A DNA stretch of 64,000 nt, taken from NCBI GenBank assembly GCA_021799275.1, contig JAJZAT010000006.1, positions 39,677 to 103,676 on the forward strand, given 5' to 3'. This document shows, in pieces, positions 1 through 64,000 of the stretch (position 1 is the first letter of the stretch; each line of letters opens with the position of its first letter). This DNA comes from Bacillota bacterium (GTDB lineage Bacteria > Bacillota > Sulfobacillia > JAJZYS01 > JAJYTV01). The translations under genes were made by a program, and so were the position numbers. A model generated the notes under the pieces. The model did no database searches, was not told where the DNA came from, and was given only the letters and a program-made list of their open reading frames with translations.

Positions 1-1861
1 GAGCTGGCACGGGGTTGTCGAAGCGGTCGGCGAGCATCACCTGAAGGTTGCTGCTCTGCCCTGCGACGACGATGGTGGAGGGGGCACCCGTGGCGATCAG
101 CTGCGTCGCCGGACCGGGGTTCACGACCCAGCTCGCGGCAGAGGGCGTGTACCCGGGCGCCGAGGCCTTGACCTGCCACGTCCCTGCTTCATCCCGGTCC
201 AGGCTGAAGCGGGCGACGCCGCCCTGGGCGGTCGCCGCCAAGGTCGTCACAGAGACACCCTGGGGATTCACGAGCGTGAGCGAGACCGCTGGCGCCGGCG
301 CCGGCGTGGTTTGCTGTACCGTTACGCTGGCCGTCGCGGACTGCCCGGCCGTGACGGTCGGAGGCGAGACCAGCGCAAGCTGGCCCAGCGCCGGCACCGT
401 CACCTGCATGGTCGCGTTCATGTACGCTCCGGCGCCATTGCTGAGCGTGAGCGTTGCGGTGCCGGGCGCAACCGCCTGCACCTTGAAGGTTAGGCCGGAC
501 GCCGTCAGCGAGCCGCCCCCGGATCCCTGCACCGCCACGACGGCCGGATCGCTCGACGTCAGGGTGACCGGTGAGGCCTCGCTGGCTCCTGGCGGTAGGT
601 TCGCCTTGAGGCTGGCCGACTGACCGGGCAGGATTTGCGTGGGACCCGTGAGCTGCAGAGGACTCGGGAACGGCGCCGCCAGCACGTCGAACGCCGCCGT
701 GCCGCTCAGGAGACCCGCCGCGCTGGCGGTCAGGGTCCAGGGGCCCGCCGCGGGAGGGGTGAAGGAGAAACTGGCTTGACCGTTCTGCGCCGTCGCCGTC
801 AGGGTGACCGGCGGGGTGCTGCCGCTGGTCGCGGTCAGGGTGATGGCGCGGGAGACGTCGGCGACGTCGCGCTTGCCGCCCTGATCCAGCACCGTGACCT
901 GCACCGGCACGGTCGCACCGGGACCCGCCACCTCGAGCAGGCCATAGATGGCGAGGGAGGTCGCCTGTTCGACGTGGATCGTCATGGCCTTCCTGGCGGT
1001 GGAGCCGTAGACGCTGGCCGTGAGCTGGTAGCTGCCGGGCGTCTGGGCGCTGAAGGTCGTACCCGACAGGGAGCCCCCGCTCGCGCTCCACTGGACCTGG
1101 GCGGGCACCGGCAATCCGGAGGCGTCGCGGGCGACGGACCAGAGGGATGTGGACTGCCCGATGGCGATGGAGGTGGAGACGCTGCCGCCGTCGATGCGGC
1201 TGACCACCGATGCCGCTAAGGACGCGATCGTCTGGGGCGAAAGCCCCAGCATGCGGTAGATCACGGTCGCCGCCTGAGCCCGGTTGAGAGCCCCGGCCGG
1301 ATCGAAGACGTTCCCGGCAAGGCCCTGCATGATGCCGAGGCGTTTCGCCACGATGACGTCGCCCAAGGCGTAGCTTGGGATCCGCCCGCCATCCACGTAT
1401 CCCGATGGCTGGCCCTGCACGTCGCTCCCGACTGGCGCGAGGTCGATGGCACGCACGCCAATGGTGGCCGCCATGGCCCGGTTGATGGTGGCGCCTGGGC
1501 TGAACGCCGTCACGCTCGTGCCGAGCATCAGGCCGTTGGCCGCGGCCGTCTCGACGTCTCCGTAGAGGGCGCTCGACGAGGACACATCGCTGAAGCGCGG
1601 CCCGACGGTCACGATCGGGAGCTTCTCCGCGCGCACGATCATCGCGGCGAACTGTGCCCGCGTCACGGGAGCGAGGGGATGGAAGAGTCCGTCCGCTTCG
1701 CCTTGGATCACGCCCTGCGCGGCAAGCGCATCGATGGCCCCGGCGGCCCAATAGCTGGAGGGCACGTCGGGGAACGACGCGGCCGCGGCGGCCGGCGACG
1801 AAGAAAAGGCGAGGGGCGCAAGCAGCGCTACGGCTGCCAGCGCACCCAGATATCTGCGCAT
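1..1861 (-). CDS. SLH-domain surface protein with Ig-like repeats (3' end beyond window)
   Basis: Probably an exported surface protein held to the cell wall by S-layer homology domains. The leftward frame from ATG at 1861 stays open to the window edge, so the C-terminus is missing. The start has a strong GGAGGTGGG ribosome site. Residues 1-27 form a signal peptide (basic MRRY, Leu/Ala core, AAAA). Three SLH repeats follow: one begins FPDVPSSYW near residue 30, the next FSDVSSSS, and the third ends with the SLH-like NRAQAATVIYRMLGL near residue 220. The remaining approximately 400 residues are Ser/Thr/Gly-rich and resemble bacterial Ig-like (Big) domains, with recurring Y-L-T-A-S and F-D-N-P type turns. 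Long reading frames on both strands here are shadows of this gene. Substrate or partner is unknown. Confidence 0.85.
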   Translation of the reverse strand, partial: MRRYLGALAAVALLAPLAFSSSPAAAAASFPDVPSSYWAAGAIDALAAQGVIQGEADGLFHPLAPVTRAQFAAMIVRAEKLPIVTVGPRFSDVSSSSALYGDVETAAANGLMLGTSVTAFSPGATINRAMAATIGVRAIDLAPVGSDVQGQPSGYVDGGRIPSYALGDVIVAKRLGIMQGLAGNVFDPAGALNRAQAATVIYRMLGLSPQTIASLAASVVSRIDGGSVSTSIAIGQSTSLWSVARDASGLPVPAQVQWSASGGSLSGTTFSAQTPGSYQLTASVYGSTARKAMTIHVEQATSLAIYGLLEVAGPGATVPVQVTVLDQGGKRDVADVSRAITLTATSGSTPPVTLTATAQNGQASFSFTPPAAGPWTLTASAAGLLSGTAAFDVLAAPFPSPLQLTGPTQILPGQSASLKANLPPGASEASPVTLTSSDPAVVAVQGSGGGSLTASGLTFKVQAVAPGTATLTLSNGAGAYMNATMQVTVPALGQLALVSPPTVTAGQSATASVTVQQTTPAPAPAVSLTLVNPQGVSVTTLAATAQGGVARFSLDRDEAGTWQVKASAPGYTPSAASWVVNPGPATQLIATGAPSTIVVAGQSSNLQVMLADRFDNPVPA

Positions 1862-1972
1862 GGTCCCACCTCCGAAACTGGTCCTCGTCAGCCTTCGATG
1901 CCAGACGGACCCTTCCTGCGGAACGCATGTCCAGTTCTCAGAGGGGAATGCTGGCCTCTGGGAGGCGGTGCC

Positions 1973-2638
1973 GTGCGATGGATTCGTGGTCCCCTGCCTG
2001 CGCTGGCGGGCATGGCCGTCCTGGCGATAGCCCTTCTGGCAGTGACGCCGCGCAGCGGCCACGCCGCGGATGTGAAGGCCACGCCCGCGACCTTGACCGT
2101 CACGGAGGAGGAGCCGGTGGCAGCGCCAACCCAAGGCGCCACGCTCTATTTGGGTATCGAGACGCGCGCCCAGGACAGCCGTTCCGCGCAGTCCGACGCG
2201 CAGCAGTCGCTCGAGCGGCTCCGCCAGGGGCTGCGCTCGGCGGGGGTTCCGGCCAGCGACGTGAAGGTGCAGGGCTACCGCATCGGGGCTCTGCAACGTG
2301 GACAGCAGAGCCAGCAGGGGGAGGGCTACATCGTCGTCCAGAACGTCGTGGCGCGCATCGCCAAGGCGGACCGGCTCGGCGCCGCCATCGACGCGGCGGT
2401 GGTGAGCGGGGCCACGATGGTCCAGGGAACCGCGGACCAGTATCAGACGCCGAGCGTCAGCGAGCGGGCAAGTGCCGTGGCAGCGGCCGTGCGGGCAGCG
2501 CGCAGCGACGCGCAGGCGATCGCGTCCGCGTTGCAGGAACCGCTGGGGCGGCCGCAGGTGGTCAGCGTCCACATGCGGCACATGTCCGCGCCGGGTCCCA
2601 GCTACGCGATGCAGGTGCAGGTCACGTTCACGCGCTGA
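1973..2638 (+). CDS. SIMPL-domain (DUF541) exported protein
   Basis: About 221 residues. The start chosen is GTG at 1973 behind GGGAGGCGG; it gives a clean signal peptide (VRWIRG, then a hydrophobic stretch ending SGHA). The mature part has the SIMPL layout: a first beta strand with TLTVTEEE, a helix rich in Ala/Gln/Arg (residues about 75-95, SAQSDAQQSLERLRQGL), a G-V-x-x-S-D-V-K-V-Q-G-Y strand, and a C-terminal VSVHM...MQVQVTFTR strand. The family is secreted or periplasm/surface associated and of uncertain biochemical role. The gene is transcribed away from the SLH gene and ends at a strong hairpin. Family assignment is by motif and size only. Confidence 0.75.
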   Translation: MRWIRGPLPALAGMAVLAIALLAVTPRSGHAADVKATPATLTVTEEEPVAAPTQGATLYLGIETRAQDSRSAQSDAQQSLERLRQGLRSAGVPASDVKVQGYRIGALQRGQQSQQGEGYIVVQNVVARIAKADRLGAAIDAAVVSGATMVQGTADQYQTPSVSERASAVAAAVRAARSDAQAIASALQEPLGRPQVVSVHMRHMSAPGPSYAMQVQVTFTR

Positions 2639-2649
2639 ACGCGGACGTC

Positions 2650-2681
2650 GAGGACCCGCCGCTGGCTGGCGGCGGGTCCTC
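2650..2681. terminator. Bidirectional hairpin between convergent genes
   Basis: A perfect 13-bp stem (GAGGACCCGCCGC / GCGGCGGGTCCTC) with a 6-base loop lies 12 bases after the SIMPL stop and 12 bases before the minC stop on the other strand. There is no good T-tract on either side, so termination strength is uncertain. Confidence 0.7.
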
Positions 2682-2692
2682 GCGTTGCTCTA

Positions 2693-3310
2693 CTAGGTTG
2701 TCTGACGGACGGGCGGTCGGCGGCCGGACTTGGCTGCCCAGGGCTCGACGATGATCTTGCCGTCCTCGAGGTGCGCGTATTCCGCGCCGCCGGGCTCCGT
2801 TGGTGCGCCCTGGGCGATGGCCCCGGCGATGCGCACCTGCGTCGGCTGAAGCTGCTGCGCGTAGATGATGGCGCCCTCGTTGCCTTCCGCGCCCGCCCAG
2901 GCGAAGCCGCGCAGGGTACCAACCACGATCACGTCGCCGGTGGCCACGAGGCGGCCGCCGACGTGAACGTCGCCCAGCACGACGAGATCCCCCTGGTGCG
3001 TGACCTCCTGGCCGGAGCGCACCGTCCTGCGCACCACCTTGGGATCGTCGCCGCGGGTGGGCTGCGCGTGCGGTCTCGGGCCGATGCTGGCGAGTCCGAG
3101 TGTCGGAAAGCGCCGCATCGCCTCGCTGATCGCCGCGACAAGCTCCGGCGACATCGTGTCGTCGGCGGTCTCGACCGCGATGCGGGCGTTGCCGAGGAAC
3201 CCCGCGGCGCTTTCAAGGCTTTGGATGATTTCTCCGACCACGGTCTGAGGGTTCGGGCGGGGACCGATCACCAGACGCACGCCACCGCGCCCGCCCTTCA
3301 GCTGGACCAG
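2693..3310 (-). CDS. minC: Septum site-determining protein MinC
   Basis: Inhibitor of FtsZ polymerisation that blocks division near the poles, normally together with MinD. The C-terminal half shows the MinC beta-helix: VRRTVRSGQEVTHQGDLVV, G-D-V-H-V-G-G, A-T-G-D-V-I-V-V-G-T-L-R-G-F-A-W-A-G and QLQPTQVRIAGAIAQ. The N-terminal domain begins LVQLKGGRGGVRLVIG, matching the family pattern V-x-I-K-G-T-x-x-G-L. A GTG start at 3280 would delete that first strand. The only Shine-Dalgarno (GGAGGTG) sits 9 bases before CTG at 3308-3310, so a CTG start is proposed. No minD, mreC or mreD is adjacent, which is unusual for minC. Confidence 0.85.
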   Translation of the reverse strand: MVQLKGGRGGVRLVIGPRPNPQTVVGEIIQSLESAAGFLGNARIAVETADDTMSPELVAAISEAMRRFPTLGLASIGPRPHAQPTRGDDPKVVRRTVRSGQEVTHQGDLVVLGDVHVGGRLVATGDVIVVGTLRGFAWAGAEGNEGAIIYAQQLQPTQVRIAGAIAQGAPTEPGGAEYAHLEDGKIIVEPWAAKSGRRPPVRQTT

Positions 3311-3399
3311 AACGCAGCACCTCCGGCGCCGTATTCCGTGCAGAGGGCGTCGAATCCTGCGAAAGGCGCGGGAGGGGGCCGTGTCGAAACGGCTAGGAC

Positions 3400-4908
3400 A
3401 TGATGAAGATTCCTCGCGCTATCCTTGCCGTGCTCGCTCTTCCACTCTCCCTGGCGGCGCTCTATCTCTACGCCGTGGGGCAGTGGCCGTGGTTTGCCGT
3501 GGTCCTCGCAGGCGTGCTCTACGCGTACGCCGTGCAGGGTCTGCCATGGGTCGGGCGGCGGCGGCCGCTCTTCACCATTTCGCTCGTGTACCTGATCATC
3601 GCCCTTTGGGCCGTGCCGCTCGGGCACGCTTTCGGCCTCTCGGCCCAGCCGAACTTCTGGCTGTTCATCTCGTTCCTCGGGGAGATCGGCCTGGCCCTCT
3701 GGCTCTGGGTCTGGCTGCGGCCTCGCTTCATCAAGAGCGACACGGTGCGCCTCGGAGTCACGGGCAGCCTCAGGCGTCCTGTCGACATCGCCATCGACGA
3801 CAGGTTCCTGCACATGCACGTGCTCGGGCCGACCGGCTCCGGCAAGACGATCGGTGTGCTCTGGCCACTCTTGCGGCAGGACATCGCGGCGGGTCACGGC
3901 ATCCTGCTGTTGGACCCGAAGGGCGACCTCTACGACCTGGCGGTCGAGGAGGCGAGGCGTCGCGGGCGGCAGGTGATCGCCCTGCGGCCGGGGGAGCCGC
4001 CCAGTCTCGGCCTGGACCCGTTTGCCGGCGAGCCGCAGGTGGCGGCGGAGACGGTGGCCTACGCCCTGTTCGGCGCTTTCGGCAGCCAGCACGAGTTCTA
4101 CAGGAGCGTCGGCCAGGCGATGTTGCGGCACGCCGCCCTCGCCCTGAAGGAAGCGCTGCCGAGCCCGACCTTGCCGGACCTCGCCGAGTTCCTGCGCAGC
4201 GAGGAGATGCGCAGGGAGGTGCTGCTCGAGGCCTCGTCGCCGCACGTCCGGGCCTACTTCCGCGACGAGGTCGGCGGTTGGAGCCCGCGCTTCCGTCAGG
4301 ACGCCTTTATCGGCGTGCAGTCGGCGCTGTCGGAGGTCTTGGCGCATCCCTGGGCGCGGCAGCTCTTCACGACCACGCCCGCCACCGACTTCGACCGACT
4401 GCTCGCAGAGGGCGACATGCTCTGCATGGCCCTGCCGGAGGGAGAGATCGGCCTTGGCGCGGGCGCCGTGGGGGCGTTCGCCCTTCTGCTCTTCCAGTCG
4501 GCGGCCTTGCGCAGGGTCAAGGGCCCTTCGGCCTTCATCTACGCGGACGAGTTCCAGACCTTCGCGCAGGCCGATTTCGGCAGCTTCCTCGCGCAGGCCC
4601 GTTCGCACCGCGTCGGCGCGGTGCTCGCGCACCAGCATCTCAGGCAGCTGTCGGACGAACTGCGCGGCGCCGTTCTGGCGAACGCCCGCAACCGCGTCCT
4701 GCTCGGAGGCCTCGGGCGCGAGGATCTTGAGCAGCTCAGGGAGTCGCTTGGCCGCCGCTTCGTGACGAGCGCGAACGGCGGGCTCAGGGAGGCGCCGCGC
4801 TTCGATCAGGAGACGCTGCGCCGGCTGCCGCGCGGCCAGGCGGTTGCGGAGGTCGCGGCTGGCGGCCGGCTTCTGCCCCCTGTGCTGGTGCGGCTCGGAA
4901 GACCCTGA
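3400..4908 (+). CDS. VirD4/TraG-family coupling-protein ATPase
   Basis: 502 residues. Four predicted transmembrane helices occupy roughly residues 5-115, then a cytoplasmic ATPase domain. Walker A is GPTGSGKT near residue 145; Walker B is ILLLDPKGD about 30 residues later. The C-terminal TraM-recognition region has F-I-Y-A-D-E-F-Q-T-F followed by L-A-Q-A-R-S-H-R-V-G-A-V-L-A-H-Q-H, as in TraD/TraG proteins that deliver DNA to a type IV secretion channel or pump it. The stop overlaps the next start (TGATG), so the two are translationally coupled. No relaxase, VirB4 or integrase is visible nearby, so this may be a relic of an integrative element or a domesticated DNA pump. Confidence 0.8.
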   Translation: MMKIPRAILAVLALPLSLAALYLYAVGQWPWFAVVLAGVLYAYAVQGLPWVGRRRPLFTISLVYLIIALWAVPLGHAFGLSAQPNFWLFISFLGEIGLALWLWVWLRPRFIKSDTVRLGVTGSLRRPVDIAIDDRFLHMHVLGPTGSGKTIGVLWPLLRQDIAAGHGILLLDPKGDLYDLAVEEARRRGRQVIALRPGEPPSLGLDPFAGEPQVAAETVAYALFGAFGSQHEFYRSVGQAMLRHAALALKEALPSPTLPDLAEFLRSEEMRREVLLEASSPHVRAYFRDEVGGWSPRFRQDAFIGVQSALSEVLAHPWARQLFTTTPATDFDRLLAEGDMLCMALPEGEIGLGAGAVGAFALLLFQSAALRRVKGPSAFIYADEFQTFAQADFGSFLAQARSHRVGAVLAHQHLRQLSDELRGAVLANARNRVLLGGLGREDLEQLRESLGRRFVTSANGGLREAPRFDQETLRRLPRGQAVAEVAAGGRLLPPVLVRLGRP

Positions 4909-5585
4909 TGCGCCCCGACCTCACGGAACGCCTGCTGCGCCTGGGTACCGCCGAGCGCGACCTTCTCCAGGATCTCTATCAGGCGCGTTTCGCGACGCGT
5001 GCGCAGGCGGAAGACCTGGCGGTCCTCGCCGGTGGCGATCTGCCGGGGCTGCTCGCGAGCGGCCTCGCTCGCGAGGTGACCGGGGAGACGGAGAGCGTCG
5101 TCTACCTGGGACAGAGTGGGACCCGTGCCGCCCTGGCCATGCTGGGGGAGGAGGTGGCGAACGGCCAGCGGGCCTACGCCGCGTTGCGCCTGGGTCACGA
5201 ACTGCGGCGCACGGCGCTCTACGTCGCCTTGCGCCGAGCCGGCATGCCTGCGGCGGCCTATCGGGCGGAGCCGCGCCTCGGCTATCGCAGCGCCGCAGGC
5301 CTCGGCGAGCGTACCCTCGTGCCGGACGCGCTCGTTCGCACCGTGGCGGGCGAGGCCCTGATCGAGGTGGACCGCGCCACGGAGGGGCAAGGCCAGCTTC
5401 GGCACAAGTGGCTGCGCTACCGTGAGTGGCAGGAGGACGGACCGCGGCGCGACCTCTATGTGCTCGCGGACGCCAGGGCGCCAGTCGAGGCGAGCCTGAG
5501 GGCGGCGGGCCTCGGGGCGACGGTGCTCGAGGAGCCATGGCAGCTCGCGCGCCTCATCTGGCTGCAGGCAGCGGCGCAGGTCTAG
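4908..5585 (+). CDS. Replication-relaxation family protein
   Basis: 225 residues. The first 70 residues look like a winged-helix region (LLRLGTAERDLLQDLYQARFATRAQAEDLAVLAGG). The centre carries the family core H-E-L-R-R-T-A-L-Y-V-A-L-R-R-A-G and L-V-P-D-A-L-V-R-T-V-A-G-E-A-L-I-E-V-D-R-A-T-E, the PD-E-D style pattern of replication-relaxation (plasmid transfer) proteins. The ATG overlaps the stop of the TraG-like ATPase by four bases. In the family this protein is usually found on plasmids and integrative elements, which supports a mobile origin for this pair. Enzymatic activity is not established. Confidence 0.7.
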   Translation: MRPDLTERLLRLGTAERDLLQDLYQARFATRAQAEDLAVLAGGDLPGLLASGLAREVTGETESVVYLGQSGTRAALAMLGEEVANGQRAYAALRLGHELRRTALYVALRRAGMPAAAYRAEPRLGYRSAAGLGERTLVPDALVRTVAGEALIEVDRATEGQGQLRHKWLRYREWQEDGPRRDLYVLADARAPVEASLRAAGLGATVLEEPWQLARLIWLQAAAQV

Positions 5586-6175
5586 ACAAGATCCTTGATG
5601 CCGATGAGGATCAGCAGGACCCCCGCGGCGACGGTGGCCTTGGGGCCGAGCCAACTGCCCGGGGCCCTGCGGCCCACGTGCTCTCCGGCGAGCAGCGTCG
5701 CGAAGCTCAGTAGGCCCGTCGCGAGCGCGAGCAGCCACGGCGGCAGGCCCACCATGCCGCCGCCGAAGCCGCCGGCCCAGGCGTTCAGGCCGAGCCCGAC
5801 CGACAGCGCCAGCGATTCCATGACGGAGATGTCGCCCGAGAGGTCGACGTCGGCTTGCTCCGGGTGGTAGACGAGGCCGATCGCATCCTTGGTCGCCGTG
5901 GACGGCGCAGGCGCCCTGCGTGGCCACAGCACCCAGATGCCTACGGCGATGATGACGGCCGAGCCGATGATGTTGGCGATCTCCGGCCTCAGAACGTGGC
6001 CGATGCCAAGGCCCGCATAGGCCACCACGAGCGTGCCTGCGGCGGCTACGAGCGCAATGAAGAAATTGCTGCGGAACGGGATGCCGATCTTGCGCACGCC
6101 GTAGGCGACGCCAACCCCAAGGTTGTCGAGATTGCCGGCGATGCCGATCAAGACGGCCAGAACGAGCGCGTGCAT
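5582..6175 (-). CDS. ytaF: YtaF/MntP-family sporulation membrane protein
   Basis: 197 residues, about six transmembrane helices in two repeats. Each repeat carries the MntP-type intramembrane acidic motif: G-I-A-G-N-L-D-N-L-G-V-G near the N-terminus and V-G-L-G-L-N-A-W-A-G-G in the second half. The loop between helices 3 and 4 is long (YHPEQADVDLSGDISV), as in YtaF rather than MntP. ATG at 6175 follows GGAGGGAAGGCCC. The stop overlaps the convergent replication-relaxation gene by 4 bases. Known relatives are manganese exporters (MntP) or the sporulation protein YtaF of unknown transport role; here YtaF is preferred but not proven. Confidence 0.75.
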   Translation of the reverse strand: MHALVLAVLIGIAGNLDNLGVGVAYGVRKIGIPFRSNFFIALVAAAGTLVVAYAGLGIGHVLRPEIANIIGSAVIIAVGIWVLWPRRAPAPSTATKDAIGLVYHPEQADVDLSGDISVMESLALSVGLGLNAWAGGFGGGMVGLPPWLLALATGLLSFATLLAGEHVGRRAPGSWLGPKATVAAGVLLILIGIKDLV

Positions 6176-6267
6176 GGGCCTTCCCTCCGGGCGACTGCCA
6201 TGCATGCTATGGCAGGGCGGGGGAAGGGGTGCCGGGGACGGCGCTCCCATCGGGGCCACCTGATGCC

Positions 6268-6297
6268 TTGTACCATGTGACAACACAGGTGTATAGT
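6268..6297 (+). promoter_or_regulatory. Promoter of the NCS1 permease gene with dyad
   Basis: TTGTAC (6268-6273), an 18-bp spacer and TATAGT (6292-6297) form a good vegetative promoter. The spacer holds two overlapping dyads, TGTG-acaa-CACA (6276-6287) and ACAC-ag-GTGT (6284-6293), reaching into the -10. A repressor site is likely; the NiaR gene 1.2 kb downstream is one candidate regulator. Confidence 0.55.
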
Positions 6298-6322
6298 CTC
6301 ATGGAGCCTGGAGGTGGTCCCC

Positions 6323-7609
6323 ATGCGCATCGAGTCCCGCGGCCTCGAGCCTGTCCCCGCCGCGGAACGCCATGGTAAGAGTTCAAGCCTGTTCACGCTC
6401 TGGTTTGCAGCAAATCTCGGCATTCCGCCCTGGTTTCTCGGCGTCCTGCTCTACTCGTTCGGCCTTGGCCTCTGGTGGTCGCTCCTGACGGTGCTGCTCG
6501 GCAACCTGATCGGCGCGGCTCTGGTCGGCTTCGCGTCGGCCATGGGTCCGGAAAGCGGACTGCCGCAGCTCGCGCAGTCGCGCGCGGGGTTCGGCAGCCT
6601 CGGCGTCTATCTGCCCGCGGCCCTCAACTGGCTCTCGTGCCTCGGCTGGTTCGCCGTCAATTCTCTTCTTGGCGGACAGCTGCTCGCGAGCCTGCTCCAC
6701 CTGCCGGCAGCAGGCGGTATCGTCCTGATCGGGATTCTGCAGATGGCGATCGGCGCGGTGGGGCACGACATGGTCCACAGCGTGGAGAGGTGGGTCAGCA
6801 TCCTGCTCGCGCTCACCTTCGCCTTCTTCACCTGGCGCGCCGCGACCCTGGGCTTCGGCGCACCGACCCAGGGCGGTTTCAGCTGGGCGCCCTTCGCCCT
6901 CGGTATCGCCATGATCGCTTCCTACGTCTTTTCCTGGGCGCCCTACGCCTCGGACTACTCCCGCTACCTTCCGGCAGGCACCAAGAGAGGGCTCGTCTTC
7001 ACCTGGACCTTTCTCGGCTCGCTCGTCTCCTGCCTCTGGGTGGAGGTGATCGGAGTCGCGTTCGCGTCCCATTTCCGCCTGTTCGATGAGGTGCCGCTGC
7101 TCCAGGCGGCGTCGGGCGGGCTCGCCATCTTCGTCTTCGCCGCCGGCATCCTCGGCACCTTGACCGCGAATCTGCTCAACATCTACACCGGCGCCACTTC
7201 GCTCCTGGCGCTCGGCATTCGCATGCCGCGCTCGCTCGCCGCGCTGCTGGTCGGGGTGTTCGGCACCGCGATCGCGCTGCTCGGCGTGCAGGGCTTCAGC
7301 GGTGATTACGAATCGTTCCTGCTGCTGCTGTCGTACTGGATCGCGCCGTGGCTGGGAGTCGTGCTGTCGGAGGGCCAGGCGACAAGAAACCCCGCGCTCG
7401 TGGAGGCGGGGTTCTGGGCATTCCTGATCGGTCTCGCCGTCTCCGTCCCCTTCATGTCGCAGTCGCTCTTCACGGGACCCGCGGCCAGGGCGATGGGGGG
7501 CGCGGACATCGCGTACTACGTCGGCGGTCTTACGGCCGCTATCCTCTATCTTCTGCTTCGTCGAGGATCCCGAGGCGCGCGAGAGCCTGCCGTCCCTCAG
7601 CGAGCGTAG
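6323..7609 (+). CDS. NCS1 family nucleobase:cation symporter (cytosine/purine permease type)
   Basis: About 428 residues with 12 predicted transmembrane helices. The start ATG 6323 lies 7 bases after GGAGG. The N-terminus R-G-L-E-P-V-P-A-A-E-R-H-G-K and the first helix F-T-L-W-F-A-A-N-L are the hallmark of CodB-type NCS1 carriers; the S-W-A-P-Y-A-S-D-Y-S-R-Y-L segment in helix 6 is also typical. The family imports cytosine, purines, allantoin, hydantoins or vitamin precursors with H+ or Na+. No cytosine deaminase is adjacent; instead the gene ends inside a convergent NiaR gene (71-base overlap). Substrate cannot be read from the sequence; a niacin-related substrate is only a hypothesis. Confidence 0.8.
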   Translation: MRIESRGLEPVPAAERHGKSSSLFTLWFAANLGIPPWFLGVLLYSFGLGLWWSLLTVLLGNLIGAALVGFASAMGPESGLPQLAQSRAGFGSLGVYLPAALNWLSCLGWFAVNSLLGGQLLASLLHLPAAGGIVLIGILQMAIGAVGHDMVHSVERWVSILLALTFAFFTWRAATLGFGAPTQGGFSWAPFALGIAMIASYVFSWAPYASDYSRYLPAGTKRGLVFTWTFLGSLVSCLWVEVIGVAFASHFRLFDEVPLLQAASGGLAIFVFAAGILGTLTANLLNIYTGATSLLALGIRMPRSLAALLVGVFGTAIALLGVQGFSGDYESFLLLLSYWIAPWLGVVLSEGQATRNPALVEAGFWAFLIGLAVSVPFMSQSLFTGPAARAMGGADIAYYVGGLTAAILYLLLRRGSRGAREPAVPQRA

Positions 7610-8051
7610 AGACGTCACGTGCTTCGACGGTGTGGACGTGCGCGCCGCCCGTGAGTACGCTCAGCAGCTGGCCGCCGTGCTCGCGCAGCCGCCCGAGGAA
7701 GAGCTCGACGTCCCGGCGCGAGTGCAGTTCAAGCCCGCCGCGCAATTCGCCGTAGAGGGGATGGTCCACGATGACCTCCTTCACGACGATGCCGAGGTCG
7801 ACGAGCGTCATCAGTTCGACTTCCGTCTGCTCCGGCGTGTGGCGCACGGCAAACACGTCGCGCACGCCGATCGGTCCGCTCGCCAGGCGGTAGCCGCTGG
7901 TCGTCGCGTCGATCGGGTGGCCCTCCGCGCGCAGCAGGGCGATGTCGTGCACGATCACCTGCCGGGAGACGCCGAACATGTCGGCGAACTGGCCGCCTGA
8001 AATGGGCTCCTTGGCCTCCTTGAGCACGTCGAGAAGCTCACGTCTGCGCAT
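7539..8051 (-). CDS. niaR: NiaR-type (HTH + 3H domain) transcriptional repressor
   Basis: 170 residues. An N-terminal HTH_11 domain (RRRELLDVLKEAKEPISGG, then Q-F-A-D-M-F-G-V-S-R-Q-V-I-V-H-D-I-A-L-L-R) precedes a 3H domain carrying the conserved histidines R-H-T-P-E-Q-T-E-V-E-L, V-D-H-P-L-Y-G-E-L and A-H-V-H-T-V. In Bacillus and Clostridium NiaR binds nicotinic acid and represses NAD synthesis and niacin uptake genes. ATG 8051 follows GGAGGCGGGAC; upstream in-frame codons are not supported by a ribosome site. No nad genes are in this window. The convergent overlap with the NCS1 permease is notable because NiaR often regulates vitamin transporters. Confidence 0.85.
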   Translation of the reverse strand: MRRRELLDVLKEAKEPISGGQFADMFGVSRQVIVHDIALLRAEGHPIDATTSGYRLASGPIGVRDVFAVRHTPEQTEVELMTLVDLGIVVKEVIVDHPLYGELRGGLELHSRRDVELFLGRLREHGGQLLSVLTGGAHVHTVEARDVSTLAEGRQALARLGILDEAEDRG

Positions 8052-8102
8052 GTCCCGCCTCCTGGCCAGAGCATAGCGGCAAGGCGCCGGCCAGGCAATT
8101 GT

Positions 8103-8142
8103 GCCAAGCTCTCGCCCGGGACCGACCCGGCGAGAGCTTGGC
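8103..8142. repeat. 14-bp perfect inverted repeat between divergent genes
   Basis: GCCAAGCTCTCGCC (8103-8116) and its exact complement (8129-8142) are separated by 12 bases. It sits between the niaR start (8051, leftward) and the deacetylase start (8234, rightward). It has no T-tract and no gene ends here, so an operator or an RNA hairpin in a leader is more likely than a terminator. Confidence 0.6.
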
Positions 8143-8233
8143 GCATGTCGTGGCCTGTCCCTGGGGCCTGCCTCCTTACGGCCCGACATAGGATGTCGTG
8201 TTTCACGGCATCGTCGGTCGAGGGGGGAGGCCC

Positions 8234-9397
8234 GTGCCGCGGCACGGCCTGAGGCTGCGCGTACCGTCGCCGGGCCTGTTCCGCCCAGGGCTCGGCGTTC
8301 TTGCCCTTGTCATCGTCCTCGGCGCCAGCGGCGTGCACGTCCTCCTGCGCGCCGCTGCGCCGTCGGTTCGCTGGCACGTCAGCACGGCCAGGGACACTTT
8401 GCGCATCTGGCTGCGCCCTGGTGCAAGCCCTCTTGCGGGCTACGTGACGCGGGAGACCACATGGACCGCCTTCGGCGAGACGGAGCCGGCCACGGCCGCC
8501 TTGACCCTAGACCTGCGGCCCGGCGAGATCGTCTCGACGCGGGTGACGGTGGCGGGGCCGGACCCCGAGACGAAACGTATCCTGGCCGTCGCGCCGGTGC
8601 CACCCAAGATCGCCGGGGAGGAGGAGACCGCGGGTTCGCTCGTCCTGCGATCCTCCGAACCGCTCATCGCCGTCCGCGGCCTGCCGCCCGGAAGCTGGCA
8701 ACCTGCCGCGCCGGGCGTCGTGACACTGACGCGCGGCGTCGCCGCGCAATCCTACCGGATCGTGGCGGTCGGGGCATGGGGCGGCCGGAGCGTCTGGCGC
8801 GTCACCGTGCCCGCGCTACCGGAGGCGCCGGTCGTCTGGTTCGGTCCCAGCCGAGACGGGCAGGTCTACCTGACCATCGACGACGGGTGGTATCCTAGCC
8901 GCTATCTCCTGCAGCTCATGCGGCGGCGGCATGTGCCGGTCACGGCGTTCCTGATCGCGAGAGCGGCGGAGGGGAACCCCGGCTACTGGCGCGATTTCGT
9001 TGCGGCCGGCGGGGTGATCGAGGATCACACGGTAGACCACGCGGATCTCGCGCAGCTGTCCTTCGCGGACGCTGCGGCCGAGTGGCGGGGCCCGATCGCG
9101 GATTATCCCGCCTGGTTCGGCGTGCCCGCCCCCACCATGGGCCGGCCTCCGTACGGGCGGGTGAGCGCCGCGGTGCGCGCGGCCGCGGCCGCCGCCGGGC
9201 TCAAGGAACTCGTGATGTGGAGCGCCGAATGGCTGCCGGGCAAAGGCATCGAAACCTGGAACGGCGGCCCGCTGCAGGCCGGCGACATCATCCTGCTGCA
9301 CTGGGTGCCCGGCGTCGGCCACGAGCTTGCGCGCCTTTTGAAGACGCTGGGCAAGGACGGTTTGCACCCCGCGCCGCTCAGCCTCGGCACCGGGTAG
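8234..9397 (+). CDS. Polysaccharide deacetylase (NodB-fold), membrane-anchored
   Basis: About 387 residues. GTG 8234 follows AGGGGGGAGG; a GTG at 8198 is possible but lacks a good ribosome site. One N-terminal transmembrane segment (GLGVLALVIVLGASGVHVLL) leads into an approximately 170-residue extracellular region with an Ig/beta-like domain, then a NodB domain. Motif 1 is V-Y-L-T-I-D-D-G-W-Y (TIDDG, the metal-binding Asp pair) and motif 2 is I-E-D-H-T-V-D-H-A-D-L (H-T-V-D-H, replacing the common H-S/T-x-x-H). Motif 3 is R-P-P-Y-G. The C-terminus has G-D-I-I-L-L-H-W. Such enzymes remove acetyl groups from peptidoglycan or surface glycans. The gene ends at a hairpin shared with the convergent gene. 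Confidence 0.85.
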   Translation: MPRHGLRLRVPSPGLFRPGLGVLALVIVLGASGVHVLLRAAAPSVRWHVSTARDTLRIWLRPGASPLAGYVTRETTWTAFGETEPATAALTLDLRPGEIVSTRVTVAGPDPETKRILAVAPVPPKIAGEEETAGSLVLRSSEPLIAVRGLPPGSWQPAAPGVVTLTRGVAAQSYRIVAVGAWGGRSVWRVTVPALPEAPVVWFGPSRDGQVYLTIDDGWYPSRYLLQLMRRRHVPVTAFLIARAAEGNPGYWRDFVAAGGVIEDHTVDHADLAQLSFADAAAEWRGPIADYPAWFGVPAPTMGRPPYGRVSAAVRAAAAAAGLKELVMWSAEWLPGKGIETWNGGPLQAGDIILLHWVPGVGHELARLLKTLGKDGLHPAPLSLGTG

Positions 9398-9406
9398 CAA
9401 GGAAAA

Positions 9407-9431
9407 AGGGCGCGCCCGCCGGGCGCGCCCT
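9407..9431 (-). terminator. Intrinsic terminator of the Myb/RsfA-like gene
   Basis: An 11-bp stem (AGGGCGCGCCC / GGGCGCGCCCT) with a 3-base loop; on the minus strand it is followed by TTTTTCC, giving a proper U-tract. It lies 13 bases after the leftward gene and may also stop rightward transcripts. Confidence 0.85.
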
Positions 9432-9444
9432 GAGATGCCGGACC

Positions 9445-9885
9445 TTATTCCGCGAGTTCCTCGACCGCCGCGGCCTCGACCGCGATCTGCGGCGTGACGT
9501 CGACGTTGGCCGGCGTGATCGCCTGCAAGAGCTTCGACTTGAGTTCCGAGTACTCGGACAGGCGCGTCTCGATCGCGCGGTCCAGGTCGCGACGCCGACG
9601 ACCCAGGTCGTCAAGCTCGCGGGCGAGCGCCGCCAGACGCTGCGTCAGCACCATCATGTCGCGGCCCCGTCCCATGGCGCGGATCTTGCGCTGCCGCGGG
9701 CGGCGCGGGTTTTGACGCGCAAGTTCACGGCCGATTGTCAGGGCAAGGCCACGGGCCGAGCGATTGAGTTCCACAGCAAGCTCTTGGGCCAGATCACGGA
9801 TCTGGGCGCCTTCGCGCACCTTCGCCGTCATCTTGCGGATCTCGGCGATCTCGTCGTCTGTATACGGGCCAGTGCGGACGGACAC
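9445..9885 (-). CDS. Small Myb/RsfA-like DNA-binding protein with coiled-coil tail
   Basis: 146 residues from GTG 9885, placed 7 bases after a strong GAAGGAGG. Residues about 6-55 (G-P-Y-T-D-D-E-I-A-E-I-R-K then A-Q-E-L-A-V-E-L-N-R-S-A-R-G-L) resemble a Myb/SANT or RsfA-type helix-turn-helix. The middle is very basic (RQNPRRPRQRKIRAMGRGRD). The rest is an Arg/Leu/Glu-rich coiled coil and an acidic tail ending EAAAVEELAE. Relatives include RsfA, a prespore regulator, so a regulatory role is plausible, but identity is low and the assignment is tentative. It is monocistronic with its own terminator. Confidence 0.5.
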   Translation of the reverse strand: MSVRTGPYTDDEIAEIRKMTAKVREGAQIRDLAQELAVELNRSARGLALTIGRELARQNPRRPRQRKIRAMGRGRDMMVLTQRLAALARELDDLGRRRRDLDRAIETRLSEYSELKSKLLQAITPANVDVTPQIAVEAAAVEELAE

Positions 9886-10164
9886 GTTGTAGCCTCCTTC
9901 AGGTTTACACAGCACAGTATGCGCTAGCGATACGATACTCCATACATTTCGTTGTGTCCATTGTCTTGTCTGGCGTCTTCAGCGCATTAGTAAGTGAGAA
10001 ATGCAGCGGGAGCAGATCGTTAGGACACAGAACATGGCGATTTTTGTCGCCATGGCATTACGGAATGTCTATAAAAGAACACCAGTCGTCAGAAGGTTCC
10101 TATGTTGTGCGAGGCGGAGCGAGCAGGGAGGAAGGGAGACAAAAGCTGTCGAACGCGCAGAATC
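9886..10164. other. AT-richer divergent promoter region with two dyads
   Basis: No gene is seen. A 17-base near-perfect dyad (GTATGCGCTAGCGATAC, 9917-9933) lies about 32 bases upstream of the leftward gene. A hairpin with 8-bp arms (CATGGCGA, 10033-10040 and complement 10047-10054, loop TTTTTG) precedes the rightward spoIID-type gene, and a TATAAA lies at 10070-10075. A GGAAGGAG at about 10131 is not followed by a usual start codon at normal spacing. Confidence 0.5.
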
Positions 10165-11892
10165 ATGGTCAACCCCTTCCGGCGGCTTGGTACGGCCGCG
10201 CTGCTCGTGCTTGCCCTGGCCCTCGTGCCCACCTTGTCAGGGATAGCGTCCGCCCAGACGGCGCCCGACATTCGCGTCGGGCTCTATGTGGGATCGGCTG
10301 CGCGCCCCGCGGTGACGCTTGCGCCGGCCGGTCCGAGCCAGAATGTCGTCTATGCCGTCGGACAGGCCCAAACGGAACTGCCTGGTCAGAGCTATGTGCG
10401 GATGCTGGGCTATCGCGACCTCGTCAGCCAGACGACCGACCTCACGACGGGCCAATCCGCGGTGGCGGCTCTGGCGGCCGCGGGCCATCCCGCCTATCTC
10501 GAACTGACGCCGCCGGGCGTCTACGACGTATTCTCAGGTCCGTACGCGACGTCGGCCGCCGCCCAGGCGGCCACCACGACCGAAACGGCGGTTTACGGCC
10601 CCTACGGCGTGCTCATTCCGGACCAGACGACGCTCGCGGCGGCGCAGATGCTGTCGGCACCCTACTGGCAGGGTGGGACGCCGGCCTATCCGATCCTGAC
10701 CGCGCAGGGGTGGGGGGTGCTGGTCGGGCAGTACGCGAGCGCCGCGGCGGCGCAGCCGGAGCTTGCGATGGTGCAGGCGCAGTACCCCACGGCGGCTCTA
10801 TACCAACCGAGCGGCACGGAGCTGATGGTGCAGGTGCCGAGCGGCGCGACGTCCTTCCTTGCCGCCTCGCAGAGCGGATTCACCGCATCGGGCGACGGCG
10901 GCGTTCTCTCGGTGCAGGGCACGGCCTACAGGGGCAGCCTGTCCTTCGCCCTCGCGGGGACGCGCCTGCAGGTGATCAACACGCTGCCGCTCGAGCAGTA
11001 TCTGTACGGCGTCGTGCCGTCCGAGATGCCGGCAAGCTGGTCCCAGGCGGCCCTGGAGGCGCAGGCGGTGGCGTCGCGCAGCTATGCGCTCTTCGCCATG
11101 GAGCACGTCGCGGCGGGAAGCCTCTTCGACGTCTACGGCTCCACCTTGAGCCAGGCCTATGGCGGCTACTCCGCCGAGCAGCCCAGCTCGAGCGCGGCGG
11201 TGGACGCGACGGCCAACATCGTCATGACCTACCAGGGGCAGGTCATCGACGCGGTGTTCTCCGCGGACTCCGGCGGGGCGACCGAGAACTCGGAGAACGT
11301 GTGGTCCGCGGTGGTGCCGTATTTGAGAGGCGTCGACGAGTTGCCAGGCTACAAGCCGACGACGTGGACCATCACCCTGACGGCGACCCAGATCGCGAAC
11401 CTCGTCTTGAACTGGAGCGGCACGGCCATCGGCGCGCTTGAGCAGATGGTGCTGCAGGGTACGTCCCAGACCTTCTCAGGCAGGCCGCTCTCGGTGCTGT
11501 TCGAGGGATCGCAGGGACAGTACACCGTGTACAAGGACAGCATCCGGGGTCTTTTGCGCCTGCCGTCGACCCTCTTCACCGTCACGACCAACGCTTCGGT
11601 GACCGTGGAGGGCGCCGACGGACAGACGACGCTGCCGAGTCTCGCCGGGAGCGTGGCGGAAGGGGCGTCGGGGGTAGCGCAGATGCCAGCCCAGCTGTCG
11701 GCCGAGGGGGCAGACGGCCAGCAGGCGACCTACCCGCTCGCCGCCTCGACCTACGTCCTGCACGGGCGCGGCAACGGGCACGGGGTCGGGATGAGCCAGG
11801 ACGGCGCCCAGTACATGGCCGAGCAGGGCATGACCTATCAGCAGATCTTGAGCCACTATTACACGGGGGTTTCCTTCACCCCGGACAACTGA
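10165..11892 (+). CDS. SpoIID/LytB-domain exported protein
   Basis: 575 residues. ATG 10165 gives a textbook signal peptide (MVNPFRRLG, hydrophobic core, SGIASAQT). An ATG at 10102 would add 21 polar residues. The first half holds SPOR-like repeats that sense denuded peptidoglycan (YLELTPPGVYDVFSGPY; PILTAQGWGVLVGQY). The second half is a SpoIID domain: L-P-L-E-Q-Y-L-Y-G-V-V-P-S-E-M-P, then L-E-A-Q-A-V-A-S-R-S-Y-A-L, and a C-terminal G-R-G-N-G-H-G-V-G-M-S-Q-x-G-A. SpoIID is a lytic transglycosylase that helps engulfment; the conserved Glu of PSEMP is present. The gene is not next to murA as in Bacillus, so it may be a paralogue rather than spoIID itself. Its end overlaps the convergent GT20 gene by 34 bases. 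Confidence 0.85.
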   Translation: MVNPFRRLGTAALLVLALALVPTLSGIASAQTAPDIRVGLYVGSAARPAVTLAPAGPSQNVVYAVGQAQTELPGQSYVRMLGYRDLVSQTTDLTTGQSAVAALAAAGHPAYLELTPPGVYDVFSGPYATSAAAQAATTTETAVYGPYGVLIPDQTTLAAAQMLSAPYWQGGTPAYPILTAQGWGVLVGQYASAAAAQPELAMVQAQYPTAALYQPSGTELMVQVPSGATSFLAASQSGFTASGDGGVLSVQGTAYRGSLSFALAGTRLQVINTLPLEQYLYGVVPSEMPASWSQAALEAQAVASRSYALFAMEHVAAGSLFDVYGSTLSQAYGGYSAEQPSSSAAVDATANIVMTYQGQVIDAVFSADSGGATENSENVWSAVVPYLRGVDELPGYKPTTWTITLTATQIANLVLNWSGTAIGALEQMVLQGTSQTFSGRPLSVLFEGSQGQYTVYKDSIRGLLRLPSTLFTVTTNASVTVEGADGQTTLPSLAGSVAEGASGVAQMPAQLSAEGADGQQATYPLAASTYVLHGRGNGHGVGMSQDGAQYMAEQGMTYQQILSHYYTGVSFTPDN

Positions 11893-13361
11893 TCGTCGAC
11901 GGACCCGCGGACGCCTGTCAGGACACGGCTGAGCCAGGTGTCCACCGTGTTGCGCTGCACGGCATCCCGCAGCGATTGCATGCGCTCCCTGCGCTCCTCG
12001 GGTGAGGCGAAGATGGCCCTGGCCATGCTCTCGGCGATGCGTTCGGAACTCAGGGGAGAGAGCGGGAATGCCGAGCGCAGCTCGTGGTAGGCGCCGGCCG
12101 TTTCGCTCAGGCAGAGGCTGCCGTCCCCGTCGACACGGGCGGCCACGTATTCCTTGGCGACGAGGTTGAGACCGTCGTAGAGCGACGAGACGACCGCCAC
12201 GTCGGCGAGCCGGTAGAGGACGACGAGGCGCTCGAGGCGCAGGTTGTGCTCGATGAGGCGCACGGGCTGCCAACCCGGCTCGCCGAACCGGCGGTTGATC
12301 GATGCCGCCTTGCGGCGCACCGATAGGGCAAGTCTGCGGTAGTCCGAGATCTCGGTGCGCGTCGGCACCGCGATCTGCAGGAAATGCGCCTTGCCCCGCA
12401 AGGAGGGATAGCGCGACAGCAGGCGGGAGAAGCCTTCCAAGCGCTCGGGAATGCCCTTGGTGTAATCCAGGCGGTCGACGCCGAGCAGCAGCACGCTGTC
12501 CTCGCCCAGCTTCCAGCGGCGCCTGAGGTCCACGAGCAGATGCTCCGCGTATTCGGTCCGCGCGAGCTCCTCCACCTTCTCCACGTCGATCGAGATCGGC
12601 ACCGACGCCACGTGCGTGCGGTGACCCTGGTAGAGCAGCGTGACGCCGTGCGCGGTGCGCTGGCTGCGCACGCCGAGCTCGCGCCGGGCGGCGGCAGCGA
12701 AGGCGTCGACCGACTCCTCCGTCTGGAAGCCGATCCAGTCGGCCTCGAGCAGGCCCTGGAGCAGCATTTTGCGCTCCGGTACGAGGCGGAGCACGACGGT
12801 GGGCGGCCACGGGATGTGCCAGAAGAACGCGATCGGGCCGCTCACGCCGAACTGCCTGAGATAGCCGGGCACGAGCGCCAGCTGGTAGTCGTGGACCCAG
12901 ATGAGATCGTTCGGTCGCGCCTCGCTCGCGATGCGCGCCGCGAACTGGCGATTGACCTGCCGGTAGGCGACCCAGTCGCTCGAGCGGAAGTGCGCGCGCT
13001 CCACGAGATTGTGGCAGAGCGGCCAGAGCCCAGAGTTCGCGTAGCCCACGTAGTAGCCGCGATAGACCTCCTCCGGCACGCCGAGCACCGAGACGTTGTA
13101 GGTGGGATCCTCGGGGGGCACCTTGAGTTCCTGCGGCTCTCCCGGCTCCGCCGCGACCCACAGGCCGCCGGTCTGGCGCAGCAGCGGGTCGAGCGCCGCG
13201 GTGACCCCACCGGCCGGCCGCTCCCAACGCTCCTCGCCGCGCACGCCGAACGTCAGGCGAAACGGCGAGCGGTTCGCCGCGACGATGAGGCGCGCGCCCG
13301 GGAAGAGCTCACCGAGGAGCGTCCGTCCGCGCGATCCGGCAGGCGGCGTGTCGATGGTCAA
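11859..13361 (-). CDS. otsA: GT20 glycosyltransferase, trehalose-6-phosphate synthase type
   Basis: 500 residues. TTG 13361 lies 6 bases after GGAGGG and fits the normal N-terminus; longer forms would run through the riboswitch. The GT20 features are V-A-A-N-R-S-P-F near residue 32, G-G-V-T-A-A-L, W-V-H-D-Y-Q-L-A-L-V-P, F-F-W-H-I-P-W-P, a V-D-R-L-D-Y-T-K-G-I-P donor-binding loop, and S-L-Y-D-G-L-N-L-V-A-K-E-Y near the end. Normal product is trehalose-6-phosphate from UDP/ADP-glucose and glucose-6-phosphate; glucosylglycerol-phosphate synthase belongs to the same family and cannot be excluded. No otsB phosphatase is present. It has its own promoter and c-di-AMP riboswitch, consistent with compatible-solute control. 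Confidence 0.85.
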   Translation of the reverse strand: MTIDTPPAGSRGRTLLGELFPGARLIVAANRSPFRLTFGVRGEERWERPAGGVTAALDPLLRQTGGLWVAAEPGEPQELKVPPEDPTYNVSVLGVPEEVYRGYYVGYANSGLWPLCHNLVERAHFRSSDWVAYRQVNRQFAARIASEARPNDLIWVHDYQLALVPGYLRQFGVSGPIAFFWHIPWPPTVVLRLVPERKMLLQGLLEADWIGFQTEESVDAFAAAARRELGVRSQRTAHGVTLLYQGHRTHVASVPISIDVEKVEELARTEYAEHLLVDLRRRWKLGEDSVLLLGVDRLDYTKGIPERLEGFSRLLSRYPSLRGKAHFLQIAVPTRTEISDYRRLALSVRRKAASINRRFGEPGWQPVRLIEHNLRLERLVVLYRLADVAVVSSLYDGLNLVAKEYVAARVDGDGSLCLSETAGAYHELRSAFPLSPLSSERIAESMARAIFASPEERRERMQSLRDAVQRNTVDTWLSRVLTGVRGSVDDQLSGVKETPV

Positions 13362-13382
13362 GGTTCTCCCTCCTTGGCTCGG

Positions 13383-13417
13383 AAAAGTGCACAAACCGCC
13401 CCGGTGACCCGAGGCGG
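13383..13417 (-). terminator. Riboswitch-linked terminator before the GT20 gene
   Basis: On the minus strand CCGCCTCGG (13417-13409), loop GTCA and CCGGGGCGG (13404-13396) form a 9-bp stem followed by TTTGTGCACTTTT. It lies between the c-di-AMP riboswitch and the TTG start, as expected for a ligand-induced attenuator. Confidence 0.75.
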
Positions 13418-13461
13418 CTCCATGTTGCGAGACGCGATAGCCCGGGTGCACCCGTAGCACT

Positions 13462-13592
13462 TCGGTGGCTTGCGAGGTTAGCTGACGGGCTGGAGTCGAA
13501 GTGCGACTCTGCGCCAAAAGGCGCTTCGCCCCGATTTGGTGGGTCCCCCGCTCTCCCCCGGAAAGGGGAGATTCAGCAATGAAGAGTGACTC
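13462..13592 (-). promoter_or_regulatory. c-di-AMP riboswitch (ydaO-yuaA type)
   Basis: Reading the minus strand from about 13592, the leader contains the conserved blocks of the ydaO motif in order: TTGCTGAATC, a small hairpin, AGCGGGGGACCCA, GGGGCGAAG, a variable hairpin, then CCGTCAGCTAACCTCGC. These blocks are diagnostic of c-di-AMP riboswitches (Rfam RF00379 type). The aptamer begins just after a promoter and is followed by an intrinsic terminator, so binding of c-di-AMP should shut off the GT20 gene. Exact ends are approximate. Confidence 0.9.
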
Positions 13593-13604
13593 CCGACTGG
13601 ATCT

Positions 13605-13634
13605 ATGCTAGCAGAGCCAAGCCATGGCGGTCAA
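13605..13634 (-). promoter_or_regulatory. Promoter for the riboswitch-GT20 transcript
   Basis: Minus-strand TTGACC (13634-13629), an 18-bp spacer and TAGCAT (13610-13605). The -35 overlaps the last codons of the GH15 gene; the start site would fall just upstream of the aptamer. Confidence 0.65.
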
Positions 13635-15448
13635 AGCGGTTGCTGGCTGGGCTGGGACGCTGCGGTGGCCGTATCGTCGCGGCCGTCCTCTGGTTCCGCG
13701 GCACCCGGCCCCTCGCGGGCCAGTTCGGAGACAGCCGCGACGAAACCGGCGTGCGGGAAGAGCTGCGGGAAGTTGCCGCGCTGCTCGCCGAGTTCCGGGT
13801 CGACGTGCTCGCCCCAGAGACCGAGCGGCGTCGCCACCTGCTCGAGCTGCTCGAGCGTCCTCAGAGCATCCGCCATCCGGCCCGAGCGCAGGTAGGCCCG
13901 CGCGAGCCAGGTGCTGCCGAGCGTGAAGGGATGGCGTGCGGGGCCCATGGCGTCGCGCCGATACCGATAGACGAGACCGTCCTGCACGAGGTCCGTCTCG
14001 ATCCGCCGCAGGGTGCCCTGCCACGCAGAGACGCCCGCTGTGACGAAGCCGTAGAGCGGCAGGCAGAGCAGCGCCGCGTCGACCTCGGTCATGCCGACGC
14101 CCTGCGTGAAGCTCCCTAGATCCGGCCGGTAGCATTCGCGCATCACGAAGCGGCGGACACTCTGAGCCTCCTCGCGCCAGGCGCGCGCCTTCTGGTCCCG
14201 TCCGAGGGACGAGGCGAGGCTCGCCGCCGAGGAGAGCGCGACCCAGCAGAGCACGAGCGAGTGCGTGTAGTGGCGAGGCTCGTCGCGGAACTCCCAGAGA
14301 CTCGCATCGGGGTCCTGCCAGTGCTGGGCCGTCCAGTCGGCCATGCGCTGGATCGCCCACCAGTAGCCGCGCGGCAGGTTCCAGTCGCCCGTCTCCTGCA
14401 CGTAGCGCCAGAGCGCCCAGAGCAGATCGCCTTCGATGTCGAGCTGGAGCTGGGCCGAGGCGGCGTTGCCGACGCGGACCGGCAGGCTCTGCCGGTGGCC
14501 CGAGAGCCAGCCGAGTTCCCGCTCGCCCAGGCTGAAGTTGCCGTCCCCGCGCAGGAACGGGCTGACGAACGGTTTGCCGGTCATCTGCACGGCACTCAGG
14601 AGGAACTCGATCAGCCGTCGGGCGGCAAGAACGTCCCCACAAAGGAGAAAGGCCTCCGCCGCGTAGGCGGAGTCCCGCACCCAGGCGAAGCGGTAATCCC
14701 AGTTCCGCCCGCCGCCGATCTGCTCGGGCAGGCTTGTGGTGGGCGCGGCCAGGACCGCCCCGGTGGTGCGCACGGTGAGGGCACGCATGGTCAGGACCGA
14801 ACGCTCGAAGTGCTGCTGCAGCTCCGGCACGCCCTCCGGCATCGGCGCCTGTCGCCAGAAGCGCAAGGCGTCTTCGAGGTGTTCGGCGGGGTCGCCTTCG
14901 GGGGACGTGAACTCGTCCTGCTCCTTGGCGAAGTCCGGCGTGTAGAGGAGCGCCACCTCGTGCTCGCCTGGCGGCAGGAGCCACTGCTCACGGCCGATGC
15001 GCCGGGGTCTCGGGCCGTGCAGGGCAAGGAGCAGGGCGTCCCCTCCGTGCGGATTGCGCCAGAGGAGGCCGTCCGGCACCTGCCGCAGGGCACCGAGCGA
15101 CTGGCCGTAGCCGAAGCGGGGCTGGCATTCGAGCACGAGCGGAACTTCGCTGCGTACGAAGCGGCGCAACTCCATCCGACCAATGACGAGGTAGTCGTCG
15201 ATCGTCGCGACGCCCGACGGGGTGCGCAGCCGGGTCTCGAGCACGACGCTGCCGGAGAGGTAGGCCTGGTCGGCGCGGAAGTGGGACTCCGGCCTCAGGG
15301 ACATGAAGCCTCCGGACAGAGGGTCCAGGATCCTGCAGAACACCGCGTCGCTGTCGAAGTCGGGAAAGGCGAGCCAGTCGATCGAGGCGTCGGGGGCGAC
15401 AAGTGCCGCGGTCTGACCGTTCGAGAGCAGGCCGTAGAACTGTTTCAC
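13631..15448 (-). CDS. GH15 glycoside hydrolase (glucoamylase/trehalase family)
   Basis: 605 residues. GTG 15448 follows GGGGAG closely. The N-terminal beta-sandwich starts V-K-Q-F-Y-G-L-L-S-N-G-Q-T-A-A-L-V, with S-I-D-W-L-A-F-P, the typical opening of GH15 trehalase-like enzymes. The (alpha/alpha)6 barrel follows with R-N-W-D-Y-R-F-A-W-V-R-D (the RxWDYR..WxRD motif) and a C-terminal S-T-W-L-A-R-A-Y and W-G-E-H-V-D-P. GH15 enzymes release glucose from alpha-glucans or hydrolyse trehalose. The neighbour is a GT20 synthase on the same strand, 269 bases downstream, so trehalose metabolism is likely, but substrate is inferred. There is no secretion signal, so it acts in the cytoplasm. Confidence 0.85.
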   Translation of the reverse strand: MKQFYGLLSNGQTAALVAPDASIDWLAFPDFDSDAVFCRILDPLSGGFMSLRPESHFRADQAYLSGSVVLETRLRTPSGVATIDDYLVIGRMELRRFVRSEVPLVLECQPRFGYGQSLGALRQVPDGLLWRNPHGGDALLLALHGPRPRRIGREQWLLPPGEHEVALLYTPDFAKEQDEFTSPEGDPAEHLEDALRFWRQAPMPEGVPELQQHFERSVLTMRALTVRTTGAVLAAPTTSLPEQIGGGRNWDYRFAWVRDSAYAAEAFLLCGDVLAARRLIEFLLSAVQMTGKPFVSPFLRGDGNFSLGERELGWLSGHRQSLPVRVGNAASAQLQLDIEGDLLWALWRYVQETGDWNLPRGYWWAIQRMADWTAQHWQDPDASLWEFRDEPRHYTHSLVLCWVALSSAASLASSLGRDQKARAWREEAQSVRRFVMRECYRPDLGSFTQGVGMTEVDAALLCLPLYGFVTAGVSAWQGTLRRIETDLVQDGLVYRYRRDAMGPARHPFTLGSTWLARAYLRSGRMADALRTLEQLEQVATPLGLWGEHVDPELGEQRGNFPQLFPHAGFVAAVSELAREGPGAAEPEDGRDDTATAASQPSQQPL

Positions 15449-15492
15449 TCTGCTCCCCCTCTGACGGCTTGCACGCCTTATTCTATCCGCCG

Positions 15493-16863
15493 CTAGCCGC
15501 CATGCGGCACCGCCCCGCGCCCGACGCCCCGCGGCATCCACTTGTCCTTGTCGAGGTTCAGCCGGTGCTGCGTGCCGCCACGCCGGTGCACCGCGTCGAA
15601 GTCCTGGGGTGCGATCGCGAGCTCCTCGCCGGCCAGGAGGCCCGCGACGCCCCTCTGGCCCGGCTCGGGCCAGACCCATTCCTCAGGCACGGCCATGTCC
15701 GGGCCCTGGTAGTCTTCGGGTTCGGTGTAGGTGCCGATGTAACCCTCGAAGTTGCGCAGAACGACGCGATTCGAGCCCTGCGCCAGGAGGTAGTTCGGTC
15801 CGACCGGCACCTTGCCGCCGCCCCCGGGCAGGTCGACCACGTAGGTCGGGACGGCGTAGCCGGACATGTGGCCGCGCAGCGACTCCATGATCTCGATGCC
15901 CTTCGCGACCGTGGTGCGGAAGTGGCCGGCCCCGTGCACCTCGTCGCACTGGTAGACGTAGTAGGGCCGCACCCGGCAGCGGGTGAGCTCGCGCATCAGC
16001 TTGTGCATGATGACGGGATGGTCGTTGATGCCGCGCAGCAGCACGGACTGCGAGCCGAGCGGGATGCCGGCGCGGCTCAGGTGATCCAGCGCGTCCTCGA
16101 CCTCGGGGGTGATCTCCTTCGGGTGGTTGACGTGGATGTTCATCCAGAGCGGGTGGTACTTGCCCAGCATCTCCGCCAGTTCCTTTGTGATCCTCTGCGG
16201 CAGGAAGATCGGAACGCGCGAGCCGATGCGGATGATTTCGATGTGGGGAATCTCCCGGAGCGACGAGAGCACGTGCTCGAGCACCTTCGGGCTGAGGACG
16301 AGAGGGTCGCCGCCGCTAAGCAGCACGTCACGCACCTGCGGCGTGCGGCGGAGGTAGTCGAGCTGAGCCTCGAACTCCTGGGGACTGAAGTTCGCGTGGG
16401 GATCGCCCACGATGCGCGAGCGCGTGCAGTAGCGGCAATAGCTCGCACACTGGGTCGTGATCAGCATCAGGACCCGGTCGGGGTAGCGGTGCACGAGCCC
16501 GGGCACCGGGCTGTGCAGATCCTCCGCGAGCGAGTCGCGCATCTCGGCCGTGAACGGGACGAGTTCCCGGCCGGTCGGGACCACCTGGCGGCGGATCGGG
16601 CAGGTGGGATCGTCCGGGTCGATCAGCGAGGCGAAGTATGGGGTGATGTCGAGGCGGAGGATGCCGCTGGCGCGAATGCCCTCCTCCTCTTCCGGGGTGA
16701 GGCGGATGATCTCCGCGAGCTCTCCGATGCTGTTGAGACGATGCGTAAGCTGCCAGCGCCAGTCCTGCCATTCCTCGTCCGGGACGTTCGCGAACGCGGG
16801 TGCCCGTGTGCCCCGGGGCAGCTGCAACTGACTGCGTGTCGTGGCCCGTTCATGCTGGACCAA
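15493..16863 (-). CDS. kamA: Lysine 2,3-aminomutase (radical SAM, PLP)
   Basis: 456 residues from TTG 16863, with a G-rich ribosome site about 11 bases upstream. It interconverts L-alpha-lysine and L-beta-lysine. The radical-SAM cluster motif is C-A-S-Y-C-R-Y-C, preceded by L-M-L-I-T-T-Q. The SAM-binding G-G-D-P is in V-L-L-S-G-G-D-P-L-V-L. The PLP lysine lies in V-D-L-P-G-G-G-G-K-V-P, and the C-terminal zinc-binding-like region is divergent. The long N-terminal helical part (W-Q-D-W-R-W-Q-L-T-H-R) is typical of clostridial KamA. Neither kamB/kamC nor a beta-lysine acetyltransferase is close. Product may serve lysine catabolism or osmoprotection; this is not decided here. Confidence 0.9.
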   Translation of the reverse strand: MVQHERATTRSQLQLPRGTRAPAFANVPDEEWQDWRWQLTHRLNSIGELAEIIRLTPEEEEGIRASGILRLDITPYFASLIDPDDPTCPIRRQVVPTGRELVPFTAEMRDSLAEDLHSPVPGLVHRYPDRVLMLITTQCASYCRYCTRSRIVGDPHANFSPQEFEAQLDYLRRTPQVRDVLLSGGDPLVLSPKVLEHVLSSLREIPHIEIIRIGSRVPIFLPQRITKELAEMLGKYHPLWMNIHVNHPKEITPEVEDALDHLSRAGIPLGSQSVLLRGINDHPVIMHKLMRELTRCRVRPYYVYQCDEVHGAGHFRTTVAKGIEIMESLRGHMSGYAVPTYVVDLPGGGGKVPVGPNYLLAQGSNRVVLRNFEGYIGTYTEPEDYQGPDMAVPEEWVWPEPGQRGVAGLLAGEELAIAPQDFDAVHRRGGTQHRLNLDKDKWMPRGVGRGAVPHGG

Positions 16864-16911
16864 GCCTGTGTGCCCCCTTGACGCTCGCCCGGTTGGCCGA
16901 TGCGTGCACCC

Positions 16912-16944
16912 ATTATAGCCCTTGCACTATGACGAACATAGTGC
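16912..16944 (-). promoter_or_regulatory. kamA promoter with inverted repeat
   Basis: Minus-strand TATAAT (16917-16912) is a perfect -10. An 8-bp inverted repeat GCACTATG / CATAGTGC (16924-16931 and 16937-16944, 5-base spacer) covers the spacer and -35 region, where no good -35 hexamer is seen. This arrangement suggests an operator or activator site. Confidence 0.6.
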
Positions 16945-16960
16945 GTGCGACCGCAAACGA

Positions 16961-16987
16961 CGAAGGCGCCCGCGGCGGGCGCCTTCG
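16961..16987 (-). terminator. Terminator-like hairpin after the 63-residue gene
   Basis: A 12-bp perfect stem (CGAAGGCGCCCG and complement) with a 3-base loop, 22 bases after the small gene. The following minus-strand bases TCGTTTGCGG give only a weak T-tract. Confidence 0.65.
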
Positions 16988-17009
16988 TCTCTCGGGAATG
17001 ATGGCGGGA

Positions 17010-17201
17010 TCAGAGGTTCGGCGTGTAGAGCCGCGCCAACTGGTCGTCGATGGCGATCACGCGCCGCATGATGTGATTGCGCTGCTTGTACGGCTTCTTG
17101 GCGGCGCGCTCCAGCAGGACTTCCTTCTCCCGCTGCAGCGTCTTGATCATTTCGACGGCGTCAGGAGGATACGGCAAGGTCCTCGCGTCGGACATCTGCA
17201 T
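17010..17201 (-). CDS. Small basic protein of unknown function
   Basis: 63 residues, not recognised. ATG 17201 follows GGAAGGAG at good spacing, and a hairpin follows the stop, so it is probably a real gene. The sequence is helical and charged (EMIKTLQREKEVLLERAAKK, then NHIMRRVIAIDDQLARLY), without cysteines or membrane segments. It may be a small nucleic-acid or protein-binding factor; no family is claimed. Confidence 0.6.
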   Translation of the reverse strand: MQMSDARTLPYPPDAVEMIKTLQREKEVLLERAAKKPYKQRNHIMRRVIAIDDQLARLYTPNL

Positions 17202-17503
17202 CGCTCCTTCCGTTCTCCTGCATGAGCATAGACGAGGGGATGGGCGCCTGCAAGCGTCAGTCTGCCCACCGTCCAGCCTGTGCGCCCCGGCCGTGGACTG
17301 CCTGAGAACTGCTGGTACGACCTATCGATCTTTTATGGAAGACACTCGGCGAAGGAGGCGGACGGGGACCCGGGCCGAGCGTCCCCTGGCCGGGATCGAG
17401 AAGACTTGCGGCGCCGCTGGGCATGCTCTTAGTGGAAGCCGGCTGCGCCAGGGGCGGCTTCTCGCGTTTGCGCGTGCGAAAGGGGAACCTTGGAAGGGAC
17501 GCG
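17202..17503. other. Intergenic region, no gene recognised
   Basis: About 300 bases between divergent genes. Open frames here have no ribosome sites, and no HlyD/MacA-type adaptor is encoded upstream of the ABC pair. Promoters for both directions must lie here but none is convincing by eye. Confidence 0.4.
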
Positions 17504-18259
17504 ATGGCGACGGCGGAGGATTCGACGCGGGAGTTCTTGCTTGAGGCCAGAGGCCTTGCGCGCCGCTACGGTCAGGGGGACGCGGTCGTGCAGGCCTTGC
17601 AGGGTGTGGATCTCGACGTGCGGTGCGGCGAGATGATCGCGCTGATGGGCCCTTCGGGCAGCGGGAAGTCCACGCTGATGCACATCCTGGGCCTGCTCGA
17701 CCGCCCGTCCGCGGGCAGCTACCGCCTGGGTGGCCGGGACGTGAGCCGCGTCGGCTCCCGTGAGGCGGCAGAGCTGCGCGGACGCCGCATCGCATTCGTG
17801 TTCCAGGGCATCCATCTCATATCGCGGCTGACCTTGCAGAAGAACGTTGAGCTACCTATGGCGTACGCCCGCATGCCAGCCCCCGAGAGGCACCGACGGG
17901 CGGCCGAGAGTCTTGCCAGTGTCGGCCTCGGTCATCTCGCGCAGCGCCTGCCGAACCAGGTTTCGGGCGGCCAGGCCCAGCGCGCGGCGATCGCGCGCGC
18001 CGTGGCGCCGGGGCCAGACCTGCTCCTCGCGGACGAACCGACGGGTGCCCTCGACCGGTCCTCCGGCCGGGACGTGCTGGCCATCTTCCAGGAGCTGAAC
18101 GCCTCGCTCGGGCTGACGGTGGTCGTGGTCACGCACGACCCCCTGGTCGCGCGGCACGCGCAGCGGCTGGTGGAACTCGAGGACGGACGTGTCGTGGCGG
18201 ACCGACCCGTCGAGGATCGGCTCTTCGCCTGGCGCCAGGAGGGAGGTGCCAGAGGGTGA
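17504..18259 (+). CDS. ABC transporter ATP-binding protein (MacB/LolD type)
   Basis: 251 residues. ATG 17504 follows GGAAGGG. Walker A is GPSGSGKST, the Q-loop is F-V-F-Q-G, the signature is V-S-G-G-Q-A-Q-R (one residue off the usual LSGGQQQR), Walker B is L-L-L-A-D-E-P-T-G-A-L-D and the H-loop is V-V-V-T-H-D. The stop overlaps the GTG start of the permease. Together they form a MacB-like exporter or a cell-envelope stress/lipoprotein system; no adaptor subunit is present. Substrate cannot be assigned. Confidence 0.9.
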   Translation: MATAEDSTREFLLEARGLARRYGQGDAVVQALQGVDLDVRCGEMIALMGPSGSGKSTLMHILGLLDRPSAGSYRLGGRDVSRVGSREAAELRGRRIAFVFQGIHLISRLTLQKNVELPMAYARMPAPERHRRAAESLASVGLGHLAQRLPNQVSGGQAQRAAIARAVAPGPDLLLADEPTGALDRSSGRDVLAIFQELNASLGLTVVVVTHDPLVARHAQRLVELEDGRVVADRPVEDRLFAWRQEGGARG

Positions 18260-19467
18260 ACGCGTTCAGGATCGCCTTCGACTCGATCTGGAGCCATCGC
18301 ACGCGCAGCGCCCTGACCGCGCTCGGCATCGTGATCGGCGTCTTTGCCGTGGTCACACTCGTGTCGCTCGGCACGGCCGTGCGCGACTTCGTGAGCGGCC
18401 AGTTCCGCTCCGTCGGCGCCAGCATCTTCACCATCTCGCCGGCAAGCCCGGGCAACGGCTCGCCGGGCGAAGGGCACCCGTTCCATGGCGGCGGCCCATC
18501 CCCCTTCGGGGCTGGCGGCGTACCCAGCACCCTGACGGTTGGCGACAGCGCTGCGATCGCGGCCGTGAAAAGCCCGTCGATCCGGCGCGTGGCGCCGGTG
18601 AGCCAGCTGCCGCTGCCCGTGTCGACCGGGAGCGGCGAACTGGCCGCCGTTGCCGTGATCGGCACGACCGCCAGCTACTTCCCGATGCAGCAGCTCTCCT
18701 TTGTGCGCGGTGGTTTCACGGGCCGAGGCGTCGCCTTGGGAGCCTCGGCCGCGAAGACCCTCTTCGGCGACACGAGGAATCCCATCGGGCGGGAGGTGCA
18801 GGTCGGATCGGCCCGCCTCAGGGTCACGGGCGTCCTGCGCAAGGGCGAGGGCATGCTCAGCCTGCAGGCAAACCAGTCGGTCTTCATGCCGGTGTCGCAG
18901 GGACTGTCGCTCGCCGGTCTCGACAAGGTGTCGCAGATCATGGTCGAGGCGAGGGGCAACAGCCAGGTGGATGCCGCGGCGGCCGCGACGACGCGCGTCC
19001 TCGACCATCGTCACGCGCTCAGGGACTTTCAGGTGATGAAGAACAGCCAGCTGCTGACGTCGATCAACCGGACGCTCGCCGTGATCACGGCCTTTCTGAG
19101 CGGCCTCGCGGCGATTTCGCTGATTGTCGGCGGCATCGGAATCATGAACATCATGCTCGTCACCGTGACGGAGCGCTTCCGCGAAATCGGCATCCGCAAG
19201 GCTCTCGGTGCGCGCGATGGCGACATCCTCTGGCAGTTCCTCGCGGAGGCCATGGTACTCTCGCTGCTCGGGGGCCTGGTGGGGGTCGTCCTGTCCGCCT
19301 TCGCCGGCAGGATCATCAGCCATCTGGCGGGCCTACCGTCCGGACTGACACCGGGCGCGGTGCTGCTCGCGATCGCCTTTTCGCTGGCCGTCGGCGCGGT
19401 GTTCGGGGTGCTGCCGGCTCTGCGCGCGTCGCGGCTCATGCCGGCGGAAGCCCTGCGCAGCGAATAG
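18256..19467 (+). CDS. MacB/FtsX-family ABC transporter permease
   Basis: 403 residues from GTG 18256, which overlaps the ATPase stop (GTGA). The first transmembrane helix (L-T-A-L-G-I-V-I-G-V-F-A-V-V) precedes a large extracellular MacB-PCD domain of about 230 residues. Three C-terminal helices form the FtsX domain, with I-V-G-G-I-G-I-M-N-I-M-L-V-T-V-T-E-R-x-R-E-I-G-I-R-K-A-L-G-A, the family signature. The extracellular domain carries a Gly/Pro/His-rich insertion (residues about 70-95). The gene ends 1 base before the convergent murJ stop. Confidence 0.9.
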   Translation: MNAFRIAFDSIWSHRTRSALTALGIVIGVFAVVTLVSLGTAVRDFVSGQFRSVGASIFTISPASPGNGSPGEGHPFHGGGPSPFGAGGVPSTLTVGDSAAIAAVKSPSIRRVAPVSQLPLPVSTGSGELAAVAVIGTTASYFPMQQLSFVRGGFTGRGVALGASAAKTLFGDTRNPIGREVQVGSARLRVTGVLRKGEGMLSLQANQSVFMPVSQGLSLAGLDKVSQIMVEARGNSQVDAAAAATTRVLDHRHALRDFQVMKNSQLLTSINRTLAVITAFLSGLAAISLIVGGIGIMNIMLVTVTERFREIGIRKALGARDGDILWQFLAEAMVLSLLGGLVGVVLSAFAGRIISHLAGLPSGLTPGAVLLAIAFSLAVGAVFGVLPALRASRLMPAEALRSE

Positions 19468-19468
19468 C

Positions 19469-21052
19469 TCAGGCGCGGCGCAGGCGCCGCGCGATGATGC
19501 CGAGCAGCCATGCCACCTCTTCCGCGCCGAGCAGGCGCGCGATGACGAAGTAGGCCACGATACCGACCAGCATCGGCCACAGAAGTTCGATCAGGCCGCG
19601 CACGAGCGCCGGGCCGAACATCAGGAGCGGCGTCACATGCTCGCTCAGATAGACGACCGCGACCATGCCGACGCCGGCAAGAAGGGCCCGCACCGCCGTT
19701 CGGGCGGTACGCCGGCCCTGCAGCGGCCCTGCGCGCCGGCGCAGGGCGCCCAGCAGGAGCCAGGCGTTCAAAAGGCCCGTGAGGGAGTAGGCGAGCGCCA
19801 AGCCTCGTTCCCCGCCCGCGCCGTGCAGGCCTGAGAAGAGATGGACCAGGAGGAAGTTCAGGATGACACCGGCCACGAGCGAGATCATGCCGATCACGAC
19901 CGGCGTGCGCGTGTCGCTGAGGGCGTAGAAGGCCCGCGCGAGGATCTCGTAGGCGGCGTAGCCCGTGATGCCGACGCTGTAGTAGATGAGGGCGCTCGAC
20001 GTGACCAGCGTCGCCGTCCCGTTGAAGGCGCCATGCTGGAACAGCACCTCCACGATGGGCTCCGCCAGCAGCAGGAGGCCGAACGAGGCCGGGATCGTCA
20101 CGAAGAGCACGATGCGCAAGGCATCCGAGAACGACCGCCTGAAGCCGTGCATGTCGCGTGCGGCAGCTTGCCTGCTCAGGTTCGGCAGCAAGGTGATGCC
20201 TACGGAGATGGCGAACATGACGGGCACGAGCTCCACCCTGGACGCCAGGGTGAGGGCGTTGACGCTGCCCTGCGGCAGGGTGGAGGCGAGGTAGGACTGG
20301 TTCACGAGCAGGTTGATCTGCGCGAGCGACATGCCGAACGCCACCGGCAGCATCAGGCGGAAAATGCGACGGATGCCGGGGTGGTGCAGGTTCAAGGACG
20401 GAAGGTAGTGGGGGCGGAGGCGCAAGACCCCCCAGACCTGGACGAGGAAATTGAGGAAGGCGCCGATCAGGGTCGACCAGGCGAATGCGGCGATGCCGAA
20501 AGGACCGGCCAGGATGATGCCTACGACGATGATGGCCACGTTGTAGATGAGTGGCCCGACAGCGGTGCCGAGGAAGCTCGAATAGGTATATTCGGTGCCG
20601 ATCAGGACACCGTTGAGGCCATGAAAGAAGATGCTCGCGAGGGTGATGCGCGTGAGTTCGGTCGTCAGGGCGAGCTTTTGGGGACCGAAACCCGGCAGGA
20701 TGAGGTGCAGGTACCACGGCGCGAGCAGCATGCCAAGGCCGAGTACGATAGCGAGTCCTACCGCCACGATGTTGAACGCGATCGACGTGACGCGCCAGAC
20801 CTCGTCCTCGCGATCCTCGGAGAGGTAGCGGGTGAGGACCGGGATGAAGGCGGATGAGACGCCGCCGCCAATCAGGATCAGGTAGATCGTGTCGGGCACG
20901 AGGTAGGCCGCGTAGAAGGCGTCGGTCGCGAGGCCCTGGCCGAACAGGGCGGCGATGGCGGAGTTGCGGAAGAAGCCCAGGATACGCGACAAGACCATCG
21001 CCACACCGACGATGGCCGCCGCTCTGCCGATGCTCTGTGCCTGCCGGCTCAT
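19469..21052 (-). CDS. murJ: Lipid II flippase MurJ (MviN)
   Basis: 527 residues with about 14 transmembrane helices; exports lipid II for peptidoglycan synthesis. The start ATG 21052 gives M-S-R-Q-A-Q-S-I-G-R-A-A-A-I-V-G-V-A-M-V-L-S-R-I-L-G-F-x-R, the standard MurJ opening. ATGs at 21082 and 21103 are less likely; the last overlaps the promoter -10. Family features seen are D-A-F-Y-A-A-Y-L-V-P-D, G-G-G-V-S-S-A-F-I-P-V, and Y-A-A-Y-E-I-L-A-R-A-F-Y-A-L in the second half. Sporulation relatives (SpoVB) are less similar in these motifs. Confidence 0.88.
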   Translation of the reverse strand: MSRQAQSIGRAAAIVGVAMVLSRILGFFRNSAIAALFGQGLATDAFYAAYLVPDTIYLILIGGGVSSAFIPVLTRYLSEDREDEVWRVTSIAFNIVAVGLAIVLGLGMLLAPWYLHLILPGFGPQKLALTTELTRITLASIFFHGLNGVLIGTEYTYSSFLGTAVGPLIYNVAIIVVGIILAGPFGIAAFAWSTLIGAFLNFLVQVWGVLRLRPHYLPSLNLHHPGIRRIFRLMLPVAFGMSLAQINLLVNQSYLASTLPQGSVNALTLASRVELVPVMFAISVGITLLPNLSRQAAARDMHGFRRSFSDALRIVLFVTIPASFGLLLLAEPIVEVLFQHGAFNGTATLVTSSALIYYSVGITGYAAYEILARAFYALSDTRTPVVIGMISLVAGVILNFLLVHLFSGLHGAGGERGLALAYSLTGLLNAWLLLGALRRRAGPLQGRRTARTAVRALLAGVGMVAVVYLSEHVTPLLMFGPALVRGLIELLWPMLVGIVAYFVIARLLGAEEVAWLLGIIARRLRRA

Positions 21053-21101
21053 CGACCCGCCGCGTGCCGCAAAGGCCGCCATACCGCTTGCATCACGCCT
21101 C

Positions 21102-21107
21102 ATTATA
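21102..21107 (-). promoter_or_regulatory. -10 element of the murJ promoter
   Basis: Minus-strand TATAAT at 21107-21102, about 50 bases before the chosen ATG. No good -35 is visible at 17 bp, so this is only a probable promoter. Confidence 0.4.
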
Positions 21108-21302
21108 CCTTGGCCCGGGGTAGGCCACACGAGCAGTATCCGCCCGCCTGCGAACGGACCATACGGACGTGCGCAGGCCCTGGGCGCATTGGTCCAGTAG
21201 AGGCCCCGAGGTTGTGGCAGACGCTGGGCTCGGCTAGCATGAATGGAGCAGGCGGTAGGCGAGGAGGGTGGGCCGGGCGCCTTTTGGCGTGTCGGTGCAA
21301 GG

Positions 21303-21683
21303 ATGAGTTGGAAGCTCGGCGTGCTTTGGGGCGTCCTCCTGACCATTATCGAATGGCTCGGCTATCTGGCCGCGCGCGGGGGTCTGCCGCAAGGCAGCGT
21401 ATGGGTCTCCCTGCTGACGCTTGTCGTGTTCGGCTATATCGGCTACAGCGCGTTCAAGGTGTCGGGCAGCTGGGTGCAGTCGATCCTGACCGCGATGCTG
21501 GCGGGCATCATCACGGGGATCCTGGGGTCCCTGACGTTCTTCCTCGAACCGAAGCAGAGCGCGCTCAGCAGTATCGTCCTGATTGTCGAGACGGGGTTCG
21601 CGACGGCCGTATTCGCCCTGGCGCTCGGGGCTGTCGGCGTGACGGTGTCGCGACTCGTGCAGCGATTCAGGCATTCAACCTGA
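21303..21683 (+). CDS. Four-helix membrane protein of unknown function
   Basis: 126 residues from ATG 21303 (an in-frame ATG at 21243 would add 20 polar residues; neither has a strong ribosome site). Four transmembrane helices: about residues 5-24, 31-53, 62-88 and 93-120. The loop between helices 3 and 4 holds F-L-E-P-K-Q-S-A-L-S. It resembles small TIGR04086/YrzE-like membrane proteins of sporeformers in layout only. It ends 13 bases before glpX and is probably cotranscribed. Confidence 0.6.
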   Translation: MSWKLGVLWGVLLTIIEWLGYLAARGGLPQGSVWVSLLTLVVFGYIGYSAFKVSGSWVQSILTAMLAGIITGILGSLTFFLEPKQSALSSIVLIVETGFATAVFALALGAVGVTVSRLVQRFRHST

Positions 21684-21696
21684 CGGGGGTGGGTCC

Positions 21697-22629
21697 GTGC
21701 TGCAGGGGTACTGGGCACAATTCCTGGACGTGACGGAAGAGGCGGCCATCGCCGCCCTGTCTCTTTGCGGCCGCGGCGACAAGAACGCCGCGGACCAGGC
21801 TGCGGTGGACGGCATGCACCGCGCGTTCGCCAAGGCGACCTTGAGCGCCAGGGTGGCGATCGGCGAGGGCGAGATGGACGAGGCGCCGATGCTCTACATC
21901 GGCGAAGAGCTCGGTGCGGGCGGACCCTCATGCGACATCGCCGTCGATCCGCTCGAGGGCACGTCGCTCACGGCCGAAGGACGGCCTGGCGCGATGACCG
22001 TGCTCGCCGCGGGTCCGCGCGACGCCTTGCTGCACGCCCCCGACATGTACATGGAGAAGTTTTGCGCGGGTCCGGCAGCGAAGGGTGCGCTAGACCCTCA
22101 GGCGCCACTTTCGGAGAACCTTCGCCGGCTCGCGAAGGCTCTCGGCAAGAAGCCGGGCGAGCTGCGCGCGGCGATCCTCGACCGCCCGCGCCACCAGGAG
22201 ATCCTGGCCGACTTGCGCTCCGTCGGGGCGGCGGTCACGCTGCTCCCGGCGGGCGACGTCGGACCCGCCATCGCGACCTGCCTGCCGGACGGCGACGTCG
22301 ACCTCGTGGTCGGCACGGGCGGGGCGCCGGAAGGCGTGATCACCGCCGCCGCCGTGCTCTGCCTCGGCGGGGAGTTCTGGTGCAGGCTGAGGCCGGAGAA
22401 CGACGAGGAGCAGCGGCGTGCCCGAGAGATGCTCGGCGGGAACGCGGAGAAGCTGCTCATGCTGTCCGACGTGGTGCGGTCGGACGATCTCGTGTTCGCT
22501 GCCACCTCCGTCACCGACTCGGTGGCGGGCCCGGCGCCGGAACGTGCCCTCGGCGGCTGCTATGTCCATTCGCTCGTGGTGGCTGGCGGGACGATCCGCC
22601 GCCTGCGCCGCTTCGTCCCCGGGAACTGA
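21697..22629 (+). CDS. glpX: Fructose-1,6-bisphosphatase, class II
   Basis: 310 residues from GTG 21697. Hydrolyses fructose-1,6-bisphosphate to fructose-6-phosphate in gluconeogenesis. GlpX motifs: A-A-D-Q-A-A-V-D-G-M, I-G-E-G-E-M-D-E-A-P-M-L (metal-binding acidic residues), A-V-D-P-L-E-G-T-S-L-T-A (DPxEGT), and V-G-T-G-G-A-P-E-G-V near residue 205. Length fits the family (about 320). Confidence 0.92.
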   Translation: MLQGYWAQFLDVTEEAAIAALSLCGRGDKNAADQAAVDGMHRAFAKATLSARVAIGEGEMDEAPMLYIGEELGAGGPSCDIAVDPLEGTSLTAEGRPGAMTVLAAGPRDALLHAPDMYMEKFCAGPAAKGALDPQAPLSENLRRLAKALGKKPGELRAAILDRPRHQEILADLRSVGAAVTLLPAGDVGPAIATCLPDGDVDLVVGTGGAPEGVITAAAVLCLGGEFWCRLRPENDEEQRRAREMLGGNAEKLLMLSDVVRSDDLVFAATSVTDSVAGPAPERALGGCYVHSLVVAGGTIRRLRRFVPGN

Positions 22630-22647
22630 CGACCAGGGGGTCTCGGC

Positions 22648-23193
22648 ATCTACTGGCAAGTATGGCTTCTCGCCCTTTCGCTAGGGCTCGACAATCTTTC
22701 GGTGGCGGTCGGCATCGGCGTGCAGGGCGTGAGTCACCGGCGCGCCCTGCTCGTCGCGTTCGTCTTCGGCCTGTTTCAGACCGTGCTGCCGGCGGTGGGG
22801 CTCTACATCGGCCGACTGGTCGGGCCAAGACTTGGCGACACCGCCGGGTTCCTGGGGTTTGGCCTGCTCTTCGCGGTCGGCGTCGTAACCCTTGTCATGG
22901 CATTTCGCCCAGGCAAGAAGGCGATGCACCTCGGCAAGGGCATCGGTCTTCTGCTGTCGGCCAGCGGCGTCAGCCTGGATTCGCTCGCGGTCGGGTTCTC
23001 GCTGGCCCTCGCGGGTTTTCCCATGGTTCTCACCATTGTGGCGCTCGGCGTTTCCGCATTCGTCATGACGTGGATCGGCCTGCAGTTCGGTCGCGGGCTT
23101 GGCCAGTGGCTCGAGGAGTGGGCCGAGCGGTTCGCCGGCGCCGTGCTGGCCCTGACGGGCCTTGTGCTGCTGATTCTGAAGCTTGCCGCCTGA
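22648..23193 (+). CDS. MntP/YtaF-like manganese efflux protein (apparent ATC start)
   Basis: About 181 residues and six transmembrane helices. The acidic motif S-L-G-L-D-N-L-S-V-A-V-G occurs in helix 1, and S-G-V-S-L-D-S-L-A-V-G-F-S in the second repeat, the paired Asp residues of MntP transporters. Helix 1 is encoded before the first GTG (22702), so translation must begin upstream; that frame has no ATG, GTG or TTG after the glpX stop at 22629. An ATC at 22648 sits 7 bases after AGGGGG and is the best start. In Bacillus ywlD (mntP) belongs to the same prfA-ywl neighbourhood, so MntP is a reasonable name. Confidence 0.75.
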   Translation: MYWQVWLLALSLGLDNLSVAVGIGVQGVSHRRALLVAFVFGLFQTVLPAVGLYIGRLVGPRLGDTAGFLGFGLLFAVGVVTLVMAFRPGKKAMHLGKGIGLLLSASGVSLDSLAVGFSLALAGFPMVLTIVALGVSAFVMTWIGLQFGRGLGQWLEEWAERFAGAVLALTGLVLLILKLAA

Positions 23194-23211
23194 CGCCGGT
23201 CGCGAACGCGC

Positions 23212-23241
23212 TTGACCCGCAAAAACCGCCGGTGGTATGGT
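23212..23241 (+). promoter_or_regulatory. Promoter and leader of rpmE
   Basis: TTGACC (23212-23217), an 18-bp spacer and TATGGT (23236-23241). The roughly 85-base leader contains GC-rich hairpins (for example GGCCG...CGGCC near 23290-23310) that might be an L31 autoregulatory leader; this is not confirmed. Confidence 0.65.
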
Positions 23242-23332
23242 ACATGGGTGGCGCCCTGCAAGGGTGCAGTTTTGTCTGTGTCTCATCCCGGCCGCTTTTG
23301 CGTCCGGCCAGGCATCAAAGGTGGTGAAGGGT

Positions 23333-23533
23333 ATGAAGCCAGGTATTCACCCGAAGTACGAGCAGACGACCATCACCTGCTCCTGCGGCGCGGTCTACCA
23401 CGTAGGTTCCACGAAGCAGAACGTGCGTGTCGAGATCTGCTCCGCTTGCCACCCGCTCTTCACCGGCGGACAGCAGCGCATCGTCGACACCGGTGGCCGC
23501 GTCGAACGCTTCAAGAGGCGCTACGGTCTTTAG
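23333..23533 (+). CDS. rpmE: 50S ribosomal protein L31, zinc-binding
   Basis: 66 residues from ATG 23333. The sequence M-K-P-G-I-H-P-K-Y is the L31 opening. Four cysteines are placed as in the zinc-binding (C+) form: C-S-C near residue 16-18 and I-C-S-A-C-H-P-L-F near 37-40, followed by F-T-G and [10 protein letters not shown]. Monocistronic: own promoter and terminator. Confidence 0.97.
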
Positions 23534-23534
23534 A

Positions 23535-23556
23535 GGGAGGCGGGCTACCGCCTCCC
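23535..23556 (+). terminator. rpmE terminator
   Basis: GGGAGGCGG (23535-23543), loop GCTA, CCGCCTCCC (23548-23556) followed by TTCTCTCT; begins 2 bases after the stop. Confidence 0.85.
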
Positions 23557-23586
23557 TTCTCTCTGTCGGGCGGGAGGTCTGACGCC

Positions 23587-24045
23587 GTGCGAGCAGACTA
23601 TGTGCGGGAGATGCGCGCCCTCGTCGGCTCGAGACCGCTGATCCTTGTCGGTGCCGCCGTCATCCTGCAGGCCCGCGATGGATCGATCCTGCTGCAGCGC
23701 AGGGCGGACGACGGCCTCTGGGGGCTGCCGGGCGGCATCATGGAGCCGGGCGAGAGCCTTGAAGAGACCGCGAGGCGAGAACTGCGCGAGGAGGTCGGGC
23801 TCGACGCCGGGGACCTTGCGCTCTGGCGCGTCTTCTCGGGCGAGCACATGTACCATCGCTACCCGAACGGCGACGAGGTGCACTTCGTCAACGCGTTCTT
23901 TGTCGGTGACGCGCCCTCGGCTCCGCCGGTGGCGGACCGGGAGGAGAGCCGTGAGGCGCGCTTCTTCCCGCTCGATGCGCTGCCCGAGAACCTCAGCATG
24001 GACCGCGTGGCCATCCAGGAATTCCGCAAGTACCAGGCCCTTTGA
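23587..24045 (+). CDS. NUDIX hydrolase
   Basis: 152 residues from GTG 23587 (GGGAGG about 10 bases upstream). The NUDIX box is complete: [24 protein letters not shown] (GX5EX7REUXEEXGU). Preceded by the usual [16 protein letters not shown] substrate such as ADP-ribose or a damaged nucleotide is typical but not readable here. It ends 17 bases before prfA. Confidence 0.9.
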
Positions 24046-24062
24046 GCCGGAGGGAGCCAGCG

Positions 24063-25102
<1,040 letters not shown>

Positions 25103-25106
<4 letters not shown>

Positions 25107-25906
25107 CCTTTCGCGAACTCCTGAACGCCCGGGAACTGCCGCCGCGGGAGACCCTGATCCTCCTAACGCATCATCTCGGCATGGACCAGGCGGAGATCTA
25201 CCGTGACCTCGACCGCCAGATTCCTGCGGCGGAACTTCGTCGCGTCCGGCGGGACGCGGAGCGGCGCCGCGCCGGGTGGCCGCTGCAGTACCTGACGGGG
25301 CGTGCCTGGTTCTGGTCGCTGCCGCTCGAGGTGGGGAGGGGAGTCCTCGTGCCGCGGCCAGAGACTGAGACCCTGGTGGAAGCGGCCCTCAGGCGCGCTC
25401 CGGCCGGCGGCTACCTCGCGGACGTCGGCACCGGGAGCGGTGCCATCCTGGCGGCCATTTCGGTGGAGCGCCCGGACCTTCGGCTCATCGGCGTCGAGAA
25501 GTCGCCGGTGGCGATGCGCTACGCAGAGCGCAACCTCGAGGGCCGGGCCGACGTGCTGCTTGGCGACCTCTGTACGCCGCTCGCGGAGCCGCAGGACGTC
25601 ATCGTCGCGAACCTGCCCTACGTGCGTCTCGACGAGTACCCGCGGCTGCCCGAGGATGTGCGGCACGAGCCGAGGATGGCGCTTGTGAGCGGAGCGGACG
25701 GGCTTGCCTTGATCCGTCGCCTTGTGCGGCAGGCCCCGTCGCACCTGAAGGTTGGCGGCTGGCTCCTGCTGGAGATCGGCGCAGGCCAGGGCGACGCCGT
25801 GGCGGAGAGCCTGCGCCGGCGGGGATTCGCGGACATCTTCCGTCAGGAGGACCTTGGCGGGATCGAACGCGTCGTCGGGGGGAGATGGCCGTGCGCACCG
25901 AACTGA
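25103..25906 (+). CDS. prmC: Release factor glutamine methyltransferase
   Basis: 267 residues. Methylates the GGQ glutamine of RF1/RF2. N-terminal helical domain, then P-L-Q-Y-L-T-G, the SAM-binding [11 protein letters not shown], and the catalytic motif, here A-N-L-P-Y-V instead of the usual N-P-P-Y. The start overlaps prfA; the end overlaps the next gene by 22 bases. Confidence 0.92.
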
Positions 25907-26877
25907 TTGCGCCCGACGCGGCGGGCATCGCCCGTGCCGCCGCTCTCCTGCGTGCCGGTGCCCTGGTGGCGTTCCCGACGGAAACGGTGTACGGGCTTGG
26001 CGCCAACGCCCTCGACCCATCGGCCGTGGCGCGCATCTATGCCGCGAAGGGGAGGCCTTCCGACAATCCCCTGATCGTGCACGTGGCCGCACCGGAGGAG
26101 ATCAGCCGCTGGGCCGTGGCGGACGAACGCGCCTGGCGGCTCGTCGAACGCTTCTGGCCAGGGCCGTTGACGCTTGTGCTACCTTCGCGGGGACAGGTCG
26201 GGGTCGGCACCGTTGCGCTGCGCATGCCGTCCGAGCCTATCGCGCGGCACCTGCTGGCGCTCTCGGAGAGGCCGGTCTCGGCGCCGTCGGCGAACCGCTC
26301 CGGCCGGCCAAGCCCTACGACGGCCGAGGCTGTGCTCGAGGAGATGGCGGGCAGGATCGAGGCGGTCCTCGCAGGTCCTGCGGCCCAGGTGGGGATCGAG
26401 TCGACCGTCTTGGACCTCGCGGGGCCCGTGCCACTCATCCTGAGACCGGGCGACGTCGATCGGCGGCAGATCGAGACGGCTTTGGCGGCGGAGGTGGGAA
26501 GCGAGGCTGGGTCGAGGAGATCGCCCGGCACGCGCTACCGCCACTACGCCCCGGACGTGCCGGTTCACCTCTACGCAGGCAGCGACGCATGGCTGCGGCG
26601 AGAGATTGCCGCGGCCCTGTCCGCCGACCCCGAGGGGGTGTACATTGGCCTTGACGGGACGGCTCCCGCGGGCGCCCGGGGCCTCCTGGCCAGGGACCTT
26701 GGCGAATTGCAGCGGGAGCTCTATAGAGCCCTGCGGCAGGCCGAGGCCGGCGGAGCGCAGGTGATCGCCGCCTGGCCGCCCGCCTCGCCCCAGGCGGCGG
26801 GGGTGCGGGACAGGCTCTGGCGCGCCGCTGGCGGACAGGTCACGAAGGAGCCGGAAGGCTCAGGGGAGGCATCATGA
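25885..26877 (+). CDS. ywlC: L-threonylcarbamoyladenylate synthase (Sua5/YwlC)
   Basis: 330 residues. Makes threonylcarbamoyl-AMP for t6A37 modification of ANN-decoding tRNAs. The YrdC domain (residues 1-195) has A-F-P-T-E-T-V-Y-G-L-G, K-x-R-P-S-D-N-P-L-I-V-H, F-W-P-G-P-L-T and P-S-A-N-R-S-G. The linker with S-P-G-T-R-Y-R-H-Y-A-P leads to a C-terminal Sua5 domain (about 220-320), so this is the long Sua5 form. ATG 25885 overlaps prmC; the stop overlaps the next gene by four bases. Confidence 0.93.
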   Translation: MAVRTELIAPDAAGIARAAALLRAGALVAFPTETVYGLGANALDPSAVARIYAAKGRPSDNPLIVHVAAPEEISRWAVADERAWRLVERFWPGPLTLVLPSRGQVGVGTVALRMPSEPIARHLLALSERPVSAPSANRSGRPSPTTAEAVLEEMAGRIEAVLAGPAAQVGIESTVLDLAGPVPLILRPGDVDRRQIETALAAEVGSEAGSRRSPGTRYRHYAPDVPVHLYAGSDAWLRREIAAALSADPEGVYIGLDGTAPAGARGLLARDLGELQRELYRALRQAEAGGAQVIAAWPPASPQAAGVRDRLWRAAGGQVTKEPEGSGEAS

Positions 26878-27752
26878 TGCGCGTTGTATTCGTCTGCAGC
26901 GGCAACACGTGCAGGAGTCCCCTGGCGGCGGCCATCCTGCGTTCGACGGAACCCCAAGCGGAGGTCTCCTCGGCCGGACTCGCGGCCTACGACGGCAGTC
27001 CGGCCGCGGAAGCCGCCCGTGCCGTGGCGCGCGAGCGGGGACTCGAACTGCGTGATCACAGGGCGCAGAACCTGCGCCCTGAACTGCTCGAGGGCGCGAT
27101 CTGCCTCACGATGACGCGCCTGCATCAGGACGAGGTGCGCCGGCGCTTTCCGGAGGCCGAGGGAAGGGTTTTCAGTCTCGGCGCGTACGCAGGTGAACCT
27201 GACGAGGATATCGAGGACCCGGTCGGACAGGGCGAGGGGCGCTACCGGGAGACGGCCGATCGCATCATTGCCCTGCTGCGGCTGGCCAAGGAGCGCCACG
27301 GCTGGCTCTACCTGCAGGCGGTCGGTCTCGGGTCCGACCACGCGGGTTTTCCGCTCAAGCGCGAACTGCTCGCGGCCTTGCGGCAGGAGGCGGTGCCCAC
27401 CACGGACTTCGGCACCGACAGCCCGGCCAGCTGCGACTATCCGGACTTCGCCCAGGCGGTCGGAACGGCCGTGGCGACGGGTGAGGTGGGAGCCGGGGTG
27501 CTGATCTGCGGCACCGGCATCGGCATGTCGATCAGCGCCAACAAGGTGCAGGGGGTGCGCGCGGCCCTCGTGCACGAAGGGCTGGGCGCCGAACTCGCGA
27601 GGCGTCACAACGACGCGAACGTTCTCTGCCTCGGAGCCCGCCTCACGGGCCCCGAACTCGCCCGGGAGGCGACGCTGCGCTTCCTGAGGCAGTCCTTCGA
27701 CGGCGGACGCCATAGGGCGCGCGTGGACAAGATCCGTGGACTCGAGCGCTAG
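26874..27752 (+). CDS. Fusion: low-mass protein phosphatase (YwlE) + ribose-5-phosphate isomerase B
   Basis: 292 residues in a single frame. Residues 1-142 are an LMW protein-tyrosine/arginine phosphatase: P-loop V-C-S-G-N-T-C-R-S-P (CX4CRS) at the start and the D-P-V-G-Q-G acid loop near residue 115. Residues about 150-292 are RpiB: G-L-G-S-D-H-A-G-F-P-L-K, T-D-S-P-A-S-C-D-Y-P-D-F, the catalytic G-V-L-I-C-G-T-G-I-G-M-S-I-S-A-N-K, and R-H-N-D-A-N-V-L-C-L-G-A-R. In Bacillus these are adjacent separate genes, ywlE and ywlF(rpiB). No stop or internal ribosome site was seen at the junction (LRLAKERHGWLYLQAVGLGS). The bifunctional role (phosphatase plus ribose-5-P/ribulose-5-P isomerase) is inferred from motifs. 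Confidence 0.92.
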   Translation: MMRVVFVCSGNTCRSPLAAAILRSTEPQAEVSSAGLAAYDGSPAAEAARAVARERGLELRDHRAQNLRPELLEGAICLTMTRLHQDEVRRRFPEAEGRVFSLGAYAGEPDEDIEDPVGQGEGRYRETADRIIALLRLAKERHGWLYLQAVGLGSDHAGFPLKRELLAALRQEAVPTTDFGTDSPASCDYPDFAQAVGTAVATGEVGAGVLICGTGIGMSISANKVQGVRAALVHEGLGAELARRHNDANVLCLGARLTGPELAREATLRFLRQSFDGGRHRARVDKIRGLER

Positions 27753-27888
27753 AGGCGCGAGCGGCCGGCGCCAATGGCCATGGCCAGTTGGGGCATCTCC
27801 AATCGCTGGGCCGCCTGTGGCATGCTTGCAGCGGGTAGTGGATGGCAAGAATCGCGCATAAGCCTTCGGCTGCGCAGGAGGGGCAGGC

Positions 27889-28443
27889 ATGGAGTCTTAT
27901 GGGGACGAGGCCAGGCAGGCACTGGCGGAGCTTTTGTCGGTGAGCCGTCTCGAGAGTGGCGACATCGTTGTTGTCGGCGGGTCCACGAGCGAGGTGCAGG
28001 GGGAGCGCATCGGCACGAGCCCCCAGATCGGGGTGGGCGAGCAGCTGCTCGACGGCCTGCTGCAGGCTGCCGAAGCCGCCGGCGTTACGCTGGCGGTGCA
28101 GTGCTGCGAGCACTTGAACCGTGCGGTCGTCTTGCCGCGCAAGGTAGCAAGGGCCCGCGGACTGCAAGAGGTCACGGCGAGGCCCGTGCCGGGCGCCGGC
28201 GGTGCGCTCGCCGCGGCGTACTACGGGCGTCTCGGCGCCGAGGCCTGCCTCGTGGCGAGCATTGAGGCCGAGGCCGGACTCGACATCGGCGATACCCTGA
28301 TCGGCATGCATTTGCGGCCCGTGGCGGTGCCGGTCCGCCTGGGCCGGTCGTCGATCGGCAAGGCGCACCTCGTTGGCGCGCGCACGCGTCCGCCGCTGAT
28401 CGGCGGCGCGAGGGCGCAATACCCTGGGGGGACCGGTCGGTGA
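27889..28443 (+). CDS. ywlG: YwlG-family (UPF0340) protein
   Basis: 184 residues from ATG 27889, behind GGAGGGG. Family features: V-V-G-G-S-T-S-E-V-x-G-x-x-I-G, L-A-V-Q-C-C-E-H-L-N-R-A, and G-G-A-L-A-A-A-Y-Y; S-I-E-A-E-A-G-L-D-I-G-D-T-L-I-G-M-H is the highly conserved block. Function is not established. Position after ywlE/rpiB matches Bacillus. The stop overlaps the next start (GTGA). Confidence 0.9.
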   Translation: MESYGDEARQALAELLSVSRLESGDIVVVGGSTSEVQGERIGTSPQIGVGEQLLDGLLQAAEAAGVTLAVQCCEHLNRAVVLPRKVARARGLQEVTARPVPGAGGALAAAYYGRLGAEACLVASIEAEAGLDIGDTLIGMHLRPVAVPVRLGRSSIGKAHLVGARTRPPLIGGARAQYPGGTGR

Positions 28444-28943
28444 GCCGCCAGCGTCCGACCTGGGACGCCTACTTCCTGCAGATCGCCGCGACGGTGAGCG
28501 GCCGGTCCACCTGCCTGCGCCGGGCTGTGGGAGCTGTGCTGGTGCGCGACCGCCGCATCCTCGCCACCGGCTACAACGGTTCACCCGAGGGCCTGCCCCA
28601 TTGCACCGACGTCGGCTGCCTGATCGTCGACGGGCACTGCGTGCGCACCTTGCACGCCGAACAGAACGCCCTCTTGCAGGCGGCCGCCCACGGCGTCTCG
28701 ACCGAGGGCGCCACCATCTACGTGACGTCCGAGCCCTGCCTGCAGTGCACGAAGATGCTTTTGAACGCCCGCGTGCGCCGCATTGTCTACCTTGACCCCT
28801 ACGACGACGCTCTTGCCCGCGCCTTGCGCCAGCAGGCGGGAATCGCCTGCGAGCGTGGCGAAACCCCGGTCGGGTTCCGCTTCGAGCGGGAGGTAGATGT
28901 GCGAGTTGGCGCAGACGAAGGAGATCCATCTTCCCAGGCTTGA
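28440..28943 (+). CDS. comEB: dCMP deaminase (ComEB-like)
   Basis: 167 residues. Zinc deaminase motifs: H-A-E-Q-N-A-L at residue about 70 and S-E-P-C-L-Q-C-T-K (PCxxC) about 30 later; C-T-D-V-G-C-L and N-G-S-P-x-G-L-P-H-C are typical of dCMP deaminase, which supplies dUMP for thymidylate synthesis. GTG start overlaps ywlG. The last 47 bases overlap the next gene. Confidence 0.9.
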   Translation: MSRQRPTWDAYFLQIAATVSGRSTCLRRAVGAVLVRDRRILATGYNGSPEGLPHCTDVGCLIVDGHCVRTLHAEQNALLQAAAHGVSTEGATIYVTSEPCLQCTKMLLNARVRRIVYLDPYDDALARALRQQAGIACERGETPVGFRFEREVDVRVGADEGDPSSQA

Positions 28944-29223
28944 CGGACTGAGACCGACCCTCGAATCCACGGCCCTCAAGCTCATGGAGGAGGCCGGTGA
29001 GCTAGGCGCGGCCATCGGGAAGGTACGCGGCCTTTCCGGCGAACGCGTCGTGACCGGCGAGGAAGAAGCCATCCGCCATGTCGCCGAGGAACTGCTCGAC
29101 GTGGCGCAGACGGCCGTAACCATGATGTTCGTGCTCGAAGAATCTTATGAGGTGAAGATCGATGAGATTCTCGAGGCGCATATCGCGAAGCTTGTTCGCC
29201 GTGGATATTTGCAAAGTATGTGA
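28897..29223 (+). CDS. MazG-like nucleotide pyrophosphohydrolase
   Basis: 108 residues, all helical. Motifs L-M-E-E-A-G-E-L (EExxE-like) and H-V-A-E-E-L-L-D-V-A-Q (ExxD) form the metal-binding bundle of the MazG/dUTPase-like all-alpha NTP-PPase family. It overlaps comEB by 47 bases, so nucleotide-pool cleanup is a consistent role. Exact substrate is unknown. Confidence 0.8.
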   Translation: MCELAQTKEIHLPRLDGLRPTLESTALKLMEEAGELGAAIGKVRGLSGERVVTGEEEAIRHVAEELLDVAQTAVTMMFVLEESYEVKIDEILEAHIAKLVRRGYLQSM

Positions 29224-29284
29224 AACGCATGTGCGTACCATAAGCGAAGGATAAGAAATATGATGGACGCGCAGATACATCCAT

Positions 29285-29313
29285 TTGACGCTGCAGTCCC
29301 GCGGGACTACGAT
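29285..29313 (+). promoter_or_regulatory. Promoter of tagO/wecA with palindrome in the spacer
   Basis: TTGACG (29285-29290), exact 17-bp spacer, TACGAT (29308-29313). A perfect 14-base palindrome, AGTCCCGCGGGACT (29295-29308), fills the spacer, so a dimeric regulator probably binds between the hexamers. Confidence 0.65.
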
Positions 29314-29356
29314 TGTCGATGGACTCAAATCACGTGCTGCATGAGGAGCGTATGAC

Positions 29357-30412
29357 ATGCGCGAGCTATTCGCGGCGCTGCTCGCAGGAGCGATGGTGCT
29401 CGCCCTTACGCCGCTTGTCCGGCGCTGGGTCGTGCGGCACGGCCTGCTGAAGCCACCCAGCGACCGCTCGATGCACCGGCGCCCGATGCCGCACATGGGC
29501 GGTCTCGCCATCATCGGCGGTTTCACGGTGGCCGCCGTGGCCACTTCCTGGAACTCTCCCGGCGTGCCCGGCCTCCTGGCGGGCGGGCTCGTCATCGCCC
29601 TTGTGGGCGTCATCGACGACATCTGGAACCTGAAACCGTGGCAGAAGCTCCTTGGACAGATCCTGTCGGGCGTTGTTCTCGCCATCTTCGGGTCACGCAT
29701 CGGCTGGGTCACGAATCCCTTCGGCGGCATCCTTTTCACGGGAACGATCGGCTACGTCCTGACGGTCGTCTGGGTCGTGGCGGTCGAGAACATGGTCAAC
29801 CTCGCGGACGGCCTTGACGGCCTGGCGTCAGGCATCACGGCGATTGCGTCCTTGGCGATGCTCGTCGTGTCCCTGCACCGCGGCGACATCGTGAGCGCTG
29901 TCCTCAGCGCCGCCATCGCGGGCGCGACCATCGGCTTCCTGCGCGACAATTTCGCGCCGGCGAACATCTTCCTCGGTGACACGGGGGCCATGTACCTCGG
30001 CTATGTACTGGCGGCTCTGGCGGTGCTCGGCACCGACAAGCAGGCGGCGGCGCTGGCCATCGGCGTTCCGGTCCTGGCGCTCGGCCTGCCCTTTTTCGAC
30101 ACCGCGTTCGCCATCGTGCGCCGCATTCGCAGCCATCAGCCCATCGGGCAGGCGGACAGCGGGCACCTGCATCACCGGCTGATCAACCGGGGCCTTTCGC
30201 AGCGCCGTGCCGTGCTGTTGCTCTACACGGTGGCCGTAGCGTGTGGGCTCGGAGCTGTTCTTGTCGTCCTCCTGCCGCGCGGCCTCGGCTTCGCCCTGGT
30301 GGCGGCCCTGCTGCTCGGCCTCCTGATCGTGGGCATGCGTTCGGGCCTGCTCGAGGTGCAGACCAAGGCACCGCCGCTTCCGCAGTCTCACGATCGCGGG
30401 GTGGCGCGGTGA
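29357..30412 (+). CDS. tagO: Undecaprenyl-phosphate glycosyl-1-phosphate transferase (TagO/WecA type)
   Basis: 351 residues with about 11 transmembrane helices. Transfers GlcNAc-1-P (or similar) from UDP-sugar to undecaprenyl phosphate at the inner membrane, the first step of teichoic acid or surface glycan synthesis. Motifs: M-H-x-R-P-M-P-H-M-G-G, G-V-I-D-D, N-M-V-N-L-A-D-G-L-D-G-L-A, F-L-G-D-T-G-A-M-Y-L-G, and the loop 5 H-L-H-H-R-L (HHR motif of the WecA/TagO branch). The stop overlaps the epimerase GTG. Confidence 0.9.
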   Translation: MRELFAALLAGAMVLALTPLVRRWVVRHGLLKPPSDRSMHRRPMPHMGGLAIIGGFTVAAVATSWNSPGVPGLLAGGLVIALVGVIDDIWNLKPWQKLLGQILSGVVLAIFGSRIGWVTNPFGGILFTGTIGYVLTVVWVVAVENMVNLADGLDGLASGITAIASLAMLVVSLHRGDIVSAVLSAAIAGATIGFLRDNFAPANIFLGDTGAMYLGYVLAALAVLGTDKQAAALAIGVPVLALGLPFFDTAFAIVRRIRSHQPIGQADSGHLHHRLINRGLSQRRAVLLLYTVAVACGLGAVLVVLLPRGLGFALVAALLLGLLIVGMRSGLLEVQTKAPPLPQSHDRGVAR

Positions 30413-31542
30413 CCCGCAGGGTTCTCGCGGTGTTCGGCACAAGGCCCGAGGCCATCAAGATGGCGCCGGTCGTGATGGCCGCTGCGCGCCACGGCGTCGA
30501 GTGCCAGGTGGCGGTGACGGCGCAGCACCGCGAGCTTTTGGACAAGGTGCTGCGCGACTTTGATTTGAGAGCGGACTTTGACCTCGACATCATGCAGGAG
30601 AGCCAGAGCCTGACGTCGATCGCGACGGGCGTCCTGCAAGGCATGGAGGACGTGCTGGACCGGGCGAAGCCCGAGCTTGTGCTGGTCCATGGCGACACGT
30701 CGACGACGCTTTACGCAGCCATCGCGGCATACTACCGCCAGATTTCCGTGGGCCATGTCGAGGCGGGACTGAGATCCGGCGACAAATACAGCCCATGGCC
30801 CGAGGAGATGAACCGTCAACTGGCCGACCGCCTGTCGGACCTTCTCTTTGCGCCCACGGGCGTGGCGAGGGCCGCGCTCGAGCGCGAGTCGTGCCCGGGC
30901 GAGATCTTCGTCACGGGCAATACGGTGATCGACGCCGTGCGCCTGATGACCGGCCGCGAGCGGCCGTGGACGCGATCCGAGCTTGGCGAACTGGCCAAAG
31001 GGCCGTTCCTTGTCGTAGTGGAAGCCCACCGCAGGGAGAACATCGGCGAGCGCCACCGGGCGATTTTCCGCGCCATCCGGCGGTTCGCCGATCTCAGGGA
31101 CGTGCAGGTGGCGTTCAGCGTGCACCCCAACCCGGCCGTCCAGGAACCCGTGCGGGAGATCCTCTCGGACCATCCCCGCATTCACCTGCTGGAGCCCCTG
31201 GACTACCCGGAGTTCATGCAGCTGGTGTCGAAGGCCAAGCTCGTTCTGACGGACTCGGGTGGGTTGCAGGAGGAATGCCCCGCGCTCGGCGTGCCGCTGC
31301 TCCTTCTGCGCGACACGTCGGAGCGCCCGGAGGCCATCGCCGCCGGGGTGGTGCGCATGGTGGGCTACGATGAGGAAGATGTCCTGGGAGCGGCGCTTGA
31401 ACTTCACGACGATCCGCAGGCCTGGGGCGCGATGGCGCAGGCCCGCAATCCATTCGGCGACGGCAGGGCGTCCGACCGCATCTGGCAGGCCGTGCTCCAT
31501 TGGTTCGGGGACGTGAACGAAGCGCCCGCTCCATTCCTATAG
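30409..31542 (+). CDS. wecB: UDP-N-acetylglucosamine 2-epimerase (non-hydrolysing)
   Basis: 377 residues from GTG 30409. Interconverts UDP-GlcNAc and UDP-ManNAc, substrate for teichoic acid linkage units and capsules. Motifs: V-F-G-T-R-P-E-A-I-K-M-A-P, T-A-Q-H-R-E-L-L-D, V-H-G-D-T-S-T-T, G-H-V-E-A-G-L-R-S, P-E-E-M-N-R, T-D-S-G-G-L-Q-E-E, and R-D-T-S-E-R-P-E. One small change is S-G-D-K-Y-S-P-W where T/N often occurs. Coupled to tagO, consistent with a shared surface-glycan pathway. Confidence 0.93.
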   Translation: MTRRVLAVFGTRPEAIKMAPVVMAAARHGVECQVAVTAQHRELLDKVLRDFDLRADFDLDIMQESQSLTSIATGVLQGMEDVLDRAKPELVLVHGDTSTTLYAAIAAYYRQISVGHVEAGLRSGDKYSPWPEEMNRQLADRLSDLLFAPTGVARAALERESCPGEIFVTGNTVIDAVRLMTGRERPWTRSELGELAKGPFLVVVEAHRRENIGERHRAIFRAIRRFADLRDVQVAFSVHPNPAVQEPVREILSDHPRIHLLEPLDYPEFMQLVSKAKLVLTDSGGLQEECPALGVPLLLLRDTSERPEAIAAGVVRMVGYDEEDVLGAALELHDDPQAWGAMAQARNPFGDGRASDRIWQAVLHWFGDVNEAPAPFL

Positions 31543-31616
31543 GAACCAAACCCCACTCGGCCCATTTCCATTGGCCCGCAGGGCGCGTTTCACGGCCAAT
31601 CTGCCTAAGCGTTCCC

Positions 31617-31645
31617 TTGTCACTTGGCACAGCATCTCTTATACT
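31617..31645 (+). promoter_or_regulatory. ATP synthase operon promoter
   Basis: TTGTCA (31617-31622), exact 17-bp spacer, TATACT (31640-31645). Predicted start near 31652, leaving a 170-base leader before atpI. Confidence 0.75.
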
Positions 31646-31675
31646 ATGGGAGGAGATGCGCTGCGCGCATGAAAT

Positions 31676-31692
31676 CCCGCCAAATCGGCGGG
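31676..31692 (+). promoter_or_regulatory. Hairpin in the atp leader
   Basis: CCCGCC (31676-31681), loop AAATC, GGCGGG (31687-31692), followed by TTTCT. It begins about 25 bases after the predicted start site and could act as an early attenuator or mRNA stabiliser. Confidence 0.45.
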
Positions 31693-31821
31693 TTTCTGGC
31701 GAATAGCGCCAACCAGCAGAACTGGGATGCAGCGAGCGCGTCGAAGCTCTTCGCCACGCAATCTAGCTTTCGCTGGCGCGGTCTCCGGTGGCCCGCGCAG
31801 CAACCACTGAAGGGGTAGTGC

Positions 31822-32151
31822 ATGCGTCGGGCCGCTGTCGGATTCGGCCTCCTGGTGATCGCCGCGGCGGCCGTCGCATGGCTCTTGGCGCCCCATGACG
31901 CTTGGAGCATCGGCTTTTTCGCCGGCACTGCGACGGGCTTTGCGAACCTCGCGATGCTTTGGTTGCGCCGCGAGGCACTTGTGGAGATGCCGGGGTTCCA
32001 GATCAATCTTCTCGCGCGCATGGCGGTCGTTGTTCTGGTGCTGCTGATCCTGCGGCGCCTCGTGGGGACGTCGGGGGATATCGCGTTCCTCGGCGGCTTC
32101 TTGCTGGTAGAGGCGATCGTGCTGATCTTGTCGGTGAAGGAGCAGAGGTGA
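31822..32151 (+). CDS. atpI: ATP synthase subunit I (AtpI)
   Basis: 109 residues, four transmembrane helices, ATG 31822 after GAAGGGG. The short membrane protein in first position of the atp operon, with G-x-x-x-G-F-A-N-L and R-M-A-V-V-V-L-V-L, matches AtpI, which helps c-ring assembly. Assignment rests mainly on position and topology. Confidence 0.8.
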   Translation: MRRAAVGFGLLVIAAAAVAWLLAPHDAWSIGFFAGTATGFANLAMLWLRREALVEMPGFQINLLARMAVVVLVLLILRRLVGTSGDIAFLGGFLLVEAIVLILSVKEQR

Positions 32152-32154
32152 CGC

Positions 32155-32865
32155 ATGGAGCCGCAGTGGCAGTGGCATATCTTCGGCTACATTGTGAACG
32201 CGTACACGATGATCTTTACCTGGGTGTCGATGATCATCGTGTTCCTGATGTTCCGGCTCGCGGCGCGCAAGGCCAGCGTCGAGAAGCCACGGGGTCTTCA
32301 GAACTTCGTTGAATTCGCCTATGACTTTGTCGGCAACTACGTCAGGGAGGATCTCAACGACGAACAGGGCAACCGCATCTTCCGGCTGCTCGTGGCCGAG
32401 ATCATGTACCTGCTCGTCGCCAACGTCTTCAGCCTCCTGCCGTTCCCGTTCTTCCACGCGGCGGCCGCGGACGTCAACGTCCCGCTCGGCCTCGCCATCA
32501 TCGTCTTTGTGCTGATCCACTACTACGGCGTGCACTACCGCAGGATCGGAGGCCACCTGAAGAGCCTCGCGAGCCCGTGGGGTCTGACGCCGCTCTTTAT
32601 CATGGAGCAGTTCACGAACCCCGGCACCTTGGCCCTGCGACTCTTCGGCAACATCTTCGCGGGCGATATCCTGATGAACCTCGCCACCAGCTTCATCCCC
32701 ACCGGGATCAGCCTGTGGTTCGGGTTCACCTTCATCATCTCGGTCCTGCTGCAGCTCGGCGTCCTGGGCTTCAACACGTTCATCGCGGTGATGCAGTCGT
32801 TCATCTTCATGGTGCTCACGCTGGCCTACATCGGCCAGAGCATGAGGCCGGCGGGAGAACACTAG
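32155..32865 (+). CDS. atpB: ATP synthase F0 subunit a
   Basis: 236 residues, about 5-6 helices. Contains T-L-A-L-R-L-F-G-N-I-F-A-G with the essential Arg of the proton channel, and the preceding P-L-F-I-M-E-Q-F-T. Helix 5 Q-S-F-I-F-M-V-L-T-L-A-Y-I is conserved. Starts 4 bases after atpI. Confidence 0.97.
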   Translation: MEPQWQWHIFGYIVNAYTMIFTWVSMIIVFLMFRLAARKASVEKPRGLQNFVEFAYDFVGNYVREDLNDEQGNRIFRLLVAEIMYLLVANVFSLLPFPFFHAAAADVNVPLGLAIIVFVLIHYYGVHYRRIGGHLKSLASPWGLTPLFIMEQFTNPGTLALRLFGNIFAGDILMNLATSFIPTGISLWFGFTFIISVLLQLGVLGFNTFIAVMQSFIFMVLTLAYIGQSMRPAGEH

Positions 32866-33144
<279 letters not shown>

Positions 33145-33212
33145 GCAGGACTTTCGTGGCGGAGACGGCGCGAGCCGATGGGGTTCGCGCCCACTCCTGA
33201 AAGGAGACCGAC

Positions 33213-33707
33213 GTGTCGGCGCTAGGGATCAATCCCGGAACGATCGTCGCCGAGATCCTCTCCTTCCTCATCTTCCTCTTTTTCATGTACAAGTACGGGT
33301 TTCCGCCGATGGAGAAGATCCTGCGCGAGCGCCACGAGCGCATCGAGCGCAACATCGAGGAAGCACGGCGGGATCGTGAGGAAGCGCAGAAGCTGAAGGA
33401 AGAGTTCGAGGCGCAGATGCAGGGGGCCCGCCAGGAGGCGCATGGCTTGATCGACCGTGCGCAGCGTACGGCCGATGTGCAGGCGCAGGAGACGATCGCC
33501 GAGGCTCGCCGCGAGGCGGAACGGCTGATCGCCATGGCGCGTGAGGAGATCGCGGGCGAGAAGCGCGAGGCTTTGCGCCAGATCCGCAAGGAAGTGGCCG
33601 AGCTGTCGCTCAGCATTGCCGGACGCGTCCTGGAGAGCGATCTCGACCAGGAGCGCCAGCGCAAGCTTGTCGAGGAGTTCCTGAGCACGGCGGAATCAGG
33701 ATCATGA
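33213..33707 (+). CDS. atpF: ATP synthase F0 subunit b
   Basis: 164 residues from GTG 33213. One N-terminal transmembrane helix, then a long charged coiled coil (about residues 35-150, Arg/Glu/Ala) that forms the peripheral stalk. The stop overlaps atpH by 4 bases. Confidence 0.96.
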   Translation: MSALGINPGTIVAEILSFLIFLFFMYKYGFPPMEKILRERHERIERNIEEARRDREEAQKLKEEFEAQMQGARQEAHGLIDRAQRTADVQAQETIAEARREAERLIAMAREEIAGEKREALRQIRKEVAELSLSIAGRVLESDLDQERQRKLVEEFLSTAESGS

Positions 33708-34251
33708 GCAGCGCGGCGGTCGCGCGGCGCTACGCGCAGGCACTCATCGGCGCCAAGGGCGGCGACGGGGCGGACGTGCGCAGGTCCTTCGCCGACCTCA
33801 TTGCGGCATACCGCGAGAATGACTCCTTGCGGCAGGCCATTTTGAACCCGCGGATTGCGGCCGCTGACAAGGAACGCGTGTTCCGCCGCCTGCTGCCCGA
33901 TGCGCCGTCCGTGCTGGAGAGTTTTCTGCGCCTTCTGCTTGCGCGCAGGCGGGAATCGGAGATCCAAGCGATCTACGAGGAATATTGCCGGATGTCCGAC
34001 GAGCGGGAAGGGGAAGCCGAAGCCATCGTGGAGACGAGCCTCCCCCTCGGCGACGCGGACCTCGAGCGCCTCGGGAAGGTGCTCGAGCAGCGGTTCCAGA
34101 GGCGGCTCAGGCTCAGCGTGCGCGTCGATCCCGCCCTCCTGGGCGGCATCCGGGTGCGCGTCGGCGACCAGCTGCTGGACGATACGGTGCGCTCGCGACT
34201 CACGAGCATCCGTCGCATGCTGCTTGCGGAGAGTGAATTGGGGGGACAGGC

Positions 34252-34255
<4 letters not shown>
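33704..34255 (+). CDS. atpH: ATP synthase F1 subunit delta
   Basis: 183 residues. N-terminal helical bundle (A-R-R-Y-A-Q-A-L) and the C-terminal [17 protein letters not shown] block, typical of OSCP/delta. Overlaps atpF and atpA (ATGA and GTGA). Confidence 0.95.
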
Positions 34256-35757
<1,502 letters not shown>

Positions 35758-35768
35758 GAGGGGCAGAC

Positions 35769-36614
35769 ATGCCGCAGGGCCTGCGCGACATCCGGCGCCG
35801 CATCCGCAGCGTCGAAAATACGCGCAAGATCACCCAGGCGATGAAGATGGTCGCGGCAGCGAAGCTGCGCCGCGCCCAGGAGAGCGCCCAGGCCGCGCGG
35901 CCGTATGCGGAGCGCATCGAAGATGCGCTCCGGTCCGTGGCCCAGGACGCGAGCGCCTCGCGCATGCCGCTTCTCCGGCCGCGCCCGGTTGGGAAGGTGG
36001 GCTATGTCGTCGTGACGGGCGACAGGGGCCTCTCCGGGCCGTTCAACGCGAACATCCTGCGGCGCTTGCAGCAGGAGATCGGCAAGGGCGGCGAGGAGCT
36101 CTTCTTCGCGGTGGGCCGCAAGGGCCGGGACTACCTGCGCCACAGGGGCCACCATATCGCCAAGGAATACATCGGGATCGGTGACTACCCGCGCTACTAC
36201 CAGGCGCAAGCCCTGGGTGAGGACATCGTCCGGGCCTTCCTGGACGGCGAGGTCGACGAGGTTCGCCTGGTCTACGCCCAGTTCGTCTCCGCCATGACCC
36301 AGCGTCCCGTGGTGCAGCAGCTGCTGCCCGTGGAGCGCCCCCAGGGCGGCGGCGGCCGGCAGTACATCTACGAGCCGGATGCTGAGGCCGTGCTCACGGA
36401 GCTCGTGCCGCACTACCTCTACGCTCTGATCTATCGGGCCTTGCTGGAATCCAAGGCCTCCGAGTGGGGCGCGCGCATGACGGCGATGGACTCCGCGTCC
36501 CGCAACAGCGAGGAGCTGATCCGCAACCTCGTGCTGCTCCTGAACCGCCTGCGTCAGGCGGCCATCACCAACGAGATCGCCGAGATCGTCGGCGGCGCCA
36601 ACGCGCTCCAGTAA
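35769..36614 (+). CDS. atpG: ATP synthase F1 subunit gamma
   Basis: 281 residues; ATG 35769 after [29 protein letters not shown] at the start and the C-terminal [19 protein letters not shown] are the family signature. Central rotor. Confidence 0.97.
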
Positions 36615-38039
<1,425 letters not shown>

Positions 38040-38040
38040 T

Positions 38041-38463
38041 ATGGCCAGCACCGTCCCGGTTTCGGTCGTGACGCCGGAGCGGGAACTCGTGACGACGGAG
38101 GCCGAGATGGTTCTCGTCCGCGGCGCGGACGGCGATCTCGGCATCCTTCCCCACCACATCCCGCTCGTGACGGCGGTGCGGCCGTCGGTGCTCGAGATCC
38201 GCACGCCGGGCGGGCGTGCGCGCTACGCGGTCACGGGAGGATTCCTTGAGGTCCGCGGCGACCAAGTGACGATCCTGGCGCGCACCGCGGAACGCCCCGA
38301 GGAGATCGACGTGGCCCGCGCCGAGGCCGCCAAGGAGCGTGCGGAGGAGCGCCTCAGGGAACACGCCGAAGATGTCGACACGGTACGTGCCCAACTTGCC
38401 CTGCAGCGGGCCCTGGTGCGGCTGCAGGTGGCGGAGGAGTCGAGGAAGACCGCTTCCGTATAG
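38041..38463 (+). CDS. atpC: ATP synthase F1 subunit epsilon
   Basis: 140 residues. N-terminal beta sandwich (V-S-V-V-T-P-E-R-E, G-D-L-G-I-L-P-H-H-I-P-L-V-T) and a C-terminal two-helix hairpin rich in Ala/Glu/Arg, the regulatory form. Last gene of the atp operon; no terminator is seen before ywmB. Confidence 0.96.
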   Translation: MASTVPVSVVTPERELVTTEAEMVLVRGADGDLGILPHHIPLVTAVRPSVLEIRTPGGRARYAVTGGFLEVRGDQVTILARTAERPEEIDVARAEAAKERAEERLREHAEDVDTVRAQLALQRALVRLQVAEESRKTASV

Positions 38464-38506
38464 GGCTGGCGGATGATGGCAAGGCTCGTTTCCGGGAGGG
38501 TCCGGA

Positions 38507-39178
38507 ATGCGCGCCTTGCCATTGCTTATGTCCTCCGTTGGCGTCATGGTTATGTCGAGTGCCGCGCCACTCGGTCACGCTTCGAGCGCAAGCGCGCTCT
38601 GGCCCCTGGCGCAGAGCCTCGGCGCAGGTACCGCCACCGCGCAAGTGGAAATTTTCTCGTCGTCTACCGTCAAAAAGCGACCTCCCGTGCGAATTCTTGA
38701 GCAGGAGATCTTTCCCGGTGCCCCATGGCGCGAAGCGCCGCTCGGCAATGGGGAGGTCTTTGAAGCCCAAGAGGGCACCCGGTTCGCCCGAATCGCCTAT
38801 ATGCCCCAGAGCACAGGCCTGACGCTCGTCTGTGCCAAGGGTGTGAAGGTCGCTGCGAAGGATATCGGCGGTGCGCTGCAAGCGAGTTCGACGCCGCCTT
38901 GCGGACCCCGGCAGGAGCAGGTCACGGTGTTCACGTCGCTGCGGCGCAGGCCGTCCGCGGCGGTCGTGCGCAGGGCCCTGCGTCAGGTTGGGGCCATCCA
39001 GCGGGGACTTGTGCACGGGCCGCAAGGGCTTCTCGCCCTGGCGGACATGCCTGGCCGCAAGCCCAGCGTAGCGATCGGCGGAATCGCCATGAACCTCGCC
39101 GTGCAGATCACGTACGATAGTGCGCACGGTGCGACGGCGGTCCTCGCGACACCGACCATCCCGGGCTCGGAACCGTGA
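38507..39178 (+). CDS. ywmB: YwmB-like exported protein
   Basis: 223 residues from ATG 38507 after GGGAGGG. N-terminal hydrophobic segment (LPLLMSSVGVMVMSSAAPLGHA). The protein body has no strong motif readable by eye, but the place between atpC and murA and the size match YwmB (TATA-box-binding-like fold) of Bacillus. Called mainly by position; function is unknown even in Bacillus. Confidence 0.55.
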   Translation: MRALPLLMSSVGVMVMSSAAPLGHASSASALWPLAQSLGAGTATAQVEIFSSSTVKKRPPVRILEQEIFPGAPWREAPLGNGEVFEAQEGTRFARIAYMPQSTGLTLVCAKGVKVAAKDIGGALQASSTPPCGPRQEQVTVFTSLRRRPSAAVVRRALRQVGAIQRGLVHGPQGLLALADMPGRKPSVAIGGIAMNLAVQITYDSAHGATAVLATPTIPGSEP

Positions 39179-39212
39179 ACCGGCTGCCCCGCGCAAGAAG
39201 GAGCCACAAGGC

Positions 39213-40517
39213 ATGAGCGATAGAGACACGGAAGTTCGTCAGGTCGGCCAGCTGCCGGAGATCGTGGTGCGCGGCGGACAGCCGCTGCGCGGCGAGATCC
39301 AGGTCGAGGCCTCGAAGAACGCCACGCTGCCCGTCATGGCCGCGGCTCTTCTGACCGCGGAGCCCGTCACTCTGCCGGGCATCCCTTGGCTGCACGATGT
39401 GGACACCCTTCGCCGCGTACTGGTGTCGATCGGGGTAGGGGCGGAGCGCGACGGTCGCAGCCTCACGATCGAGGCCCGGGACATCGATCCGTTCGCGGCA
39501 CCGGAGCATCTGGTGCGGCGCATGCGCGCCTCGTTCCTGATCGCCGGCCCGCTGCTCGCGCGCTTCGGTGTCGCGCGCGTGCCCCTGCCTGGCGGCTGCG
39601 CCATCGGCTCACGCCCGATCGACCTGCACCTCAAGGGACTGCAGGCCCTGGGCGCCGATGTCGAGTCCGGGAACGGCTACATCGAGTTCCGCGCGCCGCG
39701 GCTGCATGGCGCGAACATCTACCTAGACTTCCCCAGCGTGGGCGCCACGGAGAACCTTCTGATGGCGGCATCCCTGGCGGACGGCTGGACCGTGATCGAG
39801 AACGCGGCCCAGGAGCCCGAAGTGGTGGATCTCGCGAACTTCATCAACGCGATCGGCGGCGAGGTGCGCGGCGCGGGCACCCCGGAGCTCAGGGTGCGCG
39901 GGCAAAGCCACATGCACGGCACCACGTACCAGGTCATCCCTGACCGGATCGAGGCCGGCACTTATCTGATCGCTGGTGCCGCGACCGGCGGCGACGTGAC
40001 GGTCGGTCCGATCGTCTCGGAGCACCTGAAGCCGCTCCTGGCCAAGTTGCGCGAAGCGGGAGCCGTGCTCGAGGACGCCGGCGACTACGTGCGCGTCACG
40101 AGCGACGGCAGCCTGCAGGCGATCGATGTCAAGACGATGCCATACCCGGGCTTTCCGACCGACTTGCAGGCTCCACTGATGGCCGCCCTCATCCGTGCCA
40201 AGGGAACCTCGGTCATGACCGAAACCGTATTCGAGAATCGTTACATGCAGGTGCCTGAACTGCGCCGCATGGGCGCGGACATCAAGATCGAAGGCCGCAC
40301 GGCGCTGGTCACGGGGACGTCGCGCCTGACGGGAGCGAGCCTGCGCGCGTCGGACCTGCGCGCCGCGGCGGCCCTGGTCATCGCGGCGCTGAGCGCGGAA
40401 GGCGCATCGGACATCAGCGATGCCTACCACCTCGACCGCGGCTACTACCGGCTCGAGGAGAAGCTCGCCTCGGTGGGGGCAGAGATCGAACGTTGCCGGT
40501 GCTCGGAAGAGCCGTAA
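39213..40517 (+). CDS. murA: UDP-N-acetylglucosamine 1-carboxyvinyltransferase
   Basis: 434 residues; ATG 39213 after AAGAAGGAG (spacing 9). First committed step of peptidoglycan synthesis. Motifs: G-x-x-x-L-x-G-E-I-x-V-x-x-S-K-N-A-T-L-P, R-A-S-F-L-I-A-G-P-L-L-A-R, active-site Cys in L-P-G-G-C-A-I-G-S-R-P-I-D (the fosfomycin-sensitive Cys), F-P-T-D-L-Q-A-P, and D-L-R-A-A-A-A-L-V. A strong terminator follows. Confidence 0.97.
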   Translation: MSDRDTEVRQVGQLPEIVVRGGQPLRGEIQVEASKNATLPVMAAALLTAEPVTLPGIPWLHDVDTLRRVLVSIGVGAERDGRSLTIEARDIDPFAAPEHLVRRMRASFLIAGPLLARFGVARVPLPGGCAIGSRPIDLHLKGLQALGADVESGNGYIEFRAPRLHGANIYLDFPSVGATENLLMAASLADGWTVIENAAQEPEVVDLANFINAIGGEVRGAGTPELRVRGQSHMHGTTYQVIPDRIEAGTYLIAGAATGGDVTVGPIVSEHLKPLLAKLREAGAVLEDAGDYVRVTSDGSLQAIDVKTMPYPGFPTDLQAPLMAALIRAKGTSVMTETVFENRYMQVPELRRMGADIKIEGRTALVTGTSRLTGASLRASDLRAAAALVIAALSAEGASDISDAYHLDRGYYRLEEKLASVGAEIERCRCSEEP

Positions 40518-40531
40518 GACGATCGAGCCAC

Positions 40532-40569
40532 ACGGGTGAGGTCCCATCGCTGGGATCGCACCCGTTTTG
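40532..40569 (+). terminator. murA terminator
   Basis: ACGGGTG (40532-40538) pairs with CACCCGT (40559-40565), with an inner TCCCA/TGGGA stem and TCGC loop, followed by TTTGC. It follows the stop by 14 bases. Confidence 0.8.
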
Positions 40570-40723
40570 CATGCGTCCCCACAGGGATCTGTCCCGCACG
40601 AACGTGCCGGAGTCCTGCGGAGATGCGGCAGGGACTGCGGTATAGTCCAAAGAACTCTGGCCCACGCTGGTCGGACCGGAGGGGAAAGTTATCGGCCGTT
40701 CGCCGAGGAGAGGTCCGTGGGCC

Positions 40724-41733
40724 ATGGCTGTGCTGGCTGCGGTGCTGCTGGCCCTTCCCGTCGAGCCTACGGTTGCGGCCGCGCGCCTCGCCGGCTTCGT
40801 CGTGTTTTGGGACGGGGGCACTTCACAGCGCGCGTGGCTACGAGACTACGCGAGCTATGGACAGGTCTATTTCGACACCGCGACGCTGCTGAAGCCGGAT
40901 CACGTGGTCAACCGGATTCCACGGTGGGTCGTCCGCTTCGTGCGGCGCCACCATCTGACGAGCCAGATCTGCGTGGCCAACGATCCCGGGCCGAACTTCA
41001 ACGGCGCGATGCTGCACGCGCTCCTGAGCCACCCCGGCGATCAGCGCAGGGTGATCGCACAGCTGGTGCATCTCGTAGTGGGGACGCCGTTCGACGGGAT
41101 CGACGTGGACTTCGAGAATGGCGAGCCGGGGGACGCGCAGAGCTTCGTCGCGTTCCTCGGACGGCTGCATCGCGTTTGCGTGGCGTGCACAAGACCTTGA
41201 GCGTCGCGGTCCCGGCGGAAACCTCCGGCGACGCCAAGAAGCCGTGGAACAGCGGCTACGATTACGGCCCGATCGCGCGCAACGTGGACGCGGTGCTGGT
41301 CATGGCCTACGACTACTCGTACCAGGGCGGCCCTCCGGGTCCGATCGCACCTCTCGGATGGGTGAAGCATGTGCTTCAGTACGCGCGGGCAACCATTCCG
41401 CGCGCCAAACTGCAGCTCGGCCTGCCGGCCTACGCCTACGACTGGGTGACCAAGAGCCCATATCCGAGCGTCAACCGCACGCTACCGCAGGTGGTCCGCT
41501 GGCTGAGGCGGCACACGGCGGTCCGGCCCAGGTGGAACATGGCCGCTTCGCAGCCTTACTACACTTACCGGGACAGCTCCGGGCGGAGACACTACGTTGC
41601 CTTCGAGGACGCGAAAAGCACCGCGATGGTTTTGCGGCTCGCGCAGGCGTACCGCATCGGCACGGTCTTCACCTGGTACGTCGGCAGTGAGACCACCGCG
41701 GTCTTTCAGGAGCTCAGAGGCTATGGCGGCTGA
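40724..41733 (+). pseudogene. GH18-type glycosidase, frameshifted
   Basis: A GH18 chitinase-like/spore-cortex (SleL/YaaH-like) fold is encoded in two frames. The first part, from ATG 40724, has the catalytic F-D-G-I-D-V-D-F-E-N-G (DxxDxDxE) and ends at a TGA at 41200. The second, in the next frame, begins L-S-V-A-V-P-A-E and runs to 41733, with V-L-V-M-A-Y-D-Y-S, L-Q-L-G-L-P-A-Y-A-Y-D-W and a C-terminal G-T-V-F-T-W-Y. The frames need a -1 shift between about 41170 and 41190 (one base missing). It may be a real mutation, programmed shift or sequencing error. Before ATG 40724 the frame stays open; an ATC at 40691, 7 bases after GGAGGGG, would give a better signal peptide n-region (GRSPRRGPWA). 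Exported, probably acting on peptidoglycan. Confidence 0.75.
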
Positions 41734-41749
41734 GGCGCAGGCTACGGCC

Positions 41750-43288
41750 TCAACGGGGAAACGAGTAACGCTCCATGATGGTGCGCGTCTCGCGGAAAGC
41801 GGCGGGGTCATCGGGTTCATGGTGGTTCTGACCATCGGCCGTGGGCGGCCGGACGCCGGCGAGCGGCCCGGTGGAGGCGGCATTCAGGTAGAGCGTGCGG
41901 GTGCGCAGGCGCTCGCGGATGCGCGCGGCCTCCTGGGTGTCGCGGGTGAATGCGGCGGCCGCGGGCGCCGTGCCGGCACCGCTCGTGATGTCGATCGCGT
42001 GTTCGAGCGTGCCTGCGCGCACGATGGAGAGGAACGGTCCGAAGATCTCTTCCCGAGCGAGCGGCGTGTCGGTGTAGACGTCGTCGACGACGACAGGGCC
42101 GATGAAGTGGCCTGGCCCCTCATGGTCGCCATGGCGCAGGACCATGCCGTAGCTGGCCGCGTCCTGGGCGTACTCGCGCACCTTGCCAAGGGCTGCGGCG
42201 CTGATCATCGGTCCGTAGCGGTGCCCTGATGCCGCGGCACCCCGGTCCGCGCAGAATCGGTCGACTTCGGCGAGCAGGCGGTCGACGAACTCGTCGTGGA
42301 TCTCGTCCACCAGTACGAGGTGCGCCGTCGAGGTGCACTTCTGGCCCTGGAAAGCGAACGCGGAGCGCACCACTTCCCGTGCGGCCCAGTCGAGGTCGGC
42401 ACTGGCGGTGACGAGCGTCGCCGCCTTGCCGTCCGTGCGTGCGATGACGTGGCGAGCCTGTTCCTGCTCCATCTGCCAGATGGCCGCCTGGGCCTGCACC
42501 GCGGCACCACCGCGCCGTGAGCCGACGAAGGCCACAAAGCTGGTCAGGACGTGACTGACGAGCGCCTCGCGCAGACCGTCGCCATCGCCGACGACAACGT
42601 TGAGCACCCCCGGCGGGAGGCCGGCCGCGCGGAAGGCCGCGAGGGCCTCGATCGCTGTGATCGGGGCGACGCGGCTCGGCTTCAGGACCAAGGTGTTGCC
42701 CGCGCCGATGGCCGCCGCCGCGATCCCCACCGGCAGGGCCACGGGGAAGCTGAACGGCGTCAGGGCGACGCCGACCCCGAGCGGACGGTCGTTCTCCTCG
42801 ACGACGAAATCGGTCTGCAGCGACGCCCAGCGCACGGGCCGCACGCTGGTGAGCTGGTCCGCGACCCAGTGGAGGTGACGGATCGTCTCCACCATCTCGC
42901 CGTCGGCTTCAGGGAAGCTCTTGCCGGTTTCGAAGGCCATCCAGGCCACAAGTTCCAGGCGACGGCGACGGAGTTCGTCCGCCACGCGCAGAAGCAAGGT
43001 GGCGCGTTCCTCCGGCGGCACCCTGGACCAGCCTGGAGCCATCGCGGCAGCGGCACGGACGGCATGGTCGGCCGTCTGCGCATCGCCGAGCGCCACCTCG
43101 CCGATCACCGACGCGGGATCGGCGGGATCGTGGGAGACCAGGACATCGCGGCCTGGGTCCTCGCGCTCGCCAATGATCAGCGGATAGCGCCGGCCGAGCC
43201 GGCCACGCACGAATTCAACGGCGTCATCGATCTGTGATCGGTCATCGGCCATCGCCGGGTCGAGCGGGACGAGATCATGATAGGACAA
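41750..43288 (-). CDS. Aldehyde dehydrogenase (P5C dehydrogenase-like), general-base Glu absent
   Basis: 512 residues; TTG 43288 follows GGGGGG. The NAD(P)-binding fold resembles delta-1-pyrroline-5-carboxylate dehydrogenase (RocA): A-L-T-P-F-S-F-P-V, L-K-P-S-R-V-A-P, V-G-S-R-R-G-G, catalytic Cys in F-Q-G-Q-K-C-T-S-T, and E-E-I-F-G-P-F-L-S. The family general-base Glu, normally in E-M/L-G-G-K, is replaced: the sequence reads V-I-A-R-T-D-G-K-A. This could alter or abolish oxidation. Substrate unknown. 134 bases separate it from the upstream hydrolase gene, so it may be a separate transcript. Confidence 0.8.
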   Translation of the reverse strand: MSYHDLVPLDPAMADDRSQIDDAVEFVRGRLGRRYPLIIGEREDPGRDVLVSHDPADPASVIGEVALGDAQTADHAVRAAAAMAPGWSRVPPEERATLLLRVADELRRRRLELVAWMAFETGKSFPEADGEMVETIRHLHWVADQLTSVRPVRWASLQTDFVVEENDRPLGVGVALTPFSFPVALPVGIAAAAIGAGNTLVLKPSRVAPITAIEALAAFRAAGLPPGVLNVVVGDGDGLREALVSHVLTSFVAFVGSRRGGAAVQAQAAIWQMEQEQARHVIARTDGKAATLVTASADLDWAAREVVRSAFAFQGQKCTSTAHLVLVDEIHDEFVDRLLAEVDRFCADRGAAASGHRYGPMISAAALGKVREYAQDAASYGMVLRHGDHEGPGHFIGPVVVDDVYTDTPLAREEIFGPFLSIVRAGTLEHAIDITSGAGTAPAAAAFTRDTQEAARIRERLRTRTLYLNAASTGPLAGVRPPTADGQNHHEPDDPAAFRETRTIMERYSFPR

Positions 43289-43422
43289 TGGCGAAATGCC
43301 CCCCTGTGGCCGCACGAGCTGCCGACAGCCACGAGTCCACTTCACTTCCTGGCCATGTATGAGTCAAGGGCACAAAGGTGGGCAATTCGCGGGCCAGCCG
43401 TCCCAGCGCCCCAAGCCGGCGG

Positions 43423-44277
43423 CTAGGCGGGGAGAAAGTCGTGCAAGGCGCTGCGGCGCAGCTCGCTCGGCTGCATGCCGATCGAATAGTGGTGCAGGTT
43501 CGGCACCTCGATCAGCAGGCTCTCGCGAATCGCACTGTGCGCCTCGAGACAGCTGAGCCTGTCGAAAACGGGCGGCAGACCGGGGAACACAGGCTGTGCG
43601 GCTCTCAGGATCAGGGTGGGCCGCGCGATCCGCTCCTGCGCGGTCCGCAAGGTGGGGAGCTGCGCGTTGCGCACCAGCTCGTCGCGGATCTGCGCCGGAG
43701 AGATGCGCGAGCGCACGCGTCCGCTCGGCAACGCCAGGGCGTCGAGTCGGACAAACGCGGCCACGTACTCGTTCCAGGGGGCCAGGTGGGGCGCCTGGCG
43801 GAACGTCGCCTCGTAGGACGGGAAGTCCGGGTACTCCGTTTCGAGACGGCTAAGCGAGGGCCCGATCGCCTCGAGATTGGCCGCCGGTACGTCGCCCGCC
43901 GCGTCGATCAGGACGAGACGGTCGACGAGGTCCGGCCGCTCGGCGGTCAGGTAGAGAGCGACGAGGGCCCCGAGCGAATGGCCGATCAGGTGGACCGGCC
44001 CGCCCAGCGCCGAGACCGCGGCCAACGTGTCGGCGGCGTGCTCCGGGATGGTGGCGCCTGCCGCGGGCGATCCGCTCAGGCCGCGGCCGCGAAAGTCCAG
44101 GGCGTAGAGATGGAGGCGATGTTTCAGATCGTCGCGGATCGCGTCCAGCGACCGCGCGTTGGCGGTGATGCCGTGCAGGAGCAGCGAGGGACGACCCTCC
44201 CCGCCGAGATCATGCAGAGCGAGGGGAAGACCGTCGGGTGCTGCGATCGTACGGACCGGCGCCGTCTCTTCCGACAT
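43423..44277 (-). CDS. Alpha/beta-hydrolase
   Basis: 284 residues from ATG 44277, 5 bases after the acyl-CoA synthetase stop. Oxyanion segment L-L-L-H-G-I-T-A-N, nucleophile elbow I-G-H-S-L-G-A-L (GxSxG), R-G-R-G-L-S-G-S, and a late His in N-L-H-H-Y-S. Could be an esterase or lactonase; its place in the operon suggests a step in carboxylic acid or ester breakdown. Confidence 0.85.
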   Translation of the reverse strand: MSEETAPVRTIAAPDGLPLALHDLGGEGRPSLLLHGITANARSLDAIRDDLKHRLHLYALDFRGRGLSGSPAAGATIPEHAADTLAAVSALGGPVHLIGHSLGALVALYLTAERPDLVDRLVLIDAAGDVPAANLEAIGPSLSRLETEYPDFPSYEATFRQAPHLAPWNEYVAAFVRLDALALPSGRVRSRISPAQIRDELVRNAQLPTLRTAQERIARPTLILRAAQPVFPGLPPVFDRLSCLEAHSAIRESLLIEVPNLHHYSIGMQPSELRRSALHDFLPA

Positions 44278-44282
44278 CCGTC

Positions 44283-45803
44283 TTACGCCCCTTCCTTGTC
44301 GGCGCCCTCGCTGAGGTACTGGCGCCTCAGCTCCTCCTTCGCCACCTTGCCCGCCGCCGTGAGCGGCAGCACGGGCAGGATGCGGAGCTGCTTGGGCAGC
44401 TTGTAGCGCGCGAGGCGCTCACCGAGGAAGTGGAGGAGATCCTCCTGGGAAGCGTCCAGCCCGTCCCTGAGCTGCACCCAGGCGATCCCGACCTCGCCCC
44501 AGTGCGGGTGGGGCACACCGACCACGGCCGCCAACGCCACGGCGGGGTGCGCGTAGAGCGCGTTCTCCACCTCGATCGGGTAGACGTTCTCGCCGCCGGA
44601 GATGAACATCTCCTTCTTGCGGCCGACGATGCGCACGAAGCCCGCAGAGTCCTGCGTCGCGAGGTCGCCCGTGTGGCAGAAGCCCTTGGCGTCGAAGGTC
44701 GCGGCGGTCTCCTCGGGACGGCCCTCGTAGCCGTCGGCCACCGTCGGGCCGCGCAGCCAGAGCTCGCCGGGTTCGCCGGGCGCCACCTCCTTGCCGTCGT
44801 CGCCGACGATGCGAAGCTCGAGGTGGTAGACGGGTACCCCGACCGAACCCGGGTGCGTCCTCGCCTCCTCGAGGCTGAGGGAGAAGCAGTTCGGCCCCAC
44901 CTCCGTCAGGCCGTAGCCCTGCTTGAATCGCACGCCGAGCGCCCCGAAGCGCTCTTCCACCCAGGGCGGGCAAGCGGCTCCGCCCGAGATGGCGAAGCGG
45001 ACGCTCGCCATGTCCTCGGCCTCGAGGCCCTGCTCGATCAGGCTCTGGAACATGGTCGGAACGAGGAACAGGACGGTGACGCCATGCTCGCGCACAGCCT
45101 GGCGCGCCAGGGCGGGGCTGAACGACTCCGCGATCAGGCTCTGCCCCCCGGCGTGGTAAAGCGGCGTCAGGAGCACGTGGTAGCCGCCGGTGTGGTAGAA
45201 GGGCGTGAAGACGGGAGCGCAGTCGCGGGCGGAGAGCTCCCAGCTCGTCACCGTGTTGACGGCGTTCCAGAAGATCTGGCGGTGCGTGATCCGCACCCCT
45301 TTGGCGATACCCGTCGTGCCGCCGGTGAAGAGCAGCATCGCGACGTCGCCGTCGCTGGCGGGCTGCGGCGAGGCGGGAGTGGCGTCTGCGAGCGCCGCCT
45401 CGTAGGCCGCCCCGCCGTCGCCGAGGGGCAAGGTGTCAAAACCTCCGGCGGCGGCGAGGGACCTCGCGGTTCCCTGGAACTCAGGGCCATAGAGGAGCTG
45501 CCGGACACCAGCGGCGCTGGTGAGCGGCAGGAGTTCCTGCAGGGGAAGCCGCCAATTGAGCGGCACCACCGTCAGGCCGCCGTAGCCAGCGAGCAGGAAG
45601 AGGTCGACGTGGGCCATGCCGTTCTTCGCGAGAATGGCCACGCGATCGCCAGGACCGAGTCCGCGCCTTCGCATGAGGTCCGTAAGGCGCGCGACGCGCC
45701 CCAGCATCGCGAGGTAGTCGAAGCTTCGGCCGTGGTCCAGATCGCGGATGGCGATGCTCTTCGGGCTGAGGCGCGCACGAGCCGAAGCCCAGTCGCAGTT
45801 CAC
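44283..45803 (-). CDS. AMP-dependent acyl-CoA synthetase
   Basis: 506 residues, GTG 45803 behind GGGAGGTG. ANL-superfamily motifs: L-F-T-G-G-T-T-G-I-A-K-G (A3), Y-G-L-T-E-V-G, G-E-L-W-L-R-G-P, C-H-T-G-D-L-A, and the hinge R-I-V-G-R-K-K-E-M. A C-terminal K-V-A-K-E-E-L carries the catalytic Lys. It likely activates a fatty or aromatic acid to its CoA thioester; no residue allows a precise substrate. Confidence 0.9.
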   Translation of the reverse strand: MNCDWASARARLSPKSIAIRDLDHGRSFDYLAMLGRVARLTDLMRRRGLGPGDRVAILAKNGMAHVDLFLLAGYGGLTVVPLNWRLPLQELLPLTSAAGVRQLLYGPEFQGTARSLAAAGGFDTLPLGDGGAAYEAALADATPASPQPASDGDVAMLLFTGGTTGIAKGVRITHRQIFWNAVNTVTSWELSARDCAPVFTPFYHTGGYHVLLTPLYHAGGQSLIAESFSPALARQAVREHGVTVLFLVPTMFQSLIEQGLEAEDMASVRFAISGGAACPPWVEERFGALGVRFKQGYGLTEVGPNCFSLSLEEARTHPGSVGVPVYHLELRIVGDDGKEVAPGEPGELWLRGPTVADGYEGRPEETAATFDAKGFCHTGDLATQDSAGFVRIVGRKKEMFISGGENVYPIEVENALYAHPAVALAAVVGVPHPHWGEVGIAWVQLRDGLDASQEDLLHFLGERLARYKLPKQLRILPVLPLTAAGKVAKEELRRQYLSEGADKEGA

Positions 45804-45824
45804 ACGCCGGCACCTCCCATCGTC

Positions 45825-46823
45825 TTAGGTCCCCCAGCGGATCACGGCCGCATCCCAGGCGTAGCCGATGCCGGCAGACACCCAGACGAGCGCCTTGCCC
45901 GGCTGGAGCCTGCCCTGGGTCAACGCGAGCTCGGTCGAGACGATCTGGTCGATCTGCCCGATGTGGCCGTACTCCTCAAGGTAGATCGACTGGTCCTCGC
46001 TGAGCCCAAGTTCCCTGAGGACGCCGAGGTGTGCGCTGCGCTTCATGTGCAGGAGCGCCAGGTAGCCGATGTCCTGGCGACCGAGCCCGCTGCGGGCGAG
46101 TGCCTCGTCGACCACCTCGAGGAAGTTGCGCATCGAGCGCTCCTCTAGGCGTTGCTTCATGCCCTGCGGATCCGGGACGTCGAGGTAGGGGCGGGGCCAG
46201 TCTCCAAGCCCTGTCAAGGAGCCTCCGCGCGGAGCGATGACGTCGCGGCTGAAGCTGCCGTCGGTGCGGATGGCGACGCCGAGGACGGGGTTGCGGTCGC
46301 CCCGCCGCACGAGCGCGGCGCCGCCGCCAGCGGCGAGGTTGTACATGAAGCGGACCCGCGGGTTCGCGTAGTCGATCAGGTCAACGTTGCGGTAGCCGCC
46401 CGCGATGAGCACCGTCCGCACGTCGGGATCGCTGCGGATCAGGCTGTCCGCCAGCTTCAAGGCCAGCACCCCCGTGCCGCAGCGCTGTGCCAGGTCGAAG
46501 GCCCAGGCGCGCTTCGCGCCGAGTTCGTCCTGCAGAGCGATGCCGGTCGTCCATACCGGGTACTCCTTGTACTCCTCGGTGATCGAGATGATGACATCGA
46601 TCTCCATCGGATCGAGGTTCTGCTCCTCGATGAGACGTCGCGCGGCGAGGACGGCCATGCGATGGGGCTGGTCATCGGGCCCGGGCTCCACCTTGCGGAG
46701 GATGCCGAGCTTCTCGCGCACCACGGGCTCGGGCAGCCCCGTCGCCTCGGCGATCTCGCTCGATTCCATGCGACCCTTCGGCAGGTAGCTCGCCACGGCG
46801 ACGAGGCCCGCGACCGCGCTCAT
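45825..46823 (-). CDS. 3-oxoacyl-ACP synthase III-like thiolase-fold enzyme
   Basis: 332 residues. Thiolase fold with nucleophilic Cys in F-D-L-A-Q-R-C-G-T-G-V-L-A. The FabH catalytic His/Asn sites differ: H-M-K-R-S-A-H-L-G replaces HQAN and E-Y-G-H-I-G-Q-I-D replaces the Asn of GNTS. Normal FabH decarboxylative condensation needs C-H-N, so this may instead be an acyl-CoA ligase-associated condensing or thioesterase-like paralogue. The start overlaps the TetR stop (ATGA). FabH proper is not claimed. Confidence 0.75.
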   Translation of the reverse strand: MSAVAGLVAVASYLPKGRMESSEIAEATGLPEPVVREKLGILRKVEPGPDDQPHRMAVLAARRLIEEQNLDPMEIDVIISITEEYKEYPVWTTGIALQDELGAKRAWAFDLAQRCGTGVLALKLADSLIRSDPDVRTVLIAGGYRNVDLIDYANPRVRFMYNLAAGGGAALVRRGDRNPVLGVAIRTDGSFSRDVIAPRGGSLTGLGDWPRPYLDVPDPQGMKQRLEERSMRNFLEVVDEALARSGLGRQDIGYLALLHMKRSAHLGVLRELGLSEDQSIYLEEYGHIGQIDQIVSTELALTQGRLQPGKALVWVSAGIGYAWDAAVIRWGT

Positions 46824-47449
46824 GAGGGGACTTGCCCCGTCGGTACGGCGCGTAGTCCTTCCAGGATGAAATGCATCAGGTCCTCCGTGACAGCCGCCGG
46901 CACGGTGCCGGGATCCTGCCAGAGCACGTAGCGCATGCCCACGAAGTCGGCGATGCCCATGAGCGCGTAGCTCAGGGCTTCCGCGTCCAGGTGCCTGAAC
47001 TCGCCCTGGGCCATGGCGGCCTCCAGCCCCCGGCGGTAACCGCGCGCCAACGTGCGGTAGTAGGCCCGGAACGCCTCCTCATCGACGAACTCCGCCTGCC
47101 GCACGATGCGGTACAGCATGGGATGCCGCGCGACAAAGGCGAAGAACGCCTTGAAGCCTGCTCGTTCGACCTCCTCCCGGGTCTTGAGTCCGGAGATGGC
47201 CCGGCTGAGGTCGTGGCGGAGCGACTTGGCGAGGTGGTCGACGAGAGCGACGAAGATGTCACGCTTCTGTCCGAAGTAGAGGTAGAAGGTGCCCTGGCCG
47301 ACGCCGGCCGCGCCAACGATCTGCGTCACCGAGGCCTCGTGGAAGCCCAGGCTGCCGAAGATGCTCTCGGCCGCGTCGAGGAGCTTCTGGCGGGTCTCGC
47401 GACCTCGGTCGGTCTGTGGCAGGGGGCGTGCCCCCACGTCCTTGGTCAA
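46820..47449 (-). CDS. TetR-family transcriptional regulator
   Basis: 209 residues from TTG 47449, 9 bases after AAGGGGG and overlapping the permease stop (TTGA). N-terminal HTH: T-R-Q-K-L-L-D-A-A-E-S-I-F-G-S-L-G-F-H-E-A-S-V-T-Q-I-V-G-A-A-G-V-G-Q-G-T-F-Y-L-Y-F. Longer start (47521) would run through the upstream permease gene. C-terminal ligand domain resembles FadR-type fatty acyl sensors (R-H-P-M-L-Y-R-I-V-R-Q-A-E-F-V). A matching dyad lies at the promoter of the operon. Confidence 0.88.
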   Translation of the reverse strand: MTKDVGARPLPQTDRGRETRQKLLDAAESIFGSLGFHEASVTQIVGAAGVGQGTFYLYFGQKRDIFVALVDHLAKSLRHDLSRAISGLKTREEVERAGFKAFFAFVARHPMLYRIVRQAEFVDEEAFRAYYRTLARGYRRGLEAAMAQGEFRHLDAEALSYALMGIADFVGMRYVLWQDPGTVPAAVTEDLMHFILEGLRAVPTGQVPS

Positions 47450-48441
47450 TCTCGGCCCCCCTTGTGATGGTCGGCCGCTACGGGCAAGCCTTCTTGCAGT
47501 ATGCCGGTCCGACCGTGCCAAGGCCAGAGGCGCTCTGGCCTCAGGCCGCCGAGCCCAAGCGGCAGGAAGCGGACGACCAGGACGTAGACGACGCCGAGCC
47601 AGAGGCTCCAGTGCGCCGTGGTCGCGGATAGGGAGTTCTCCAGGAGATAGAGGGCGATGCCGGCGATGGCGGGGCCCCAGATCGAGTCGGCGCCCCCGAT
47701 CACCACCATGAGCAGGACCGTGAAGCTCGTGTTGGAGCCCATGGCGTCCGGGAACGCCATGCCCTGGTAGGCCAGGTACAGGCCGCCCGCCACCGCAGCG
47801 AGGGCGGAGGACGCAGCGAGGGTCAGTCCCTTGACCAGCACTTCGCTGTGCCCGAAGAGCGCTGCGCGCGTGGGATTGTCGCGGACGGCGTGGACGATCC
47901 GGCCGACCCTGCGAGCACTCACGGCGCGCAGGGAGACGACGGCGATGACCAGCACAGTGGCCGGAACGGCGTAGAGCACGTTCGGCGACAGGAGGTACGA
48001 GCTCAGCATGACGCCGGTGAGTCCATTGGTGCCGCCTGTCAGCGCGGTTGCGTTTTGGACGAGCAGATACGCGAACTCGGCGATGGCGAACGTGATCATC
48101 GCGAAGTAGGCACCCCGCAGGCGCAGGCTCACGAGGTGGATCACGAACGACACCGGGGCGGTCAGCACCGCCACCACGAGGAGCGCCACGAGGGTGTCCC
48201 AGTGCGTGGCTTGCACCAGGAGCCCGACGCCGTAGATGCCGACCCCGAACCAGAGCGCGTGACCGAAGGAGATCTCGCCGGTCCAGCCGAGCACAAGATC
48301 ATAGGAGACCGCGAAGATGCCCCAGATCACGGCGCCCGTGAGCAGGTTGACGAGGTAGAGACTGCCGCCGATCCAGGGCCAGAGCACGAAGAGCAGGCCG
48401 AGGACCAGGGCGGGTACGAGCCAGATGGACTTACGCGGCAT
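47446..48441 (-). CDS. livM: Branched-chain amino acid-type ABC permease (LivM)
   Basis: 331 residues, about 10 helices. Contains the Liv permease signature G-E-I-S-F-G-H-A-L-W-F-G-V-G, R-L-R-G-A-Y-F-A-M-I-T-F-A, and G-G-T-N-G-L-T-G. Overlaps livH by 11 bases and the TetR gene by 4. Acts with LivH, F, G and K; ligand may be a carboxylic acid rather than an amino acid, judging by the operon. Confidence 0.9.
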   Translation of the reverse strand: MPRKSIWLVPALVLGLLFVLWPWIGGSLYLVNLLTGAVIWGIFAVSYDLVLGWTGEISFGHALWFGVGIYGVGLLVQATHWDTLVALLVVAVLTAPVSFVIHLVSLRLRGAYFAMITFAIAEFAYLLVQNATALTGGTNGLTGVMLSSYLLSPNVLYAVPATVLVIAVVSLRAVSARRVGRIVHAVRDNPTRAALFGHSEVLVKGLTLAASSALAAVAGGLYLAYQGMAFPDAMGSNTSFTVLLMVVIGGADSIWGPAIAGIALYLLENSLSATTAHWSLWLGVVYVLVVRFLPLGLGGLRPERLWPWHGRTGILQEGLPVAADHHKGGRD

Positions 48442-49306
48442 GCGTGTCGCGCCTCCCCGGTGCCTGCCCCAAGAGACCCTGCGGACGCAGGACCAGCACG
48501 ACGATCATCGCCAGCACGTTGACCGTCAGGGCGAGATTCGGCGCGTAGAAACCCACGAGCGCTTCGGCGAGACCGATCACGAGGCTGGCGACCAGGGTAC
48601 CGCCCACAGACCCGAGACCGCCGATCACGACCACGATGAAGGTCAGGAGCAGCGTGTCGGTGCCGGCGCCCGGGTACACGCCCCCGAAGGGGCCGTAGAG
48701 CGCTCCCGCCAGTCCCGCGAGCACGCCGCCGATGGCGTACACAAGGCTGCGCAGCGGCATCACCCGGATGCCCGAGAGCTCGGCCAGCGTCTGGCTCTCG
48801 ACGCCCGCCCGCACCTTAAGCCCAAGGGAGGTGCCTCGCAGAACCAGGAGGATCAAGAGGTAGATGACGACGCCGGCGCCCGTCAGAACGAGCCGGTAGA
48901 CGGGGAAGGGGAGTCCCGCGATCGGCACCGTCGCCCCGAGAAAGCCGCTCAGGGGCTCTTGCTGGATCTGCGGACCGAAGACCCAGTTTACGGCCTCGGA
49001 GAGGATCAGCATCACGCCGAGGGTGGTGAGCAGCTGGCCACCCGGATTGCGATATAGCGGGCGCAGCAGGACGAATTCGATGACCAGCGCGGCGATGCCG
49101 GCGAGCAGGCCTGCGCCGAGCGCAGCCAGCACGAAGCCGCTGCCGTGCCCCAAGAGGTACCACGACGTGTAGAGGCCGACCAGAAAGTAGCCGGCGCTCG
49201 CGAAGTTGAGGACGCCCATGATGCCGAAGACGAGCGATAAACCGGCCGAGAGGACGAAGTAGAAGGCCGCGAGCGAGATGCCTGCGAGGACGACGTTCAC
49301 GATCAT
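48431..49306 (-). CDS. livH: Branched-chain amino acid-type ABC permease (LivH)
   Basis: 291 residues from ATG 49306, after GGAGGG; overlaps livF (ATGA). Helices with S-A-G-L-S-L-V-F-G-I-M-G-V-L-N-F-A-S-A-G-Y-F and the C-terminal G-G-L-G-S-V-G-G-T-L-V-A-S. Forms the membrane channel with LivM. Confidence 0.92.
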   Translation of the reverse strand: MIVNVVLAGISLAAFYFVLSAGLSLVFGIMGVLNFASAGYFLVGLYTSWYLLGHGSGFVLAALGAGLLAGIAALVIEFVLLRPLYRNPGGQLLTTLGVMLILSEAVNWVFGPQIQQEPLSGFLGATVPIAGLPFPVYRLVLTGAGVVIYLLILLVLRGTSLGLKVRAGVESQTLAELSGIRVMPLRSLVYAIGGVLAGLAGALYGPFGGVYPGAGTDTLLLTFIVVVIGGLGSVGGTLVASLVIGLAEALVGFYAPNLALTVNVLAMIVVLVLRPQGLLGQAPGRRDTHAA

Positions 49307-50001
49307 GCCGGGTCGCCCTCCCTCTGCCCGAACGTCATGGCCTGCGCGAAGAAGGGACTCTGGCGAAGGTTCCCGATCGGCCCTTCGTCCATGGACTGGC
49401 CCCGCTGCATCAGCACGTAGCGGTCGGCGACGGCCTGGGCGAAGTGCAGGTTCTGCTCGACGAGCAGGATGCCGCAGGAGGAGCGCAGGTCGCGGATCGC
49501 CTGGCCGAGCCTGCGCAGCACGGCGGGCGCAAGCCCGAGCGACGGCTCGTCGATCAGGAGCCAACGGCTTTGCGAGAGGGCGGCTCGCGCCAGGGCAAGG
49601 ATCTTGCGCTCCCCGCCGGACAAGAGGGCCGCCCGCCTCTGCCAAAGGGGACGCAGTTCCGGAAACGCGGTGAGCACCTGTTCGGGCTGGCCGCGTCCGG
49701 CGAGCCGGAGGTTTTCAAGCACCGTGAGCTCCTGGAAGACGCCGCCGTCCTCTGGCACGAAGTAGAGGGCGTTCCTCGCCCGCTGCCACGTGGGCAGTCC
49801 CGTCAAGGGCCTGCCGTCCAGCGTCAACTGCCCGCCGCTCAGGTCGGCGAGCCCCATGATGGTGCGCAGGGTTGTGGTCTTGCCGGCGCCGTTGCGCCCG
49901 AGCAGCGCGAGCACCTCGCCGCGCTCGAGCGCCAGATCGACGCCCTGGAGGATCGGAACGCCCTGCACGCTGGCCCGAACGCCTTTCAGCACAAGCGTCA
50001 A
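49303..50001 (-). CDS. livF: ABC transporter ATP-binding protein (LivF)
   Basis: 232 residues. Walker A G-R-N-G-A-G-K-T-T, signature L-S-G-G-E-R-K-I-L-A-L-A-R-A, Walker B L-L-I-D-E-P-S-L-G-L-A-P (the LivF-type). TTG 50001 overlaps the livG stop; a GTG at 49992 has a better-placed GGAGG and is an alternative start. Confidence 0.92.
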   Translation of the reverse strand: MTLVLKGVRASVQGVPILQGVDLALERGEVLALLGRNGAGKTTTLRTIMGLADLSGGQLTLDGRPLTGLPTWQRARNALYFVPEDGGVFQELTVLENLRLAGRGQPEQVLTAFPELRPLWQRRAALLSGGERKILALARAALSQSRWLLIDEPSLGLAPAVLRRLGQAIRDLRSSCGILLVEQNLHFAQAVADRYVLMQRGQSMDEGPIGNLRQSPFFAQAMTFGQREGDPA

Positions 50002-50708
50002 GCCTCCTGCGCCTCCTCCTCGCCAAGGTAGGCGAGGCGCACGGAAGGGGAAGCCGCCACCTCGTGCGGCGTACCTTCCGCGATCACCCTGCCGAAGTCA
50101 AGCACGGTCAGCCGGTCCACGAGGTCCACGACCCACTCGAGGTCGTGCTCGACAAGCAGCAGCGTGCGTCCCTGCTCGAGGGCCAACCGAAGCAGTCGGC
50201 CGAGTTCCTGCCGCTCCTCTTCCGTGAGACCCGCGGCGGGCTCGTCGAGCAGCAGCACGGAAGCCCGTGCCGCGAGGGCGCTGCACAGTTCCACCTTGCG
50301 CGCGACACCGTGCGGCAGGGTGGCGGGCTTCTGGTCCAGCCACGGGCCGAGTCCGAAGGCCTCGATCCAGTTGCCGCCCAGGTGCTGCGGGTCGACGAGA
50401 CGCAGGTGCTCGCGCACCGAGAGCGTCTGGAACAGCTGCGTGCGCTGGAAGACGCGTCCGAGTCCGCGACCGGCCCGCCTGGCGGCGCTCCAGCGCGTGA
50501 TGTCGTGTCCGTCGAACAGAACCGTGCCCGAGGACGGCAGCACGAGTCCGGTGAGCAGGTTGAAGAGTGTGGTCTTACCGGCACCGTTCGGGCCGATCAG
50601 TCCGTGGATCGTGCCGCGCTCGAGGCGGAGGTCCACGCCTTCGACGGCCACGACTCCGTGGAAGTGGCGCGAAACGCCCCTCGCCTCGAGCACCGGCCCG
50701 GAGTTCAT
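49998..50708 (-). CDS. livG: ABC transporter ATP-binding protein (LivG)
   Basis: 236 residues. Walker A G-P-N-G-A-G-K-T-T, Walker B V-L-L-L-D-E-P-A-A-G-L-T, H-loop L-V-E-H-D. The signature is degenerate: L-P-H-G-V-A-R-K-V-E-L instead of L-S-Y-G-Q-Q-R. This pairs with LivF, whose signature is good, as in asymmetric ABC systems. The start overlaps livK (ATGA). Confidence 0.9.
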   Translation of the reverse strand: MNSGPVLEARGVSRHFHGVVAVEGVDLRLERGTIHGLIGPNGAGKTTLFNLLTGLVLPSSGTVLFDGHDITRWSAARRAGRGLGRVFQRTQLFQTLSVREHLRLVDPQHLGGNWIEAFGLGPWLDQKPATLPHGVARKVELCSALAARASVLLLDEPAAGLTEEERQELGRLLRLALEQGRTLLLVEHDLEWVVDLVDRLTVLDFGRVIAEGTPHEVAASPSVRLAYLGEEEAQEA

Positions 50709-51931
50709 CGCTTGGGCAGCGGCGGCGCGCTCTGCTGCGCCGACACGGTCTCGACCAACTGTGGCGCGGCGTAGCCGATTCCGGGGTTCCAGACGAGCTT
50801 CACAACGTACATGGGCTGGATCGCCTGGTGATCCTTCGGGCGGATGTAGATCTGTCCCTTGGGTCCGTTGATCGTCATGCCGGACAGGGCCTTCGTGATG
50901 GCCTGCGGGTTGGTGCCCTTGGCCTTGGCGAGCGCCTGGACGATCGCCTGGCCGGCCGCGAAGGAGGTGCCGGAGAACAGGTCGGGCGGGTTGCTGTAGA
51001 GCTCCTCGTAGTGGCTCGTGAGGTAGGTGTTCGCGGCGTTGTGGGGGATCGTGTAGTAGTAGTCCGTGACGCCGATGAAGCCGTCGTCGGCCTTGCCGAG
51101 CGCCTTCAGCCCATTGTAGCCGCCGATCGCGCCGATCACGTTCATCTTGGAGTAGAGACCGGCCTGCGCCATCTGCTGGAACAGCGTCATCGCGCCGACG
51201 CCCGCCCAGGTCACGACGAGTTCCTTGGGCAGCGGCTTCATGCTGAGAATGTGGTCGATGTAGCTCGTGAAGTCGGTCGTGGTGATCGGTGCGTAGGTAA
51301 CACCCTTGTTGGTCGCTCCGGCCGAACTGAGCGCGGCTGCCCAGTCCTTGACGCTGGACGTGCCGAACACGTAGTTCGGCGCGAACTGGTAGAACGTCAC
51401 GCCCTTTGCGCCGCCGTGCGAGTTGAGGTACGAGGCGTAGGCCTTCGCGTACATGTACGTGTTGACCGCCGTGCGGAACACGTAGGGGTTCAGGTAGGTC
51501 GTCGTCAGGTCATCGTCGGCGGCGGGGTCGATGATGAGCGGCACCTTGTACTCGCCCGCCAGCTGTTCCATCGGGATGGACACGGCGCTGTCGGCCGGCC
51601 CCTGGACGATGGCCACGTGATCGCTCAGGATCAGGTTCTTCATCTGCTGTTCGCCGGTGGCCGGGTCGCCCGTGTCGTCGCGGACGATCAGGTTGATGTG
51701 GCGGCCGTCCACCTTCATGGTGCCATGCGTCGCGTAGGCGAGGCCCAGCTTGAGCCCGCGCAGCTCCTGCTGCCCATAGTCCGCCAGGGGGCCTGTGATC
51801 GACGTCACGACACCGATGTTGATGGGTGCTGCCGCCTGCGCCGGCAGAGCCAGCGCGGATGCGAACGTGGAGGTCAGGAGGCCCGCGAGGACGATCAGGA
51901 CACCAGACTTGAGGACGCGCGCAGCGTGCAA
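50705..51931 (-). CDS. livK: Extracellular substrate-binding protein (LivK-type)
   Basis: 408 residues from TTG 51931 after GAGGAGGG. Signal peptide (basic VHAARVLKSG, hydrophobic core, ALPAQAA) without a lipobox Cys. Peripla_BP_6 fold: I-N-I-G-V-V-T-S-I-T-G-P-L-A-D-Y-G-Q-Q, L-I-V-R-D-D-T-G-D-P-A-T, then V-T-F-Y-Q-F-A-P-N-Y-V-F-G. First gene of the transport operon. Confidence 0.92.
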   Translation of the reverse strand: MHAARVLKSGVLIVLAGLLTSTFASALALPAQAAAPINIGVVTSITGPLADYGQQELRGLKLGLAYATHGTMKVDGRHINLIVRDDTGDPATGEQQMKNLILSDHVAIVQGPADSAVSIPMEQLAGEYKVPLIIDPAADDDLTTTYLNPYVFRTAVNTYMYAKAYASYLNSHGGAKGVTFYQFAPNYVFGTSSVKDWAAALSSAGATNKGVTYAPITTTDFTSYIDHILSMKPLPKELVVTWAGVGAMTLFQQMAQAGLYSKMNVIGAIGGYNGLKALGKADDGFIGVTDYYYTIPHNAANTYLTSHYEELYSNPPDLFSGTSFAAGQAIVQALAKAKGTNPQAITKALSGMTINGPKGQIYIRPKDHQAIQPMYVVKLVWNPGIGYAAPQLVETVSAQQSAPPLPKR

Positions 51932-51964
51932 ACCGGACCCTCCTCTCGATTAGAAACCTGACGC

Positions 51965-52013
51965 ATGAATCATGTGTCATTTACCACTATAGTTCGAGGT
52001 GCGGCCCTGTCAA
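51965..52013 (-). promoter_or_regulatory. livK promoter and FadR-like operator
   Basis: Minus-strand TTGACA (52013-52008), 16-bp spacer, TATAGT (51991-51986). The imperfect palindrome ATGAATCATGTGTCAT (51965-51980) overlaps the expected start site. It resembles the Bacillus FadR (TetR) consensus TGAATGAMTANTCATTCA at about 11 of 18 positions. The TetR gene of the operon is the likely ligand-responsive repressor. Confidence 0.6.
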
Positions 52014-52122
52014 TATATGCGCGTGGAGCTGTTCGCTGGGAGGCCGAAGCCCCGGGGGCAGTCCAGGCTGGGCACAAGGAAAGGCGCGCGGCCGTGCGGC
52101 CGCGCGCCCGAACGTCTTGCGG

Positions 52123-52905
52123 TCAGCGCCCCTGGAACTTCGCCTCGCGCTTCTCGAGGAAGGCGGCGACCCCTTCCTTGCGGTCCTCGGTCTCGAAGAC
52201 GAGTTGCCACATGGCGGTCTCGTATTTGAGCCCGTCCTCGAGCGGCATGTCCTGGCCGCGCAGGATCGCCTGCTTCGCGAGAGCGACCGCCTTGCGCGCG
52301 CGGCCGCCGATGCGCTCGGCGAGTGCGACCGCCCGCTCGAGCAGCGCCGCCTGCGGGTGCACCTCGTTGACGAGGCCGATGCGCAACGCCGTGTGCGCGT
52401 CGATCATGTCGCCGGTCAGGATGATCTGCCGGGCCCAACCGGGTCCGACCAGCCGCTGAAGGCGCTGGGTTCCACCCCAGCCCGGAATAATGCCGAGGTT
52501 GATCTCCGGCTGACCGAAGCGGGCGTTCTCGGATGCCAGGCGGATGTCGCAGCTCAAGGAGAGCTCGACGCCGCCACCGAGGCAGAAACCGTTGACCGCG
52601 ACGATCGACGGCTTCGGGCAGGTCTCGATGCGGCGGAAGAGACTCAGGGTGCGCTCGGCGAAGCTGCCCGACGTCCAGAGATCAAGGTTTGGGAACTGGC
52701 TGATGTCGGCGCCTGCCACGAACGCGCGCTCACCCGTTCCCGTGAACACGATCGCGCCGATCGCGTCATCCTTCTCGATCCCGTCGAGGGCCTCCGCGAG
52801 TTCGCGCAGGGTGTCCTGATTAAGGGCGTTCAGGGCCTCGGGCCGGTTGAATGTCAGGATCGCCACCGAGCCACGCCGTTCCTGCAATAGAGCCAACGTC
52901 GCCAT
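52123..52905 (-). CDS. Enoyl-CoA hydratase/isomerase family protein
   Basis: 260 residues. Crotonase motifs: N-R-P-E-A-L-N-A-L, A-F-V-A-G-A-D-I-S-Q-F (oxyanion), N-G-F-C-L-G-G-G-V-E-L and the catalytic Glu regions Q-P-E-I-N-L-G-I-I-P-G-W-G-G-T. ATG 52905 abuts GAGGAGG with no spacing; TTG 52896 has better spacing and would remove three residues. Probably hydrates enoyl-CoA in beta-oxidation; consistent with the acyl-CoA operon downstream. Confidence 0.9.
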   Translation of the reverse strand: MATLALLQERRGSVAILTFNRPEALNALNQDTLRELAEALDGIEKDDAIGAIVFTGTGERAFVAGADISQFPNLDLWTSGSFAERTLSLFRRIETCPKPSIVAVNGFCLGGGVELSLSCDIRLASENARFGQPEINLGIIPGWGGTQRLQRLVGPGWARQIILTGDMIDAHTALRIGLVNEVHPQAALLERAVALAERIGGRARKAVALAKQAILRGQDMPLEDGLKYETAMWQLVFETEDRKEGVAAFLEKREAKFQGR

Positions 52906-53038
52906 CCTCCTCGCTGACCTGCATGCGCCGAGGTCAATATAGCAGATCCAGCCATCCGTCCATCGCGTTTGGCCGCGACGGCGCGGGCAGAGAATAGCGG
53001 CGAAGGGAGGTGGGCGCCCGGCACAGCGGGCGCGGACC

Positions 53039-53803
53039 TTGAACTTGAACGGTCGGATCCGAAATGTGTGGCGGTCGATCAGACGCCTGCAACGCAGAGC
53101 CGTCGCCGCCGTGCGCCGTGAACCCATGATCTGGAGTGCTGCCCTTCTCTTCGCGATGATCGCCGTCGTCGCCGCCCTCGCGAACGGCGGAGCCGGCCCG
53201 AAGTCACCGGCGCTCAGCCTGTCCGGGCAGGTCGAGCGCAACCGTATGCTCTCGGCGGAGCGACAGGCGGCCACCGCGCAGGCCATCGCGAACCAGCCGC
53301 AACAGGCGCCGGCTACCTCGCCCCTCTTGCAGTCGGCGCAGCCCCCGGCTCCACCCGCCAGCACGCCGGCGCTCGCCCCGACATCGCAAGTGACGGCGGT
53401 CTGGCCCCTGCACGGGAAGATCGCCCTGGGCTATGGCTGGGTGTTCGACCCGACGGGTGGCTACTGGTTCTATCACACGGGCTGGGAGATCGAAGCTGCT
53501 GCCGGATCCCCTGTGCATGCAGCTCTGCCCGGCAATGTCTATGCCGTCGAGAGGGAGTCGTCCGGAGCCTACACCATACTGGTTCGCTCGTCCGACAACA
53601 TCGTCACGACGTATAGCGGTCTCGGTTCGACAGAGCTCGCGGTGGGGGGATCTGTCGGGCAGGGAGGCGCCATCGGTACCTTGCCGACCGGCAAAGGGAG
53701 CCGCAGCGGCCGCCTTGGCTTCTCGATCACGCGGGCCGGACAACCCGTAAACCCCGCTTCGCTGCTGCCCGAGTCGACGGCAGGCGCATCGCCGCAAGGC
53801 TGA
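53039..53803 (+). CDS. spoIIQ: SpoIIQ-like M23 (LytM) exported protein
   Basis: 254 residues from TTG 53039. One transmembrane segment (WSAALLFAMIAVVAAL, about residues 31-47), a Pro/Ala/Gln-rich linker, then a LytM/M23 domain: G-K-I-A-L-G-Y-G-W, H-T-G-W-E-I-E-A-A-A-G-S-P-V-H-A-A-L-P-G. The catalytic D and H residues of M23 are lost (E replaces D; R-L-G-F-S replaces HLHFE), as in SpoIIQ, which serves as a scaffold between forespore and mother cell with SpoIIIAH. It is followed by spoIIID, mbl and fabZ, the order known in Bacillus. Ribosome site of the chosen start is weak. Confidence 0.8.
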   Translation: MNLNGRIRNVWRSIRRLQRRAVAAVRREPMIWSAALLFAMIAVVAALANGGAGPKSPALSLSGQVERNRMLSAERQAATAQAIANQPQQAPATSPLLQSAQPPAPPASTPALAPTSQVTAVWPLHGKIALGYGWVFDPTGGYWFYHTGWEIEAAAGSPVHAALPGNVYAVERESSGAYTILVRSSDNIVTTYSGLGSTELAVGGSVGQGGAIGTLPTGKGSRSGRLGFSITRAGQPVNPASLLPESTAGASPQG

Positions 53804-53849
53804 GCGCATAAGTATTGCGCGAACGTTGCCGAGGAAGGGGCCGGATGGG

Positions 53850-53918
53850 GTGAAGGACCACATCTGGAAGCGGGCGCTTGACGCCGCCTGGTCAGCTGCA
53901 AGGCAGGGACGGCCCTGA
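53850..53918 (+). pseudogene. spoIIID: spoIIID 5' fragment (residues 1-9 plus read-through)
   Basis: GTG 53850, 9 bases after GGAAGGGG, reads M-K-D-H-I-W-K-R-A and then diverges (L-D-A-A-W-S-A-A-R...) to a stop at 53916. These nine residues match the SpoIIID N-terminus (Bacillus: M-H-D-Y-I-K-E-R-T). The spacing to Y-I-V in Bacillus is the same as to Y-I-L in the 3' fragment at 55950. Without excision only a 22-residue peptide is made. With excision at the att-like cores, the full 84-residue SpoIIID is restored. Confidence 0.85.
53868..53876 (+). other. attL-like core in spoIIID 5' end
   Basis: AAGCGGGCG. Matches the right copy at 7 of 9 positions (AA, CG, GCG). The crossover dinucleotide is not determined; AA is non-palindromic and so directional, while CG and GC are not. 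Confidence 0.6.
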
Positions 53919-54497
53919 TGACGTGGACGGGGAGAACATGACGAACAGAACCACAGCGGCACCCGAAGCAAAAAACGCTTCGGGTGCCGCTACAATCGCG
54001 GGCAAGTGGTCGCCCGCGGGATGTTCGAGGGAGCGCCGGCAAGTGGCCGGCGGCCGCGCAATCGGAACTACTTGGCGGCTGGTTTCGCCGTGTGCCGTCC
54101 GCCAGGGGGAGCTTTGGCTGAGCGGTGCGTACGCTGAAGCCGCACTGGAGCCCGATGTCCTCGTAGCGATAATGCCGCGGTCGTAGCGCCCGAGGTGCAC
54201 GGTGCGTCAACCAATTTCCCCAGTCGAGTGTCCGGGTCCGCGCCCGTCGTCGGACAGGAGATATCAGACGACGACGGTGCGGACGATCGACTCGGGCTAT
54301 CGGGACGCCTCCCGATCACGCCATCCTCAACGCGTGAGGGTGGTCCGCGGCCTGACTTCATGATGCGGAAGGCCCGGCGAGCTCGATAGTGCCGAATGGG
54401 CCCGTCGACGCGGGTCCGATCGTACCGAGGCGACCTGCGCAAGGAGGAGGAGGCGTCCACATAGACTGTGCCGGCGCACTGGACAGGAGGGATCCGG
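53919..54497. other. Element interior without a convincing gene
   Basis: About 580 bases between the 5' spoIIID fragment and the small ORF. An open frame from ATG 53938 (83 residues) has a weak GGGGAG site, but contains a 15-bp perfect hairpin at its start and looks non-coding. Minus-strand frames have no ribosome site. Promoter and attachment-arm sequences for the recombinase must be here or just upstream. Confidence 0.5.
53955..53991. repeat. 15-bp perfect inverted repeat inside the element
   Basis: AGCGGCACCCGAAGC (53955-53969), loop AAAAAAC, complement (53977-53991). It lies about 80 bases inside the left boundary. It lacks a T-tract after the stem, so it may be an accessory site for the recombinase or an RNA structure rather than a terminator. 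Confidence 0.7.
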
Positions 54498-54590
54498 GTG
54501 GAAATCCGGGTGGATGTGTCCGAGCGTGAATGGCGCGAGGCCTGGCACGCCCTCGTCGAGCAGCTGCGGCGCAGGGGCAGGCTGCGGTGA
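54498..54590 (+). CDS. 30-residue peptide coupled to the recombinase
   Basis: GTG 54498 follows AGGAGGG at good spacing and its TGA overlaps the recombinase GTG (GTGA). Sequence V-E-I-R-V-D-V-S-E-R-E-W-R-E-A-W-H-A-L-V then E-Q-L-R-R-R-G-R-L-R: an amphipathic, basic helix. It might be a leader peptide for translational coupling or a very small directionality factor; not recognised. Confidence 0.55.
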   Translation: MEIRVDVSEREWREAWHALVEQLRRRGRLR

Positions 54591-55942
54591 ACGGCAACTT
54601 TGCGGTCTATGCGCGCGTCTCGACCGACGAGCAGGCACAGCACGGCACGTCGCTGGACGGGCAGATCGAACGTTGCGAGGCTCTGGCGCAAAAACTTGGC
54701 GCCACGGCCGTCCGGCGCTTCGTCGACGCCGGCATCTCCGGCACCGACTTTGCGCGGCCAGGCCTGCAGGCGATGCTGGCGGCCGCCCACGCGCACGAAG
54801 TCGAGGCGGTCGTCTGCCTGGATCCGGACCGACTTGCGCGCAATCTCAGCCACCAGCTCATCATCACCGACCAGCTCGAGGGCATCGGCGTCGAACTGCA
54901 CTTCGTTCAGTTCGAACGACGGCCGACGCCGGACGGCAGGCTCCTTTACGCCATTCGCGGCGCGATTGCCGAGTTCGAGGCGCACAAGATTCGCGAACGC
55001 ACGCGCCAGGGCAAGCAGCAGCGTCTGCGCGAGGGCAAGGCTGTAACCGGCACGCAGATCCTGGGCTACATCTACGACCGCCGGCGCAAGGGGTTCTCCG
55101 TGGATGTGGCCGAAGCCGCCATCGTGCGCGCAGTCTTCGCGATGGCGCCGCAGATGTCCACCGGGGCGATCGCGCGCAATTTGAACGCCGCGGGACTCTG
55201 CGCCAAGGGCGGAGGTCCCTTTTCGCAGTCGGCTGTGTATGGCATCCTGCGCAACCCGACCTACCTGGGCAGGATGGTGCAACTGCGCGGGCAGGGCAGC
55301 ATCGAACTTCCTGCGCTGGTCAGCCGCGAGACCTTCGACCTGGCGGCGGCCGCCTTAAGCTCCCGCCGCCGCAGGCCCGAGGGACATGGGCGCGTCTACC
55401 TCCTGAGCGGCATCGCGCGCTGCGCGCTCTGCGGGCGCAAGGTGACTGGCAGCGGCGGCAGCCGTCCCTATTACGCGTGTTCGGGCAAGCGCATGCAGCC
55501 GGCTTGCAGCTCCCCGTACTATCCGGCACAGCCGCTCGAGGCGGCCGTATGGGCACAGGTCGTGGCGAAACTAGAGCAGGCAGCGGAGGGGGTCGTTCCG
55601 CAGATCGAGGCGTGGGCCGAGCGCGCTATCGCACGGGATCGCAGGCGTCTTGAGACGAGGCGCCTGCGCCTCTTGCAGTCAGGGGCCGCCGGGAGGCTGT
55701 CGCCGGAGGACCTCGCCCTCGCGCTCGGGCAAGTGGACGCCCGCCTCAGGGCGCTCGAACTGGAGCCCTCTCCCGCGGAACGGGGCGGCGACAGCGCTGC
55801 CGCCCGGGAATACCTGCGCGAGACGGATGCCATGGGCCGGCGCGAGATCCTGCGCATCTTGGGCATCGAGGTGCGCATTGGACCTTCCGGCATCGACATC
55901 GCCATGGCGGAGCGTCCGGCTGCGCCCATGTCTGTCCAATAA
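54587..55942 (+). CDS. Large serine recombinase of the spoIIID element
   Basis: 451 residues from GTG 54587, translationally coupled to the 30-residue ORF. Resolvase domain at the N-terminus: A-V-Y-A-R-V-S-T-D-E-Q (nucleophile Ser12) and L-D-P-D-R-L-A-R (catalytic Arg pair). Then a Recombinase domain (I-V-R-A-V-F-A-M, Q-S-A-V-Y-G-I-L-R-N-P-T-Y-L-G), a zinc ribbon (C-A-L-C-G-R-K-V ... Y-Y-A-C-S-G ... C) and an Arg/Leu-rich coiled coil at about 345-430. This is the family of SpoIVCA, which excises skin in Bacillus. The stop lies within the right core, so the 3' end of the gene is directly joined to spoIIID. A partner directionality factor is not recognised. Confidence 0.93.
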   Translation: MNGNFAVYARVSTDEQAQHGTSLDGQIERCEALAQKLGATAVRRFVDAGISGTDFARPGLQAMLAAAHAHEVEAVVCLDPDRLARNLSHQLIITDQLEGIGVELHFVQFERRPTPDGRLLYAIRGAIAEFEAHKIRERTRQGKQQRLREGKAVTGTQILGYIYDRRRKGFSVDVAEAAIVRAVFAMAPQMSTGAIARNLNAAGLCAKGGGPFSQSAVYGILRNPTYLGRMVQLRGQGSIELPALVSRETFDLAAAALSSRRRRPEGHGRVYLLSGIARCALCGRKVTGSGGSRPYYACSGKRMQPACSSPYYPAQPLEAAVWAQVVAKLEQAAEGVVPQIEAWAERAIARDRRRLETRRLRLLQSGAAGRLSPEDLALALGQVDARLRALELEPSPAERGGDSAAAREYLRETDAMGRREILRILGIEVRIGPSGIDIAMAERPAAPMSVQ

Positions 55943-55949
55943 CCGCGCG
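55941..55949 (+). other. attR-like core before the spoIIID 3' fragment
   Basis: AACCGCGCG, overlapping the last bases of the recombinase gene. It starts the region in frame with M-E-V-A-D-Y-I-L. Confidence 0.6.
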
Positions 55950-56177
55950 ATGGAGGTCGCGGACTACATTCTCGCGACGCAGGACACGGTACGCGACACA
56001 GCTCATCGCTTCGGGGTCTCGAAGAGCACCGTGCACAAGGATGTCACGGAGCGTCTGCCGCGCATCAACCCGCAGCTGGCGCGGCAGGTCAAGAGCGTGC
56101 TCGAACACAACAAGGCCGAGCGTCACATCCGTGGCGGCGAGGCGACGCGGCGCAAGTTCCTGGAGCGCTCGCTCTAG
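55941..56177 (+). pseudogene. spoIIID: spoIIID 3' fragment, lacks its own start
   Basis: Frame reading N-R-A-M-E-V-A-D-Y-I-L, then the HTH G-V-S-K-S-T-V-H-K-D-V-T-E-R-L-P-R-I-N-P-x-L-A, and R-H-I-R-G-G-E-A-T. These match SpoIIID (G-V-S-K-S-T-V-H-K-D and R-H-x-R-G-G-E-A-T are diagnostic). SpoIIID is the mother-cell regulator acting after SigE and on sigK. ATG 55950 has no ribosome site, so little of this should be made before excision. Joined length would be 84 residues (Bacillus 93), about 10 residues shorter at the C-terminus. Confidence 0.9.
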
Positions 56178-56274
56178 CGTCCCAAATCCCTGGATGGAGA
56201 AATAGTGCAGGACCTTCGACCTTGCCGGACGAATTGGCAATCGATCTCGGACGGCATGGTTGGAGGACGCCTGC

Positions 56275-57279
56275 ATGGAAATCGCGGTCGATCTGGGGAC
56301 GGCGAACGTCCTCGTGGCGGTTCGTGGCAAGGGCATCGTGCTGCGTGAGCCCTCTGTCGTGGCCGTGGAGCGGGAGTCGGGACGACTGGTGGCGATCGGC
56401 GACAAGGCGCGCCAGATGCTTGGCCGCACGCCTGGATCCATCGTCGCTTCCCGACCCCTGCGCGATGGCGTGATCGCGGATTACGATATCACCGAGGCGA
56501 TGCTGCGCTACTTCATCGCGCGCGTCACCCCGGGGCGCAGCATGACGCGGCCGCGCGTCATGGTCTGCATCCCGACCGGCGCCACCGGCGCCGAGCGACG
56601 CGCCGTGCGCGAGGCCGCGCAGAGCGCGGGGGCCGGCAAGGTGGAACTGATCGAGGAACCCTTGGCCGCCGCCCTTGGCGTCGGACTCGACATCACCAAG
56701 GCCAACGGCCACATGGTCGTCGACATCGGTGGTGGCACGACGGACGTCGCCGTGCTGAGCCTGGGTGGCATGGCGGCAAGCGATTCGGTGCGGATCGGCG
56801 GTGACGCCATGGACGCCGCGATCGCGCATGAGCTCAGATCGGCCTACAGCCTGGCCATCGGCGAACGGACGGCGGAGGAAGTCAAGATTGAGGTGGGTTC
56901 CGTCCATCCGGATGGACGGTCGGCAGCGATCGACATTCGCGGACGCGACCTTCTGACGGGCATGCCCCGCACCCTGAGTCTGACCTCCGCGGACGTGCGC
57001 CCCATCCTGATGGAGCCCGCGCATCAGATCGTCGACTCGGTGCGGCGCGTCCTCGAGGAGACGCCGCCTGAGCTCCTATCGGATATCCTCGACCGAGGCA
57101 TCTGGCTCACGGGCGGCGGCTCCCTGCTGCACGGCCTGCCGGAGCTGATCTCCCGCGAGACGGGGTTGCCAGCGCAGCGTTCGGACGACCCTATGACCTC
57201 GGTGGCGCTCGGCACGGCCCGCGCCCTGGAGCTCGAGCTTGTGGGCCGTCATATCGTGGTGTTCAAGCGCGTGATCTGA
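56275..57279 (+). CDS. mbl: Rod-shape protein, MreB/Mbl family
   Basis: 334 residues; ATG 56275 after GGAGG. Actin fold: D-L-G-T-A-N-V-L-V phosphate loop, P-T-G-A-T-G-A-E-R, E-E-P-L-A-A-A-L-G, D-I-G-G-G-T-T-D-V-A, and G-G-G-S-L-L-H-G-L-P near the end. Guides lateral wall synthesis. Its place after spoIIID and before fabZ is that of Bacillus mbl, so mbl is preferred over mreB. Confidence 0.9.
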   Translation: MEIAVDLGTANVLVAVRGKGIVLREPSVVAVERESGRLVAIGDKARQMLGRTPGSIVASRPLRDGVIADYDITEAMLRYFIARVTPGRSMTRPRVMVCIPTGATGAERRAVREAAQSAGAGKVELIEEPLAAALGVGLDITKANGHMVVDIGGGTTDVAVLSLGGMAASDSVRIGGDAMDAAIAHELRSAYSLAIGERTAEEVKIEVGSVHPDGRSAAIDIRGRDLLTGMPRTLSLTSADVRPILMEPAHQIVDSVRRVLEETPPELLSDILDRGIWLTGGGSLLHGLPELISRETGLPAQRSDDPMTSVALGTARALELELVGRHIVVFKRVI

Positions 57280-57328
57280 GGTCGCCCGGATGCCCCGACG
57301 AGACCTGGTCGCACGATAGGAGGAACTC

Positions 57329-57778
57329 ATGGACGTAATGGACCTCTTGCCGCACCGCTACCCGTTTCTCATGGTGGACAAGATCGTCGAGATCGTGCCG
57401 CGCGAGCGCGCGGTCGCGATCAAGAACCTTTCCCACGGCGAGCCGGTGTTCCTCGGCCATTTCCCCGGCATGCCGATCTTTCCGGGGGTGCTTCAGCTCG
57501 AGTGCATGGCGCAGACGGCGGGCCTCTGCTTCGGCGCGGAGATCGGCGACAGGGTGGGCGTGCTCGCCAGCGTGGACGGTGCGAAGTTTCATCGGCCCGC
57601 GCGGCCTGGCGACCAGTTGCGGATCGAGGCCAAGATCGTCGCGAACCGACACGGCTTCGCGAAGGCCGAGGGCAGGATCACGTGCGACGACCAGATCGTT
57701 GCGCAGGCCAACATCACCTTCGCCCTCGTGGCACGCAGTGCGTTCGAGTCGGGAGGGCGCGGCGGCTCCACGGACTGA
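57329..57778 (+). CDS. fabZ: 3-hydroxyacyl-ACP dehydratase
   Basis: 149 residues; ATG 57329 after AGGAGG. Fatty acid elongation. Motifs [12 protein letters not shown], catalytic His in [12 protein letters not shown], and the Glu in [11 protein letters not shown]. The C-terminus is about 10 residues longer than the E. coli enzyme. Confidence 0.96.
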
Positions 57779-57796
57779 GGTTCGTCAAAGGCCGCG

Positions 57797-57826
57797 TTGA
57801 CGCGCCGTGAGGCCCTATGCTAGGAT
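57797..57826 (+). promoter_or_regulatory. metK promoter
   Basis: TTGACG (57797-57802), 18-bp spacer, TAGGAT (57821-57826). The SAM riboswitch begins about 25 bases downstream. Confidence 0.65.
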
Positions 57827-57850
57827 GGTTTTCGCCAAAAATCGAACATG

Positions 57851-57943
57851 CTCATCGCGAGTGGTGGAGGGGCTGGCCCGATGAAACCCGGCAACCGGGC
57901 GTTTGCCACGGTGCCAAACCCTGCAGCATCGCTGAGGGATGAG
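57851..57943 (+). promoter_or_regulatory. SAM-I (S-box) riboswitch
   Basis: P1 arms CTCATC (57851-57856) and GATGAG (57938-57943). Conserved blocks: GAGGGGCTGGCCCGATGAAACC, then CCGGCAACCGGG, GGTGCCAAACCCTGC and CTGAGGGATGAG. This is the SAM-I class. SAM binding should favour the terminator and reduce metK expression. Confidence 0.96.
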
Positions 57944-57950
57944 AGAACGC

Positions 57951-57980
57951 AGCCGGACTCTCGTAGTCCGGCTATTTTGT
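57951..57980 (+). terminator. SAM-I-controlled terminator
   Basis: AGCCGGACT (57951-57959), loop CTCGT, AGTCCGGCT (57965-57973), then ATTTTGT. Confidence 0.88.
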
Positions 57981-58006
57981 GCCCAGATCGAGAGGAGGGC
58001 CCCTGC

Positions 58007-59191
58007 TTGCGCAGCCTGTTCACGTCGGAGTCCGTAACCGAGGGACACCCGGACAAGGTCGCCGACCAGATCTCCGACGCGATTCTAGACGCCATCCTGG
58101 CCAACGATCCCAATGCGCGGGTCGCGGCCGAGACGCTTGTTACGACGGGGCTGGTGCTTGTAGCCGGAGAGATCACCACGTCGTGCTACGCCGATCTCCC
58201 CAGCATCATCCGCTCTACCGTGCGCGACATCGGCTACACGCGGGCGAAGTTCGGTTTCGACGCCGACACCTGCGCGGTCCTGACCTCGATCGACGAGCAG
58301 TCGCCGGACATCGCTCAGGGCGTCGACAAGGCGCTCGAGACGCGCTCCGGCACCTCGGAGCAGGACCAGGGCGCGGGGGATCAGGGCATGATGTTCGGCT
58401 ACGCCTGCGACGAGACGCCGGAACTGATGCCGCTTCCCATCAGCCTGGCGCACGCCCTGGCCCGCCGCCTGAGCGAGGTGCGCCGCAGCGACCTCGACTT
58501 CCTGCGCCCCGATGGCAAGACGCAGGTCACGATCCGCTACGAGAACGACCGGCCTGTGCACGTGGACACCGTCGTGGTCTCGAGCCAGCACGCCGACGAC
58601 GTCTCGAACGAGGCCCTGGCGGCCTCTATCCGCGAGATGGTGATCGACGCGGTGGTGCCTGCTGGCCTGCGCGACAGCGAGACCCGCTACCTCGTCAACC
58701 CGAGCGGCCGTTTCGTCTATGGGGGTCCCGCGGCCGACTCGGGCCTCACGGGCCGCAAGATCATCGTCGACACGTACGGCGGCATGGCACGGCACGGCGG
58801 CGGAGCCTTCTCCGGCAAGGACCCCTCCAAGGTGGACCGCTCGGCCAGCTACGCGGCCAGGTGGGTTGCGAAGAACGTCGTGGCAGCGGGCCTTGCCAGG
58901 CGCTGCGAAATTCAACTCAGCTACGCGATCGGCGTGGCCCATCCGCTCGCTGTGGGCGTGGACACCTTCGGTACGGGTACCGTCTCCGACCAGGAGATCG
59001 CCGCCGCGGTGCAGGAGGTCTTCGATCTGAGACCGGCGGCCGTCATCCGCAACTTGGACCTGCGGCGGCCGATCTACCGCCAGGTGGCGGCCTACGGCCA
59101 CTTTGGCCGCCCGGACCTCAATCTTCCCTGGGAGCAACTCAACAAGGTCGCCGACCTCAGGGCGCGACTCCGCCTGCCGACCGAGCGCTGA
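58007..59191 (+). CDS. metK: S-adenosylmethionine synthetase
   Basis: 394 residues. TTG 58007 is 7 bases after GAGGAGGG and gives the usual length; earlier codons belong to the leader. Makes SAM from Met and ATP. Motifs: [49 protein letters not shown]. Controlled by the SAM-I riboswitch. Confidence 0.98.
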
Positions 59192-59250
59192 GTTTCACCG
59201 CCCCGCCCGCCTCGCCATAGGGTATTGGGCGGCAAAGGAGGCGGTGGGCG

Positions 59251-59601
59251 GTGATCTGGTTCGGGCTGGCGATCGGCGTGCTGCTTCTGATCTGGATCGT
59301 CTGGCCGACCAAGCAGCGCGACCTGCCGGTATTGCTTCTGGTGCGTGATCGCGCCGAGGAGATCGAGGGTGTACTCCGGCAGGTCACGGCGGCCGGGTGC
59401 GTCGTGCACGTGTTGGTGCGCGAGTCCCGGGACGACAGCCTGCGTCTTGTGCGGGAGTTCGCGCTTGAAAGCGACGGCGTCCTGCCCCTGGAAGGCGACC
59501 TCGACCAGGCGCTCGAGGACGCGGGCATGTCGGCTGCGGTCCTGGTGCGCCTCGATGACGGGCGACCTGTGCGCGCTGTGTTGCAGGAGGCTGGCTTCTG
59601 A
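59251..59601 (+). CDS. Small single-pass membrane protein, unknown function
   Basis: 116 residues from GTG 59251 after AAAGGAGG. N-terminal transmembrane helix (W-F-G-L-A-I-G-V-L-L-L-I-W-I-V-W), then an approximately 95-residue soluble domain with alternating beta/alpha pattern (LPVLLLVRDRAEEIEG, C-V-V-H-V-L-V-R-E-S). The fold suggests a thioredoxin- or GT-like Rossmann unit but no family is recognised. Probably faces the cytoplasm. Confidence 0.6.
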   Translation: MIWFGLAIGVLLLIWIVWPTKQRDLPVLLLVRDRAEEIEGVLRQVTAAGCVVHVLVRESRDDSLRLVREFALESDGVLPLEGDLDQALEDAGMSAAVLVRLDDGRPVRAVLQEAGF

Positions 59602-59763
59602 CCGGAGGCATGCCTCGACGCGGATCAACCAGACATGGCAAAATATGATCAAGCCAGCCCAAGTTTCCTGGTGAGGTTTACGACCGGCGAACGGGCGGGC
59701 CGGACCCGGCGATCTTCGAGGCCGGGCGTCCCCACCTTGGCATCGTCAACGGAGTGAGGGCTG

Positions 59764-61365
59764 TTGCGGCGAGAGCACGCCTATGCCTGGATCGTCGGCT
59801 CTGCAGGCTGGCTCTGGCTGCTCGTGGTGCTCTTTCTCCATCCACCCACCATTCCGCTGGCCATCGCCGCGTTCGCGGCGTACGGTGTTCTGGCCGAGAT
59901 CTGGCCCGCCAACCTGCGGGCCGGGACGGTGTCCATCGAGGCGGCATTCCTGGTCCCCGCGGCCGTTCTGACCGGCCCGCAAGGAGCCGCAGCGGCCCTG
60001 GCGGTCAGCGTGCTGATCGCATCGGCGATCCGGCGCCGGCCGGTGCGGGTCTGGCTGTTCAACGGCGGCCAGTATGCGCTCGCCGTGCTCGCGGCGGGCT
60101 ACCTCGGCCAACATGTTTTTCCGCTGGTCTTTTCGGAGCTCGTCCTGCAGGTCGGCGCGCTTGTCGTCTTCTTCCTGATCTTTCTCGCGCTCAACCACCT
60201 GCTGGTCGACACCTACTTTCTGCTCGCGCACTTCAACTGGCAGGCCGCGGTCCTGGACGGGCTCGGTCTCGACCTGCTCGCCTCCCTGGTCACCCTGCCG
60301 CTTGGCATGGGCGTGGTGGTGGCATTCCACGAATACGCCTGGGTGGGCATCTTCGCGATCGCGACGCCGCTCGTGCTGGTGGGCTACGCATTGCATCTGC
60401 AGATGGACCTGCGCCAGCGCAACCGCAATCTCGAACTCCTCAACGGGTTCTACCAGATGTTTGCCAGCGCCGGCGGCGTAGAGGACATCCTCACCGCCTT
60501 GCGCGACCGCCTCGGCATGGTCTTCCAGAATTCGCTCTGCTATGCGGGCCTCGTGGATGCCCGCGGGCGCCTGCAGACCTTGCCGGGAAGCGGATTCGTG
60601 CCGCTCGGGGCGGGCGAGGACATGGCCGCCAATGGCGGTCGGACGCTGGTGCTGAGCGGAGAGGAGGCCATGAGAGTGCTGGCGCCCGGGGCGGGGGGCG
60701 GCATCGCCTTGCCCGTCACGACGTCGCGTGGGCTCTGTGGCGTGGTGGCGTTCGCCTGGCCGTACGAGCTGCAGGTCGGCGATGAGGATCGCCGCCTCTT
60801 TGACGCGGCACGCCACCTTGCGATGATCGCGTGCGACAAGGAGACCCTGCTCCGGGAGACCGAGCGACTGGCCGCCACCGATCCGCGGCTCCCAGGTCTC
60901 TACAACTACCGCTACCTGATCGCAAGGCTGGAGGAGGGGCTCTCGCACAACCGGCGGGAGGGGACCCGGCTCGCCCTCGTCTACATCGATCTGGACGGCT
61001 TCAAGCAGTACAACGACAGGCTCGGGCATCTGGCCGGCGACGAGGTGCTCAGGGAGTTCGCGAACCTTCTCAGCGGCCACACGCGCCAAGGGGACGTCGC
61101 TGCGCGTTACGCGGGGGACGAGTTCGTGCTGCTGCTCGCAGACGCGGACCAGACCCGCGCCGAGGAGGTGGCGGCGCGCCTGCGCGCCGAGGTGGAGGCG
61201 TACAGCTTCCTGACCGGCTTTGAGGTGGCGACGGGCGTCAGGGGTCTCAGCTTCAGTTGCGGTGTCGCCTGCGACGAGGGCGGAACGCACGACCCCCGGG
61301 GGCTGATCGACGCCGCCGATCGCGCCATGTATGAGGACAAGCGCCAGAAGAGGCTCGAACGCTAA
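59764..61365 (+). CDS. Membrane diguanylate cyclase (GGDEF) with GAF-like domain
   Basis: 533 residues from TTG 59764. Residues 1-215: about six transmembrane helices (MASE-like sensor). Residues 220-350: GAF-like domain. Residues 360-533: GGDEF domain with signature R-Y-A-G-D-E-F (AGDEF variant), metal-binding D of V-Y-I-D-L-D-G-F-K, and the inhibitory I-site R-Q-G-D exactly five residues before AGDEF. It should make c-di-GMP. A c-di-AMP riboswitch is present elsewhere, so the two nucleotides act separately. The start has a poor ribosome site (GAGGGCTG). Confidence 0.9.
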   Translation: MRREHAYAWIVGSAGWLWLLVVLFLHPPTIPLAIAAFAAYGVLAEIWPANLRAGTVSIEAAFLVPAAVLTGPQGAAAALAVSVLIASAIRRRPVRVWLFNGGQYALAVLAAGYLGQHVFPLVFSELVLQVGALVVFFLIFLALNHLLVDTYFLLAHFNWQAAVLDGLGLDLLASLVTLPLGMGVVVAFHEYAWVGIFAIATPLVLVGYALHLQMDLRQRNRNLELLNGFYQMFASAGGVEDILTALRDRLGMVFQNSLCYAGLVDARGRLQTLPGSGFVPLGAGEDMAANGGRTLVLSGEEAMRVLAPGAGGGIALPVTTSRGLCGVVAFAWPYELQVGDEDRRLFDAARHLAMIACDKETLLRETERLAATDPRLPGLYNYRYLIARLEEGLSHNRREGTRLALVYIDLDGFKQYNDRLGHLAGDEVLREFANLLSGHTRQGDVAARYAGDEFVLLLADADQTRAEEVAARLRAEVEAYSFLTGFEVATGVRGLSFSCGVACDEGGTHDPRGLIDAADRAMYEDKRQKRLER

Positions 61366-61398
61366 GAGGGGTGCTCCCAGCGCTCAAGGCGTGTCCCA

Positions 61399-61427
61399 TT
61401 GACGCTTTGGCAAGCATCGGATATGCT
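61399..61427 (+). promoter_or_regulatory. Promoter of the zinc-ribbon gene
   Basis: TTGACG (61399-61404), exact 17-bp spacer, TATGCT (61422-61427). Confidence 0.75.
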
Positions 61428-61462
61428 GGGTGCACATTCCCGGGCCCTGGGAGGGAATCCCG

Positions 61463-61738
61463 TTGGAGGACAAGGTCATCAAGTGCCGGGACTGCGGTGC
61501 GGAGTTCCTGTTCTCGGTGGGCGAGCAGGAGTTCTTCGCGGAGAAGGGCTTCCAGCATGAACCTACGCGTTGCCGCGAATGCCGCTCCAAGAAGCGGCAG
61601 GAAGTGGGCGCGGCCCGCGAGTTGCACACGGTGGTGTGCGCCTCGTGCGGCGCTGAGACGCAGGTGCCGTTCAAGCCTCGGCTGGACCGTCCGGTGTACT
61701 GTCGCGAATGCTTTGAACGCGAGCGCGCGCAGGCCTGA
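61463..61738 (+). CDS. Small zinc-ribbon protein
   Basis: 91 residues from TTG 61463 after GGGAGGG. Three CxxC-like pairs: K-C-R-D-C-G-A-E-F, R-C-R-E-C-R-S-K-K and V-C-A-S-C-G-A-E-T followed by Y-C-R-E-C-F. It resembles the zinc-ribbon/CxxC family common in high-GC gram-positives and Chloroflexi. Function is unknown. Confidence 0.8.
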   Translation: MEDKVIKCRDCGAEFLFSVGEQEFFAEKGFQHEPTRCRECRSKKRQEVGAARELHTVVCASCGAETQVPFKPRLDRPVYCRECFERERAQA

Positions 61739-61771
61739 CCGGGAACTCCCTGGAATCCGAACTTATGGAAC

Positions 61772-61798
61772 GGCGCCCGTCCGACAAGGACGGGCGCC
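61772..61798 (+). terminator. Terminator of the zinc-ribbon gene
   Basis: GGCGCCCGTCC (61772-61782), loop GACAA, GGACGGGCGCC (61788-61798), followed by TGCATT. The intron remnant begins right after it. Confidence 0.8.
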
Positions 61799-61807
61799 TG
61801 CATTAGG

Positions 61808-61965
61808 TGAACCGAGCCCTGGGCACGGCCTATTGGCGCGCCCAGGGACTCGTGAGTCTAGCCGAACGGTTCGATACCCTGATGGCTTCTCGATGAACCG
61901 CTGTATGCCGAACGGCACGTACGGCGGTGTGGGAGGGCGGGGGCGCGACGCCCCCCTCTACCCGA
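61808..61965 (+). mobile_element. Group II intron 3' remnant (domains V and VI), IIC-like
   Basis: Domain V is 34 bases (61895-61928): ACCGC-TGTA-TGCC, loop GAAC, GGCA-(CG bulge)-TACG-GCGGT. The 2-base CG bulge on the 3' strand and a CGC catalytic triad near the base are as in group IIC introns. A GC-rich domain VI hairpin (about 61930-61960) ends CTACCCGAT, a plausible AY 3' end. There is no reverse transcriptase or domain I-III, so this is a decayed copy. Its place directly after an intrinsic terminator is the usual target of group IIC introns. The 5' edge is approximate. Confidence 0.75.
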
Positions 61966-62504
61966 TTGCGGGCACAGGTTGCCGCGTTGTGGGACGCGCA
62001 ATCTGGGCCTGCGCCGGAGCATGGCGTGGGCACGCGCGGAGCGCCGGGCAGACGTGGTGCTGGTGCCGGGAGACGGACAGACCGGCGCGGATGCTCGCGA
62101 GGAACCGGGTCAAGGACCTGGGCGATGGCTCACGGATACCGCCCGGGGTACTCTATGCAGACATGCATGCGTGCCCTGTGGAACAGTCCACATCGGCCGG
62201 GCTGCGAAACACCGCGATCTAGGCCTATCCACAGAGTTGTCCACAGTTTGCACAGGTTGCAGGTTGCTTCACGAAACCCTAACAAACTGTATCCCCAACT
62301 CATCCGGGAGAGGCGAGATGTTGGCCTCTGAAAAGCGCTTGGGGCCGCGGTATACGTCGCATACTATGCGCAGCACGAGATTGCCTCACGGAAGGCTTGA
62401 GCAGCTTGCTTGAATCCTCACTGAACTGGCCCAATGACGGTACGGGTGACGGAATGGTGTCAACCACAAATGTTTGGTTGCGGATGAACGGTGAGGAATC
62501 CTTC
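61966..62504. other. Non-coding interval before the ISL3 element
   Basis: No convincing gene over about 540 bases; open frames lack ribosome sites. It contains DnaA-box-like 9-mers near 62177-62245 and a short dyad (CAACCA...TGGTTG) at 62461-62480. Confidence 0.5.
62177..62245. other. Cluster of DnaA-box-like sites
   Basis: CTATCCACA (62225-62233) and TTGTCCACA (62237-62245) lie in tandem, 12 bases apart. Upstream, TGTGGA (62177-62182) and TCCACA (62187-62192) form an inverted pair. All are close to the TTATCCACA consensus. There is no adjacent dnaA or rep gene or AT-rich unwinding region, so this may be a DnaA-titration site or a remnant origin. Confidence 0.45.
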
Positions 62505-62638
62505 TGGCCAGCCCACCTGAGTAGCAGATGGCGGCGGGTTGTGGGGCGGGCAAGGCCGCAAGCCGCGTAGCGGGGGCCGTCAGGCCAAGCCTTGCCGGGG
62601 CCACAACCCGCCGCACCGTGTTCGATGTGGGCTGGCCA
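62505..62638. repeat. Three-tier nested palindrome (134 bases)
   Basis: Outer arms TGGCCAGCCCAC (62505-62516) and complement (62627-62638), middle arms GCGGCGGGTTGTGG (62531-62544) and complement (62601-62614), inner arms GGCAAGGC (62549-62556) and complement (62589-62596). The 13 and 12-base spacers between tiers are not complementary. It lies just upstream of the ISL3 transposase. It may be a structured RNA, a MITE-like element or part of the insertion sequence end. Confidence 0.7.
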
Positions 62639-62711
62639 CGCCTATCCAGGTATTCGGTAAACTGCGGGGGCGAGTTCGAAAGGGGGGATATGTTAGGCGT
62701 GAGGTGAGGAC

Positions 62712-63998
62712 GTGCCCCAGGATGAACGTCGTGTGACGGATGAGCGGGTGGACCGCTTCCTGCGGATGACCTTGGATCTGCCCGAGTACTGGTCGATTGT
62801 CGACGCCGAGCTGACGCAGCGCGATGCGACGCTGCTGGCACAAGACACGCGGTTGACGCGGGACCGCGGGCGTGTGGACATCACCCTGGCGGCCGATGCG
62901 AAGCAGCTTCCCTGCCCCGAGTGCGGTGCCCTCTCGCCACGGTACGATCAGCGACCGCTGCAGACATGGGAGCACCTTGAACTCTTCGACTATCGGACCT
63001 ACCTCCATGCGAGGCCAGTGCGCGTGCGCTGTGCCGAGCACGGGGTGCTCACCGTGGCGATGCCGTGGGCGCGGCCGGGTTCTGGCTTCACCCTCGAATA
63101 CGAGTTCCGCGTCCTCGACATGGTCAAGGACGCCCCTGTCCACTCGGTCGCCCGCAAGCTCGGCGTCACCGATCACCGCCTGTGGCGCGTGGTGCACCAT
63201 TACGCCGCCACGATCCGGCGGGAGATGTCCTTCACTGACATCCAGCGCATCGGCATCGACGAGAAGGCTTCGCGCCGCGGTCACAAGTACATCTCCCTCG
63301 TCGTCGACCTGGACTCGCACAAGGTGATCTTCGCGACCGAAGGCCGCGACGGGTCCGTCCTGACGGAGTTCGCGCAGGCCCTGGAGGCCGGCGACGGCAG
63401 CCGGGACGCCATCTCGATGGTGACCATGGACATGTCCGCGGCCTACATCTCCGGCGTGGAGAAGGAGTTCCCCCAGGCGCAGATCATCTTCGACAAGTTC
63501 CACGTCATCCAGCTGGCCTCCGATGCCGTCGATCAGGTGCGCCGCCAGGAGCAGAAGGACGTCGCTGAACTCAAGGGATCGCGCTATCTCTTCCTCAAGA
63601 ACCCTGACAGTCTCACGCCCAAGCAGCAGGCTCAGATCCAAAGCCTCCTGCACATCCCCCTCCAGACAGCGCGTGCCTACGGCCTGCGTCTCCAACTGCA
63701 GGAGTTCTACGAGAACGAAACCACGGAAGAAGCGCTCAAGCTCTGGTACTCGCGCGCTATCCGTAGCCGCCTCGAGCCGATGAAGAGCGTCGCCAAGACC
63801 ATCAAGCGCCACTGGGACGGCGTGCTCCTCGGGGCCATGACCAGGCTCACCAATGCCGTCCTCGAGGGAATCAACAGCGTAATTCAGGCGGCCAAGAGCC
63901 GTGCCCGTGGGTACCGCCGCGTGCAGAACCTTATCAACATGATCTTCATCCTCTTTTATCCGCTTGACCGGCTACTCGCCACTCGTTACGCCAAATAA
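62712..63998 (+). CDS. ISL3-family transposase
   Basis: 428 residues from GTG 62712, intact. N-terminal zinc-finger region (C-P-E-C-G-A ... V-R-C-A-E-H-G), a helix-turn-helix (V-A-R-K-L-G-V-T-D-H-R-L-W-R-V-V), and a DDE domain with I-D-E-K-A-S-R-R-G-H-K-Y, V-T-M-D-M-S-A-A-Y, F-D-K-F-H-V-I-Q and a C-terminal V-L-E-G-I-N-S-V-I-Q-A-A-K (E of DDE), as in ISL3. The right end of the element lies beyond the window (2 bases after the stop); terminal repeats cannot be defined. Confidence 0.9.
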   Translation: MPQDERRVTDERVDRFLRMTLDLPEYWSIVDAELTQRDATLLAQDTRLTRDRGRVDITLAADAKQLPCPECGALSPRYDQRPLQTWEHLELFDYRTYLHARPVRVRCAEHGVLTVAMPWARPGSGFTLEYEFRVLDMVKDAPVHSVARKLGVTDHRLWRVVHHYAATIRREMSFTDIQRIGIDEKASRRGHKYISLVVDLDSHKVIFATEGRDGSVLTEFAQALEAGDGSRDAISMVTMDMSAAYISGVEKEFPQAQIIFDKFHVIQLASDAVDQVRRQEQKDVAELKGSRYLFLKNPDSLTPKQQAQIQSLLHIPLQTARAYGLRLQLQEFYENETTEEALKLWYSRAIRSRLEPMKSVAKTIKRHWDGVLLGAMTRLTNAVLEGINSVIQAAKSRARGYRRVQNLINMIFILFYPLDRLLATRYAK

Positions 63999-64000
63999 CC

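Follow-up and report, generated by a model that had tools for sequence, protein, structure and literature searches.

Structure of the split spoIIID locus

We analyzed a 64,000-nt stretch of genomic DNA (the window; genome G000, contig C47) in which the sporulation gene spoIIID lies in two pieces. See Table 1 for the coordinates of all features. The left half has a GTG start with a strong Shine-Dalgarno sequence upstream (duplex -8.3 kcal/mol). It is separated from the right half by an insert of 2,073 bp, measured from the GA at 53880 to the GA at 55953, and the interruption falls within codons 9–11. On its own, the right half reaches 125.1 bits against TIGR02844, above the cut-off of that profile, and the joined protein reaches 139.8 bits. 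When the flanks are joined, the frame of the whole protein is restored, and the product aligns without gaps to Bacillus subtilis SpoIIID (PDB 2l0k) over residues 1–80. SpoIIID has a mother-cell role according to the literature, and the split interrupts the coding region of this mother-cell sporulation gene.

A first-pass annotation of the window had placed the N-terminal residues of SpoIIID behind a Shine-Dalgarno sequence at 53850, the rest of the protein downstream to 56177, and between them an insert of about 2.07 kb with one large serine recombinase whose stop lies in the right junction. Each of these features was recovered, with 7 nt between the stop of the recombinase (451 residues) and codon 10 in the right half, and the gapless alignment that had been claimed for the first 24 residues proved considerably longer. 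A second, whole spoIIID elsewhere would speak against that annotation, and a profile search found no second SpoIIID match in the window genome, which is estimated to be 97.5% complete. In the same genome, sigK is uninterrupted, with 220 of 227 profile positions in a single frame.

The split gene is preceded by an M23 peptidase gene and followed by mreB. In C. difficile, by the account of Galperin et al. (PMC3533761), a LytM-domain gene lies between spoIID and spoIIID, and given this gene order the split spoIIID sits at what looks like its native locus.

Table 1. Features of the split spoIIID locus (positions in the window)
Feature	Position	Strand	Details
Sigma-E-like promoter candidate of spoIIID	53785..53816	+	CGCATCG, 15 nt, CATAAGTATT
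Left half of spoIIID	53850..53881	+	Codons 1–10 (VKDHIWKRAL) plus GA of codon 11
Putative attL crossover dinucleotide GA	53880..53881	+	Same in left and right copy, 12/12 genomes
Putative attP arm, left element end	53882..53907	+	Inverted-repeat match to other end, 14/26
Hairpin after left half, terminator-like, without T run	53955..53991	+	-32.5 kcal/mol
Conserved, covarying RNA-like region (~430 nt)	54030..54467	+	8-genome alignment, predicted structure
Sigma-E-like promoter candidate of recombinase	54439..54467	+	GCAAGG, 15 nt, CATAGACT
30-codon gene, candidate directionality factor	54498..54590	+	Stop overlaps recombinase start
Large serine recombinase, 451 aa	54587..55942	+	Pfam Resolvase, Recombinase, Zn_ribbon_recom
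Putative attP arm, right element end	55927..55952	+	Inverted repeat; overlaps recombinase 3' end
Putative attR crossover dinucleotide GA	55953..55954	+	Same in left and right copy, 12/12 genomes
Right half of spoIIID	55953..56177	+	Codon 11 to stop; TIGR02844, PF12116

Contents of the element

The recombinase carries all three domains of the large serine recombinases (Resolvase, Recombinase and zinc ribbon) and belongs to that class. Its top NCBIfam match by score is CcrB, at 117.4 bits against a cut-off of 900, and the XisF profile NF041201 gives 98.6 bits (E 3.9e-28) against a cut-off of 375 bits. By these curated cut-offs, it is a member of neither the XisF nor the CcrB family.

The 30-codon gene just ahead of it is our guess for a directionality factor, from its position and its size, the known factors of such elements being small too; its product has no NCBIfam match. 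A similar small frame, with a strand-like start followed by A..AL..L as judged by eye, precedes the recombinase in the genomes of the window family whose sequence reaches that far (G002 excluded), as well as in G011, G084, G088 and G089. We could not make it out in G086, so that three of the four genomes of family f44 that were examined have it. In G007 and G008, the frame ends just ahead of the recombinase start, with no overlap. Nine further frames of the 2-kb element (64–404 aa) have no Pfam match, and the element of the window genome thus appears to be without recognizable cargo.

The long, strong hairpin behind the left half might end transcription of the interrupted gene. Its energy is -32 to -41 kcal/mol in all eight family genomes that have a left half, as well as in G011, and -17 to -28 kcal/mol in five f44 genomes (best hairpin per genome, taken without a shuffle control). 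The hairpin sequence differs among genomes, with G000 and G003, and likewise G006 and G008, partly alike.

We found promoter candidates upstream of both the left half and the small gene. GCAT and CATA motifs are kept ahead of the left half in all eight aligned family genomes, and interrupted spoIIID genes have a CATAAGTATT- or CATAGAGATT-like sequence 15 nt past the GCAT motif, with the spacing counted by hand. The recombinase candidate is located where a conserved block ends, ahead of the small gene. Among the nine family genomes covering the site, its -10-like element reads CATAGACT, with CATAGATT in G005 and CATACACT in G006; GCAAGG is found in seven, reads GCAATG in G009 and is absent in G006. 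The sigma-E -10 consensus is CATACANT, to which the -10-like sequence of the recombinase is close. From this motif likeness, we infer that both candidates are sigma-E promoters. The strict pattern GCAWGG-N15-CATARA has a single match in the genome, the recombinase site itself, and therefore recovers no other sigma-E promoter. Upstream of spoIVA, the sequence ATCATAG-N14-CATATGAT is conserved in the four family genomes that can be aligned there.

A conserved RNA-like region

The conserved block lies ahead of the recombinase and extends as far as the promoter candidate; it has a mean identity of 68% in an alignment of eight family genomes. Neither it nor the conserved 30-codon gene was recorded in the first-pass annotation. 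The predicted plus-strand structure comprises 96 pairs, 24 of which have changes on both sides, a number favored by deriving the structure from the same alignment. Shuffles, which ignore relatedness, gave 11.8 +/- 2.0 two-sided changes, and none of the 500 reached 24. Sliding the structure by 1–3 columns left 2–9 two-sided changes. In the predicted structure, 90.8% of cells pair. The folding energy is low on both strands relative to column shuffles (z -8.1 plus, -7.0 minus; seven sequences, 60 shuffles, coding part included), so energy leaves the strand undecided; invariant G-U pairs favor the plus strand. An Rfam search gave no match in the region and one chance-level match inside the recombinase gene.

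Putative crossover site and element ends

Within codons 6–15, the GA of codon 11 is the only adjacent base pair identical in both flanks in 12 of 12 genomes. We compared the 26 bases inside each GA, reverse-complementing the right arm. In register, 177 of 312 positions (57%) agree over the 12 genomes, which are related and so not independent, versus 22–35% in ten shifted registers. The joined element ends would therefore form an imperfect palindrome centered on the GA, as the gin paper (PMC5595907) describes for the attP sites of serine integrases. The arm match was equaled by at most 30 of 5000 shuffles in nine genomes; the symmetry is weak in the other three (G003, 127; G005, 150; G086, 424 of 5000), so that the shared core in the flanks comes with clear inverted-repeat arms in nine of the 12.

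Crossover is therefore likely at the GA of codon 11, slightly off the core AA-N-CG-N-GCG that had first been proposed. The junctions of the window genome do match at that core; its relatives do not keep the match, and we rejected it as the crossover core. In all 12 genomes, joining the flanks at GA gives a normal SpoIIID start, with the frame restored over its first 30 residues. The resulting junction reads KRALEVADYI in seven family genomes, KRVLEIGDYI in G011 and KRVMEVSRYI in G086. In G084, G088 and G089 it reads KRVLEVSRYI, the same as in G085, where spoIIID is intact.

Distribution of the split gene

Our claims cover the taxonomic class of the window genome. A phylum-wide search (398 genomes) was read at its best matches, below which low-scoring split forms outside the class would fall, and we therefore make no claim beyond the class. 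The named records of the window family are metagenome assemblies.

We found spoIIID split in 16 genomes of three families: all ten examined of the window family, G011 of a second family in the same order, and five of the six examined of family f44. An assembly artifact was considered and rejected, as the split recurs in 16 separate assemblies. Within the window family, the right half was seen in nine genomes and the left half in eight, and each of the ten has the recombinase on the same contig as at least one half. G011 is split at the same codons by an element of ~1.75 kb with its recombinase on the opposite strand. In f44, the right half follows a serine recombinase in G084, G086, G088 and G089, and the left half lies ahead of one in G087. 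Five family genomes have the two halves on a single contig, and their elements, sized from the mapped coordinates of the halves, span 2.07–2.16 kb. By the same calculation, the element spans 4.9 kb in G088 and about 7.5 kb in G086. Intact spoIIID genes, which the first-pass annotation had proposed to look for in related genomes, are present in G085 (family f44) and in G010 (order of the window).

A SpoIIID match is present in 128 of the 154 class genomes. The best match begins at profile position 4 or later in 14 of the 128 (nine family genomes, G011 and four of f44), and G009 and G087 joined the split set through their left halves. A recombinase profile gave at least 500 bits in exactly the 16 split genomes out of 154, and the next score was 375 bits. 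The profile was built from ten of these 16 recombinases, so the independent part of this co-occurrence is the other six. All 16 share a contig with a spoIIID half. At E 1e-60, the profile matches in 50 of the 154 genomes; the spoIIID motif was absent from the flanks of 14 lower-scoring class loci (L157–L170), and no right half lay beside recombinases L073–L100 in the DNA examined around each.

We also searched for excised forms and saw neither an excised chromosome nor a circle. With 8000 candidates scored, the 120 proteins most like the joined sequence included no excised form of this family; 23 of the 120 were read as sequences and the others judged on identity and coverage. Among these 120, relatives at least 90% identical to the joined sequence cover at most 95% of it. 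The nearest of them (P0001, P0002 and P0004), as well as P0008, are split forms that gene callers had annotated as SpoIIID with an odd start; such splits are therefore easily missed. The best-scoring uninterrupted relative, P0003, reads MKDHIWKRAIEVADYIM (KRAIEVADYI at the junction), near the predicted joined sequence.

Conservation of the halves and descent of the recombinase

Codons 1–8 of the left half read VKDHIWKR in all 14 copies compared, and codon 10 is L in 13 and M in one. The copies vary at codons 12–17, and three hit a stop at codon 14. Among 14 right halves, E at codon 11, YI at 15–16 and TVR at 22–24 are invariant; codons 1–7 do not resemble SpoIIID, and M, V, T, A or L occurs at codon 10. 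Conservation thus runs to codon 10 on the left and from codon 11 on the right, which places the change-over at codons 10–11. The pN/pS of the right half is 0 to 0.12 in all 36 family pairs (nine genomes); its synonymous sites differ by up to 75% between family members, with nearly constant amino acids. For the recombinase, pN/pS is 0.16–0.55 in all 21 pairs (seven genomes), the high values coming from comparisons across the two genera, in which synonymous sites are almost saturated. By this measure, the recombinase is under constraint too.

In a tree of 38 rows, the 12 spoIIID recombinases form one clade with a support of 100/100. A family-based query supplied the rows, and five with fewer than 350 residues were left out, which limits what can be drawn from the outgroup. 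The association of recombinase and spoIIID therefore looks old and of single origin in this sample. G011 groups with f44 (99/96) and not with the window family of its own order, and its recombinase is on the other strand; the history is thus not one of simple vertical descent, and the element would either have moved between lineages or been lost often.

A predicted developmental switch and its alternatives

We consider it probable, with good confidence, that the element is excised by its own recombinase in the sporulating mother cell, giving a whole SpoIIID. The skin-like element suggested at first pass gains strong support by comparison, from the conserved split in 16 genomes, the co-occurrence with a single recombinase clade, the conserved halves, the symmetric att arms and the intact orthologues in neighbors. 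We read the element as a domesticated switch of the skin/gin type that would gate SpoIIID itself. In the proposed sequence of events, activation of sigma-E in the mother cell would switch on transcription of the interrupted spoIIID as well as of the recombinase gene. This enzyme and its putative 30-codon partner would then join attL and attR at GA, making spoIIID whole, while the recombinase genes leave with the circle and SpoIIID carries the program on. With rearrangement confined to the chromosome of the mother cell, the spore would retain the element. An irreversible step would thereby be placed one level above sigK.

The right half might instead be used as it is, with ribosomes leaving the recombinase and restarting at codon 10 to make a protein that lacks nine N-terminal residues, with no excision. 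Codon 10 reads ATG or GTG in 11 of the 14 genomes and lies 7 nt past the recombinase stop in eight family genomes (in G007, there are 10 nt to codon 11), and the right half alone is above the TIGR02844 cut-off. However, codon 10 is ACG, GCG or CTG in G006, G007 and G011, and the Shine-Dalgarno energies there are -5.2 to +1.0 kcal/mol (14 genomes) versus -8.3 to -11.9 at the true start (16). Restart would also leave the invariance of codons 1–8 of the left half (14/14) unexplained, and in G011 the recombinase is on the other strand. We regard it as very unlikely. Permanent loss of spoIIID in the split lineages through a dead insertion would fit with the missing excised form among the best 120 protein relatives, but the protein sequence of the halves has been kept in two genera and three families despite synonymous divergence, and none of the 16 recombinase matches has an internal stop, which makes it extremely unlikely.

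An ordinary mobile element that favors spoIIID, and comes and goes unlinked to sporulation in hosts that perhaps do not sporulate, would account for the conflict between recombinase tree and host taxonomy in G011 and f44, for the different orientation in G011, and for the intact genes of G010 and G085. Such an element may well be the origin of the present one. As a description of its present state we find this unlikely, as the element is in 10/10 family genomes with both halves conserved and its nine further frames have no Pfam match. Sporulation genes are also present: spoIVA is found in 10/10 family genomes, all above the cut-off, and spoIIIAA-like matches in 10/10, one above the cut-off and most slightly below.

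We therefore prefer excision in the mother cell. A fuller version of that reading is possible, though we lean against it: an ancient, domesticated, sigma-E-driven module of a ~430-nt RNA, a 30-residue directionality factor and the recombinase, in which the RNA times the cut and the irreversible step has shifted from sigK to SpoIIID. If true, self-excision would destroy the genes of the module while creating the next regulator.

Comparison with known systems

In a terminal cell type of cyanobacteria, the serine recombinase XisF excises the fdxN element from a gene. Like XisF, the present enzyme is a serine recombinase that would remove an element from a gene, the removal here being predicted, but it scores 98.6 bits against the 375 of the XisF cut-off. 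In the sporulation cascade, spoVFB is placed at or below sigma-K. The excisable elements described in the literature we draw on (PMC5595907, PMC5025042, PMC6957869, PMC10747680) interrupt sigK itself or genes that stand level with sigma-K or lower in the cascade, and the account in the 2023 yin paper (PMC10747680) names sigK, spsM, spoVFB, gerE and yabG as targets. A search of titles and abstracts in the open-access literature, a scope that leaves most subscription papers and all bioRxiv preprints outside, found none with spoIIID as a target, and the cited passages do not name it as such either.

The gin element in gerE of Bacillus cereus ATCC 10987 (GirC, GirX; PMC5595907) is, as portrayed there, a non-prophage element in the gene of a small mother-cell regulator, as here. 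It likewise has a serine recombinase and a short shared core with inverted repeats, and its tiny directionality factor (GirX, 42 aa) may have a counterpart in the 30-codon candidate here. It differs in its target, in its three serine recombinase genes versus one, and in its host; the target here acts above sigK and is split in every family genome examined (10/10). The prophage-like elements yin (yabG), vfbin (spoVFB) and SPbeta (spsM) are also excised to rebuild a sporulation gene, but these genes are non-regulatory, and yin is described from one strain only (PMC10747680).

In the skin element of B. subtilis and C. difficile (PMC5025042, PMC6957869), it is again a large serine recombinase that restores a mother-cell regulator, and the overlap of skr with the 5' end of spoIVCA resembles the arrangement of the 30-codon gene at the start of the recombinase here. 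However, skin is prophage-like and lies in sigK, which here is whole. In both species, SpoIIID is needed for efficient skin excision (PMC5025042). Here, spoIIID itself is split and its recombinase therefore cannot depend on SpoIIID, unlike that of skin: the regulator that helps command skin excision is the very gene that is split, and the order of command must differ. Small, without recognizable cargo in the window genome, in every family genome examined, and recurring in two other families with its own recombinase clade, the element is thus a good example of a mobile element that has become part of a developmental program. We call it a known class of mechanism with a new, higher-ranking target, in a minimal element present in a whole family.

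Non-coding and small features of the element

The element that splits spoIIID carries, between the left half of the gene and the large serine recombinase, a conserved region of ~430 nt with covarying pairs. This region matched no Rfam family and is a candidate for a new structured RNA of the element. A hairpin of very high stability lies shortly after the spoIIID left half and has equivalents in eight other genomes, where its place is constant and its sequence mostly differs. At the start of the recombinase lies a gene of 30 codons, with comparable small frames in three families; an NCBIfam search with its product gave no match. Elsewhere in the window, two riboswitches were found, and the frame directly downstream of the SAM riboswitch resembles an S-adenosylmethionine synthetase in its sequence.

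Coordinates of the features (window positions unless a locus is named)
Feature	Position	Strand
Left-half hairpin	53955-53991	
Conserved region	54030-54467	
30-codon gene	54498-54590	
SAM riboswitch	57849-57945	
c-di-AMP riboswitch	13451-13588	minus
Element of G011	L041 2422-4169	

Element variants and other recombinases

In the element of G011, a genome from another family of the same order, spoIIID and the recombinase are on opposite strands, which sets it apart from the other elements. Larger elements occur in family f44 (~7.5 kb in G086 and ~4.9 kb in G088; loci L061 and L062). The source genome has further resolvase-domain genes on contigs C49, C22, C10, C23, C13, C6, and C50. Cousin recombinases from Syntrophomonadaceae and other Bacillota (loci L073-L080) were placed outside the tree group formed by recombinases of spoIIID-splitting elements.
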